A stretch of 40,727 nt of DNA. Source: an uncultured Sutterella sp. Its GTDB lineage: Bacteria; Pseudomonadota; Gammaproteobacteria; Burkholderiales; Burkholderiaceae_F. The translations under genes and the position numbers were made by a program. The stretch covers positions 1 to 40,727 of the forward strand of contig CALXXT010000004.1 in the NCBI GenBank assembly GCA_944392755.1, written 5' to 3'. The notes under the pieces were generated by a model that saw only the letters and a list, made by a program, of their open reading frames with translations, ran no database searches and was not told the origin of the DNA. Below are positions 1 through 40,727 of this stretch, in pieces (within the stretch, counting starts at the first letter, position 1; the number at the start of each line of letters is the position of its first letter).

Positions 1-1069
1 GCGTGTAGCCGCCCATCACGTAGACGGCCGTGCGCTTGCTCAGCTGATAGTCGTAGCCGACGGAAGCCATGTAGCGCGTGAAGTCCACGTCGTCCTGGTT
101 GTCCATGTCGCGGTAGGCGAGCTGGCCCTTGATGACGCCGCCGAAGAGCGGATAGTTGGCGCCGATGCTGAGGCCGTAGCCGTCCACAAAGCCGTAATCT
201 TCAGCGATCGACAGCCCCTGACCCTTAGCAAGGAAGTTGGTGAGGCCAGACTTGATCACGCCGGCGCGCCCCTTGGCAGCGCTCAGTTCCTGATCCTTGA
301 AATACTGACCGAAGGCGATGAGCTTCAGGCCGTTCGTGAACGTGTAGTTGCCGCCGAGCGTGTACGTGTAGCCGTTGTTAGAGTTCGCAGCGCCGGTGCG
401 GTCGCTGCCGTAGATCGTCGTGTCGGCGACGAAAACGATCTCAGTCGAGCCGCCCTGATAGCGAAGGGCGAGCGAACCGTAGCGGTCAGTGCGAGACGTG
501 CCTTCATCGCCAACGCTGGAAACGCTGTTCTTGAAGGAGTACATCGCGTAGCCCGTGAAGCCTGCGAACGTGGGCGAAACGTAGCTGATGGCGTTGTCGA
601 CGCGCGTCCAGCTCGAGGCCGTGACGAAGCCCGAGCCGAAGGCTTCCGTGTAGTTCGCGAAGAGCGGGTCGATCGCGCGGAAGAGGCCGTCGGCGCCGAG
701 CACGCTGCCGTAGACCGGCATCGAGCCGAAGGCGATCTTGCCGTACGGCGTGTAGAGGTCGAGATGGGATTCGCGGCCGAACATCTTGCCGTTCTGGTCG
801 AAGTCGCCCGTATCGGCCTTGAAGCCGTTTTCAAGGACGAAGCCGACCTTGTAGCCGTTGCCGAGGTCTTCGGACCCCTTGATGCCGAAGCGGGAACCAA
901 ATTCACGCGCATTTTCCATCGTGAACTTGCTGTCGGAGCCCCAGCCGTCGGAATCGCTGTGGACATAGGAGAGGCTGAGGTCGATCAGGCCGTAGACCTG
1001 GACGTCAGCGGCAAAAGCCGAGCCGGAAAGGGCCGCGGCGAGAGAAAGGGCGAGGAGAGACTTTTTCAT
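1..1069 (-). CDS. Gram-negative porin, Burkholderiales type (3' end cut by window edge)
   Basis: Outer-membrane trimeric beta-barrel porin allowing diffusion of small solutes. The protein begins with a Sec signal peptide (MKKSLLALSLAAALSGSAFA, cleaved before ADVQVYGLIDLSL). It then shows the classic betaproteobacterial porin pattern: VYGLIDLSL as first strand, SRFGIKGSEDLGNGYKVGF, and a loop-3-like region after GREAHL-type sequence (here GRESHLDLYTPYGKIAFG). Alternating aromatic strands continue to the window edge. About 356 codons are visible; the C-terminal strand ending in Phe lies outside the window. The start ATG follows a purine-poor leader without a strong ribosome binding site. It sits downstream of the cytochrome gene on the same strand, with no clear terminator between them. 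It may be co-transcribed but also has a plausible -10 of its own. Family assignment is secure; substrate preference cannot be told. Confidence 0.93.
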   Translation of the reverse strand, partial: MKKSLLALSLAAALSGSAFAADVQVYGLIDLSLSYVHSDSDGWGSDSKFTMENAREFGSRFGIKGSEDLGNGYKVGFVLENGFKADTGDFDQNGKMFGRESHLDLYTPYGKIAFGSMPVYGSVLGADGLFRAIDPLFANYTEAFGSGFVTASSWTRVDNAISYVSPTFAGFTGYAMYSFKNSVSSVGDEGTSRTDRYGSLALRYQGGSTEIVFVADTTIYGSDRTGAANSNNGYTYTLGGNYTFTNGLKLIAFGQYFKDQELSAAKGRAGVIKSGLTNFLAKGQGLSIAEDYGFVDGYGLSIGANYPLFGGVIKGQLAYRDMDNQDDVDFTRYMASVGYDYQLSKRTAVYVMGGYT

Positions 1070-1080
1070 TTGTTTGTTCC

Positions 1081-1117
1081 GTTCGGTTGAATCGGGAAGA
1101 AACGGATTCTACCGAAC
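1081..1117 (-). promoter_or_regulatory. Inverted repeat and putative -10 ahead of the porin gene
   Basis: On the minus strand a TAGAAT hexamer (plus positions 1106-1111) lies about 37 bases before the porin ATG and is a reasonable -10 element, with no good -35. It is bracketed by a 7-bp inverted repeat, GTTCGGT (1081-1087) and ACCGAAC (1111-1117). The repeat spans the presumed transcription start, so it could be an operator or a 5'-leader hairpin. Weak evidence. Confidence 0.3.
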
Positions 1118-1155
1118 TGCTGAAGAAAAGTTTAAAGATGGTTCGAGAAGCATTC

Positions 1156-1497
1156 TTAATGCTTCATCTTGTAGTCGAACTTATGGCACTGAGCGCAGTA
1201 GTTGACCTCAGGCTCGTGCTGCATGTGGCAGAGCGTGCAGTCGTTGTTGTGCGGCGCCGTATGCGGATTCGGCTCGAGCTGCTTCGTGCGGGCCGCAACG
1301 TCTTCGCGCTTGTGGCACTGCAGGCAGGTTTCCTGATCCGGGTAATTGGGGTTCTTCATGTCGGGGCCGTGGCAGGATTCGCACTTCAGCCCGCGGGCAA
1401 CGTGACGGTCGGCGCCGAATTCAGCGGCCGAAACCGACGTAGCGGCAAAGCCGCCGAGCAGAGCGGCGGCTGCGAGTAGAGCGGCAAAACGCTTCAT
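1156..1497 (-). CDS. Periplasmic tetraheme cytochrome c (Fcc3 cytochrome-domain type)
   Basis: Small secreted electron-transfer protein of 113 residues. A signal peptide (1-24, ending ATSVSA) is followed by four c-type heme motifs: CESCH (39-43), CLQCH (58-62), CTLCH (87-91) and CAQCH (101-105). Extra histidines are available as distal ligands. The C-terminal YCAQCHKFDYKM resembles the end of the N-terminal cytochrome domain of Shewanella flavocytochrome c3 (from memory of that family). The flavin part here is a separate gene just upstream on the same strand, so the two look like a split flavocytochrome. In this model the cytochrome accepts electrons from a membrane quinol dehydrogenase (such as CymA/NrfH types, not in this window) and passes them to the flavoprotein. 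The start ATG at 1497 has GGAGA 8 bases upstream. An upstream in-frame extension is possible but would bury the signal peptide. Confidence 0.92.
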   Translation of the reverse strand: MKRFAALLAAAALLGGFAATSVSAAEFGADRHVARGLKCESCHGPDMKNPNYPDQETCLQCHKREDVAARTKQLEPNPHTAPHNNDCTLCHMQHEPEVNYCAQCHKFDYKMKH

Positions 1498-1511
1498 TTT
1501 CAGGATCTCCA

Positions 1512-1593
1512 GGCGCGCCCATGCGGGCGCGCCGTGTTGAACTATCGAAGCCGATGCCGCCGAGAGGGGACGCTCGGCGGCAGACGGCATCGG
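1512..1593 (-). other. Two stable hairpins between the flavoprotein and cytochrome genes
   Basis: Perfect 9-bp repeats GGCGCGCCC (1512-1520) / GGGCGCGCC (1525-1533) with a 4-base loop form one hairpin. CCGATGCCG (1551-1559) / CGGCATCGG (1585-1593) enclose a second, with an inner stem. Neither has a T-run on the minus strand, so they are not ordinary terminators. In this position they may protect the upstream message from 3' decay and set the ratio of flavoprotein to cytochrome. This role is inference. Confidence 0.5.
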
Positions 1594-1598
1594 TAAGT

Positions 1599-3140
1599 TT
1601 AGGCCTTCGGGCAGCCGAGGAACTTGCTCGCCGTGCGGGCTGCAACGCGGCCGAAGATCATGCAGTCGGCGACGGCGACCGTGCCGAGACGAACCATGCC
1701 GTGCACGCCGCCCGTGACTTCACCCGCGGCGTAGAGGCCGGGGATGGGCTTGCCGCGGACCGACAGGACCTGGGCGTTGTCGTTGATTTCCAGACCGCCC
1801 ATGCAGTGGTGGACGCGCGGCCAGAGGCGAACGGCGAGGAACGGGCCTTCGACGTTCGGAACGGCGTTCTTGAACATCATGCAGTTGAAGTCCGGATCCT
1901 TCTGAGCCTTGATGTAGCTGTTGAAGGTGTCGTTCGTCTTCTTGAGGGCGTCGAGCGGAATCTTCAGGTCGGCGGCCATTTCGTCGAGCGTCTTGTAGAC
2001 CTTGATGACGCCGTTCTTGACGGCGCGGTCGTAGAGCTCCTGCGTCATGTTCTTGCCGATGATCGCCGTCTGGGCGTTCTTGAGCGTCGTGTAGATGACG
2101 GCCGGGTGGCCCATCGCGACGATCGCGTCGGCGCGAACCTTGCGGTTGCCGGATTCCTGGATGAAGCGCTTGGCCGTGACCGGGTCGATCATCGGGCCGT
2201 AGCCGAGAGCGGACTCAACGAAGAGCGGAGCGAGGCCGAAGCCCATTTCGTCGGGCGAGGTCCACGGTCCCATCTGGATCCAGTCCATCTGAATCGTGTT
2301 GGCGCCGATTTCCTGCGCTTCCTGAATCATTTCGCCCGTGGCGCCCGGATGGTTCGTCGAGGTGAACTTTTCGTTGAGGCGCGGGTCGTGCGACATGCGC
2401 ATCTGGACGTTGTTGGCGAAGCCGCCCGAGGCGATGAGCACGCCCTTCGTCGCGCGGATGTAGACCACCTTGCCGGAATTTTCACGGCCGAAGCGGTAGT
2501 TGATGCGGGCCTTGACGCCGAGGACGCAGCGGTCTTCGGTCACGATGATCTGATCGACGATCGTGCGCAGACGCGGCTGGATGCCGTATTCCTTGAGCTT
2601 TTCGAGCATCGGGAGAATGAAGCCCGAGCCGGAGTTGTTCGTGACGGCATGGGAGCGCGGCACGGAGTGGCCGCCGTGGAACGTCACGGCCTTGAACTTG
2701 ACGCCGATTTCATCGCGCAGCCAGTAGAAGTTTTCCGTGCACTCGTCGGCGATGCGGCGGGCGAGCGAGGGGTGCGCGAGGCCGCCGCCGGCCTTCATGA
2801 TGTCGGCGTAGACGAGGTCGGGGCTGTCCTTGATGCCCGCAGCCTTCTGCATGTCGGTGCCGGCAGCCGTGACGGCGCCGCCGTTGATGATGGAGTTGCC
2901 GCCCGGGCTCGGCATCTTGTCGACCACCATGATTTCGTTGGGCTTCATGCCGAGCTTGTGGGCTTCGAGAGCGGCGGCGAGACCGGCAAAGCCCGTGCCG
3001 ATGATGAGGAAGCCCGTGGTTTCATCCCACTTGATCTGCTTCGTTTCCGCAGCGGAAACCGTCGTCACGAGACCGCCGAGGCCAACCGAAAGAGCGCCGG
3101 CCGAGCCGAGGAGCTTGCGGCGGGAAAGAGACGTAGCCAT
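1599..3140 (-). CDS. Tat-exported FAD-dependent reductase, fumarate-reductase flavoprotein superfamily
   Basis: Periplasmic flavoprotein of 513 residues, homologous to the flavin domain of flavocytochrome c3 and urocanate/methacrylate-type reductases. These enzymes reduce an activated C=C bond as terminal electron acceptor. A twin-arginine signal (SRRKLL, residues 6-11, then a hydrophobic stretch to about 30) shows folded export. The FAD dinucleotide motif GTGFAG is at 48-53. GGNSIINGG follows and the C-terminal FAD/substrate segment GEVTGGVHG is present. Compared from memory with Shewanella Fcc3, the catalytic Arg region aligns with NRKVRADAI, the substrate His with VHHCMGG and the second substrate Arg with MVRLG. 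The His before Pro (QAHPT in Fcc3) is replaced by Gly (QMGPW). The acceptor therefore may not be fumarate. The start ATG at 3140 has GGAGA upstream and leads straight into the Tat signal. Partner: the tetraheme cytochrome downstream. Confidence 0.9.
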   Translation of the reverse strand: MATSLSRRKLLGSAGALSVGLGGLVTTVSAAETKQIKWDETTGFLIIGTGFAGLAAALEAHKLGMKPNEIMVVDKMPSPGGNSIINGGAVTAAGTDMQKAAGIKDSPDLVYADIMKAGGGLAHPSLARRIADECTENFYWLRDEIGVKFKAVTFHGGHSVPRSHAVTNNSGSGFILPMLEKLKEYGIQPRLRTIVDQIIVTEDRCVLGVKARINYRFGRENSGKVVYIRATKGVLIASGGFANNVQMRMSHDPRLNEKFTSTNHPGATGEMIQEAQEIGANTIQMDWIQMGPWTSPDEMGFGLAPLFVESALGYGPMIDPVTAKRFIQESGNRKVRADAIVAMGHPAVIYTTLKNAQTAIIGKNMTQELYDRAVKNGVIKVYKTLDEMAADLKIPLDALKKTNDTFNSYIKAQKDPDFNCMMFKNAVPNVEGPFLAVRLWPRVHHCMGGLEINDNAQVLSVRGKPIPGLYAAGEVTGGVHGMVRLGTVAVADCMIFGRVAARTASKFLGCPKA

Positions 3141-3257
3141 AGATTTCTCCTTGGTACAAAAGAGTTTGCGGAGAGGGTCGTGCCGGCGCGAGCAAAGGCG
3201 CAAAAGCGTCGGCGCAGAGCGGACGGCCGCAAATTCCGAACAGTCCGTCCGCTTCGA

Positions 3258-3305
3258 CATAGAGTCTATGGAATTAGGTCGAAATGATTAACCCAATAGG
3301 TTGGG
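3258..3305. promoter_or_regulatory. Two inverted repeats in the divergent intergenic region (candidate operators)
   Basis: The 364-bp stretch 3141-3504 between the reductase and the Crp/Fnr-type gene is AT-richer than its surroundings near 3260-3340 and holds no credible gene. It contains CATAGA-G-TCTATG (3258-3270), a perfect palindrome, and CCCAA-TAGG-TTGGG (3292-3305), a perfect 5-bp inverted repeat. Sites of this kind between a divergent regulator and its target are typical operators. Neither matches the FNR consensus TTGAT-N4-ATCAA. No convincing -35/-10 pair was assigned. Confidence 0.5.
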
Positions 3306-3504
3306 AGTCTAAATTCAGTATTTACCCTAGGTTTGCGAGATAGCCCAAAAGGCTTCCGACGGATCGCGTCGACCGTAAGGTTTTTCCCTCTAGGCAAACA
3401 CGCTCAGCGCAAGAGAGAATTCCCAAAAGCGTTCCGCGCGGCGAGGGTCGGACGATCTCCGCCGATGGGGGAATGCCGGTTGCAGTTCACTATTCAAGGC
3501 GGGA

Positions 3505-4368
3505 ATGAGACGGTTTTCTGAGGCGTGGTTTCAAGCGATTGAAAACAGCCGCTTTTGCGGCGAGTGGTCTTCAGATCGAGGACCGAAGCTGCCGACCCTC
3601 TGCTGGATGACGCATCCGTTGCCTCCCGTTCTGCGCCAATTCATCTGCAGGCATGGGACCCGCGAGGAGCATCTTCCCGGAGAGTCGCTTTTCCCCACCA
3701 CGCAGGTGACGGACTTCCTCTATGTGGAGCGCGGCCTCACGGGGCGCATCGCGTCGACTTTGGACGGCCAGAGCGGCTCGGGCGCCATGGCGATGAGCGC
3801 ACCGCACCGTCTTGCGGCCGGAAATTTAAATTGGATCACGCACCGCCCTGCGATCGGCCGCTACGTCACGCTTTCTCATGCGGTCATCTACCGCATTGCG
3901 CATGTGCAGATGGCTGCGCTTCTGGAAGAGGCCCCGCGGGAAATTCTCTGGGCGCTTCTGACGCACATCGAATATGCGCATCTCTCCGACCGCCTGGGCT
4001 TTTCGCTTCTGGCGCTGCAGTCTTCGGAAGTCCGCTGGCAGGCGCTTCTCCTGGCTTGGGCCGTCTATTTCGGAGTGATCGCGAACGAGCCCGGCAAGGG
4101 CGATGTCGTCACGATGCCCGTGCCGGGGAGACGGCGCCATATTCAGCAGGTGATCGGCGTCTCGTCCGTAACGCTCGACAAGCTTGTCGCCGCCATGACG
4201 GAAGCGGGCGAATATGTTCGTCAGGGCGAATTCATCCGCATCAAGGCGAGCGTCCTGCAGACGGCGCACGACTGGATGCGGCACGGCGACGGGGACGGCG
4301 TGCTGTATCCCCGCCCCGCGCGCGTCGAAGATCTCCTCTACGGAGCGCAGGAAGGCTTCTACGACTGA
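3505..4368 (+). CDS. Crp/Fnr-family transcriptional regulator
   Basis: Probable DNA-binding regulator of the divergently transcribed reductase-cytochrome-porin cluster. The layout matches this family: an N-terminal cyclic-nucleotide-binding-like beta-roll (around GESLFPTTQVTDFLYVERGL), a long dimer helix (around LLTHIEYAHLSDRLGFSLLA), and a C-terminal winged helix with recognition segment RRRHIQQVIGVSSVTLDKLV. The N-terminal cysteine cluster of true FNR is missing, so a [4Fe-4S] oxygen sensor is unlikely. The effector is unknown. At 287 residues it is longer than usual (about 220-250). The ATG at 3505 has AAGG 5 bases upstream, but the first 34 residues look atypical. The ATG at 3607 (MTHPLPPVLRQF) is a serious alternative start. 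Assignment to the family is firm; the link to the reductase is inferred from position. Confidence 0.8.
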   Translation: MRRFSEAWFQAIENSRFCGEWSSDRGPKLPTLCWMTHPLPPVLRQFICRHGTREEHLPGESLFPTTQVTDFLYVERGLTGRIASTLDGQSGSGAMAMSAPHRLAAGNLNWITHRPAIGRYVTLSHAVIYRIAHVQMAALLEEAPREILWALLTHIEYAHLSDRLGFSLLALQSSEVRWQALLLAWAVYFGVIANEPGKGDVVTMPVPGRRRHIQQVIGVSSVTLDKLVAAMTEAGEYVRQGEFIRIKASVLQTAHDWMRHGDGDGVLYPRPARVEDLLYGAQEGFYD

Positions 4369-4398
4369 GGGTTCGCGCGCCGCGTAACAATTTGAATA

Positions 4399-4489
4399 GA
4401 ACGGCGGGAGCTGGGCGCAAGCCGAAATTGCGCCGCCGTTCCATAATCTGTAGGTAGGTTCGGCCCGCCGTCGGCGGCGCGGCCGACGG
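4399..4489 (+). promoter_or_regulatory. Two hairpins in the relA leader
   Basis: GAACGGCGG (4399-4407) pairs perfectly with CCGCCGTTC (4433-4441), with an inner CGCAA/TTGCG stem. A second hairpin is CCGTCGGC (4468-4475) with GCCGACGG (4482-4489) and a 6-base loop. The first may terminate or slow transcription from the upstream regulator, but no T-run follows. No certain promoter was seen for relA; CATAAT at 4442-4447 is a possible -10. Confidence 0.4.
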
Positions 4490-4539
4490 AAAGGAACGCA
4501 GAAATTCAGGCGGACGCAGCGCACGTCCAGAGAGGCACC

Positions 4540-6654
4540 ATGAGCGAAGTGGAACACCAGCCGCAGCCCGATCCCCAGCTCGCCCGGAGCTTGGTCGAAC
4601 CTTTGTACGCCGGTCTCAAGCTTCCGACCGGCGAGTCCGTGCTCGCGCACGCAGACGGCGCGGCGAGCATTGTTCGCGGCATTCGCAACGACCCGGATCT
4701 CGTTTCGGCCATGTATCTCTTTTATGTCGGCCAGACGGTTCAGAATCCGGACGAATGGATCGAAAAGAGCTTCGGTTCGGCCGTCTGCGGCCTGGTTGAG
4801 GAGCTCTCGAAGCTCAATGCGCTTTCCGTGCGCACCCGTTCGGGCGCGCAGGCCGATCCGTCCGTTCAGCCGGAGGCCGTTCGGCGCATGTTCCTCGCCA
4901 TGTGCCGAGATCTGCGCGTTGTGCTTCTCAAGCTTGCAAGCTGCCTGCAGACGCTGCGCTGGTTTGCCGCCACGAAGGCCGACGGCGCCGAAGCGGCGGG
5001 GGCAGAGACGCTTGCCGTCTATGCGCCTCTTGCCAACCGTCTCGGCATTTGGCAGATCAAGTGGGAGCTCGAGGATTTGGCTCTTCGCTTCACGCGTCCG
5101 GAGGAATATCACGAGATCGCCCGCGAGCTCGACGAGTCGCGCGAGGAGCGTCTGGAATTCATGCAGCATGCCGTGAAGCGGATCCGCGGACTCCTGGCGA
5201 AAAACGGGATTCGGGCGGACGTCTCCGGCCGCCCGAAGCACATCTATTCGATCTGGAAGAAGATGCAGCGCAAGCATCTGCGCTTCGACCAGCTCTTCGA
5301 CGTGCGGGCTCTGCGCATCATCGTCGAAACGGTCGAGCAGTGCTACGAGGTGCTCTCGATCGTGCAGGAGAACTTCACGACGCTCTCCAAGGAATACGAC
5401 GACTACATCGCCAAGCCGAAGCCGAACGGCTACCAGTCGCTTCATACGGTCGTTGAAGATTCTTCGGGACGGCCGATCGAAATTCAAATCCGCACGCGCG
5501 CCATGCACGAATTCGCGGAATTGGGCGTTGCCGCGCACTGGCGCTACAAGGAGGCGGGCAATTCGAACGGCATGTCGAGCGCCGAAGAGCAGCGCGTCGC
5601 CTGGCTGCGGCAGCTGCTCGCCTGGCGTTCCGACGTCGGTGCGCCGGAGGCGGGAGGCCATGAGGTCGAGGACGATCACGTCTACTGCCTCACGCCCGCG
5701 GGCCGGGTCGTGGAGCTCCCGGCCGGGGCAACGCCCGTCGACTTCGCCTATCAGGTTCATACTCAGCTCGGCCACCGCATGAAGGGCGCGCGCGTCGACG
5801 GCGCCATGGTCCCCCTCAATACGAAGCTGAAGACCGGGCAGACGGTCGAAATCATTGCCGGAAAAACCGGACAGCCGAGCCGCGATTGGCTCAATCCGGA
5901 GTTGGGCTATGCGGCGAGTCCGCGCACGCGCAACAAGGTGCGTCAGTGGTTCAACGCCCAGCAGACGGCCGAGCTTCTGAGCGCAGGGCGGGATCGTCTC
6001 GACAAGGAACTTGCGCGTCTGGGGAAGACGGCGATGAAGCTCGAAGACCTGGCCAAGCGCCTCGGCTTCGAGAAGGTCGACGACCTCTGCATAGCCTTCG
6101 CGAAGGAGGAGATCACGCAGACGGCGATCGCGCAGGCCGTTCAGCCGCAGAAGCCCGTGGCTGAAACCGAACCCGAGGTTCTCGTGAGGAATGAGTCGGC
6201 GGGGGCGAAGAAGAGCTCCGTTCTCGTCGTCGGCGTGGACTCGCTCCTCACGCAGCTTGCGCGCTGCTGTCATCCGGTGCCGCCCGACGACATCGTGGGA
6301 TACGTGACCCGCGGGCGCGGCGTCACGATTCATCGTGCCGACTGTCCGAACGTGAGGAACATGATCGAGCAGGATCACGAGCGTCTGATCGAGGTGAGCT
6401 GGGGTTCGGCGAGCGCCGAGGCGGTCTACCCTGCGGAAGTTCTCATCGTCGCTCAGGATCGGCTTGGCCTTCTGAAGGACATCTCGGAAATCTTCACCCG
6501 CGAGAAGGAGAAGATTACGGGCATGAGAAGTCAGATGGTGAAGGGCGATCAGCACATGCGCTTCAAGATCGAGATTCACTCGGCCGAAGGCCTGCGCCGC
6601 ACGCTCGCCGCTTTGCGGGAGTTGAAGGGCGTTCTCGCCGCGCGCCGCGTTTGA
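4540..6654 (+). CDS. relA: GTP pyrophosphokinase RelA, (p)ppGpp synthetase I
   Basis: Ribosome-associated stringent-response enzyme that transfers pyrophosphate from ATP to GTP/GDP when uncharged tRNA occupies the A site. The 704-residue layout is an N-terminal degenerate hydrolase domain, a synthetase domain (from about SGRPKHIYSIWKKM to GVAAHWRYKE), TGS (DDHVYCLTPAGRVVELP on), helical, zinc-finger-like (ARCCHPVPPDDIVGYVTRG with HRADCP) and C-terminal ACT domains. The hydrolase HD and ED motifs are not present: the usual HDxxED place reads LFYVGQTVQ. The synthetase loop reads EYDD, the EXDD signature of synthetase-only RelA rather than RXKD of bifunctional SpoT/Rel. This is therefore a monofunctional synthetase, and a SpoT must exist elsewhere. 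Start ATG 4540 with AGAGG just upstream. It is followed by a promoter for tRNA-Val, so it is probably a single-gene unit. Confidence 0.96.
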   Translation: MSEVEHQPQPDPQLARSLVEPLYAGLKLPTGESVLAHADGAASIVRGIRNDPDLVSAMYLFYVGQTVQNPDEWIEKSFGSAVCGLVEELSKLNALSVRTRSGAQADPSVQPEAVRRMFLAMCRDLRVVLLKLASCLQTLRWFAATKADGAEAAGAETLAVYAPLANRLGIWQIKWELEDLALRFTRPEEYHEIARELDESREERLEFMQHAVKRIRGLLAKNGIRADVSGRPKHIYSIWKKMQRKHLRFDQLFDVRALRIIVETVEQCYEVLSIVQENFTTLSKEYDDYIAKPKPNGYQSLHTVVEDSSGRPIEIQIRTRAMHEFAELGVAAHWRYKEAGNSNGMSSAEEQRVAWLRQLLAWRSDVGAPEAGGHEVEDDHVYCLTPAGRVVELPAGATPVDFAYQVHTQLGHRMKGARVDGAMVPLNTKLKTGQTVEIIAGKTGQPSRDWLNPELGYAASPRTRNKVRQWFNAQQTAELLSAGRDRLDKELARLGKTAMKLEDLAKRLGFEKVDDLCIAFAKEEITQTAIAQAVQPQKPVAETEPEVLVRNESAGAKKSSVLVVGVDSLLTQLARCCHPVPPDDIVGYVTRGRGVTIHRADCPNVRNMIEQDHERLIEVSWGSASAEAVYPAEVLIVAQDRLGLLKDISEIFTREKEKITGMRSQMVKGDQHMRFKIEIHSAEGLRRTLAALRELKGVLAARRV

Positions 6655-6688
6655 TTGCATGGGCAGGCCGGGAAAATTTTCTCCAGCC

Positions 6689-6716
6689 TTGCTTTTTTCT
6701 TCTCGGCATGTATAAT
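6689..6716 (+). promoter_or_regulatory. Sigma70-type promoter for tRNA-Val (and probably the thrS leader)
   Basis: -35 TTGCTT (6689-6694) and a perfect -10 TATAAT (6711-6716) are separated by 16 bases. Transcription would start about 20 bases before the tRNA. No other convincing promoter is seen between the tRNA 3' end (6818) and the thrS leader ORF (6842). Confidence 0.8.
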
Positions 6717-6741
6717 TCACAGCTCACGCAATCTGCGAAGC

Positions 6742-6818
6742 AGGCACATAGCTCAGTTGGTTAGAGCATCACCTTGACATGGTGGGGGTCGTTGGTTCGA
6801 GTCCAATTGTGCCTACCA
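6742..6818 (+). tRNA. tRNA-Val (GAC anticodon)
   Basis: 77-base cloverleaf. The acceptor AGGCACA pairs with TGTGCCT, the discriminator is A and CCA is encoded. The D-arm is GCTC...GAGC, and the anticodon arm TCACC-TTGACAT-GGTGG gives anticodon GAC. The T-arm is TTGG-TTCGAGT-CCAA. There is no intrinsic terminator directly after it; the next terminator is the thrS attenuator at 6932. Confidence 0.96.
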
Positions 6819-6841
6819 AAATTTTTTACGGATCAGTCGTC

Positions 6842-6892
6842 ATGTGCATTTATCGTTTCGGCGCGACAACAACACCCGTGAGCGTGAGCTGA
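6842..6892 (+). CDS. Putative thrS leader peptide with three consecutive Thr codons
   Basis: A 16-codon ORF, MCIYRFGATTTPVSVS, starts 23 bases after tRNA-Val and ends 39 bases before a strong intrinsic terminator ahead of thrS. Three ACA threonine codons in a row (6866-6874) in such a short frame are what a threonine-sensing attenuator needs. A weak ribosome binding site ACGGA (6828-6832) sits 9 bases before ATG. Pairing segment 1 (TTCGGCGCG, 6857-6865) lies directly before the Thr codons and would be covered by a ribosome stalled there. By analogy with PheL of E. coli pheST the peptide itself need have no function. Not detected by size-limited gene finding; support is architectural only. Confidence 0.72.
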   Translation: MCIYRFGATTTPVSVS

Positions 6893-6959
6893 TGGGCGTG
6901 CCGAAGCATGTAGACTGATATCTAAGCGAAGAAAGTGCGGCGCCGTCCGCACTTTTTTT
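6857..6959 (+). promoter_or_regulatory. Threonine attenuator: alternative RNA pairings before thrS
   Basis: Three mutually exclusive pairings can be drawn. 1:2 is TTCGGCGCG (6857-6865) with CGTGCCGAA (6897-6905), nine pairs with one G-U. 2:3 is GGCGTGCCG (6895-6903) with CGGCGCC (6938-6944), seven G-C pairs around a two-base bulge. 3:4 is AAAGTGCGG (6932-6940) with CCGCACTTT (6947-6955), the terminator. Stalling at Thr codons would mask segment 1 and free segment 2 to form the antiterminator. A ribosome at the stop codon (6890-6892) would cover segment 2 and let the terminator form. Folding energies were not computed. Confidence 0.68.
6932..6959 (+). terminator. Intrinsic terminator (attenuator) upstream of thrS
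   Basis: Perfect 9-bp stem AAAGTGCGG / CCGCACTTT around loop CGCCGT, followed by a run of seven T. It lies 40 bases upstream of the thrS start. It could simply end the tRNA-Val transcript, but the Thr-rich ORF and alternative pairings before it argue for regulated termination. Confidence 0.85.
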
Positions 6960-6964
6960 GTATC

Positions 6965-6981
6965 TGCACCCTGCCGGTGCA
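6965..6981 (+). other. Small hairpin before the thrS ribosome binding site
   Basis: TGCACC (6965-6970) and GGTGCA (6976-6981) pair around loop CTGCC between the attenuator terminator and the thrS Shine-Dalgarno region (AGAGGA near 6987). It might modulate translation initiation. E. coli thrS is known to be autoregulated through leader stem-loops, but no resemblance to that operator is claimed. Confidence 0.35.
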
Positions 6982-6999
6982 AAAGCAGAGGACTGGAAA

Positions 7000-8910
7000 A
7001 TGGTTGAAATCACCCTTCCCGACGGGTCCAAAAAATCCTTTGAAGCTCCCGTAACCGCAATGGGCGTCGCCGAGGCGATCGCTCCGTCGCTTGCCAAGGC
7101 CGCCGTCGCCGCCCGCGTGAACGGCCGCCTCGTGGATCTCTCGACCGTCATCGACAGCGCGGCCGACGTGGCGATCGTCACGGCCAAGGACCCCGAAGGG
7201 CTCGACATCATCCGTCACTCTACGGCCCACCTGATGGCTCAGGCCGTCAAGGAGCTCTATCCCGAAGCGCAGGTGACGATCGGGCCGTCGATTGAAAACG
7301 GCTTCTACTACGACTTTTCGTTCATGCGCTCCTTCACGCCCGAGGATCTGAAGGCGATCGAAGCGCGGATGGATGATCTTGTGAAGAAGAACATTCCGAT
7401 CGTGCGCGAAGAGATGACCCGCGAGGCCGCGATCGAACTCTTCAAGTCGATGGGCGAACACTACAAGGTCGAGCTCATTGAAGCGATCCCTGCGGGCGAA
7501 ACGATTTCGCTCTACCGCCAGGGCGACTTCGTCGACCTCTGCCGCGGTCCTCACGTTCCTTCGACCGGCAAGCTTAAGGTGCATCGCCTCATGAAGGTAG
7601 CGGGCGCCTACTGGCGCGGCGACAGCAAGAACGAAATGCTGCAGCGCATCTACGGCACGGCTTGGGCGACGAAGGACGAGCAGGCCGCTTACCTGAAGAT
7701 GCTCGAAGAAGCCGAAAAGCGCGATCATCGCCGCCTCGGCCGCGAGCTCGATCTTTTCCATCTGCAGGACGAAGCTCCGGGCATGATTTTCTGGCATGCG
7801 AAGGGCTGGGCCCTCTGGCAGGTAGTCGAACAGTACATGCGCCGCGTCTATCAGGACAACGGCTACGAAGAAGTGAAGGCGCCGCAGCTCCTCGACCGTT
7901 CGCTCTGGGAGCGTTCGGGCCATTGGGCGAAGTACCGCGAGAACATGTTCACGACCGAGTCGGAGAGCCGCTACTTCGCGCTGAAGCCCATGAACTGCCC
8001 GGGCCACATCCAGATCTTCAATTCGAAGCTGCGCTCCTACCGCGACCTGCCGCTTCGCATCGGCGAATTCGGCCAGTGCCACCGCAACGAACCCTCGGGT
8101 TCGCTCCACGGCCTGATGCGCGTGCGCGGCTTCACGCAGGACGACGGCCACATCTTCTGCACGGAAGATCAGATTCTTGAAGAGTGCGGCAAGTACACCG
8201 AACTCGTGCGCCGCGTCTACCGCGACTTCGGCTTCAAGGAAATCGCCTACAAGGTGGCGACTCGTCCTGAAATGCGCATCGGGGAAGACGCCGCTTGGGA
8301 CAAGGCCGAACACGCGCTCATGCAGAGCCTTGAGTCGCTTGGCATTCCCTACGAAGTGCTCGAAGGCGAAGGCGCCTTCTACGGCCCCAAGATCGAATAC
8401 CACCTGAAGGACTGCCTCGGACGTTCCTGGCAGTGCGGCACGATTCAGGTCGACTTCCAGATGCCGGGTCGTCTCGGCGCCGAATACGTCGCCGAAGACA
8501 ACACGCGCAAGGTGCCGGTGATGCTCCACCGAGCGATTCTCGGGTCGCTTGAGCGCTGGATCGGCATGCTGATCGAAGAGTTTGCAGGCGCCTTCCCCGT
8601 GTGGCTTGCGCCGGTTCAGGTCGGTCTCGCCGCGATCACGGACGCGCAGAACGACTACGTGAAGGAGCTTGCGCAGAAGTTCCACGAGGCGGGCATTCGG
8701 GTTCAAACCGATTTGCGAAGCGAAAAGATCAGCTATAAAATCCGCGAGCTTAGTCTGCAGAAGATTCCCTACATCGTCGTCGTCGGCGAAAAGGAAAAGC
8801 AGGCCGGCACGGTTTCCGTCCGCGCTCGCGGCGGCAAGGATCTCGGCGTCATGACCGTCGACGAATTCCTCGCCAAAGTGACCGGCGAAGCGGTCTCGCG
8901 CGCCATGTGA
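7000..8910 (+). CDS. thrS: Threonyl-tRNA synthetase
   Basis: Class II synthetase that charges tRNA-Thr; cytosolic, zinc-dependent, 636 residues (normal length). Domains in order: TGS (residues 1-60), editing domain with HSTAH and DLCRGPHVP motifs that removes mischarged serine, catalytic core with the zinc Cys in MNCPGH and motif-2-like CHRNEPSG, motif 3 [13 protein letters not shown], then the anticodon-binding domain ([19 protein letters not shown] to the end). ATG 7000 ([12 protein letters not shown]) is chosen over an upstream in-frame codon because it begins the TGS fold and has AGAGGA upstream. First gene of the thrS-infC-rpmI-rplT-pheST-ihfA block, preceded by a probable Thr-responsive attenuator. 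Confidence 0.97.
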
Positions 8911-8950
8911 GACGCCGAGAACTGATCATTACAACTTTTGGAGAAGAGCC

Positions 8951-9472
8951 ATAGCTCAAGATCGCAAGCATCGGATCAATGGTGAGATCCGAGTTCCTGA
9001 GGTCCGACTGACCGGCGTCGACGGCGCCCAGATCGGTATTGTTCGTACGTCCGAAGCCATGCGCATGGCCGAAGAAGCGGACGTCGACCTGGTGGAGGTG
9101 GCGCCGCACGCGACGCCGCCGGTCTGCCGGTTGATGGATTACGGCAAGTTCCGCTATCAGGAGCAGAAGAAGGCTCAGGAAGCCAAGGCCAAGCAGAAGG
9201 TGATTCAGGTGAAGGAGGTGAAGTTCCGTCCGGCGACGGATGAGAACGACTTCCAGACGAAGCTCCGCAGCTTGGTCCGCTTCCTCTCCGACGGCGACAA
9301 GGCCAAGGTGACGCTGCGCTTCCGCGGACGCGAAATGGCGCATCAGCACTTCGGCACCGAGCTGATGGAGCGCGTGCGAAACGAACTCGCCGACATCGCG
9401 CAGGTCGAGCACGCACCGAAGCTCGAGGGCCGTCAGATGGTGATGGTTCTCGCACCGAAAAAGAAGCGCTGA
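8951..9472 (+). CDS. infC: Translation initiation factor IF-3, AUA start codon
   Basis: IF-3 binds the 30S subunit, prevents premature 50S joining and proofreads the start codon. The reading frame is open upstream of the first in-frame ATG (9059, codon 37). That upstream part encodes the conserved N-terminal domain ([16 protein letters not shown] and [17 protein letters not shown]). The frame begins sensibly at ATA 8951 (ATA-GCT-CAA-GAT-CGC), with GGAG seven bases upstream. A non-AUG start is the hallmark of infC: AUU in enterics, and discrimination against it by IF-3 itself gives autoregulation. The protein is 173 residues with N-domain, lysine-rich linker ([13 protein letters not shown]) and C-domain ending in LAPKKKR. 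Forty bases separate it from thrS. Confidence 0.93.
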
Positions 9473-9515
9473 TTGAGCGGCGCGACTTTTGATTTTGGTG
9501 TAATATCGCTATTTC

Positions 9516-9549
9516 GTCCGCTTCACGGCGCACAAGCCGAGGAGCGGAC
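9516..9549 (+). promoter_or_regulatory. Hairpin in the rpmI-rplT leader (candidate L20 autoregulatory site)
   Basis: GTCCGCT (9516-9522) pairs with AGCGGAC (9543-9549). An inner CGGC (9526-9529) / GCCG (9536-9539) stem is set off by a symmetric three-base internal loop, TCA opposite AGG. A TAATAT hexamer at 9501-9506 just before may be a -10. The infC-rpmI gap is 161 bases, long for this operon. Ribosomal protein L20 represses rpmI-rplT through leader RNA in several bacteria, so a role of that kind is plausible but unproven. Confidence 0.45.
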
Positions 9550-9633
9550 ATAACAAGTGGGCTTGAGGCTGGAAAGTCAGTTGCCGAATGGGCGTTGCGC
9601 CTGAAGTCCATACAAGAAAAGAGGAACGGCCAA

Positions 9634-9831
9634 ATGCCGAAGATGAAGACCAAGCGCGCCGCCGCCAAGCGGTTCAAGCCGCGCGCCAGCGGCTCGATCA
9701 AGCGCGCTCACGCTACGAAGCGCCACATCCTTACGAAGCGCACGACGAAGAACAAGCGTCAACTGCGCGGCATGGTCTCTGTGCATGAGTCGGACATGAA
9801 GTCCGTCAAGCGCATGCTCCCCTACGCCTGA
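9634..9831 (+). CDS. rpmI: 50S ribosomal protein L35
   Basis: Structural protein of the large subunit, 65 residues, extremely basic. It has the family N-terminus [20 protein letters not shown] and the following [16 protein letters not shown] segment, ending MLPYA. The ATG at 9634 is chosen over an in-frame ATG 39 bases upstream because MPKMKTKRA is the invariant family start and GAGGAA lies before it. Followed 15 bases later by rplT with its own ribosome binding site (AAGGAG). Confidence 0.97.
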
Positions 9832-9846
9832 TAAGGAGAATAGAAG

Positions 9847-10197
9847 ATGCCTCGTGTGAAGCGTGGTGTGACGGCTCGTGCCCGTCATAAGAAGATTTTC
9901 GCCCTCGCCAAGGGCTTCCGCGGCCGCCGCAACAACGTTTACCGCGTTGCCAAGCAGGCCGTCATGCGTGCCGGCCAGTATGCTTATCGCGACCGCCGCA
10001 ACAAGAAGCGCGTGTTCCGCCGTCTGTGGATCGCCCGCATCAACGCCGGTACGCGTGCCAACGGCATGACGTATTCGGTGTTCATGAACGGCCTCAAGAA
10101 GGCCGGCATCGGTCTTGACCGCAAGGTGCTCGCCGACATGGCCGTGAACGACAAGGCCGGCTTTGCCGCTCTCGTCGCTCAGGTGAAGGGCTGCTGA
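9847..10197 (+). CDS. rplT: 50S ribosomal protein L20
   Basis: Large-subunit assembly protein, 116 residues. It has the typical basic N-terminal arm ([30 protein letters not shown]) and globular domain with [13 protein letters not shown]. In some bacteria L20 also represses its own operon by binding leader RNA, which fits the hairpin before rpmI. An intrinsic terminator lies 64 bases downstream, so pheST may depend on readthrough or its own promoter. Confidence 0.97.
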
Positions 10198-10207
10198 GAC
10201 TGACGGT

Positions 10208-10240
10208 TTTCGGCCGGCACCTGAGCGGCGCTGGCCGAAA
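10208..10240 (+). other. Hairpin just after rplT
   Basis: TTTCGGCC (10208-10215) and GGCCGAAA (10233-10240) form a perfect 8-bp stem that can extend inward by three pairs including one G-U. No T-run follows. A likely 3'-end stabiliser or pause site at the end of rplT. Confidence 0.45.
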
Positions 10241-10261
10241 GGCCCTAGGCTCAACGACATG

Positions 10262-10292
10262 AAGGATTCGGTTTCGGCCGAATCCTTTTTTT
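10262..10292 (+). terminator. Intrinsic terminator between rplT and pheS
   Basis: Perfect 10-bp stem AAGGATTCGG / CCGAATCCTT around TTTCGG, followed by uninterrupted T residues to 10292. A frame starting at 10259 reads through it but its Phe codons are only the T-run itself, so it is not taken as a Phe leader peptide. Confidence 0.85.
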
Positions 10293-10378
10293 ATTGCCGG
10301 GCGATTCGCGGCTCCCGACGGTTCAAGGGGCCATACGGATCGAGCCTGCGGCGGGACGGCCAAAGGAAGGGACTCCTT

Positions 10379-10440
10379 ATGGAGGCCTCGGGATTCGAAC
10401 CCGCGCCAAGGCTGCGCAGGAGTCCAAAGCGGGCCTGCAC
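10379..10440 (-). other. tRNA or tmRNA 3'-end-like fragment in the pheS leader
   Basis: Read on the minus strand, this segment contains a T-arm-like CGGG-TTCGAAT-CCCG and an acceptor-like tail GAGGCCTCCA. Before it, GCGC-AGCCTTG-GCGC resembles a long variable arm. No D-arm or full acceptor partner could be found, so it is not a functional tRNA as far as can be seen. The whole non-coding stretch 10198-10615 otherwise holds only hairpins and a possible -10 (TAAAAT, 10451-10456). Confidence 0.4.
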
Positions 10441-10466
10441 CCGGAGCGGTTAAAATGTAGCGTTTC

Positions 10467-10497
10467 GGTGTGCTGGAAGCATAGGCTCCGGCGCACC
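10467..10497 (+). other. Hairpin with short T-tract upstream of pheS
   Basis: GGTGTGC (10467-10473) pairs with GCGCACC (10491-10497), seven pairs with one G-U, across a 17-base loop. A T5 tract follows about ten bases later. It could be a weak attenuator, but no Phe-rich leader ORF was found to drive it. Confidence 0.3.
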
Positions 10498-10615
10498 CTT
10501 TCCCATTTTTCGGCTTCGTTCTGGCGAGCAAAAGCCCGACCGCGGCCGGTTTGCGCATGTGGAGAGTTCAGATGGGGCTCGGCCGTGCGCGCAACGAACT
10601 GTGAAGAGTTTCACC

Positions 10616-11632
10616 ATGCAGGAATTAACCGAACTGGTCGAGTCGGCGCAGCGCGATTTCGCGCAGGCTGAGCAGCCCGCCGCGCTCGAAGACGCCAAGG
10701 CGCGCTACATCGGGAAGACGGGCCGCATCACGATGCTCATGAAGGAGCTCGGGAAGCTCCCGGCCGAGGAGCGCCGTGCCCGCGGCCAGCAGATCAATTC
10801 GGCCAAGCAGCAGATTGAGGCGGCGCTCAATGCCCGCCGCGAGCAGCTTGCCGAGGCGGCGCTCGCGAAGAAGCTCGAAAGCGAAGCGATCGACGTAACG
10901 CTTCCGGGGCGTCTTCGCTCCGAAGGCGGCATTCATCCCGTCATGCGCACTTGGATGCGCATCGAGGAAATCTTCCGCTCGATCGGTTTCGACGTTGCCG
11001 ACGGCCCGGAAATCGAAAACGACTGGTTCAGCTTCACCTCGCTCGGCAATCCGCCCGACCATCCCGCCCGCTCGATGCAGGACACGTTCTACGTCGACCG
11101 CAACGACGACGACGGGCGCCCGCTGCCGCTTCGTCCGCATACCTCCCCCATGCAGGTGCGCTATGCCCGCACGCATGAGCCGCCCATCAAGGTGATCGCG
11201 CCGGGACGCACGTACCGCGTCGACTCCGACGCGACGCATTCGCCCATGTTCCATCAGGTCGAAGGCCTTTGGATCGGCGAGAACGTGAGCTTTACGGACC
11301 TGAAGGGCGTCTACAGCGACTTCCTGCGGTGCTTCTTCGAGACGAACGACCTCGTCGTGCGCTTCCGCCCGTCGTACTTCCCCTTTACGGAGCCGTCCGT
11401 CGAAGTGGACATGATGTTCACGAGCGGGGCTCGAAAGGGCAAGTGGCTCGAAATTTCCGGCGCCGGCGAAGTGCACCCGAACGTAGTCCGCAACTTCGGG
11501 CTCGATCCCGAGAAGTACATGGGATTTGCCTTCGGTTCCGGTCTCGAGCGCCTGACGATGCTGCGCTACGGCATCGACGATCTGCGCCTCTTCTTTGAGG
11601 GCGATCTGCGCTTCCTCCGTCAGTTCAATTAA
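10616..11632 (+). CDS. pheS: Phenylalanyl-tRNA synthetase alpha subunit
   Basis: Catalytic subunit of the alpha2-beta2 class II enzyme that charges tRNA-Phe. 338 residues: an N-terminal coiled coil (about 1-85) that binds tRNA, then the catalytic core with [25 protein letters not shown], motif 2 around [23 protein letters not shown] and motif 3 [23 protein letters not shown] 10616 ([15 protein letters not shown]) is preferred over the in-frame ATG at 10559 because it matches the family start and has GAAGAG upstream. The 418-base gap from rplT includes a terminator, so separate regulation is likely. pheT follows after 23 bases. Confidence 0.96.
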
Positions 11633-11655
11633 TCGGCACAGTTCGAGGTTTCAAG

Positions 11656-14073
11656 ATGCTCTTTACGGAAGAATGGCTCCGTCAGTTCGTCAATCCGGCG
11701 ATGACGACCGAAGAAATTGCCGATGCGCTGACGATGCACGGCCTGGAAATTGAAGGCGTCGAGACGGTGGCGCCGCCCTTCACGGGCGTGGTCGTCGCCA
11801 AGGTGCTCACTTGCCGCGATCACGAAAATTCGGATCATCTGCACGTCTGCGAAGTCGATGCAGGGACGGGCGAGGTGCTGCAGATCGTCTGCGGCGCGCC
11901 GAACGTCCGTGCCGGCATCAAGGTGGCCTGCGCCACTGTGGGAGCCGTGCTCCCGGGCAACTTCACGATCAAGAAGGCGAAGCTTCGCGGCGTGGTGTCG
12001 ATGGGGATGCTCTGCTCGACGCGCGAGCTCGGCATCAACAACGACCACAACGGCATTTGGATTCTCCCCGACGATGCGCCCGTGGGTGAAGACATCCGCC
12101 GCTACGCGCACCTCGACGACGCCCGTATCGACCTCAAGGTGACGCCGAACCGCGGCGACGCCTTGTCGGTGCTCGGCGTCGCGCGCGATCTGCACGCCAT
12201 TACGGGGGCGCCCCTTCAGGTGCCGGAGATGAAGCCCGTGACGCCCACCATGGATGAGCGCATGCCCGTCGAGATCGAATCGAAGGAGGTCTGCGGGCGC
12301 TTCAGCGGCCGAATCGTTCGCGGTCTCAACCCGCAGGCGAAGACGCCCGAGTGGATGAAGTCCCGCCTCGAGCGTGCAGGCCAACGTTCGATTTCAGCCT
12401 TGGTCGACATTTCGAACTACATCATGATCGAGCTCGGCCGGCCGACGCACTTCTACGACCTCGACAAGCTCGAGGGCGGCAAGATCACGGTGCGCGCGGC
12501 TCGTTCGGGCGAGAAGGTTTCGCTTCTGAACGGCTCCACGGTCGACTTGGATTCCTCCTTTGTCCTCATTTGCGACGGGGATCGCCCCGAAGGACTTGCG
12601 GGCATCATGGGCGGCGATCGCACGTCGATCTCCGATACGACGACGAATCTCTTCATTGAAAGCGCCTTCTTCCCGCAGAAGGCGATTCAGGGCCGCTGCC
12701 GCAAGCTGAACTTCTCGACCGACGCGGCCTACCGGTTTGAGCGCGGCGTGGATTTCTCGACGACGGCCGATCACCTCGAGTACATCACGAAGCTCGTGCT
12801 CGACATTTGCGGAACGCCCGAGACGAAGACGGGGCCCGTTACGGACGTCGTGACGGAGCTTCCTGCGCGCCGTCCGGTGAAGATGCGCGTCGAGCGGTGC
12901 TGCCGCGTCGTCGGCATCGAAATTCCGCTTGAAGCGATGAAGACGGCCTTCGAGCGCCTTGGATTTGAATACGAATACGCCGACGGCGTCTTCACCGTGG
13001 TGCCGCCTGCGTTCCGCTTCGACATCGAAATCGAAGAGGATTTGATCGAGGAAGTGGCGCGACTCTACGGCTACGACAAGCTCCCCGACCGTCCGCCCTT
13101 CCAGCGCTGCGCCATGAAGGCTCAGCATGAAGAACGCCGTACGAACCATGCGCTTCGCCGCGAAATGGCGCATTTGGGCTATCAGGAGCTCATCAACTTT
13201 TCCTTTGTGCCCGAAGCTTGGGAGGACGCCTTCGGCTCGATTGAAGAGCCGATCCGCCTCCTCAACCCGATCGCGAGCCAGCTCTCGGTCATGCGCACGC
13301 AGCTCCTGGGCGGACTCGTCGACATTCTGAAGTACAACCTCAACCGCCGCGCCGAGCGCGTCCGTCTCTTCGAGCTCGGCCGCGTGTTCTTCCCTGATCC
13401 TGCCGTTGTCGACGGTCCTTGGACGGTGAAGGGCGTGCGTCAGCCGCAGCATCTTGCCGGCCTCGCGTACGGTCCGGCCGACGACGTTCAGTGGGGCCAG
13501 TCGACGCGCATGGTCGACTTCTACGACGTGAAGGGCGACGTTGAACGCCTCATCGCGCCGCTTAAGGCCCGATTTGAAGCAGAGGTCTTCCCGGGTCTCC
13601 ACCCGGGCCGCTCCGCCGCGATCTTTGTGGGCGAGCGCCGCGTCGGCTTCATCGGCGAGCTTCACCCGCGCGTTGCGAAGGCTTTCGACCTGCCGCATGC
13701 GCCCGTCGTTTTCGAGCTTGAAGCCGAACCTCTTCTCGCGCTTCCGCTTCCGAAGAATCAGCCTTTGCCGAAGCATCAAGCCATGCGCCGCGACATTGCC
13801 GTCGTCGTGCCCGCTTCGCTGCCCGTGCAGAAGCTCTTCGATGAAGTGGCCGATGCGCGAACGGCCGACCCTCGGCTCGCAACGGTCGACGACTTCCGGC
13901 TCTTCGACCTCTACCGTCCGACGGCCGAGGCCGAAGCGGGCGAGAAGTCGCTCGCCTTTGCCGTGGAGCTTACGGCGCGCGGCGAAAATCCGCTGACCGA
14001 CGAAGAGGCCGACGCCGTGATGCATGCGCTTCTCGAAGTGCTTGAACGCGTCGGCGCACGTCTGCGCAGTTGA
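11656..14073 (+). CDS. pheT: Phenylalanyl-tRNA synthetase beta subunit
   Basis: 805-residue partner of PheS. Domains in order: N-terminal fold, EMAP/OB-type tRNA-binding domain (about 40-150, with NSDHLHVCEVDAG and GAPNVRAGIKVACA), the B3/B4 editing domain that hydrolyses Tyr-tRNA-Phe (around GRPTHFYDLDKLEGG and GIMGG), the B5 DNA-binding-like fold, a catalytic-like core (RTNHALRREMAHLGYQEL onward) and the C-terminal ferredoxin-like anticodon-binding domain (MRRDIAVVVPASLPVQKLFDEV). GAGG lies seven bases before the ATG. Length is normal and the frame is intact. Confidence 0.97.
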   Translation: MLFTEEWLRQFVNPAMTTEEIADALTMHGLEIEGVETVAPPFTGVVVAKVLTCRDHENSDHLHVCEVDAGTGEVLQIVCGAPNVRAGIKVACATVGAVLPGNFTIKKAKLRGVVSMGMLCSTRELGINNDHNGIWILPDDAPVGEDIRRYAHLDDARIDLKVTPNRGDALSVLGVARDLHAITGAPLQVPEMKPVTPTMDERMPVEIESKEVCGRFSGRIVRGLNPQAKTPEWMKSRLERAGQRSISALVDISNYIMIELGRPTHFYDLDKLEGGKITVRAARSGEKVSLLNGSTVDLDSSFVLICDGDRPEGLAGIMGGDRTSISDTTTNLFIESAFFPQKAIQGRCRKLNFSTDAAYRFERGVDFSTTADHLEYITKLVLDICGTPETKTGPVTDVVTELPARRPVKMRVERCCRVVGIEIPLEAMKTAFERLGFEYEYADGVFTVVPPAFRFDIEIEEDLIEEVARLYGYDKLPDRPPFQRCAMKAQHEERRTNHALRREMAHLGYQELINFSFVPEAWEDAFGSIEEPIRLLNPIASQLSVMRTQLLGGLVDILKYNLNRRAERVRLFELGRVFFPDPAVVDGPWTVKGVRQPQHLAGLAYGPADDVQWGQSTRMVDFYDVKGDVERLIAPLKARFEAEVFPGLHPGRSAAIFVGERRVGFIGELHPRVAKAFDLPHAPVVFELEAEPLLALPLPKNQPLPKHQAMRRDIAVVVPASLPVQKLFDEVADARTADPRLATVDDFRLFDLYRPTAEAEAGEKSLAFAVELTARGENPLTDEEADAVMHALLEVLERVGARLRS

Positions 14074-14081
14074 TCATCATT

Positions 14082-14114
14082 CCGTCGGGCGGCAGTTCCC
14101 GAGCCGCCCGACGG
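14082..14114 (+). other. Perfect 12-bp hairpin between pheT and ihfA
   Basis: CCGTCGGGCGGC (14082-14093) and GCCGCCCGACGG (14103-14114) pair perfectly around a 9-base loop. No T-run follows, so complete termination is unlikely. Its place between the synthetase and the DNA-bending protein genes suggests mRNA processing or differential stability. Confidence 0.6.
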
Positions 14115-14142
14115 CTCACCATCTCTGAATCACAAAAGACAC

Positions 14143-14475
14143 ATGACTGAACCCGAACTGCCCTGCCGCACGCTCAACAAGGCCGGCCTTGCCGATAAGA
14201 TCGTCGAGCGTATTCCGGATTTGGACCGTCCCCGCGCCAAGTTGATCGTGGAGGCTTTTTTCGAACTCCTCAGCTCAAACCTCGAAGAAGGGTGCACGCT
14301 GAAGATCGCCGGTCTCGGCAACTTTACCGTCCGAGACAAGGTGGCCCGTCCGGGCCGCAACCTGAAGACGGGCGAAGTGGTGACGATCACCGAGCGCCGC
14401 GTGGTGAGCTTTCATCCGTCGGGCACGCTCAACGCGCGCGTCACTGAGAACCTCCTCGGCGGTTCGAAGGCCTGA
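14143..14475 (+). CDS. ihfA: Integration host factor alpha subunit
   Basis: DNA-bending nucleoid protein acting as heterodimer with IhfB in transcription, recombination and replication. 110 residues. It begins with a short extension, then the HU/IHF fold: [33 protein letters not shown], the DNA-contacting arm [12 protein letters not shown] with the Pro-region RPGRN, and C-terminal [11 protein letters not shown]. The linkage pheST-ihfA is conserved across many proteobacteria. Members near 100-113 residues are usual. No MerR-type gene follows here; instead there is a tRNA-Pro with its own promoter. Confidence 0.95.
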
Positions 14476-14494
14476 CGGATTGAGGATCGGCCGC

Positions 14495-14523
14495 TTGCTT
14501 TTTTCGTGAGTTTCCGATAGAAT
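14495..14523 (+). promoter_or_regulatory. Promoter of tRNA-Pro
   Basis: -35 TTGCTT (14495-14500) and -10 TAGAAT (14518-14523) with a 17-base spacer, placed 13 bases before the tRNA. The -35 hexamer is the same as that of the tRNA-Val promoter in this window. Confidence 0.75.
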
Positions 14524-14536
14524 CCTTTCCTCTGTT

Positions 14537-14613
14537 CGGGGTGTAGCGCAGCCTGGTAGCGCACTTGCATGGGGTGCAAGGGGTCGCGAGTTCGAATCCC
14601 GCCACCCCGACCA
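14537..14613 (+). tRNA. tRNA-Pro (GGG anticodon)
   Basis: 77-base cloverleaf. Acceptor CGGGGTG pairs with CACCCCG, discriminator A, encoded CCA. The anticodon arm CTTGC-ATGGGGT-GCAAG gives GGG, and the T-arm contains GCGAG-TTCGAAT-CCCGC with imperfect outer pairing. Own promoter upstream and intrinsic terminator downstream make it a single-gene unit. Confidence 0.95.
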
Positions 14614-14625
14614 GAAAACAAAGCA

Positions 14626-14651
14626 GGTCGTCTGAAAAGACGGCCTTTTTT
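14626..14651 (+). terminator. Intrinsic terminator after tRNA-Pro
   Basis: GGTCGTCT (14626-14633) pairs with AGACGGCC (14638-14645), with one G-U, around GAAA, followed by six T residues. Well placed 13 bases after the tRNA. Confidence 0.85.
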
Positions 14652-14815
14652 GTTGACTTCGCCGCTAAAACAGCTTTGAACGCTGACGGTCGCGGGCAAG
14701 CGCTTTCGGAATTGTCACAACTTTTTGCGAAAGCATGCGGATCGGCACGGTTACAATCGTTGCACAAAGAAATACGCACCAAGGACGCGGCCGCAAGGGC
14801 CGTGAAAGACTTTCG

Positions 14816-15598
14816 ATGCACATTTTGATTTCCAACGACGACGGCTATCGGGCGCCGGGCATCCGTGCGCTTGCCGACGTGATGCGCCGATTCGGCCGAG
14901 TGACGATCGTGGCGCCGGACCACAATCATTCGGGAGCTTCGAATTCACTCTCCCTCAATCGACCGCTTACGGTCGAGCACATGCCCGGGGAGAGTCTCTA
15001 CGTTGTTTCCGGCACGCCTTCAGACTGCGTTCACGTCGCGCTCACCGGGTTGATCGAGGAAAAGCCTGATCTTGTGCTTTCCGGCATCAACTGCGGAGCC
15101 AACATGGGCGACGACACGATGTATTCGGGTACGGTGGCTGCGGCCATTGAGGGCTATCTCTTCGGCGTGCCGTCCATTGCCTTCTCGCAGATCGACAAGG
15201 GGTGGGCGGAGCTCGAGAGCGCCGCTCGGGTCGCCGAGATCGTCGTGGAGCGCTTTCTTGAGCGTCGCGACACGGAGGAGCCGGTGCTTCTCAACGTCAA
15301 CATGCCCAACATGCCGTTGGAACGGCTTCGCGGCATTGTCGGCACGCGGCTTGGTCGGCGTACGAGCGCCGAGCCCGTCATCCGTGAGATGAGCCCGCGC
15401 GGCTTCCCGATCTACTGGCTCGGCGCGGCGGGCAAGCCCGCGGATGCCGCCGAAGGGACGGACTTCTGGGCGACGTCGCACGGCTTCGTTTCCGTCACGC
15501 CGCTGCAGATCGACATGACGAACCATGAAGCGGTGGGTTCGGCGCATCGATGGGTGTCGGGCGGCCTCGTCGGGGCGGCGCGGCAGATGCAGGAGTAA
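14816..15598 (+). CDS. surE: 5'/3'-nucleotidase SurE
   Basis: Metal-dependent phosphatase acting on nucleoside 5'/3'-monophosphates and short polyphosphate; linked to stationary-phase survival. 260 residues. The N-terminal metal-site motif is MHILISNDDGYRAPGI (ISNDDG). APDHNHSGASNSLS, VSGTPSDCVHVAL and SGINCGANMGDDTMYSGTVAAA follow, all canonical. The ATG 14816 is chosen because ILISNDDG must lie at the very N-terminus; an in-frame ATG 81 bases upstream would add an unrelated tail. nlpD begins five bases after the stop. The surE-(pcm)-nlpD linkage is typical; pcm is absent here. Confidence 0.96.
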   Translation: MHILISNDDGYRAPGIRALADVMRRFGRVTIVAPDHNHSGASNSLSLNRPLTVEHMPGESLYVVSGTPSDCVHVALTGLIEEKPDLVLSGINCGANMGDDTMYSGTVAAAIEGYLFGVPSIAFSQIDKGWAELESAARVAEIVVERFLERRDTEEPVLLNVNMPNMPLERLRGIVGTRLGRRTSAEPVIREMSPRGFPIYWLGAAGKPADAAEGTDFWATSHGFVSVTPLQIDMTNHEAVGSAHRWVSGGLVGAARQMQE

Positions 15599-15603
15599 TA
15601 GGA

Positions 15604-16518
15604 ATGGTCATGAACTTCAATGCGCGCTCGGCCGCCGGGGCGGCCGCCTTGGGATGCCTCCTCGCGCTCGCTGGGTGTTCCTCGTTGCCGAGCGGTTCGG
15701 TTCCCGTGGAGGACCGCTCGATCTATTCGGATGGGGCGCGTTCGGAATCCGCTCGTCCTGCGACGCTCGGAAGCGTGCGCGATTCGGGGCGCACGCACCA
15801 AGTGGCCTACGGCGACACGCTCTACAACATTTCCGCCCGCTACGGGCTCGATACGCGCGAGCTTGCGCAGCTGAACGGCATTTCGGATCCGACGCAGCTG
15901 AGGCTCGGACAGGTGCTGCACCTGCCCGAAAGCGTGACCGAACCGAAGCCGATGACGATCGCCTCCGGCGTGAGAATCAGCCGCCTTGAAGCCGCGGAGC
16001 CTGCGGCGAAGACGACGCCCGCCCCGGCGGCAGATGCCGAGCAGGGGAGCGCGCCCGCGGAAAAGACGTCGCTCACGAATACGCCGAGCGAACCCTCGAA
16101 GGAGGCTTCGGCTTCGGTTCAGACGACGAAGCCGATTCAGCCGGCGGTGCCCGGCACGAAGCTCATTTGGCCCGCCCGCGGTCCGATCCTCTCGGATTTC
16201 GCCAAGAACGGCAAGGGTTTGGACATCGGCGGCAAGGTCGGCAGCATCGTTGTTGCCGCGGGCGCCGGTCAGGTGCTTTTCGTCGGAGACGGCGTGAAGG
16301 GCTACGGCAATCTGGTCATCATCAAGCATTCGCCGACGATCGTGACGGCATACGGCCACAATTCAAAAATCGTGGTCAAGGTCGGCCAGTCCGTGAAGGC
16401 GGGACAGAAGATCGCCGAGCTCGGCCAGTCCGACGCGAGCGAGCCGATGCTTCGCTTTGAGGTGCGCGACAAGGGCAAGCCCGTTGATCCGATGCGCTTC
16501 ATGGCGCCCCGCCGCTGA
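15604..16518 (+). CDS. nlpD: NlpD-type murein hydrolase activator lipoprotein
   Basis: Outer-membrane lipoprotein that activates the cell-division amidase AmiC for daughter-cell separation. 304 residues. The signal peptide ends in a lipobox LALAGC (Cys 25). A LysM peptidoglycan-binding domain (about 60-105: THQVAYGDTLYNISARYGLDTRELAQLNG) is followed by a low-complexity Ala/Pro/Glu linker (about 125-180). The C-terminal M23 (LytM) domain has GLDIGG and TAYGHNSKI. The metal-binding His before GLDIG is replaced (KNGKGLDIGG), so it looks catalytically dead, as in NlpD/EnvC activators. Start 15604 has AGGAG upstream and overlaps operon spacing with surE. No RpoS gene follows, unlike the enteric order. 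Confidence 0.92.
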   Translation: MVMNFNARSAAGAAALGCLLALAGCSSLPSGSVPVEDRSIYSDGARSESARPATLGSVRDSGRTHQVAYGDTLYNISARYGLDTRELAQLNGISDPTQLRLGQVLHLPESVTEPKPMTIASGVRISRLEAAEPAAKTTPAPAADAEQGSAPAEKTSLTNTPSEPSKEASASVQTTKPIQPAVPGTKLIWPARGPILSDFAKNGKGLDIGGKVGSIVVAAGAGQVLFVGDGVKGYGNLVIIKHSPTIVTAYGHNSKIVVKVGQSVKAGQKIAELGQSDASEPMLRFEVRDKGKPVDPMRFMAPRR

Positions 16519-16550
16519 GAACCGGCACTCGACTTTCATTCATTTCACCG

Positions 16551-16594
16551 GAAGAGCCGGCACGCGGCGGGGACCGCACCGGCTCTTCGATTTT
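16551..16594 (+). terminator. Terminator-like hairpin between nlpD and rlmD
   Basis: GAAGAGCCGG (16551-16560) pairs perfectly with CCGGCTCTTC (16579-16588), with an inner GCGG/CCGC. A short T4 tract follows. Probably a partial terminator, since only 25 bases remain before the rlmD start. Confidence 0.55.
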
Positions 16595-16618
16595 GACTCG
16601 ACGAAGGAGTTGGAGCCC

Positions 16619-18028
16619 ATGGCTCGTCGAACGAAGGAACGCATTCCCGAATTTTTCACCGCTGATGTGGATCGGCTCGATCAGGAAGGCCGCGGCGTCG
16701 CCCGCGTAGACGGCAAGGTCGTCTTCATTCAGGGCGCGCTGCCGGGCGAACGGGTGCGCTACGAGCGCCTGCGCTCGAAGCCGAGCTACGACATGGGGCG
16801 CACGGTCGAAATTCTGAGGGCGAGCTCTCTGCGCTCCGAGCCTCGGTGCCCCCATTTCGGCCTTGGCCCTGGGGCATGCGGCGGGTGCGCGATGCAGCAC
16901 CTTGAGCCCCATGCGCAGGTCGCCTTCAAGGAGAAAGTTCTTCTCGACACGCTATGGCACATCGGCAAGGTTCGCCCCGAGACGATCCTGACGCCCATTT
17001 ACGGCCCAACCTGGCACTACCGGCACCGCGCGCGCCTTACCGTGCGGGACGTGGCGAAGAAGGGCGGGATTCTGGTGGGGTTCCACGAGAAGAATTCGTC
17101 CTATGTCGCCGACATGCAGACATGTCCGATTCTGACGAAAAACGTCTCGAACCTCCTTTTGCCTCTGCGAGGACTCATTTCCGGCCTTTCCATCCGTCAG
17201 CGCCTGCCGCAGGTCGAAGTGGCTGTGGGCGGCGATGGCCGCACGGCGATGGTTTTTCGCGTACTCGAGCCCCCGAGCGGCGAGGATTTGGAGCGCATGC
17301 TCGCCTTCGGCCGTGAGCATGCGGTCGACATTTGGCTGCAGCCGAAGGGACCCGAAAGCGCGCACCCGGTGCTTCCGGAAAACGAGGGGGTCCTCGGGCT
17401 GACGCTGCCGGAATTCGGCGTGCGGATCGGCTTTAAGCCGACCGATTTCACGCAGGTCAATCATGCGCTCAATGAAGTCATGGTTGGCCGTGCGGTTCGC
17501 CTCTTGAATCTTGATGAAAATAGCCGCGTGGCCGACTTTTTCTGCGGATTGGGCAACTTCACGCTTCCCATCGCCCGCCGAGCGGCCGAAGTGATCGGCA
17601 TTGAAGGCTCCGAGGGGTTGGTTGCTCGGGCGCGTCAGGGCGCCGAAGAGAACGGCTTGTCGCAGAAGACGCGTTTTCGAGCCCGCAACCTCTTCACGTG
17701 GTCGATGGAGGATTGGACGGCGCTTTGGAATGAAATGGGCGGAATCGATCGCATTCTCATCGACCCTCCGCGCGAAGGTGCGCTCGCGCTCTCGCGCGTG
17801 CTTGCCGAAGCTGAGCGCGTTCCCGCCCGCATCGTTTACGTTTCCTGCAATCCGGCGACGCTCGCCCGCGACTGCGCGGTTCTGCACCATGAAGGCGGAT
17901 GGCGCATCCGCGCGGCCGGCATCATGAACATGTTCCCGCACACCGGTCACGTCGAGTCGATGGCCGTACTTGAACCCGGTCCGAAGCCTGAAAAGGGCCT
18001 CGCGGAGGAAGCGCCCGAAGAGGGTTGA
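16619..18028 (+). CDS. rlmD: 23S rRNA (uracil-1939-C5)-methyltransferase RlmD
   Basis: SAM-dependent enzyme that makes m5U1939 in 23S rRNA. 469 residues. The N-terminal TRAM domain (about 8-65) is followed by the [4Fe-4S] cysteines CPHFGLGPGACGGC and a later CPIL. The Rossmann methyltransferase domain has DFFCGLGNFTLPIARRA, IDPPREGA and the catalytic Cys in YVSCNPATLARD. Start ATG 16619 (MARRTKERIPEFF) has AAGGAG upstream; the reading frame extends further upstream without a credible start. The C-terminal GPKPEKGLAEEAPEEG tail is a short acidic extension. Confidence 0.95.
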   Translation: MARRTKERIPEFFTADVDRLDQEGRGVARVDGKVVFIQGALPGERVRYERLRSKPSYDMGRTVEILRASSLRSEPRCPHFGLGPGACGGCAMQHLEPHAQVAFKEKVLLDTLWHIGKVRPETILTPIYGPTWHYRHRARLTVRDVAKKGGILVGFHEKNSSYVADMQTCPILTKNVSNLLLPLRGLISGLSIRQRLPQVEVAVGGDGRTAMVFRVLEPPSGEDLERMLAFGREHAVDIWLQPKGPESAHPVLPENEGVLGLTLPEFGVRIGFKPTDFTQVNHALNEVMVGRAVRLLNLDENSRVADFFCGLGNFTLPIARRAAEVIGIEGSEGLVARARQGAEENGLSQKTRFRARNLFTWSMEDWTALWNEMGGIDRILIDPPREGALALSRVLAEAERVPARIVYVSCNPATLARDCAVLHHEGGWRIRAAGIMNMFPHTGHVESMAVLEPGPKPEKGLAEEAPEEG

Positions 18029-18082
18029 GAAAAGCGGACGGCATGCGAAATGCGTCTTCGTCGGAGATGCTCCCGGAGGCGC

Positions 18083-18099
18083 TTTTGATAAAATCAAAA
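18083..18099 (+). promoter_or_regulatory. Inverted repeat over an extended -10 upstream of ndk
   Basis: TTTTGAT-AAA-ATCAAAA is a perfect 7-bp inverted repeat. It overlaps TGATAAAAT, which reads as an extended -10 (TGn-TAAAAT). It looks like an FNR box but its half-sites are three bases apart instead of four, so it is not called FNR. No -35 is apparent. Confidence 0.4.
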
Positions 18100-18181
18100 A
18101 TTCAGCGGAGAGCGCACTTTCCTTTCAAAAGAGCGCTTTTCGTCCCGAACATCCATTCTTTTCCCAAAGGAAGAAATTCAA

Positions 18182-18607
18182 ATGGCTATTCAGCGTACCC
18201 TTTCCATCATCAAGCCCGATGCCGTCGCCAAGAACGTGATCGGCCAGATCTACACGCGTTTTGAGTCGAACGGCCTCAAGATCGTCGCCGCTCAGATGCG
18301 TCACCTCTCGAAGGAGGAAGCCGAAGGCTTCTACGCCGTGCATCGTGAACGTCCCTTCTTCGCCGATCTCGTCAAGTTCATGACGTCGGGTCCGGTGATG
18401 ATTCAGGTTCTTGAAGGCGAAAACGCCATCCTGAAGAACCGTGAGCTCATGGGCGCCACGGACCCGAAGAAGGCCGCTCCGGGCACGATCCGCGCCGACT
18501 TCGCGCAGAGCATCGATGCCAACGCCGTGCACGGTTCCGACGCTCCGGAAACGGCTGCCGTTGAAATCGCCTACTTCTTCCCGACGCTCGCCATTCACAG
18601 CCGCTGA
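18182..18607 (+). CDS. ndk: Nucleoside diphosphate kinase
   Basis: Cytosolic enzyme exchanging gamma-phosphate between nucleoside tri- and diphosphates through a phospho-histidine. 141 residues, the usual bacterial length. It has the family N-terminus [21 protein letters not shown], the nucleotide-binding [17 protein letters not shown] and the active-site His in [18 protein letters not shown] lies 8 bases before the ATG. First gene of the long co-directional block leading to purA; a probable promoter lies about 85 bases upstream. Confidence 0.98.
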
Positions 18608-18626
18608 TCGGCGTCATTAGGGATTC

Positions 18627-19826
18627 ATGCCGATGACCGACATCGAGAAGACCGCTGAGGCGGGTGCCGCTTCAGAGAGGGATGAACGCGTCAATCTCCT
18701 CGATTTTGACGGCGAGGGGTTGGCCGCTTGGTGTGCGGAAAAGGGTGAAAAGCCCTTCCGCGCCCGGCAGCTGACGCGTTGGATCCACCGTCATCTCGCC
18801 GCAGACTTCGACGAAATGACGGATTTGGCGAAGAGCTTCCGCGCGAAACTGAAGGCGCTCGCTGTGATCGAGCCCCCTCAGCCGATTGCCGAGAAGAAGT
18901 CCGCCGACGGCACGCGCAAATGGCTTTTCGATGTCGGCGGCGGCAATGCCGTCGAAGCCGTCTTCATTCCCGAGGACGACCGTGGAACGCTCTGCATTTC
19001 CTCGCAGGCCGGGTGCGCCATGGGGTGCCTCTTCTGCTCGACCGGCAAACAGGGCTTCAACCGAAATTTGCGCACTTCGGAGATCGTGGGCCAGCTTTGG
19101 CAGGCCGAGCGCGAACTGCGCCGCGACTTCGGGGTGACCGATCCGAATGACCGCATCATCAGCAACGTCGTGCTGATGGGCATGGGCGAACCGCTTCAGA
19201 ACCTCGACAACGTTCTTCGCGCGCTCAAGATTTTTCTCGACGACAACGGCTACGGCCTCTCGCGCCGCCGCGTTACGGTGTCCACGTCGGGTCTCGTGCG
19301 ACAGATCGACAAGCTTGCGGAAGCGGCGCCCGTGGCGCTCGCCGTCAGCCTTCACGCGGCGGACAACGCTCTGCGAGACAAGCTGATGCCTGTCAACCGC
19401 AAGCATCCGATCGAAGATCTGATGGCCGCCTGCCGACGCTATCTGAAGGTGGCGCCTCGGGATTTCATCACGTTCGAATACGTGATGCTCGGCGGCGTCA
19501 ACGACAGCATTGAGGACGCCGACCGTTTGGTTGAGCTTGTTCGGCGCGAGCGCGTGCCGTGCAAATTCAACCTCATTCCGTTCAATCCATTCCCGCAGTC
19601 CGATCTGCGCAAGCCCGACCGCGAGCGCGTGCTCGCCTTCTGCCGTCGGCTTAATGCGGCAGGCATCGTGACGACGGTGCGCAAGACTCGCGGGGACGAC
19701 ATCGACGCGGCGTGCGGCCAGCTCGCAGGAGAAGTCCGCGACAAGACCCGCCGCGCCGAACGCCTTGCCAAGCAGAAGGCCGAGGCGATCATGATTCTTC
19801 AGCCTGAACGTCGAAAGAAAGGCTGA
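18627..19826 (+). CDS. rlmN: Dual-specificity RNA methyltransferase RlmN (23S A2503 and tRNA A37)
   Basis: Radical-SAM enzyme adding a methyl group to C2 of A2503 in 23S rRNA and A37 of some tRNAs. 399 residues. N-terminal accessory domain ([16 protein letters not shown]), radical-SAM cluster motif [11 protein letters not shown]-binding [22 protein letters not shown] and VSLHAADN. The catalytic methyl-carrying Cys lies in the C-terminal [17 protein letters not shown] segment. Start 18627 has AGGG upstream; ATG 18633 is equally possible. 19 bases after ndk. Confidence 0.97.
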
Positions 19827-19859
19827 AGTCCGTTTGAGCTCTAGAGACCGGAGACTGCC

Positions 19860-20801
19860 ATGCCTCAAGAGAACCTTGACAACGAGAGCCCGCGCGGAAA
19901 TCCGCAGGGCTTCGGCCTGAAGTTGCGCCAAGCGCGCGAAGCTCAGGGGATTTCGCTCGGAGACATGGCCGTCAAAAGCCGCCTCGCCGTCAATCAGCTC
20001 CGTGCCCTGGAAGCCGAGGACATGAGCGTGCTGCCCGAGCCCGTCTATGTGCGCGCCTTCATCCGAGGCGTCGCGCAGGAATTGGGCCTTGACGCCGAGC
20101 CGCTCGTTGCAGATTATGTCTCGCGCTTCGGCGCGGGATCGCGGGCTCCGGTCGGGCAAATTCCCGAAAGCAGTCCGGACGAAGAGCTGGTCATCGGGGG
20201 CAGTCCTCGACACCACGGCTTGAAGCTCGCCGCCGCCTTCGTCCTCGTTGCCGTGGTGGCGGCCGGGATTTGGGCAATCTATACGGATCAGCTGAGCGCA
20301 TTGCGCGGCGGGAAGGATGCCGCGCAGGTCGAGACGACGGCGACGGGCGCGCCTGAGCCTGCGGCGGCGCCCGCTGAGAAGCCGGCGGCGAAGCCTTCGG
20401 AGATTCCTGAAGCCGCAAAGCCGGCCGAAGCGCTTGAAAAGCCGGTCGATCCCACCCCTGCGCAGACCGAAGCGGCTCCTGAGAAGCCTGTCGAAGCGCA
20501 GGCTCAGAAACCCGCACCGGCGGCAGCCTCCGAAACTCCGTCGCCCGCATCCGCAGCGGCGGACTCGCACCGCGTGGCGGTCTCGGTGAAGGCGCCCTGC
20601 TGGGTGCAGATCCGCTCTCCGAACGGGAAGCTCATCGTTGCCCGAGAAATCCGTCCGAACGAGGGATTTGAAGCGGATGTGCCGCGGGGAAGCCGCTTTA
20701 CGCTCGGCAACGCCGGAGCGATCACGCTTCGCATCGACGGTCAGGTCTACAGCCTCGAAGGAACGGTGAAAAACGGCGTCGCCCGCTTCACGATGGAGTA
20801 G
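19860..20801 (+). CDS. rodZ: RodZ-like cytoskeletal membrane protein (HTH, TM, DUF4115)
   Basis: Bitopic inner-membrane protein that links MreB to the elongation machinery and keeps rod shape. 313 residues: cytoplasmic Xre-type helix-turn-helix domain (about 17-80, LRQAREAQGISLGDMAVKSR), one transmembrane helix (about 121-141), a periplasmic Ala/Pro/Glu/Lys-rich linker (about 155-230), and a C-terminal DUF4115 beta domain (VSVKAPCWVQIRSPNG to the end). The linker is long and repetitive, with EKPAAKP-like units. CGGAG lies six bases upstream of ATG. In Burkholderia a pilW/pilF gene usually lies between rlmN and rodZ; here it is missing. Confidence 0.88.
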   Translation: MPQENLDNESPRGNPQGFGLKLRQAREAQGISLGDMAVKSRLAVNQLRALEAEDMSVLPEPVYVRAFIRGVAQELGLDAEPLVADYVSRFGAGSRAPVGQIPESSPDEELVIGGSPRHHGLKLAAAFVLVAVVAAGIWAIYTDQLSALRGGKDAAQVETTATGAPEPAAAPAEKPAAKPSEIPEAAKPAEALEKPVDPTPAQTEAAPEKPVEAQAQKPAPAAASETPSPASAAADSHRVAVSVKAPCWVQIRSPNGKLIVAREIRPNEGFEADVPRGSRFTLGNAGAITLRIDGQVYSLEGTVKNGVARFTME

Positions 20802-20840
20802 CCGTGCGGATGACTGCCGCCTGACCGCGCCAAGACCGAT

Positions 20841-20873
20841 GGGGAAGGGCTGCACGCCCTTCCCCGCATTTTT
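20841..20873 (+). terminator. Terminator-like hairpin between rodZ and ispG
   Basis: Perfect 10-bp stem GGGGAAGGGC (20841-20850) / GCCCTTCCCC (20856-20865) around TGCAC, followed by GCA then five T residues. It lies 12 bases before the ispG start, so it may be leaky or act as an attenuating element. Confidence 0.6.
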
Positions 20874-20884
20874 GAGATGAGCCC

Positions 20885-22141
20885 ATGTCGCAACCAGAAC
20901 CTCTTATTCGCCGAGATTTCGTGATCCGCCGCACGACGACGGCCGTGGCCGTCCGCTGGGCCGGGCGCGAAGTCCTCATCGGGGGCGGCGCTCCGATCGT
21001 CGTGCAGTCGATGACAAACACGGCGACCGCGGACGTCGATGCCACCGTGCGTCAGATTCTCGAGCTTGAGGAAGCCGGCAGCGAAATCGTGCGCCTCACG
21101 GTGAATACGCCGGAGGCCGCCCGTGCTGTGCCCAAGATCCGCGAGGCGCTTGATCGAGCGGGTTCGCTCGTGCCGCTCGTCGGCGACTTTCATTACAACG
21201 GTCACAAGCTTCTGCGCGACGAACCGGCCTGCGCGCAGGCGCTTTCAAAGTACCGGATCAATCCCGGCAATGTCGGCAAAGGGACGAAGGCCGAAGAAAA
21301 CTTCGCCGCGATGATCGAGATCGCCAAGCGCACGGGCGCCGCGGTGCGCATCGGCGTGAACGGCGGATCTCTCGACCAGGCGCTGCTCGCTCGCCTTATG
21401 GATGAGAATCGGGCGGCGGGACTGCCGCACACGCCCCGCGAGGTGTTTCTTGAAGCGCTTGTCGAAAGCACGCTTGAAAGCGCACGCACGGCCGAATCGC
21501 TTGGCCTCGGTGCGGATCGTCTCGTCCTCTCCGCGAAGGTTTCCGACGTGCAGGAGCTCGTGAAGACCTACCGTGAGCTCTCGCGCCGGACTCGGCATGC
21601 GCTCCACTTGGGGCTGACCGAGGCCGGAATCGGCTCAAAGGGGATCGTGGCGAGCACGGCGGCTCTCGCCGTGCTTCTGGAGGAGGGCATCGGGGATACG
21701 ATCCGCGTGTCGCTCACGCCGAATCCCGGCGCTGCCCGCACCGAAGAGGTGATCGTTGCCCAGGAGATCCTTCAAACGATGGGGCTGCGTGCTTTTGCGC
21801 CCACCGTGACCAGCTGCCCGGGATGCGGACGCACGAGTTCGGATCTCTTTCAAAAGCTTGCGGCTGAAACTCAGGAATTTCTCCGCCGCCGCGCAGGCGT
21901 CTGGCGCCGCGAGTGTCCCGGAGCCGAATCGATGACGGTTGCCGTCATGGGATGCGTGGTGAACGGGCCGGGTGAAAGCCGGCAGGCCGACATCGGCATC
22001 AGCCTGCCCGGATCGGGCGAGAGCCCCGTTGCGCCCGTCTACGTCCGCGGTGAAAAGGTGGGCGTGCTGAAGGGCAGCGACATTGCGCCGCGCTTTCAGG
22101 ATATGATTGAAAAATTCGTTCGCGAGACCTACGGGCGGTAA
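20885..22141 (+). CDS. ispG: 4-hydroxy-3-methylbut-2-en-1-yl diphosphate synthase (flavodoxin)
   Basis: GcpE, the sixth enzyme of the MEP isoprenoid pathway. It uses a [4Fe-4S] cluster to convert MEcPP to HMBPP. 418 residues, typical for betaproteobacteria. Key segments: [53 protein letters not shown], the first cluster cysteines in [16 protein letters not shown], and the third in [22 protein letters not shown]. The distinctive proline-glycine motif NGPGE is intact. The ribosome binding site is weak (GATGAG). Lies immediately after a strong hairpin. Confidence 0.97.
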
Positions 22142-22203
22142 GTCCCGGGTCCGGCAATACCATGCGCGGCGTCCCGAGCGGCCGCGCCCATTTCATCGAA
22201 ATC

Positions 22204-23502
22204 ATGGCTAAAGAAAAATTTACCGGCGTCAAGGGCATGAACGACATGCTTCCTCAGGACGCTCCGGTTTGGCAGTATGTTCAGTCGACGGCCGTCAACG
22301 TGCTTGAGCGCTACGGCTATCAGGAGATCCGCACGCCGATTCTTGAGAACACGCGCGTCTTTACGCGCGGCGTGGGCGAAGTGACCGACATCGTCGAAAA
22401 GGAAATGTATTCCTTCACCGATTCGATGAACGGTGACCAGCTCACGCTTCGTCCGGAATGCACGTCTGCGGTAGTCCGCGCGGTGAACGAGCACAATCTT
22501 CTGTACGGCACCACGCAGCGCCTTTGGTACTTCGGACCGATGTTCCGCCATGAGCGTCCGCAGCGCGGCCGCTATCGTCAGTTCCATCAGTTGGGCGCCG
22601 AAGCGCTCGGGATGGCGGGTCCAGACATCGACGCCGAAATGATCATGATGCTCGCGCGCCTCTGGCGTGAACTGAAGATCGGTTCGGTCCGTCTTGAGCT
22701 CAACACCCTCGGCGCGCAGGATGAGCGCCAGCGTCACCGCGAGGCGCTGATCGCCTATTTCGAATCGAATCAGGATGTGCTCGACGACGACGCGAAGCGC
22801 CGTCTCTACACGAATCCGCTGCGCATTCTTGACACGAAGAATCCCGACATGCAGGATCTCGTCAACCGCGCGCCGCGCCTTCTCGACTACCTTGGAGAGG
22901 AGAGCCGCGCGTTCCTCTCGCGTCTTGAAAAGCTCGTCAGCGCTTCGGGGATCGAGTACGTCGTGAATCCGCGTCTGGTGCGCGGGCTCGATTACTACAA
23001 TCACACGGTGTTCGAATGGATCACCGACAAGCTGGGCGCTCAGGGCACGATCTGCGGCGGCGGCCGCTATGACCCGCTTGTCGAGATGCTGGGCGGCAAG
23101 CCCGCTCCCGGCGTTGGCTTCGCCATGGGGGTTGAGCGCATCATCGAACTTCTGCGCGAAGTGGGCAATGTGCCGCAGGGCACGATGACCGACGTCTACG
23201 TTGTGCATCACGGGGAAGACACGCAGGTCACCGCGATGCTCCTCGCGGAACGCATGCGCGACCTCGGCGTTCGGGTTGTGGTTCACCCGGGCAGTGCAAG
23301 CATCAAGAGCCAGATGAAGAAGGCGGACGCCTCTGGCGCCGAATTCGTGGTCTTCGCCGCTGAGGATGAAGTCGCCGAAGGCGTCGTCGCCATCAAGGCT
23401 CTGCGCGAGCATGAAGGCGCGGCATACCGTGAGCAGGCTCGCGAATCCATTGCTGAAGCCCCCGAAAAGATCGCCGCGGCCCTCAAGGCGCTGCGCGGCT
23501 GA
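22204..23502 (+). CDS. hisS: Histidyl-tRNA synthetase
   Basis: Class II synthetase charging tRNA-His; 432 residues. Motif 1 region [39 protein letters not shown], motif 2 [21 protein letters not shown], the His-binding segment [13 protein letters not shown], motif 3 [15 protein letters not shown], and the C-terminal anticodon-binding domain ([19 protein letters not shown] on). ATG 22204 ([14 protein letters not shown]) gives the family N-terminus; the in-frame ATG at 22162 would add 14 residues without a better ribosome site. No strong Shine-Dalgarno is seen. No HisZ paralogue is present later in the block. Confidence 0.97.
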
Positions 23503-23535
23503 ACGTCCGACGAAAGAACGTAAGGAATACAAGTC

Positions 23536-24174
23536 ATGGCATACGACTTGCAAGAGCAGGAGAGCATCGACCAGTTGAAGGCATGGTGGGAAAAGTGGGG
23601 AACGCCCATTACCGCCGTGGTCTGCGCGGGTTGTCTCGCTTTTGCCGGCTGGAACGGCTGGCAGTGGTGGAAGCGCAATGAAGCGGCGAAGGCCGCGGGC
23701 GCCTACATGGCGCTTCAGCAGGCGGCGCTGGCGAACGACGTGAAGAACATCGCCTCGCTTTCGAACGGTCTGCTTGAATCCTACGGCTCCACCGTCTACG
23801 CGCCGCTCGGCGCGCTGGTTGCGTCGAAGGCTGCGCTTGCCGCCGGCAATCTTGACGAAGCTGCCGCGAAGCTGAAGTGGATCGTCGATCAAAGCGGCCG
23901 TCCGGAGTTCGACACGATTGCCCGCGTGCGTCTCGCCGGAATTTATTTCGACGCCGGCAAGCTTGACGATGCGATCGCGGTGCTCGACGGCGCGAAGCCC
24001 ACGGAGCGTCAGAATTCGCTGGTGCTCGACCGCCGCGGCGACGTGCTCGCAGCCAAAGGCGACGTCAAGGGCGCCCGAGAATGCTGGATGAAGGTGCTTG
24101 AGGCGCCTTACCGCGGCGACCCGATTTTGAAAGTCGTCGAATACAAGCTGAATGCACTTCCGGCCGTTCAGTAA
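23536..24174 (+). CDS. yfgM: YfgM-like inner-membrane TPR protein
   Basis: Ancillary SecYEG-associated periplasmic chaperone family. 212 residues with a short cytoplasmic N-terminus containing the signature YDLQEQESIDQLKAWWEKWG, one transmembrane helix (about 24-43, TPITAVVCAGCLAFAGWNGW), then TPR-like helical repeats to the C-terminus (VASKAALAAGNLDEAAAKL, VRLAGIYFDAGKLDDAIAVL, RRGDVLAAKGDVKGARECW). Sits between hisS and bamB as in E. coli and Burkholderia. ATG 23536 has GTAAGGA upstream. Confidence 0.9.
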   Translation: MAYDLQEQESIDQLKAWWEKWGTPITAVVCAGCLAFAGWNGWQWWKRNEAAKAAGAYMALQQAALANDVKNIASLSNGLLESYGSTVYAPLGALVASKAALAAGNLDEAAAKLKWIVDQSGRPEFDTIARVRLAGIYFDAGKLDDAIAVLDGAKPTERQNSLVLDRRGDVLAAKGDVKGARECWMKVLEAPYRGDPILKVVEYKLNALPAVQ

Positions 24175-24204
24175 GGAACCCGGACAACCTCAAGGATGAC
24201 CGTC

Positions 24205-25353
24205 ATGCAGTTGAAGCGCACCCTCATCGGATCCGCCGCCCTTGCCGCAATGCTTGCAATGGGAGGCTGCGGATTTTTCTCCACTCCCGATACTCACGAA
24301 CCGAACGAGCTCACGGACTTCACGCCCCGCGTGGAGGCCCGCGTCGAGTGGAGCACGGACGTGGGCGAGGCCGCGGCAGCGAATCTTGCCCCGGTCGTGA
24401 CCGATACGGCCGTCTATGCCGCGGGCGGCAACGAACTTGTGCGCCTTGACCGGCAGACGGGCGACGTCGTCTGGCGTTCCGAAACCGACGGACAAGTGAC
24501 CGCTGGGGTCGGCACGGACGGTTCGACCATTGCGGTCGGCACCGATCGCGGTGAAGTGCAGGTCTTCGATGCCGAAGGCCGCGAAGTCTGGAAGGCCGTG
24601 CTTTCTTCGGACGTCGAAACGCCGCCCATCGTGGGCGCGGGCAGAGTCATCGTGCGCACGTCCGACACGCGCATCACGGGGTTCGACGCCATCACGGGCG
24701 AGCGTCTGTGGCACTATCAGGGTCAGGCGCCGGCATTGACGCTGAGAAACTTTTCGCAGATGAGCTGGGCTCCTGCGGGCGTCCTGATCGGTCAGTCGAA
24801 CGGTCGTCTTCTCGCGCTCAACCCCTTGGACGGTCGAGTGGTCTTCGACGCCGTCATCGGGCAAGCCAAGGGCATCACCGAGGTCGAGCGTCTCATCGAC
24901 GTGGTGGGCCGTCCCTGGGTCGACCAGGAGATGATGTGCGCCGCAACCTTCCAGGGCGGCCTCGTCTGCATGAACTCGATGAACGGCCGCCTGCTTTGGT
25001 CGGCGAAGATTGATGCCGTAACGGGTCCCGTCGCGGATTCGCGCCTGGTCTACATCGTTGACGCAGAAGGGCGCGTGCACGCCTTCAACCGCGAAAACGG
25101 CCGCGAAGCCTGGGTGAATTCCGATCTTCTCTACCGTCGGCCGTCGGCCCCGATCCGCATCGGCGCCACGGTGGCCGTTGCCGACTTCGAGGGCTACGTG
25201 ACGATGTTCAATCCGGCGACGGGAGAAATCGTTGGACGCACGAGCCTCGATTCGGCCGTCACGACCCCCGCTTCGCAGTACGGCTACGGCGCCGTCTTCC
25301 AGACGGTGGACGGCGAGGTCGCCTACGTGGTTCAGGAGCAGCTCGCGGAATAA
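24205..25353 (+). CDS. bamB: Outer membrane assembly lipoprotein BamB
   Basis: Lipoprotein of the BAM complex that inserts beta-barrels such as the porin at the window start. 382 residues. The signal peptide with basic start (MQLKRTL) leads to Cys 22 (AMGGC lipobox), then an eight-bladed beta-propeller made of repeated LDRQTGDVVWRSETDG-, FDAITGERLWHYQG-, and MNGRLLWSAK-like blades. ATG 24205 is chosen over the in-frame ATG at 24196 because AAGGA then sits 8 bases upstream and the signal peptide has a classic start. The neighbouring yfgM and der match the usual order. Confidence 0.95.
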   Translation: MQLKRTLIGSAALAAMLAMGGCGFFSTPDTHEPNELTDFTPRVEARVEWSTDVGEAAAANLAPVVTDTAVYAAGGNELVRLDRQTGDVVWRSETDGQVTAGVGTDGSTIAVGTDRGEVQVFDAEGREVWKAVLSSDVETPPIVGAGRVIVRTSDTRITGFDAITGERLWHYQGQAPALTLRNFSQMSWAPAGVLIGQSNGRLLALNPLDGRVVFDAVIGQAKGITEVERLIDVVGRPWVDQEMMCAATFQGGLVCMNSMNGRLLWSAKIDAVTGPVADSRLVYIVDAEGRVHAFNRENGREAWVNSDLLYRRPSAPIRIGATVAVADFEGYVTMFNPATGEIVGRTSLDSAVTTPASQYGYGAVFQTVDGEVAYVVQEQLAE

Positions 25354-25383
25354 GCGAAAAACGCCGATTTCCCGTAGAATGCC

Positions 25384-25428
25384 GCCGCGCACTTCTCTGC
25401 AATGGATGTGCGCGGCATTGATTTTTTT
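25384..25428 (+). terminator. Intrinsic terminator between bamB and der
   Basis: GCCGCGCAC (25384-25392) pairs perfectly with GTGCGCGGC (25408-25416), loop 15 bases, followed by ATTGA and seven T residues. The outer AATGCC/GGCATT can also pair with a bulge. der would then need its own promoter; TAGAAT at 25375-25380 is upstream of the terminator and does not help. Confidence 0.65.
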
Positions 25429-25520
25429 AGAAATGCGGCCGGGTTTCGACCCTGCGGTCCCGTGCCGTGGATTCATTATCGAAGCGGCTCCGCCTACCAT
25501 GGAGCCGGGGATTCTCTTTC

Positions 25521-26846
25521 ATGCTTCCAGTCATCGCTCTGGTCGGACGGCCGAACGTCGGCAAGTCGACGCTCTTCAACCGCCTCACGCGAAGCCGCGA
25601 CGCCATCGTGGCGGACTTTCCCGGTCTGACGCGAGACCGTCAGTACGGGCAGGGCCGCGTCGGACCGCGTCCGTACCTTGTGATCGATACGGGCGGCTTC
25701 GAGCCGGTGCGCACGGAAGGCATTGTGAAGGCGATGGCCAGTCAGGCCGAGCTCGCGATCGAGGAGGCCGACGTTGTTCTCTTCATCACGGATGCGCGCG
25801 CGGGCCTGACTCCGCACGACATGCGCATTGCGCAGCATCTGCGCCGTACGGGCCGCAAGACGATTCTTCTCGTCAACAAGGCCGAAGGATTGCCCGACAC
25901 TGCGAAGGCGGAGTTCTACGAGCTCGGATTCGGCGAACCGCATCTCATTTCGAGCGCCCACGGTCAGGGCGTGCGTGCGGTGATCGATCTCGCGCTCGAG
26001 GGGTTCCCTGAAGAAGAGGACGAAGATCTTGACCCGACTGGACGTCATCGCGTGAAAGTCACCGTGGCGGGCCGTCCCAATGCAGGGAAGTCGACCCTCA
26101 TCAACGCGCTTCTCGGTGAAGAGCGTCTCATTGCCTACGACATGCCGGGGACGACCCGCGACGCGATCAAGGTCGACTTCGAGTATGAAGGGCGTCCGTA
26201 CGAGCTCGTCGACACGGCGGGTCTTCGCCGCAAGGGACGCGTCTTTGAGGCCGTTGAGAAATTCTCCGTGGTGAAGACGCTTCAGGCGATTGAAGACGCC
26301 AACGTCGTGATTCTGGTCATCGACGCTGCGGCGGGCGTCGCGGAATCCGACGCGCACATCGCGGGCTACGTGCTCGAAAGCGGGCGTGCGCTCGTCGTTG
26401 CGGTCAACAAATGGGACGCGCTCGACAGCTACGAGCGCGACCGCGTGGGCGAAGAGATCGCCTTCAAGCTTCATTTCCTGCGTTGGGCGCGCATGATCCG
26501 CATCTCCGCGCTCAAGAGAAACGGCTTGAATCATCTGATGCGCGCGGTCGATGAAGCTCATCGCGCGGCTTATGCGAAGCTGCCGACGCCGAAGCTGACG
26601 CGCGCGCTGCTCGAAGCCGTGCAGCGTCAGCAGCCTCCGCGCGCCCGAGGCGGTCGTCCGAAGCCGCGCTACGCGCATCAGGGCGGCTCCAACCCGCCCG
26701 TCATCGTCGTGCATGGCAATGCGCTCGAGGACATCGGCGAAGCGTATCGGCGCTATCTCGAGGGGTACTTCCGCGAAAAGTTCAATCTGGCAGGCACGCC
26801 GTTGAGGATTGAATTCCGCACGAAGGAAAATCCGTACGTCGATTGA
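25521..26846 (+). CDS. der: Ribosome biogenesis GTPase Der (EngA)
   Basis: Essential GTPase with two tandem G domains that assists 50S assembly. 441 residues. First G domain: P-loop GRPNVGKS (9-16), DTGGF, NKAE. Second G domain: [22 protein letters not shown]. An acidic linker ([11 protein letters not shown]) separates them, and a KH-like RNA-binding domain follows ([29 protein letters not shown]). Start ATG 25521 ([16 protein letters not shown]) places the P-loop as in the family. GGGGA is 9 bases upstream. The frame is open further upstream but without homology-like sequence. Confidence 0.97.
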
Positions 26847-27011
26847 GTCCGTTGCAAACGCTTAAAAAATTTGCATCTTTGAAGCGCCCCTGAGCGCCCC
26901 GAACGGAGGCGAGCGCTTAGAATGAAGCCATGCATCGTGCATGGCGGGGGCTCGGTTGCCCGAGTCTCCGACATTTCCGCGCACGCGGTATACGAAGAAG
27001 AAGAACACAAG

Positions 27012-27035
27012 CCCGGAGCCCGTGCGGGGTCCGGG
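27012..27035 (+). other. Hairpin just before the hfq ribosome binding site
   Basis: CCCGGA (27012-27017) pairs with TCCGGG (27030-27035), with an inner CCC/GGG and loop GTGC. It ends about 15 bases before the hfq ATG. Hfq of E. coli represses its own translation at the leader, but whether this hairpin does so is unknown. The 204-base gap 26847-27050 also contains a possible -10, TAGAAT (26918-26923). Confidence 0.35.
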
Positions 27036-27050
27036 TGGGAGAAGAAGAAC

Positions 27051-27296
27051 ATGGCCGCCAACAAAGGACAACTCCTGCAGGATCCGTTCCTCAACGCTCT
27101 GCGCAGGGAACATGTCCCCGTTTCCATTTATCTCGTGAACGGCATCAAGCTCCAGGGTCAGATCGAGTCGTTCGATCAGTATGTGGTGCTTCTGAGGAAC
27201 ACCGTCACGCAGATGGTCTACAAGCACGCGATCAGCACGGTGGTGCCGACCCGCGCAGTGTCGTTCACTCAGGCCCCGCAGGGCGCGGAGAACTGA
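27051..27296 (+). CDS. hfq: RNA chaperone Hfq
   Basis: Hexameric Sm-like protein that binds A/U-rich RNA and pairs small RNAs with mRNAs. 81 residues, almost only the Sm core: [31 protein letters not shown] (Sm1) and the Sm2 signature [12 protein letters not shown]. The C-terminal tail is short. ATG 27051 begins the conserved core with GAGAAG upstream; an in-frame ATG 129 bases earlier would add unconserved sequence. hflX starts almost at the stop codon. Confidence 0.98.
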
Positions 27297-27297
27297 T

Positions 27298-28527
27298 CTG
27301 GCCAACTTTCAAATCGACGAATCGCGTCAAGAGGATGCGTCCCGCGCCTTTCTCGTAACGGTCGCGGTAGGGCGGGTGTTTTATTCCGATTCGGCCGAAG
27401 AGCTGCGCCTGCTCGTCACTTCGGACGGGCTCGAGCCCTGCGGCCTCATGCAGGCCAGGCGCGAACGGCCCGATCCCGCAACTTTTCTCGGCTCGGGAAA
27501 AATTGAGGAGTTGGGCGAGCTTGCGCGCGAGGCGCGTGCAGACTGCGTTGTCTTCGACATCGCGCTTTCCGCCGCGCAGCAGCGCAACATCGAGCGGCGC
27601 ATCGAGATGCCGGTTCTTGATCGAACCGAGCTCATTCTCGAAATCTTTCGCCGACGCGCGAAGAGCCGTGAAGGACGTCTGCAGGTGGAGCTGGCTCGGC
27701 TCGAGCACCTTTCCACGCGGCTTGTGCGCGGCTGGACCCATCTGGAGCGCCAGCGCGGCGGCCTTGGGAAGACGGGCGGCCCGGGTGAGAAGCAGATTGA
27801 GCTCGACCGCCGCATGATCGGCGTGCGGGTCAAGCAGCTTCGCGACCAGCTCAAGCGCCTCGCCAAGCAGCGCGGCACGCAGCGTCGGGCGCGCAGCCGA
27901 GGCGATACGCTCACCGTGTCGCTCGTGGGATACACGAACGCCGGCAAGTCGACGCTTTTCAACAAGCTCACTCGGGCGAAAAGCTATGCAGCCGATCAGC
28001 TGTTCGCCACGCTCGACACGACGGCCCGCCGGTTTTGGCTGAACGACGAAGAGACGGTCGTCGCAACCGATACCGTGGGCTTCATCCGCGGATTGCCGCA
28101 CCAGCTCGTTGAGGCCTTCAAATCGACTCTGGACGAAACGGTGCATGCGGATCTGCTGCTTCACGTCGTCGACGCCTCGTCTCCAGTGCGCGAATCGCAG
28201 ATCGACGAAGTGAATTCGGTGCTGGCCGACATTCACGCCGACGACGTGCCGGTTCTTCTTGTCTACAACAAGATTGACCGCACCGGGGGCGAGCCTGAAA
28301 TCGTGAGAGATTCGAGCGGGCGTCCGAAGGCCGTCTTCGTGTCGGCTCTGACCGGCGCAGGGCTCGATCTTCTGCGTGAAGCGGTGAGCGAATTCTCGCG
28401 CAGCTGGCGCGAGGCCCATCCTCAGGAGCCCCGTGCTCCTGAACCCTGGGAGCAGGAGCTTGAAGCCGAACGCGGCGCTCGTCTTTCGCCTGCCGAAGAG
28501 CTGGCGGCGCTTGAAGCGCTGATTTGA
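27298..28527 (+). CDS. hflX: GTPase HflX, probable CUG start
   Basis: Ribosome-splitting GTPase acting in stress recovery. The first standard start in frame is GTG 27376, but it lacks a ribosome binding site. The sequence before it (AFLVTVAVGRVFYSDSAEEL) looks like the conserved HflX N-terminal strand. The frame runs back to CTG 27298, just after the hfq stop, with GGAG seven bases upstream, so CUG is proposed. Length from there is 409 residues. The N-terminal HflX domain contains FLGSGKIEEL, a coiled middle (VELARLEHLSTRLVRGWTHLERQRGG) and GGPGEKQIELDRR. The G domain has GYTNAGKST (about 211-219), DTVGFIRGLPHQLVEAF and NKID. Function certain, start codon uncertain. Confidence 0.9.
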   Translation: MANFQIDESRQEDASRAFLVTVAVGRVFYSDSAEELRLLVTSDGLEPCGLMQARRERPDPATFLGSGKIEELGELAREARADCVVFDIALSAAQQRNIERRIEMPVLDRTELILEIFRRRAKSREGRLQVELARLEHLSTRLVRGWTHLERQRGGLGKTGGPGEKQIELDRRMIGVRVKQLRDQLKRLAKQRGTQRRARSRGDTLTVSLVGYTNAGKSTLFNKLTRAKSYAADQLFATLDTTARRFWLNDEETVVATDTVGFIRGLPHQLVEAFKSTLDETVHADLLLHVVDASSPVRESQIDEVNSVLADIHADDVPVLLVYNKIDRTGGEPEIVRDSSGRPKAVFVSALTGAGLDLLREAVSEFSRSWREAHPQEPRAPEPWEQELEAERGARLSPAEELAALEALI

Positions 28528-28639
28528 CGCTTCGGCCTCGGGGAAAAGCGCCGAAAGCGCATACAATCATCGAACCAATCACCACTCATACGGAGCGCGG
28601 CCGGAAAGGTTTTCCGCGTCCGCGCATGGAGAAAGCGCC

Positions 28640-30103
28640 ATGTCGCTCAACGACCCAAAATGGGGCCGAAATCCCGAAGAATCCGATGAAAAGCAGAGCC
28701 CTGACGCAGAGGGCGGCCGTCCCGAAAACGATGGCCGGGAGCCTTCGAAGCGCGGCGGACGCGGACCGAAAAGCGAGGGAGAGTTCCTGGAGGATCTCTG
28801 GAAGCGCTTTTCGGACATGGTCGAGGCTTCGGACGAGCAGCGTCCGAAGCGCTCGGGCGCGTCGAAGCTTAAGAGCCGAGACGACTTTTCCCGCGATGAT
28901 GAGGAGGCGCCGCGTCCGAGCGAGCCTGAGCGTGAATTCAGCGAACCGCCGCGCGAGCCTCCCGTTTCCGGCGGCGGATCGGGGCGAGGCGGCATGAAGC
29001 GCATCGAAATCAACTTCGGATTTCCCGGATTGCCCCGCTTCGGCGCCGCCGCGGTCGGCATTGCGCTTCTCATCGGCTGGGGCGTGAGCGGCTTCTACAT
29101 CGTGCCCGAGGGGCAGAGCGGCATCGTGACGACTTTCGGCCGCTACAGCGAGACGACGCCTCCGGGCTTCCGCTGGCACTTGCCTTATCCGATTCAGAGC
29201 GCCGAGCTCGTCGACGTGAGCAGCGTCCGCACCGCGGTGATCGGCGCTCAGGGGGCGGCAGACCGAGCGAGCGAAGCCTTGATGCTTACGGACGACGAAA
29301 ACATCGTCGACGTGCAGTTCACCGTTCAGTACCGCATCAAGCCCGATGGCGCGAAGGACTATCTCTTCCGCACGCGCGGTCCCGATCTTTCGGTTCGGCA
29401 GACGGCAGAATCCGCCATGCGCGAAGTGGTGGGCCGAAAGACGATGGACAGCGTCCTTTTCGAGTCGAAGGCTGAAATTGCAGAAGACGTGAAGAAGAGC
29501 ATGCAGGTCATGCTCGACCGCTACCGCACCGGGATCGAGGTGATGAGCGTGGCCATTCAGAATGCGCAGCCTCCGCAGCCCGTTCAGGCCGCCTTCAACG
29601 ATGCGGTCAAGGCCGGACAGGACCGGGAGCGTTCGATCAATCTGGGTGAGGCTTACCGCAACGCCGTGATCCCAAAGGCGAAAGGCACGGCTTCGCGTCT
29701 GAAGGAAGAGGCCGAAGGGTACCGCGCTCGCGTGACCGAAACGGCCCGAGGCGATGCGAAGCGCTTTGCTGCGGTCCTCGCCGAATACGAAAAGGCGCCC
29801 CAAGTGACGCGCGACCGTCTCTACATCGACGCGATGCGCGACGTTTTTGCGAGCGTCTCAAAGGTTTACGTCGACCAGCGCTCGGGCTCGAGCCTCCTGT
29901 ACCTACCGCTCGAGAAGCTGGTTGAGCGCACGAAGCGCGCGGGGGGCGAAGCCGAGGATCTCCGCGCGAAGATCGAGGCCGCCCCCGCGGCGGCGGAAGC
30001 CGCGTCGTCCGACGTCCCTTCGGCGGCGCCTTCGGCCACCTACAGCACGGAAAGCGTTGATTCGGATACCCGGTCGCTTGTCCGCCGCCGCTACCGCGAA
30101 TGA
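28640..30103 (+). CDS. hflK: Membrane protease modulator HflK
   Basis: SPFH/band-7 protein that with HflC forms a large periplasm-facing cage around FtsH and modulates its protease action. 487 residues, longer than the roughly 420 of E. coli, because of a hydrophilic, charged N-terminal region (about 1-130, rich in Pro, Gly, Glu, Arg). Transmembrane helix at about 135-153, then the SPFH domain (GFYIVPEGQSGIVTTFGRYSETTPPGFRWHLPYPIQ), a coiled region (RLKEEAEGYRARVTETARGDAKRF) and a C-terminal Ala-rich tail. ATG 28640 follows GAGAAAG. hflC follows after 18 bases. Confidence 0.95.
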   Translation: MSLNDPKWGRNPEESDEKQSPDAEGGRPENDGREPSKRGGRGPKSEGEFLEDLWKRFSDMVEASDEQRPKRSGASKLKSRDDFSRDDEEAPRPSEPEREFSEPPREPPVSGGGSGRGGMKRIEINFGFPGLPRFGAAAVGIALLIGWGVSGFYIVPEGQSGIVTTFGRYSETTPPGFRWHLPYPIQSAELVDVSSVRTAVIGAQGAADRASEALMLTDDENIVDVQFTVQYRIKPDGAKDYLFRTRGPDLSVRQTAESAMREVVGRKTMDSVLFESKAEIAEDVKKSMQVMLDRYRTGIEVMSVAIQNAQPPQPVQAAFNDAVKAGQDRERSINLGEAYRNAVIPKAKGTASRLKEEAEGYRARVTETARGDAKRFAAVLAEYEKAPQVTRDRLYIDAMRDVFASVSKVYVDQRSGSSLLYLPLEKLVERTKRAGGEAEDLRAKIEAAPAAAEAASSDVPSAAPSATYSTESVDSDTRSLVRRRYRE

Positions 30104-30121
30104 TTTTCTGAGGAGTTTGTG

Positions 30122-30991
30122 ATGAAGCGAACCTCCACCCTTTTGGCCGCCGCGATTCTCCTCGGACTCGCCGCGAAGCTGTGCGTCTACACCGTGGGAG
30201 AGCGCGAGTATGCGCTCGTCTTCGGCTTGGGAGAACTGAAGTCGGTCGTCGATCAGCCCGGACTTCACGTGAAGCTTCCGGTGCCGCTCCAGAACATCAT
30301 TTATCTGGACAAGCGCATCCTCACGCTCGACGCGAACGGAGCCGATCTTGTGCAGACGAGCGAGAAGAAAAACCTCATGATCGACACTTTCGTGAAGTGG
30401 CGCATCGGCGATGCGCGCCGCTACTGGGTCTCCTTCCAGGGAAGCGAGCGGGCTGCATCGGACCGGCTTTCCGCGCTTCTGCGCGACGTGCTCAATGTCG
30501 CCGTCAACAAGCGTACGGTCAATCAGATCACGTCTTCGGAGCGTGAGAAGGCGATGGCTGAAATTTCAGACCTCCTGCAGGAACGCGTCGCCGACGTCGG
30601 CATCCAAATCGTCGACGTCCGCATGAAGCGCGTCGACTTCACGCCGGAAATTTCCGAATCCGTCTACCGGCGCATGGAGGCGGAACGCAAGCGCGTGGCG
30701 AGCGAAGAGCGCTCGAAGGGTGCGGCTCAGGCCGAGCGCATCCGGGCTGCGGCGGATCGCGAAAGCGAGGTGATTTTGGCCGAAGCCTACCGCGACGCTC
30801 AGGTGGCGAAGGGCGAAGGAGACGCCGAAGCGTCCCGCATTTATGCGCAAGCCTTCGGCCGCGATCCGGAGTTTGCGCGCTTCTACCGTTCGCTCGAAGC
30901 GTACCGCAAGAGCTTCTCCGATGAGAGCGACGTGATGGTGGTCGATCCTTCAGCGGACTTCTTCAGCTACATCGAGCGGCGCAAGCCATGA
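30122..30991 (+). CDS. hflC: Membrane protease modulator HflC
   Basis: Partner of HflK. 289 residues: N-terminal signal-anchor (about 5-24, STLLAAAILLGLAAKLCVYT), SPFH domain starting GEREYALVFGLGELKSVVDQPGLHVKLP, DIQIVDVRMKRVDF-like segment (here GIQIVDVRMKRVDFTPE), and helical RMEAERKRVASEERSKG region. ATG 30122 has AGGAG six bases upstream; the GTG directly before it is not preferred. The next gene starts inside its stop codon (ATGA overlap), showing tight coupling. Confidence 0.95.
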   Translation: MKRTSTLLAAAILLGLAAKLCVYTVGEREYALVFGLGELKSVVDQPGLHVKLPVPLQNIIYLDKRILTLDANGADLVQTSEKKNLMIDTFVKWRIGDARRYWVSFQGSERAASDRLSALLRDVLNVAVNKRTVNQITSSEREKAMAEISDLLQERVADVGIQIVDVRMKRVDFTPEISESVYRRMEAERKRVASEERSKGAAQAERIRAAADRESEVILAEAYRDAQVAKGEGDAEASRIYAQAFGRDPEFARFYRSLEAYRKSFSDESDVMVVDPSADFFSYIERRKP

Positions 30992-31188
30992 AGGGAAGCG
31001 ACGTCCTCATTCTGGCGCTCGGCTGGGTGCTCATCATCGAGGGCGTGGCGCCGCTCGTGATGCCGGAGCTGTGGCTGAAGTCGATCCGAAAGATTTCGGA
31101 GTCGGATCCGCGCGCCGTGCGGACGACGGCGGCCGTCATGGTCGCGGTCGGCCTCGGCGTTGTCTGGACGCTTCTCGGAGGAGGCTAG
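30988..31188 (+). CDS. DUF2065 (YjeT-type) small membrane protein
   Basis: 66-residue inner-membrane protein of unknown function, with two predicted transmembrane segments (about 5-25, VLILALGWVLIIEGVAPLVM; and 46-63, TTAAVMVAVGLGVVWTLL). These flank a short basic/acidic loop (WLKSIRKISESDPRAVR). The family is conserved immediately after hflC and before purA in many proteobacteria. It overlaps the hflC stop by four bases. A role with the HflKC-FtsH complex is only suggested by the neighbourhood. Confidence 0.9.
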   Translation: MKGSDVLILALGWVLIIEGVAPLVMPELWLKSIRKISESDPRAVRTTAAVMVAVGLGVVWTLLGGG

Positions 31189-31278
31189 CCGGAGCGCGCG
31201 CTTTGTCCGCACCCATTAGAATAGTCACGCCTGACGGGCAATCACTTTACATACAACCGAAAGAAAGGGAACGTTTAA

Positions 31279-32577
<1,299 letters not shown>

Positions 32578-32600
32578 GGAGGCATTCCGCCCTCCGTTCC

Positions 32601-32630
32601 AAGGCGGGGCGCCCGAAAGCGTCCCGCCTT
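32601..32630 (+). terminator. Strong hairpin after purA, weak T-tract
   Basis: AAGGCGGGGCGC (32601-32612) pairs with GCGTCCCGCCTT (32619-32630), 12 pairs with one G-U, loop CCGAAA. Only scattered T residues follow (TCCGTTCATT). May be a partial terminator separating purA from the phosphoribosyltransferase gene. Confidence 0.5.
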
Positions 32631-32674
32631 TCCGTTCATTCATCAACGTTTCCGGCAGCGTTTGCCGCACTCCC

Positions 32675-33199
32675 ATGTCCGAACATTATTATTCCTGGTC
32701 CGAGTACATCGACTTGAACGAACGACTCGTTGCGGAAGTCGCCAAGAGCGGCTGGCACTTCGATTGTCTCCTCTGCCTCTCGCGCGGCGGGATGCGCCCC
32801 GGGGACTTCTTCAGCCGCGTCTACGACATGCCGCTCGCCATCCTTGCGACGAGTTCGTACCGTGAAGCTGCGGGCACCGTGCAGAGCACGCTCGACATTT
32901 CCGACTGCATCACGGGCTTGAGCGAACTCCACGGCAACGTGCTCCTCGTCGACGACATGGTTGATTCCGGGAAGACGATTGCCGAGGTGGTGAAGCACTT
33001 GAAGGCCCGCTACCCGAAGATCACGGAAATTCGCGTGGCCGTTCTGTGGTGGAAGGCGCACTCCGTCTTCAAGCCCGACTGGCATGTTGAATACCTTCCG
33101 GACAACCCCTGGGTTCATCAGCCCTTTGAAACCTACGATGCGATTGGTCCTGAAAAGCTGATTGCCATGGTGGAGGCCAAATCCGCCAAGCGCGGCTGA
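32675..33199 (+). CDS. Type I phosphoribosyltransferase (hypoxanthine/xanthine-type)
   Basis: 174 residues. The PRPP-binding signature VLLVDDMVDSGKT is at 89-101, and an N-terminal GGMRPGDFF-type loop (SRGGMRPGDFFSRVYDMPLA) resembles the flexible region of purine salvage transferases. Position directly after purA supports purine-base salvage (base + PRPP to nucleotide). The exact base is not readable from sequence; xanthine or hypoxanthine is my guess. ATG 32675 lacks a strong ribosome site but begins the conserved part. The frame is open upstream into purA territory, which is a shadow. Confidence 0.85.
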   Translation: MSEHYYSWSEYIDLNERLVAEVAKSGWHFDCLLCLSRGGMRPGDFFSRVYDMPLAILATSSYREAAGTVQSTLDISDCITGLSELHGNVLLVDDMVDSGKTIAEVVKHLKARYPKITEIRVAVLWWKAHSVFKPDWHVEYLPDNPWVHQPFETYDAIGPEKLIAMVEAKSAKRG

Positions 33200-33224
33200 G
33201 CCCTCGTCGGCCCGCCACGAAGGA

Positions 33225-33260
33225 AAGGCGCCCGGAATTCAATCCGCGGCGCCTTCTTTT
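33225..33260 (+). terminator. Terminator between convergent genes
   Basis: AAGGCGCC (33225-33232) pairs with GGCGCCTT (33248-33255) over a 15-base loop, followed by CTTTT on the plus strand. Lies between the phosphoribosyltransferase gene and the minus-strand HicB-like gene and may serve both. Confidence 0.6.
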
Positions 33261-33265
33261 CACGC

Positions 33266-33835
33266 TCAAATGACGTCCATGCCGTGGGGGACGGTGGGAT
33301 CCGGCGGATCCGGAATTCCGGGCGCAGGGGGCAGATTCGGCGGAAGCCTCATCGGAGTGAGCGAGAAGGCGATGTCGAGTCCGATCGCGCGAAAGGCGCG
33401 GCGCAGCGGGTCGAGCTTCGTCACGTTCGAGAGCTTCAGAAAGCGTTGAGCTTCCTGAGGGGTGATCTTGAGGCGGCGGCTCAGCTCCGAGGCGCTGATG
33501 CCGAACGTTCTGCAGCAGCAGATGAACTGCAGCTTCAGGTCGAGCGCGAGCGGCAGCATGCACTCGCCTTCGCCGGCTCGGGGCCGGCCGTACGGAACCT
33601 CGAAGGGCTTGCGGGGGCCGAGCGTTCGAAGTCGCTCGCTCAGACAATCGACTACTTGGCGCTCAAGGCGCGCGAGGCCGTCGTCAATGGAGGGGGCTGT
33701 GAAGGACGCTTCCTCCATGTCGGGGAAGACGAAGCGGTAGGCGCCGCGGCATCGGTCGATCCAATAGCGGAAAACGTGAGGACGTTCCGGATCGTTGATT
33801 TGCTCAATGCTCTCGGGCAGGGGCTTCGGACTCAC
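33266..33835 (-). CDS. HicB-like antitoxin-fold protein with C-terminal HTH (orphan)
   Basis: 189 residues. The N-terminal half resembles the HicB partial RNase-H-like fold: aromatic strand YWIDRCRGAYRFVFPDMEEA followed by SFTAPSIDDGLARLERQVVDCLSERL. The C-terminal half contains a Cro/Xre-like helix-turn-helix, ISASELSRRLKITPQEAQRFL, as in the HTH class of HicB proteins. A Pro-rich tail ends it. There is no hicA-like toxin ORF beside it, so it is an orphan and may now be a plain regulator. The start is GTG 33835 with AGGAG seven bases upstream. It lies directly downstream of the tRNA-Leu terminator on the same strand, so its mRNA may come from readthrough. Confidence 0.75.
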   Translation of the reverse strand: MSPKPLPESIEQINDPERPHVFRYWIDRCRGAYRFVFPDMEEASFTAPSIDDGLARLERQVVDCLSERLRTLGPRKPFEVPYGRPRAGEGECMLPLALDLKLQFICCCRTFGISASELSRRLKITPQEAQRFLKLSNVTKLDPLRRAFRAIGLDIAFSLTPMRLPPNLPPAPGIPDPPDPTVPHGMDVI

Positions 33836-33851
33836 GACGTGGCTCCTTGAT

Positions 33852-33891
33852 AAAAAGGAAGCCCCGAACTGAGTGGCTACAGTTCGGGGCT
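33852..33891 (-). terminator. Intrinsic terminator of tRNA-Leu
   Basis: On the minus strand AGCCCCGAACT and AGTTCGGGGCT (plus 33881-33891 and 33860-33870) form a perfect 11-bp stem with a 10-base loop, followed by TCCTTTTT. It ends only about 6 bases before the ribosome binding site of the HicB-like gene. Confidence 0.85.
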
Positions 33892-33895
33892 GTCA

Positions 33896-33982
33896 TGGTG
33901 CCCAGGAAAGGACTCGAACCTTCACGACCTCGCGGCCGCCAGCACCTGAAGCTGGTGCGTCTACCAATTTCGCCACCTGGGC
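33896..33982 (-). tRNA. tRNA-Leu (CAG anticodon)
   Basis: 87-base class II tRNA. Acceptor GCCCAGG pairs with CCTGGGC, discriminator A, encoded CCA. D-arm GGCG...; anticodon arm CCAGC-TTCAGGT-GCTGG gives CAG. A long variable arm is present, as required for leucine tRNAs. T-arm is AAGG-TTCGAGT-CCTT. Confidence 0.96.
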
Positions 33983-33996
33983 AATCGAGGATTGGA

Positions 33997-34025
33997 ATTA
34001 TGCAGATGTCCGATCTGCTTGTCAA
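33997..34025 (-). promoter_or_regulatory. Consensus promoter of tRNA-Leu
   Basis: On the minus strand, -35 TTGACA (plus 34020-34025) and -10 CATAAT (plus 33997-34002) with exactly 17 bases between. The strongest promoter match in the window by eye. Confidence 0.85.
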
Positions 34026-34171
34026 GAGGAGGGAGAAAATTTGCTCAAAGCCTTCGGTCGGGATGCATGGGCTTGGATTCTTCGCGCACGATTCGTCTCG
34101 CGCTTCAGGCGGCTTTGTTACGATGACGGCGCGGACGGTTGAGCCGTCCTTGCTTCCTTGAGATGAAACGA

Positions 34172-36535
34172 ATGGCGAAAAAAGCAAAATCGAGAAAAGC
34201 CGATGAGGTTGCGCTCATGAATGAGGACGAGGTCCTCGAAGCGGCGCGCAGGATCCTTCCCGAAGCCAAGGCGCTCATTCAGTCCGAGCTCGGCGACGTT
34301 CGCTACAAGTCGGCGAAGAGCCGCATTGAAAAGAATCTTTCGGTTGACCGCAGAATTGCGAACGCGGCGGTGAAGCTGCTTCACGACGAAGGGTTCATGG
34401 CGGGGCGTGCGCCGAACGTTTTCGAACATCCGGACTGGGAGACCGCGGTCGGCATCGTGCAGGGCGCACGCCGCGTGGAGGGCATGTGGATCGACCCTCA
34501 GGATGGTTCGGGGCAAAAGATCGATCTTCCGCCGCTTGGCGACTTTCTCCCCGGCGACTGGGTCGAGCTGAGACGTCCCGACGTCAAGAGCCGCTGGCGG
34601 GCGGGAGGCTTCATTCGCCGCGGCCAGACCCGTTGGGTATGCCGCGTCGTCGAGGAGACGAGGCGCAGGTCGACGATTGAATTTCAACCGATTTCGCCCT
34701 TTGCTCCCTTTGCCATTCAAGTGCCTGCCGCATCGATACCCGAAGGGACGGATCTTGCCGCCGACGCGGTTGAGCTTGAGCTTGCCGAGGAGTCGCTCTC
34801 GCTTGCGCGGGACTTCAAGCGGGGACTGTTCGTTTGGAACAACTCTTGGGGCGGCCGCGTCGAATATCGGGTACGGGTGAAGGGCGTCTTCCGCCGAACG
34901 GTGGGGCGCTTGAACGACCCCTTGGGCGAAGTGGCGATCGCCGCCGCCGTGCACGGCATTCCCGTCGAGTTCAGCGCTGAGGCGGCGGCAGAGGCCGCGA
35001 AGCTCCCCGATGCGGTCGACGGGCGGAGTCTCCTGCACCGCGTCGATCTGACGGACGTCCCGCTCGTCACGATCGACGGCGAAGATTCGCGCGACTTCGA
35101 CGACGCCGTCTACTGCGAGGAGACCGATTCGGGTTGGCGTCTCCTTGTCGCCATCGCCGACGTCAGTCACTACGTGCGTCCGGGCTCCGCCCTTGATCGG
35201 GACGCCCAGCTGCGCGGCACATCCGTTTATTTCCCGGCAAGCGTCGTGCCGATGCTTCCCGAGAAGCTCTCGAACGGACTCTGTTCGCTCAATCCCGGCG
35301 TCGACCGGCTTGCGCTCGTCTGCGACATGATGATTACGAAGACGGGCGAGACGACTGCCTACCAGTTCTATCCGGCGGTCATGCACTCGCATGCGCGGCT
35401 CACCTACGGACAAGTGTGGCGGGCGCTCGGAGGCGAGGCGGCTGCGCAAAAGGAGGTGGGCGAGCGCATGCCCGAAATCATGCGTCTCTATTCGCTCTAC
35501 AAGGCGCTGCGCGAAGCGCGCCGCAGGCGGCACGCGCTTGACTTCGAGACGACGGAATCTCAGGCCGTCTTTGCGTGCGACGGGAGCATCCAAAGCTTCA
35601 AGGTGCGGGAAATGACGGATGCGAACCGCATCATTGAGGAATGCATGCTCGCAGCAAACGTCTGCGCCGCCCAATTCGTCGTGGCCAACCGCGCCGCGAC
35701 CTTGTTCCGCTGTCACCCCGAACCCGAGGCGTCGAAGTTGACGGCGTTGAGGAGCATCTTCCGTTCGTATGGGGTGGAGCTTCCCAAAAACTTGAAGGAT
35801 CCCATCGCGCTTGGCGAGGCGATCGAAGCGTCGAAGGCGCAGCCCGGACTTCAAACGGCAGTGCTCCGCTCGATGGCCCGAGCGCTCTACACGCCTGAGA
35901 ACATTGGTCATTACGGCCTGCAGTACCAGTCTTACGCGCACTTCACGTCGCCCATCCGCCGCTACCCCGATCTGCTCCTGCACCGCACGATTCGAGGCAT
36001 CCTGCAGCATCGCCGCTATGCGCCCGAAGCGTATGCGGATGCGGCGGCGCTCCTCGGGGGATTCCGCGCGCGTCAGCTTGGGAGCCGTCCGGAGGCTGGG
36101 AAAGTCGAGGAAAAGAGTCGCACCGCAAAGGCCGCTGCCGCTTGGCGCACGCTCGGCATCCTGACCTCAAGCGCGGAGCGGCGGGCCGACGACGCTTCGC
36201 GCGACGTCATGAACTGGCTGAAGTGCCGCTTCATGGCCGCGCAAGGGCCGCGCACCTATTCGGCGACGGTGACGGGAATGTGCTCGGCGGGCGTCTACGT
36301 GACGCTCGACGACATGCCGATCGAAGGATTCGTTCACGTTTCCGCGCTTGGGTGGGGGTACTGGGAATTCGATGAAAGCTCGATGACGATGCGTTCGGAC
36401 GAAGAGCTCGCGGAGATCCGCTTGGGCGAAAGCGTGCGCGTCTTTGCGTCGGAAGTCGACCCCGAAGCGCGGCGCATCGATTTCCGAATGGAACCCCGAG
36501 GCCCGAAAATCAAGAAGGGCCGTCGGCGCCGCTAG
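34172..36535 (+). CDS. rnr: Ribonuclease R
   Basis: 3'-to-5' hydrolytic exoribonuclease that degrades structured RNA. 787 residues: N-terminal helix-turn-helix-like and cold-shock domains, then the RNB catalytic domain with TIDGEDSRDFDDAVYCEE (the metal-binding Asp cluster), LPEKLSNGLCSLNPGVDRLA, and YAHFTSPIRRYPDLLLHR. A C-terminal S1 domain (YSATVTGMCSAGVYVTLDD) and a basic tail (KKGRRRR) complete it. ATG 34172 (MAKKAKSRK) is preferred; ATG 34163 is in frame 9 bases earlier. No strong promoter was identified; it is divergent from tRNA-Leu across about 190 bases. The usual partner rlmB follows. Confidence 0.95.
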   Translation: MAKKAKSRKADEVALMNEDEVLEAARRILPEAKALIQSELGDVRYKSAKSRIEKNLSVDRRIANAAVKLLHDEGFMAGRAPNVFEHPDWETAVGIVQGARRVEGMWIDPQDGSGQKIDLPPLGDFLPGDWVELRRPDVKSRWRAGGFIRRGQTRWVCRVVEETRRRSTIEFQPISPFAPFAIQVPAASIPEGTDLAADAVELELAEESLSLARDFKRGLFVWNNSWGGRVEYRVRVKGVFRRTVGRLNDPLGEVAIAAAVHGIPVEFSAEAAAEAAKLPDAVDGRSLLHRVDLTDVPLVTIDGEDSRDFDDAVYCEETDSGWRLLVAIADVSHYVRPGSALDRDAQLRGTSVYFPASVVPMLPEKLSNGLCSLNPGVDRLALVCDMMITKTGETTAYQFYPAVMHSHARLTYGQVWRALGGEAAAQKEVGERMPEIMRLYSLYKALREARRRRHALDFETTESQAVFACDGSIQSFKVREMTDANRIIEECMLAANVCAAQFVVANRAATLFRCHPEPEASKLTALRSIFRSYGVELPKNLKDPIALGEAIEASKAQPGLQTAVLRSMARALYTPENIGHYGLQYQSYAHFTSPIRRYPDLLLHRTIRGILQHRRYAPEAYADAAALLGGFRARQLGSRPEAGKVEEKSRTAKAAAAWRTLGILTSSAERRADDASRDVMNWLKCRFMAAQGPRTYSATVTGMCSAGVYVTLDDMPIEGFVHVSALGWGYWEFDESSMTMRSDEELAEIRLGESVRVFASEVDPEARRIDFRMEPRGPKIKKGRRRR

Positions 36536-36643
36536 TAGAATGCGCAAAGAAGAAGGAGCGGGGCGGTCGATTGCCGCCCTTGCTCGACCGTACGTCGATT
36601 TTCATTTTCCAAGTGCGTTTTGAGAAGAAGCGCCCAATCATCC

Positions 36644-37420
36644 GTGAAGCACTGCGTTCTTGCCGGCTTTCATGCCGTCGGCGCTCGTCTGCGCCTTGAT
36701 CCCGATTCCATTCAGACCGTCTACATTGACCCGACGCGACGCGACAAGCGCATGCGCGAGATGCGCGAGAAGCTCATCGCAGCCGGATTGCGCGTGATGA
36801 ACGCGGATGCCCGACGCCTCGACGGACTTTCGCCTGAAGTGCCGCACCAGGGGATCGTTGCGCTCGCCGAAGAGCGCACGTCGGAACTCGATTTTGCCGA
36901 TCTCCTGGATCAAATTACGGACGACACCCTGCTGCTCATCCTCGACGGCGTGACGGACCCGCGCAATTTCGGCGCATGTCTGCGCACGGCGGACGCGGCC
37001 GGAGTTCAGGCTGTGATCGTCCCGCGCGACCGCTCCGCGCGGATGACGCCCGCCGCGGCGAAAGCCGCTGCGGGCGCGGCTGAAACGGTGCCCGTCGTTG
37101 CGGTGACGAATCTTGCATCGGCGATTGTGGAATTGAAGGAAGCCGGAGTGCTCGTCGTCGGCACGGCGGGCGAAACCGAGCGTTCCATCTACGACTTTGA
37201 TCAGGTTCGCGCTTTTGCCTGGGTGCTCGGTGCGGAAGGCGAAGGCCTGCGTCAGCTCACGCGCCGGCGCTGCGATGCGCTCGCCGCCATTCCGATGGCG
37301 GGTACGGTCGAGAGCCTCAATGTTTCCGTCGCGACAGGCGTTTGCCTCTTTGAGAGCCTGCGTCAGCGGATTGCCGCCGGCCGGACTCCGCACGGGCTGG
37401 CCAAGGTCGATCGAATCTAA
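36644..37420 (+). CDS. rlmB: 23S rRNA (guanosine-2251-2'-O)-methyltransferase RlmB (start uncertain)
   Basis: SpoU-family (SPOUT, trefoil-knot) enzyme that methylates G2251 in the 23S P-loop. About 258 residues. The N-terminal substrate-binding domain starts VLAGFHAVGARLRLDPDSI. The catalytic part contains LILDGVTDPRNFGACLRTADAAGVQAVI (motif 1), WVLGAEGEGLRQLTRRRCD (motif 2) and IPMAGTVESLNVSVATGVCLFE (motif 3), all intact. No ATG exists near the N-terminus: GTG 36644 gives the family-like start and TTG 36620 is an alternative. Neither has a well-spaced ribosome site. A terminator follows, and its T-run overlaps the rpsF promoter. Confidence 0.93.
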   Translation: MKHCVLAGFHAVGARLRLDPDSIQTVYIDPTRRDKRMREMREKLIAAGLRVMNADARRLDGLSPEVPHQGIVALAEERTSELDFADLLDQITDDTLLLILDGVTDPRNFGACLRTADAAGVQAVIVPRDRSARMTPAAAKAAAGAAETVPVVAVTNLASAIVELKEAGVLVVGTAGETERSIYDFDQVRAFAWVLGAEGEGLRQLTRRRCDALAAIPMAGTVESLNVSVATGVCLFESLRQRIAAGRTPHGLAKVDRI

Positions 37421-37427
37421 GCGCATT

Positions 37428-37461
37428 GAAGGGCTGACCTTAAAAAGTCGGCCTTCTTTTT
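37428..37461 (+). terminator. Intrinsic terminator after rlmB
   Basis: GAAGGGCTGACC (37428-37439) pairs with GTCGGCCTTC (37447-37456) with a small mismatch, followed by a T-run to 37461. The end of this T-run provides the first bases of the rpsF -35 box. Confidence 0.7.
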
Positions 37462-37489
37462 GCACGGTGCCGGGCCTTTTGCCTATAAT
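37460..37489 (+). promoter_or_regulatory. Promoter of the rpsF-priB-rpsR-rplI operon
   Basis: -35 TTGCAC (37460-37465) and consensus -10 TATAAT (37484-37489) with an 18-base spacer, about 70 bases before rpsF. Placed right after the rlmB terminator. Confidence 0.85.
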
Positions 37490-37556
37490 CTGACGTTTTC
37501 CTGTCCTTGCTGCACCAAAAAGACGCTTTGGGCAGCTTTTTCCGCAAGGAGGCTAA

Positions 37557-37934
37557 ATGCGTCACTACGAAATCTGCATCATCGTGCACCCCGACCAGAG
37601 CGAACAGGTCCCCGCGATGATCGAACGCTACAAGACTTTGGTCGCCGAACAGGGCGGCAAGATCCACCGCATTGAGGACTGGGGTCGCCGTCAGCTCGCC
37701 TACCCGATCGAAAAGCTTGTGAAGGCTCACTACGTGCTCCTCAACATTGAATGCGGCCACGAAACGCTCGCCGAAATCGAGAACGGCTTCCGCTTCAATG
37801 ATGCGGTGCTCCGTCACCTCACGATCAAGACGAAGCATGCCGAGACCGAACCCTCCCCGATGATGAAGATCGTCGAGAAGGAAGAGGCCAAGAAGGTCGC
37901 CGCCGAAGCGGCTGCCGCTGCGGCTCAGGCTTAA
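37557..37934 (+). CDS. rpsF: 30S ribosomal protein S6
   Basis: Small-subunit protein that binds S18 and 16S helix 23. 125 residues. Family sequence [48 protein letters not shown] and YVLLNIECG with [10 protein letters not shown]. The C-terminal tail is charged then Ala-rich ([13 protein letters not shown]), as often seen in betaproteobacteria. AAGGAGG sits 6 bases before ATG, an almost perfect ribosome binding site. First gene of the operon with priB, rpsR and rplI. Confidence 0.98.
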
Positions 37935-37955
37935 TCGAAACGCGTCCGCCGCATA

Positions 37956-38258
37956 GTGGAGCATTCGCCGCAAGTGAATGAAATTTCGATCAACGGCACA
38001 CTGACGGCGCGGGAAGCCGTGCGCTACACGCCGTCGGGGCTCGAAGTCTTCGAAGGGATGATTCATCACCGTTCGGAGCTTATGGAAACCAACCGAGCCC
38101 GCCGTCTCGAATTCGACTGTCCCGTGGTTTCCTACGGGGACACGGCGAAGATGCTCAACAGGCTTGATCTCGGCACGGAAGTCGCCGCACGCGGCTTCAT
38201 CGCCCCGAGGTCCATGAAAAGCCGGCGGCTGATCGTTCACATCACGGAATTCATTTAA
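37956..38258 (+). CDS. priB: Primosomal replication protein PriB
   Basis: Single-OB-fold, ssDNA-binding protein that helps PriA restart stalled replication forks. About 100 residues. Core: ISINGTLTAREAVRYTPSGLEVFEGMIHHRSE, RRLEFDCPVVSYGDTAKML, GTEVAARGFIAPRS and LIVHITEFI at the end. The place between rpsF and rpsR is the standard one in beta- and gammaproteobacteria. No ATG start exists: GTG 37956 or GTG 37974 are possible, neither with ideal spacing, so translation may be coupled to rpsF. Confidence 0.9.
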   Translation: MEHSPQVNEISINGTLTAREAVRYTPSGLEVFEGMIHHRSELMETNRARRLEFDCPVVSYGDTAKMLNRLDLGTEVAARGFIAPRSMKSRRLIVHITEFI

Positions 38259-38270
38259 GGAGTCATCGAC

Positions 38271-38543
38271 ATGGCTTTTGGTGCTAAGGGCAAGGGCAAG
38301 CCCCGCCGTTCGAACCAGCAAAATTCGCTTTTCAAGCGCAAGAAGTTCTGCCGCTTCACGGCCGAACACGTTGAACAGATCGACTACAAGGACGTCGAGA
38401 CGCTTCGCGACTTCATCCAGGACAACGGCAAGATCATGCCGGCCCGTCTGACGGGCACGAAGGCTCGCTATCAGCGTCAGCTCGACACCGCGATCAAGCG
38501 CGCCCGCTTCCTCGCGCTCCTGCCCTACACGGACAACCAGTAA
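38271..38543 (+). CDS. rpsR: 30S ribosomal protein S18
   Basis: Small-subunit protein partnering S6. 90 residues, very basic. N-terminal extension [20 protein letters not shown], then the conserved core [46 protein letters not shown] and [20 protein letters not shown] lies seven bases before ATG. A single Cys (FCRF) remains of the possible zinc-site cysteines. Confidence 0.98.
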
Positions 38544-38562
38544 TCGCTGAGAGGAGTATCAA

Positions 38563-39012
38563 ATGCAAGTCATTCTGCTCGAAAAGATCACGCATCTCGG
38601 CGACCTCGGCGACATCGTCAAGGTGAAGGACGGCTACGGCCGCAACTTCCTGATCCCCCAGGGTCACGCCAAGCGCGCCACGAAGGCCGCCATCGCTGAA
38701 TTCGAAGCTCGCCGCGCCGAGCTCGAAAAGGCTCAGGCCGAGCGCGTCGCCGCCGCGACGGAACTCGCCGGCAAGCTGAACGGCGCCGAAATCACGATCA
38801 GCAGCAAGTGCGGCGTCGACGGCCGTCTCTTCGGCTCCGTCACGAACGCCGACATCGCTGAAGCGATCGACAAGCTCGGCTTCCAGATCAAGAAGTCGCA
38901 GGTCCGCACGCCGCTCGGCGCCATCAAGGCGGTGGGCGACTACACGATCACGATCGGCCTCATGACCGACATCACGGCCGACGTCACGGTGAAGGTTGTT
39001 CCGGAAGCCTAA
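38563..39012 (+). CDS. rplI: 50S ribosomal protein L9
   Basis: Large-subunit protein binding domain V of 23S rRNA. 149 residues: N-terminal globular domain [32 protein letters not shown] (family signature GYGRNFLIP), long connecting helix ([23 protein letters not shown]) and C-terminal domain with [27 protein letters not shown] precedes ATG by 8 bases. Last gene of the operon, followed by a terminator. Confidence 0.98.
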
Positions 39013-39042
39013 TCCAGGCATCCTCAACGTACCTTTGCGATG

Positions 39043-39076
39043 AAGCGGGGTTCCTTTTCAGGGAACTCCGCTTTTT
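39043..39076 (+). terminator. Intrinsic terminator after rplI
   Basis: AAGCGG (39043-39048) and GTTCC (39050-39054) pair with GGAAC (39062-39066) and CCGCTT (39068-39073) across one mismatch, ending in a T-run to 39077. Closes the rpsF operon before the convergent lyase genes. Confidence 0.85.
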
Positions 39077-39157
39077 TATGGCCGAAAGCGAACGCAGCCC
39101 GCGCGGTCATGGCTTCGCGCGGGCTGCGGCGATCAGAAGCAAGGCGTTGGCCTTCGC

Positions 39158-40372
39158 TTAGAGCACGGGTCCTTCCATGAAGACTTCAAGCTGCTCGGCG
39201 TAGTCGAGCGTTTCCATTTTCGTGAAGGTGCCGGAAGCGATGTCGATCAGGTGATCGAGCAGTCGTTCGCCCTCGTCGTCGATGGGCGCAGCCTTCGTCA
39301 TGATGGCCGAGGAATCGAAGTCGAAATTGTCGGGAGAACGCGAATAGGCAAGGGCATTTCCCGTCACATAGAGGAATGGGGAGACGACCGTCGGATTGAT
39401 CGCGGGCATCATCGGGTGGTTGGGCATTGCGCCCCCGCCCATCTGGTAGAGGACGAGCGCGGCGCCGCTGGCGGCGAAGCAGAGCGGCAGCGAAAGGCTC
39501 GACATCCACGAGTCGATGAAGTAGAGGCCGTGTCCCTTCGGCTGTTCGCCGTAGTCAAGCACGTCTTCGATGGGGCAGCTGCCCGACTTGGCGATGGCGC
39601 CGAGCGACTTTTCCTCCAGGGTGGAGATGCCCGCCGCGATGTTCGCGGGAATCGGATTGATTTCACGGATGTCTTCGCCCGTCGAGCGAGCTTTTTCTTC
39701 CCAGCGTGCGGCCGCAGCGAGGATTTTCGCGGAGACTTCGGGGGAGGCGGCGCGGGCGGCGACGATGTCCTCGGCGCCGATGATTTCCGTCGTTTCCGAC
39801 CAGAAGGCCGTGCCGCCCGCTTTCACGATGCGGTCGAAGGCGGCGCCGACGCAGGGATTCCCGGCGATGCCGGACGTGGCGTCGGACGTGCCGCACTTCA
39901 CGGCGACGGCGAGCTTCGAGAGCGGGCAGGGCGTGCGGCGCATCGCGCTCGCCTCGACGATCAGCTCACGGGCGACGCGGAGCGTTTCTCCGAGGAGCGC
40001 ATAGCTGCCGCCGGCCTCGGTGAGGTAGACGATGCGCCAGGGCTTGCCGGTCTTTTTGGCCTCTTCGATGAATCGAACGTCGGACATGTTGCGGTAGGCC
40101 GAGCTCGACGAAGGCTTCACGGCCATGAGAAGGATGCAGCCGACATTGGGATTGTTCATGAGCCCGGCCATGGTGCGTGCGATCGTTTCACGGTCCTTCG
40201 CGGGGCGGCCCGTTTCAGCCGGAATTTCAAAGTGACGCGTTCCGCGCGTCATCTTCGCTACGTTCGAGGCGATGAAGTTGAGCGAGCGGTTGATCGGCAT
40301 GATGAGCACGTAGTTGCGTGCGCCCGCATAGCCGTTCGGACGTTCGTAGCCGAGGAAAGTTTTTTCCGTCAT
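39158..40372 (-). CDS. UxaA/SuyB-family lyase or dehydratase, large subunit
   Basis: 404 residues, member of the altronate dehydratase / galactarate dehydratase / sulfolactate sulfo-lyase superfamily. Family segments: FLGYERPNGYAGARNYVLI at the N-terminus, CGTSDATSGIAGNPCVGAAFD, GGTAFWSETTEIIGAE, DVLDYGEQPKGHGLYFIDS and the C-terminal NFDFDSSAI. The separate small SAF subunit just upstream matches the split SuyA/SuyB or split altronate dehydratase arrangement. The cysteine usually present in the N-terminal strand (as in VNCSATV of UxaA, from memory) is replaced (PINRSLNF), and the GLGCE-like motif is absent. The substrate is therefore unknown; a sugar acid or sulfonate is a guess. ATG 40372 has GGAGG upstream, and it starts 3 bases after the small-subunit stop. 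Confidence 0.82.
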   Translation of the reverse strand: MTEKTFLGYERPNGYAGARNYVLIMPINRSLNFIASNVAKMTRGTRHFEIPAETGRPAKDRETIARTMAGLMNNPNVGCILLMAVKPSSSSAYRNMSDVRFIEEAKKTGKPWRIVYLTEAGGSYALLGETLRVARELIVEASAMRRTPCPLSKLAVAVKCGTSDATSGIAGNPCVGAAFDRIVKAGGTAFWSETTEIIGAEDIVAARAASPEVSAKILAAAARWEEKARSTGEDIREINPIPANIAAGISTLEEKSLGAIAKSGSCPIEDVLDYGEQPKGHGLYFIDSWMSSLSLPLCFAASGAALVLYQMGGGAMPNHPMMPAINPTVVSPFLYVTGNALAYSRSPDNFDFDSSAIMTKAAPIDDEGERLLDHLIDIASGTFTKMETLDYAEQLEVFMEGPVL

Positions 40373-40375
40373 GAC

Positions 40376-40675
40376 TCAGCCCTCCTTCGCTGCAAGGTCG
40401 CCGCGTCCGCGGCAGCCTTCGATGTTGTGCACGTGAACGAGCTCGCCCGCTTCGATCGCTCGGCTTGCGCGGCCGATGACATGGCCGTACTTCACGACGT
40501 CGGCCCCTGCGCTCATTGGGGCGGCGGCAATCTTGAAGCCGTAGGGAATGTCCTCGCGAGCGACGAGCTCGCCCACGGGGCTGCCCTTCATGACAACCTC
40601 GAGGCGATCGCCTCCTTTTGTTTCCTGAAGCACCGTCGCGACGGTGTCCTCAGCCTTGAGCTTGAGAGCCAGCAT
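40376..40675 (-). CDS. UxaA/SuyA-family small subunit (SAF domain)
   Basis: 99-residue SAF-domain protein forming the N-terminal part of the lyase or dehydratase whose large subunit follows. Features: AVATVLQET-like strand (here DTVATVLQET), LVAREDIPYGFKIAAAPMSAGADVVKYGHVIGRA, which is the hallmark SAF segment, and VHVHNIEGCRGRGDL with the family's terminal HxHN motif. ATG 40675 (MLALKLKAEDT) has AAGGAGA directly upstream. The reading frame extends beyond it but has no better start. The operon probably continues upstream beyond the window (minus strand, coordinates above 40727), where transporter or dehydrogenase genes might reveal the substrate. Confidence 0.85.
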   Translation of the reverse strand: MLALKLKAEDTVATVLQETKGGDRLEVVMKGSPVGELVAREDIPYGFKIAAAPMSAGADVVKYGHVIGRASRAIEAGELVHVHNIEGCRGRGDLAAKEG

Positions 40676-40727
40676 GCCTATCTCCTTTATGCGGGCGGAG
40701 GTGATCGAAGGATCTTCGGTCAAGCCG

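Follow-up and report, generated by a model that had tools for sequence, protein, structure and literature searches.

The threonyl-tRNA synthetase gene (thrS) of the uncultured Sutterella sp. studied here is very probably controlled by ribosome-mediated, threonine-responsive transcription attenuation, where the translation of the leader, the stalling of the ribosome and the direction of the response are inferred from sequence. In the stretch of DNA that we analysed (40,727 nucleotides; the window), the putative attenuator lies between tRNA-Val and thrS, and it would sense charged tRNA-Thr and set the transcription of thrS, with infC, rpmI and rplT probably included.

Anatomy of the thrS leader

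The leader ORF, read directly from the window sequence, spans 16 codons (6842-6892) between tRNA-Val(GAC) and thrS. It encodes MCIYRFGATTTPVSVS*, with three consecutive Thr codons (ACA ACA ACA) at 6866-6874, a Shine-Dalgarno sequence that by eye is weak (GGA), and a stop codon at 6890-6892. Three pairings can form around and behind these codons. In the first, 1:2, the inner part joins TTCGGCGCG (6857-6865) to CGTGCCGAA (6897-6905); in the second, 2:3, GGCGTGCCG (6895-6903) pairs with CGGCGCC (6938-6944) through seven pairs and a 2-nt bulge; and in the terminator pairing, 3:4, AAAGTGCGG (6932-6940) pairs with CCGCACTTT (6947-6955), followed by a T-run to 6959. In the window, 1:2, 2:3 and 3:4 are mutually exclusive. 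On re-reading, the 16-codon ORF, the three ACA codons, the terminator and all coordinates of the original prediction were exact. The positions of its three exclusive pairings also stood, while stem 1:2 had been drawn too short: the fold adds outer arms (6832-6838 with 6913-6919, and 6841-6845 with 6906-6910, that is, 6832-6845 with 6906-6919), and the full-length stem encloses the ORF together with its start codon.

The region 6842-6962 (121 nt) has a folding energy of -53.2 kcal/mol (z -4.9), and none of 200 shuffles was equally low. The automatic terminator scan made no call at 6932-6959, probably because the T-run lies partly within the stem. A small hairpin, TGCACC-CTGCC-GGTGCA (6965-6981), stands immediately 5' of the thrS ribosome site. 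Transcription of the window leader probably starts at a TTGCTT-16-TATAAT site 5' of tRNA-Val. A RelA/SpoT-family gene (4540-6654) lies directly 5' of tRNA-Val and thrS, which places a stringent-response gene beside a likely sensor of amino-acid starvation. The window has one tRNA-Val(GAC) gene before thrS, and ten congeners have two or three in tandem. The features are as follows.

6689-6716, forward strand: promoter-like TTGCTT-16-TATAAT 5' of tRNA-Val (by eye; no call by the automatic scan)
6742-6818, forward strand: tRNA-Val (GAC), likely the first gene of the transcript (ARAGORN; Rfam RF00005)
6832-6845, forward strand: outer 5' arm of stem 1:2 (fold; stem 1:2 covaries in the window's own genus)
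6842-6892, forward strand: leader ORF, MCIYRFGATTTPVSVS* (sequence; Thr ORF in relatives)
6857-6865, forward strand: segment 1, inner part (fold; cis-specific 1:2 complementarity)
6866-6874, forward strand: putative regulatory codons ACA ACA ACA (Thr kept at the first position in 50/50 and at the second in 47/50 family leaders)
6895-6905, forward strand: segment 2, partner of segment 1 or of segment 3 (window pairing; cis-versus-permuted tests)
6932-6959, forward strand: predicted intrinsic terminator 3:4, with a 9-bp core stem, A/T extension and T-run (fold; terminator score)
6938-6944, forward strand: predicted antiterminator part of segment 3 (window pairing; alignment and cis-versus-permuted tests)
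7000-8910, forward strand: thrS, the putatively regulated gene (NCBIfam TIGR00418)
8981-9472, forward strand: infC, start uncertain (TIGR00168)
9631-9831, forward strand: rpmI (TIGR00001)
9847-10197, forward strand: rplT (TIGR01032)
10261-10288, forward strand: terminator-like T-tailed hairpin separating rplT from pheS, where the thrS unit probably ends (counterparts in congeners by eye)

The match to TIGR00418 confirms that the leader sits directly before a threonyl-tRNA synthetase gene, as had been predicted. In the mechanism that we propose, RNA polymerase arriving from tRNA-Val would transcribe the leader ORF. With tRNA-Thr charged, the ribosome would pass the three ACA codons, reach the stop codon and cover segment 2, allowing the 3:4 terminator to form. 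Under a shortage of threonine or of ThrRS activity, the ribosome would stall on the Thr codons and hold segment 1, leaving 2:3 to pair; the terminator would then be blocked and thrS transcribed. Without translation of the leader, 1:2 would form and transcription would end.

The Thr codons and the terminator are kept together in the family

Searching the 67 genomes of the window's family, we found thrS in 62 and scripted the analysis of all 62 upstream regions, of which three (L037, L054 and L023) were short. The rule accepted a terminator up to about 200 nt from thrS and an ORF of at most 25 codons with adjacent Thr codons that ended 12-80 nt before the terminator. The automatic score found a terminator in 50 of the 62 loci and, among these, a short adjacent-Thr ORF in 47, whereas 50 dinucleotide shuffles gave 2.2 on average and never more than 6 (a count made on the forward strand only). 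The remaining three (L016, L018 and L048) carry RTPFT or RTRFT (RTxFT). A terminator kept alone, the pattern that the original prediction had named as refuting, was therefore unseen in the family, as all 50 terminator-bearing loci have a Thr ORF (47 adjacent, three RTxFT). Each of the 12 genomes from the window's genus found in this search has both leader and terminator. Of the 12 family loci lacking a terminator, 10 also lack an adjacent-Thr ORF, and two (L061 and L063) have a stray one. When the terminator condition was dropped, an ORF with two adjacent Thr (TT) was found at 46/62 loci on the forward strand and 20/62 on the opposite strand (forward shuffle mean 7.45), and an RTT ORF at 40 versus 2. 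Taken with these relatives, the leader is far beyond chance; the window alone is not proof.

In the family leaders the residue Thr is kept while the codon changes. The first Thr position is ACT in 29, ACA in 13 and ACG in 8, hence Thr in 50/50; the second is ACA in 29, ACG in 15, ACC in 3 and not Thr in 3. Thr makes up 30% of the residues after the start codon.

The hairpin could instead be the plain terminator of tRNA-Val, with a Thr ORF next to it by chance. The tRNA ends only 181 nt 5' of thrS in the window, terminators after tRNA genes are ordinary, and loci belonging to other orders in the class commonly have tRNA-Val before thrS as well. However, nine loci of one related genus (e.g. L005) have the leader and the terminator with no tRNA in the 700 nt upstream, so that the terminator is not merely that of tRNA-Val, and other orders, sampled as the 29 best-matching loci out of 104 matching genomes, yielded seven terminators and no Thr ORF. 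We reject a chance ORF beside a tRNA terminator on the 47/50 count versus shuffles together with the nine tRNA-less loci, and we consider a plain tRNA-Val terminator extremely improbable.

Another reading is that the leader ORF works chiefly at the level of translation, for example by reinitiation or by opening the thrS ribosome site, with termination playing a minor part. The small hairpin in front of that site would fit such a role, but the leader stop codon lies 107 nt from thrS in the window and as far as 245 nt away in other loci, too far for simple coupling, and leader and terminator occur together in 50/50 terminator-bearing family loci. Control mainly through translation is, in our judgement, very improbable, and attenuation of transcription is the reading that we follow below.

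The alternative pairings are specific to their own leader

As the antiterminator is nearly invariant within the window's genus and an alignment is therefore hardly informative (46 of 500 shuffles reach its score), we turned to cis-versus-permuted tests, in which the duplex energies of segment pairs within a leader are compared with those of permuted partners across 60 non-redundant leaders. Five of 104 loci (L122, L130, L132, L152 and L182), in which the ORF and the terminator had no credible relation, are omitted from the segment-pairing, duplex, mask and codon analyses, and seven further loci had failed the terminator score before the pairing analyses. L152 is counted as having a Thr ORF under the terminator-linked rule, where nothing was removed by hand.

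Pairing 2:3 averaged -14.38 kcal/mol in cis versus -12.45 permuted, and 1:2 averaged -19.78 versus -16.41, neither being equalled in 10,000 permutations; the control pairing 1:3 gave -9.94 in both cases (4986/10,000), a null result. Permuting within three clades and pooling gave 0/5000 for both 1:2 and 2:3. Within single groups, 1:2 was not significant in the MTPRT clade alone (278/3000), nor was 2:3 in the family at a stricter redundancy cut, with 10 leaders (393/3000). Leader by leader, 2:3 reached p ≤ 0.05 in 17 of 66, and in the window itself it is unexceptional, since 48% of shuffled segments equal or surpass it (p 0.48).

Stem 1:2 could be followed by covariation in the window's own genus. 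Across 10 sequences, 87.6% of the cells are paired and the covariation score is 0.301 versus 0.179 in shuffles (0/500 as high), with slid versions reaching at most 0.107. The consensus fold of a second alignment (A2) showed no long common stem 1:2. By the cis-versus-permuted tests, the leaders have a predicted antiterminator, 2:3, that is incompatible with 1:2 and with 3:4, an arrangement characteristic of attenuators. Kept together in relatives, the Thr run, the alternative stems and the terminator favour the threonine-responsive attenuator originally predicted for thrS.

Ribosome position and codon choice

The stalling geometry that had been proposed held up in a simple model, in which the ribosome masks 15 nt from its A-site codon, an assumption. 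With the modelled ribosome at the Thr codons, segment 2 stays accessible; with it at the stop codon, segment 2 is covered. Across 99 leaders, this shift to the stop codon lowered the upstream pairing of segment 3 by a mean of 3.54 bases, versus 0.70 with shuffled segment 2, and the drop exceeded the shuffled control in 88 of the 99. Segment 2 would thus be masked from the stop codon but not from the cognate codons.

The ACA run is made of a codon that is absent from eight genes of the window, the RelA/SpoT-family gene and the seven from thrS to ihfA, whose 139 Thr codons comprise 102 ACG, 30 ACC, 7 ACT and no ACA. More generally, ACA and ACT account for 106 of 178 Thr codons in family leaders versus 45 of 344 in thrS starts (first 120 codons). 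For E. coli leaders, a part of PMC1183508 cautions that the choice of codons cannot be put down to their rarity alone, the thr leader using ACC.

A constant start in the leaders of other Burkholderiales

In the Burkholderiales leaders that begin with MTPxT (within L069-L245, e.g. L143), the sequence GTTATGACACCG is nearly invariant in its nucleotides, even where Thr codons no longer come after it. Among 46 distinct leaders of this type, codon 2 is ACA and codon 3 is CCG in 46/46, codon 5 is ACT in 44/46, and GTT precedes all; codon 6 is Thr in 29 and not Thr in 17. This constancy stands against the codon usage at the start of the thrS genes that these leaders precede, where ACA is 21 of 324 Thr codons. 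Part of the 46 leaders was found by the motif search itself; the 25 loci of the set obtained from thrS searches alone have ACA CCG without exception. Three loci (L102, L106 and L107, starting MSA, MSP and MTA) fall outside the pattern. At up to two mismatches, the motif occurs in 24 of 150 genomes of the order, with exact copies at most once per genome, and is absent from the window's genome. As an explanation of the constancy, a hairpin holding the start codon was rejected by eye, being inconsistent across variants. The constancy of GTTATGACACCG is a nucleotide-level constraint beyond what the classic model requires.

These leaders offer the best case for a trans-acting factor (ThrRS, another protein or uncharged tRNA) that binds the leader RNA and controls termination, with the ORF secondary or co-opted. 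In some of them (RTWSF, RTCFF and RTFGS) the nucleotides are kept and the Thr run is lost, and E. coli ThrRS is known to bind its own mRNA. Against such a factor, the leaders of the window's family keep Thr residues while their codons vary, the window's genome lacks the motif, and no T-box or other leader is recognised by Rfam: at the gathering score, Rfam 15 returned no family but tRNA in the window and 16 relatives, leading us to discard a T-box or other known RNA family. We therefore regard control by a trans-acting factor in place of the ribosome as quite improbable. A combination of the two is somewhat easier to entertain, though still rather unlikely. Here, the start of the Burkholderiales thrS leader (GTTATGACACCGCGAACT) would be a second, nucleotide-level signal, and the attenuator would read tRNA-Thr charging through the ribosome and, through the constant segment, a bound factor (ThrRS, another protein, or the initiation state), the lineage of the window having the codon sensor without the constant segment.

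Distribution beyond the family

Attenuator-like leaders extend beyond the family in a looser form. In a sample of 40 loci from other families of the order, out of 384 genomes with a match, 27 had a terminator, 10 of them together with a TT ORF (shuffle mean 0.7) and 18 with an ORF containing RT (mean 1.6). A set of named organisms (the best 80 of 581 loci) gave 52 terminators, 29 TT ORFs (mean 1.8) and 32 RT ORFs (mean 3.0); three of the 29 TT loci (L167, L180 and L181) belong to Gammaproteobacteria outside Burkholderiales. Loci picked by motif or by hand (L185-L199 and L229-L246) enter no frequency count except that of codons in the 46 MTPxT leaders. Examples of leaders are MTPRTTTLEGFKRR in Massilia, MTPRTTTAEQRQ in Cupriavidus, MIQAPRTTTASERQ in Ralstonia, MTPRTTTTPTKV in Roseateles, MTPRTTSEMLTGR in Acidovorax, MIFRTTTEAGN in Azoarcus and MFKRTTTTRISR in Vogesella.

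Upstream of thrS in Xanthomonadaceae (L247-L276), we observed an ORF of 6-8 codons, M[SDRK]TT.., in 26 of the 30 loci examined, out of 37 genomes with a match. Examples are MSTTTAHR and MDTTTAQR, a near-invariant GCGTGCGACATG stands in front, and in many loci a T-tailed hairpin is visible by eye 3' of the Thr ORF. Xanthomonadaceae thrS thus apparently has a second, separate Thr leader.

Probable extent of the regulated unit

In the window, the genes follow in the order thrS, infC, rpmI, rplT, pheS, pheT and ihfA, although ihfA scores under the curated cut-off. In the window's genus, control most likely covers thrS-infC-rpmI-rplT, because a T-tailed hairpin follows rplT and is also found in congeners. 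Ten relatives of the same genus were fetched for this comparison; two (L279 and L284) gave no pheS match, and in all eight with both genes located a counterpart of the hairpin was seen by eye. Among eight relatives from other genera, one (L287) was without a pheS match and two (L291 and L293) were without a T-run between rplT and pheS. By eye, no Phe-rich leader was evident between these two genes in the window. The original prediction had tied the whole translation operon to threonine supply. This is plausible for thrS, infC, rpmI and rplT, and unsupported for PheST and IHF, to which control is unlikely to reach past the hairpin after rplT.

Comparison with known systems

The thrL (thrABC) and pheM (pheST) attenuators of E. 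coli consist of a short ORF rich in cognate codons, alternative stems and an intrinsic terminator, and the thrS leader likewise has, in its predicted structure, these anatomical features of the leader-peptide attenuators of amino-acid operons and pheST. Parts of the literature name thrL and pheM as leader peptides (PMC7815308) and describe the E. coli thr leader as having eight ACC codons, ACC being a major codon (PMC1183508). The present leader differs from the latter in its gene, thrS instead of thrABC, and in using ACA, absent from the 139 Thr codons counted here, instead of ACC.

For thrS itself, control is to our knowledge known in detail only in E. coli, as translational autorepression, and in Firmicutes, as a T-box. 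In E. coli, ThrRS binds hairpins resembling an anticodon arm at the ribosome site and blocks the translation of its own mRNA, an autogenous control that concerns the same gene and has the same purpose, to raise ThrRS when there is too little of it. In contrast to this translation block, the leader described here is proposed to gate a premature stop of transcription by means of a leader peptide. The T-box of Firmicutes thrS senses tRNA-Thr charging through a terminator, as we propose for the present leader, whereas the T-box model has no match in the window and 16 relatives.

Further parallels are synthetase genes behind leaders rich in cognate codons, as here, although for other amino acids and in other lineages. 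Vecchione and Sello (2010) reportedly described leader-peptide attenuation of trpS. A study by Lopatovskaya, Seliverstov and Lyubetsky (2010; Mol Biol 44:128, cited in PMC4833913) deals, by its title, with attenuation of aminoacyl-tRNA operons; it is a likely precedent and may already predict a thrS leader. Leader-peptide attenuation has also been predicted for hisS of bacilli in a part of PMC2965389 in which the term threonyl-tRNA occurs once, for E. coli. Among the open PMC literature matches listed, no paper dealt with a leader peptide or an attenuator of thrS in Proteobacteria.

If our reading is correct, it would allow gene expression to be predicted for many environmental and gut bacteria when Thr is limiting, and would add an RNA family that is missing from Rfam 15. 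Moreover, a leader-peptide attenuator conserved across many Burkholderiales, together with what appears to be a separate one in Xanthomonadaceae, would represent further solutions to the control of thrS, beside the translational autorepression of E. coli and the T-box of Firmicutes.
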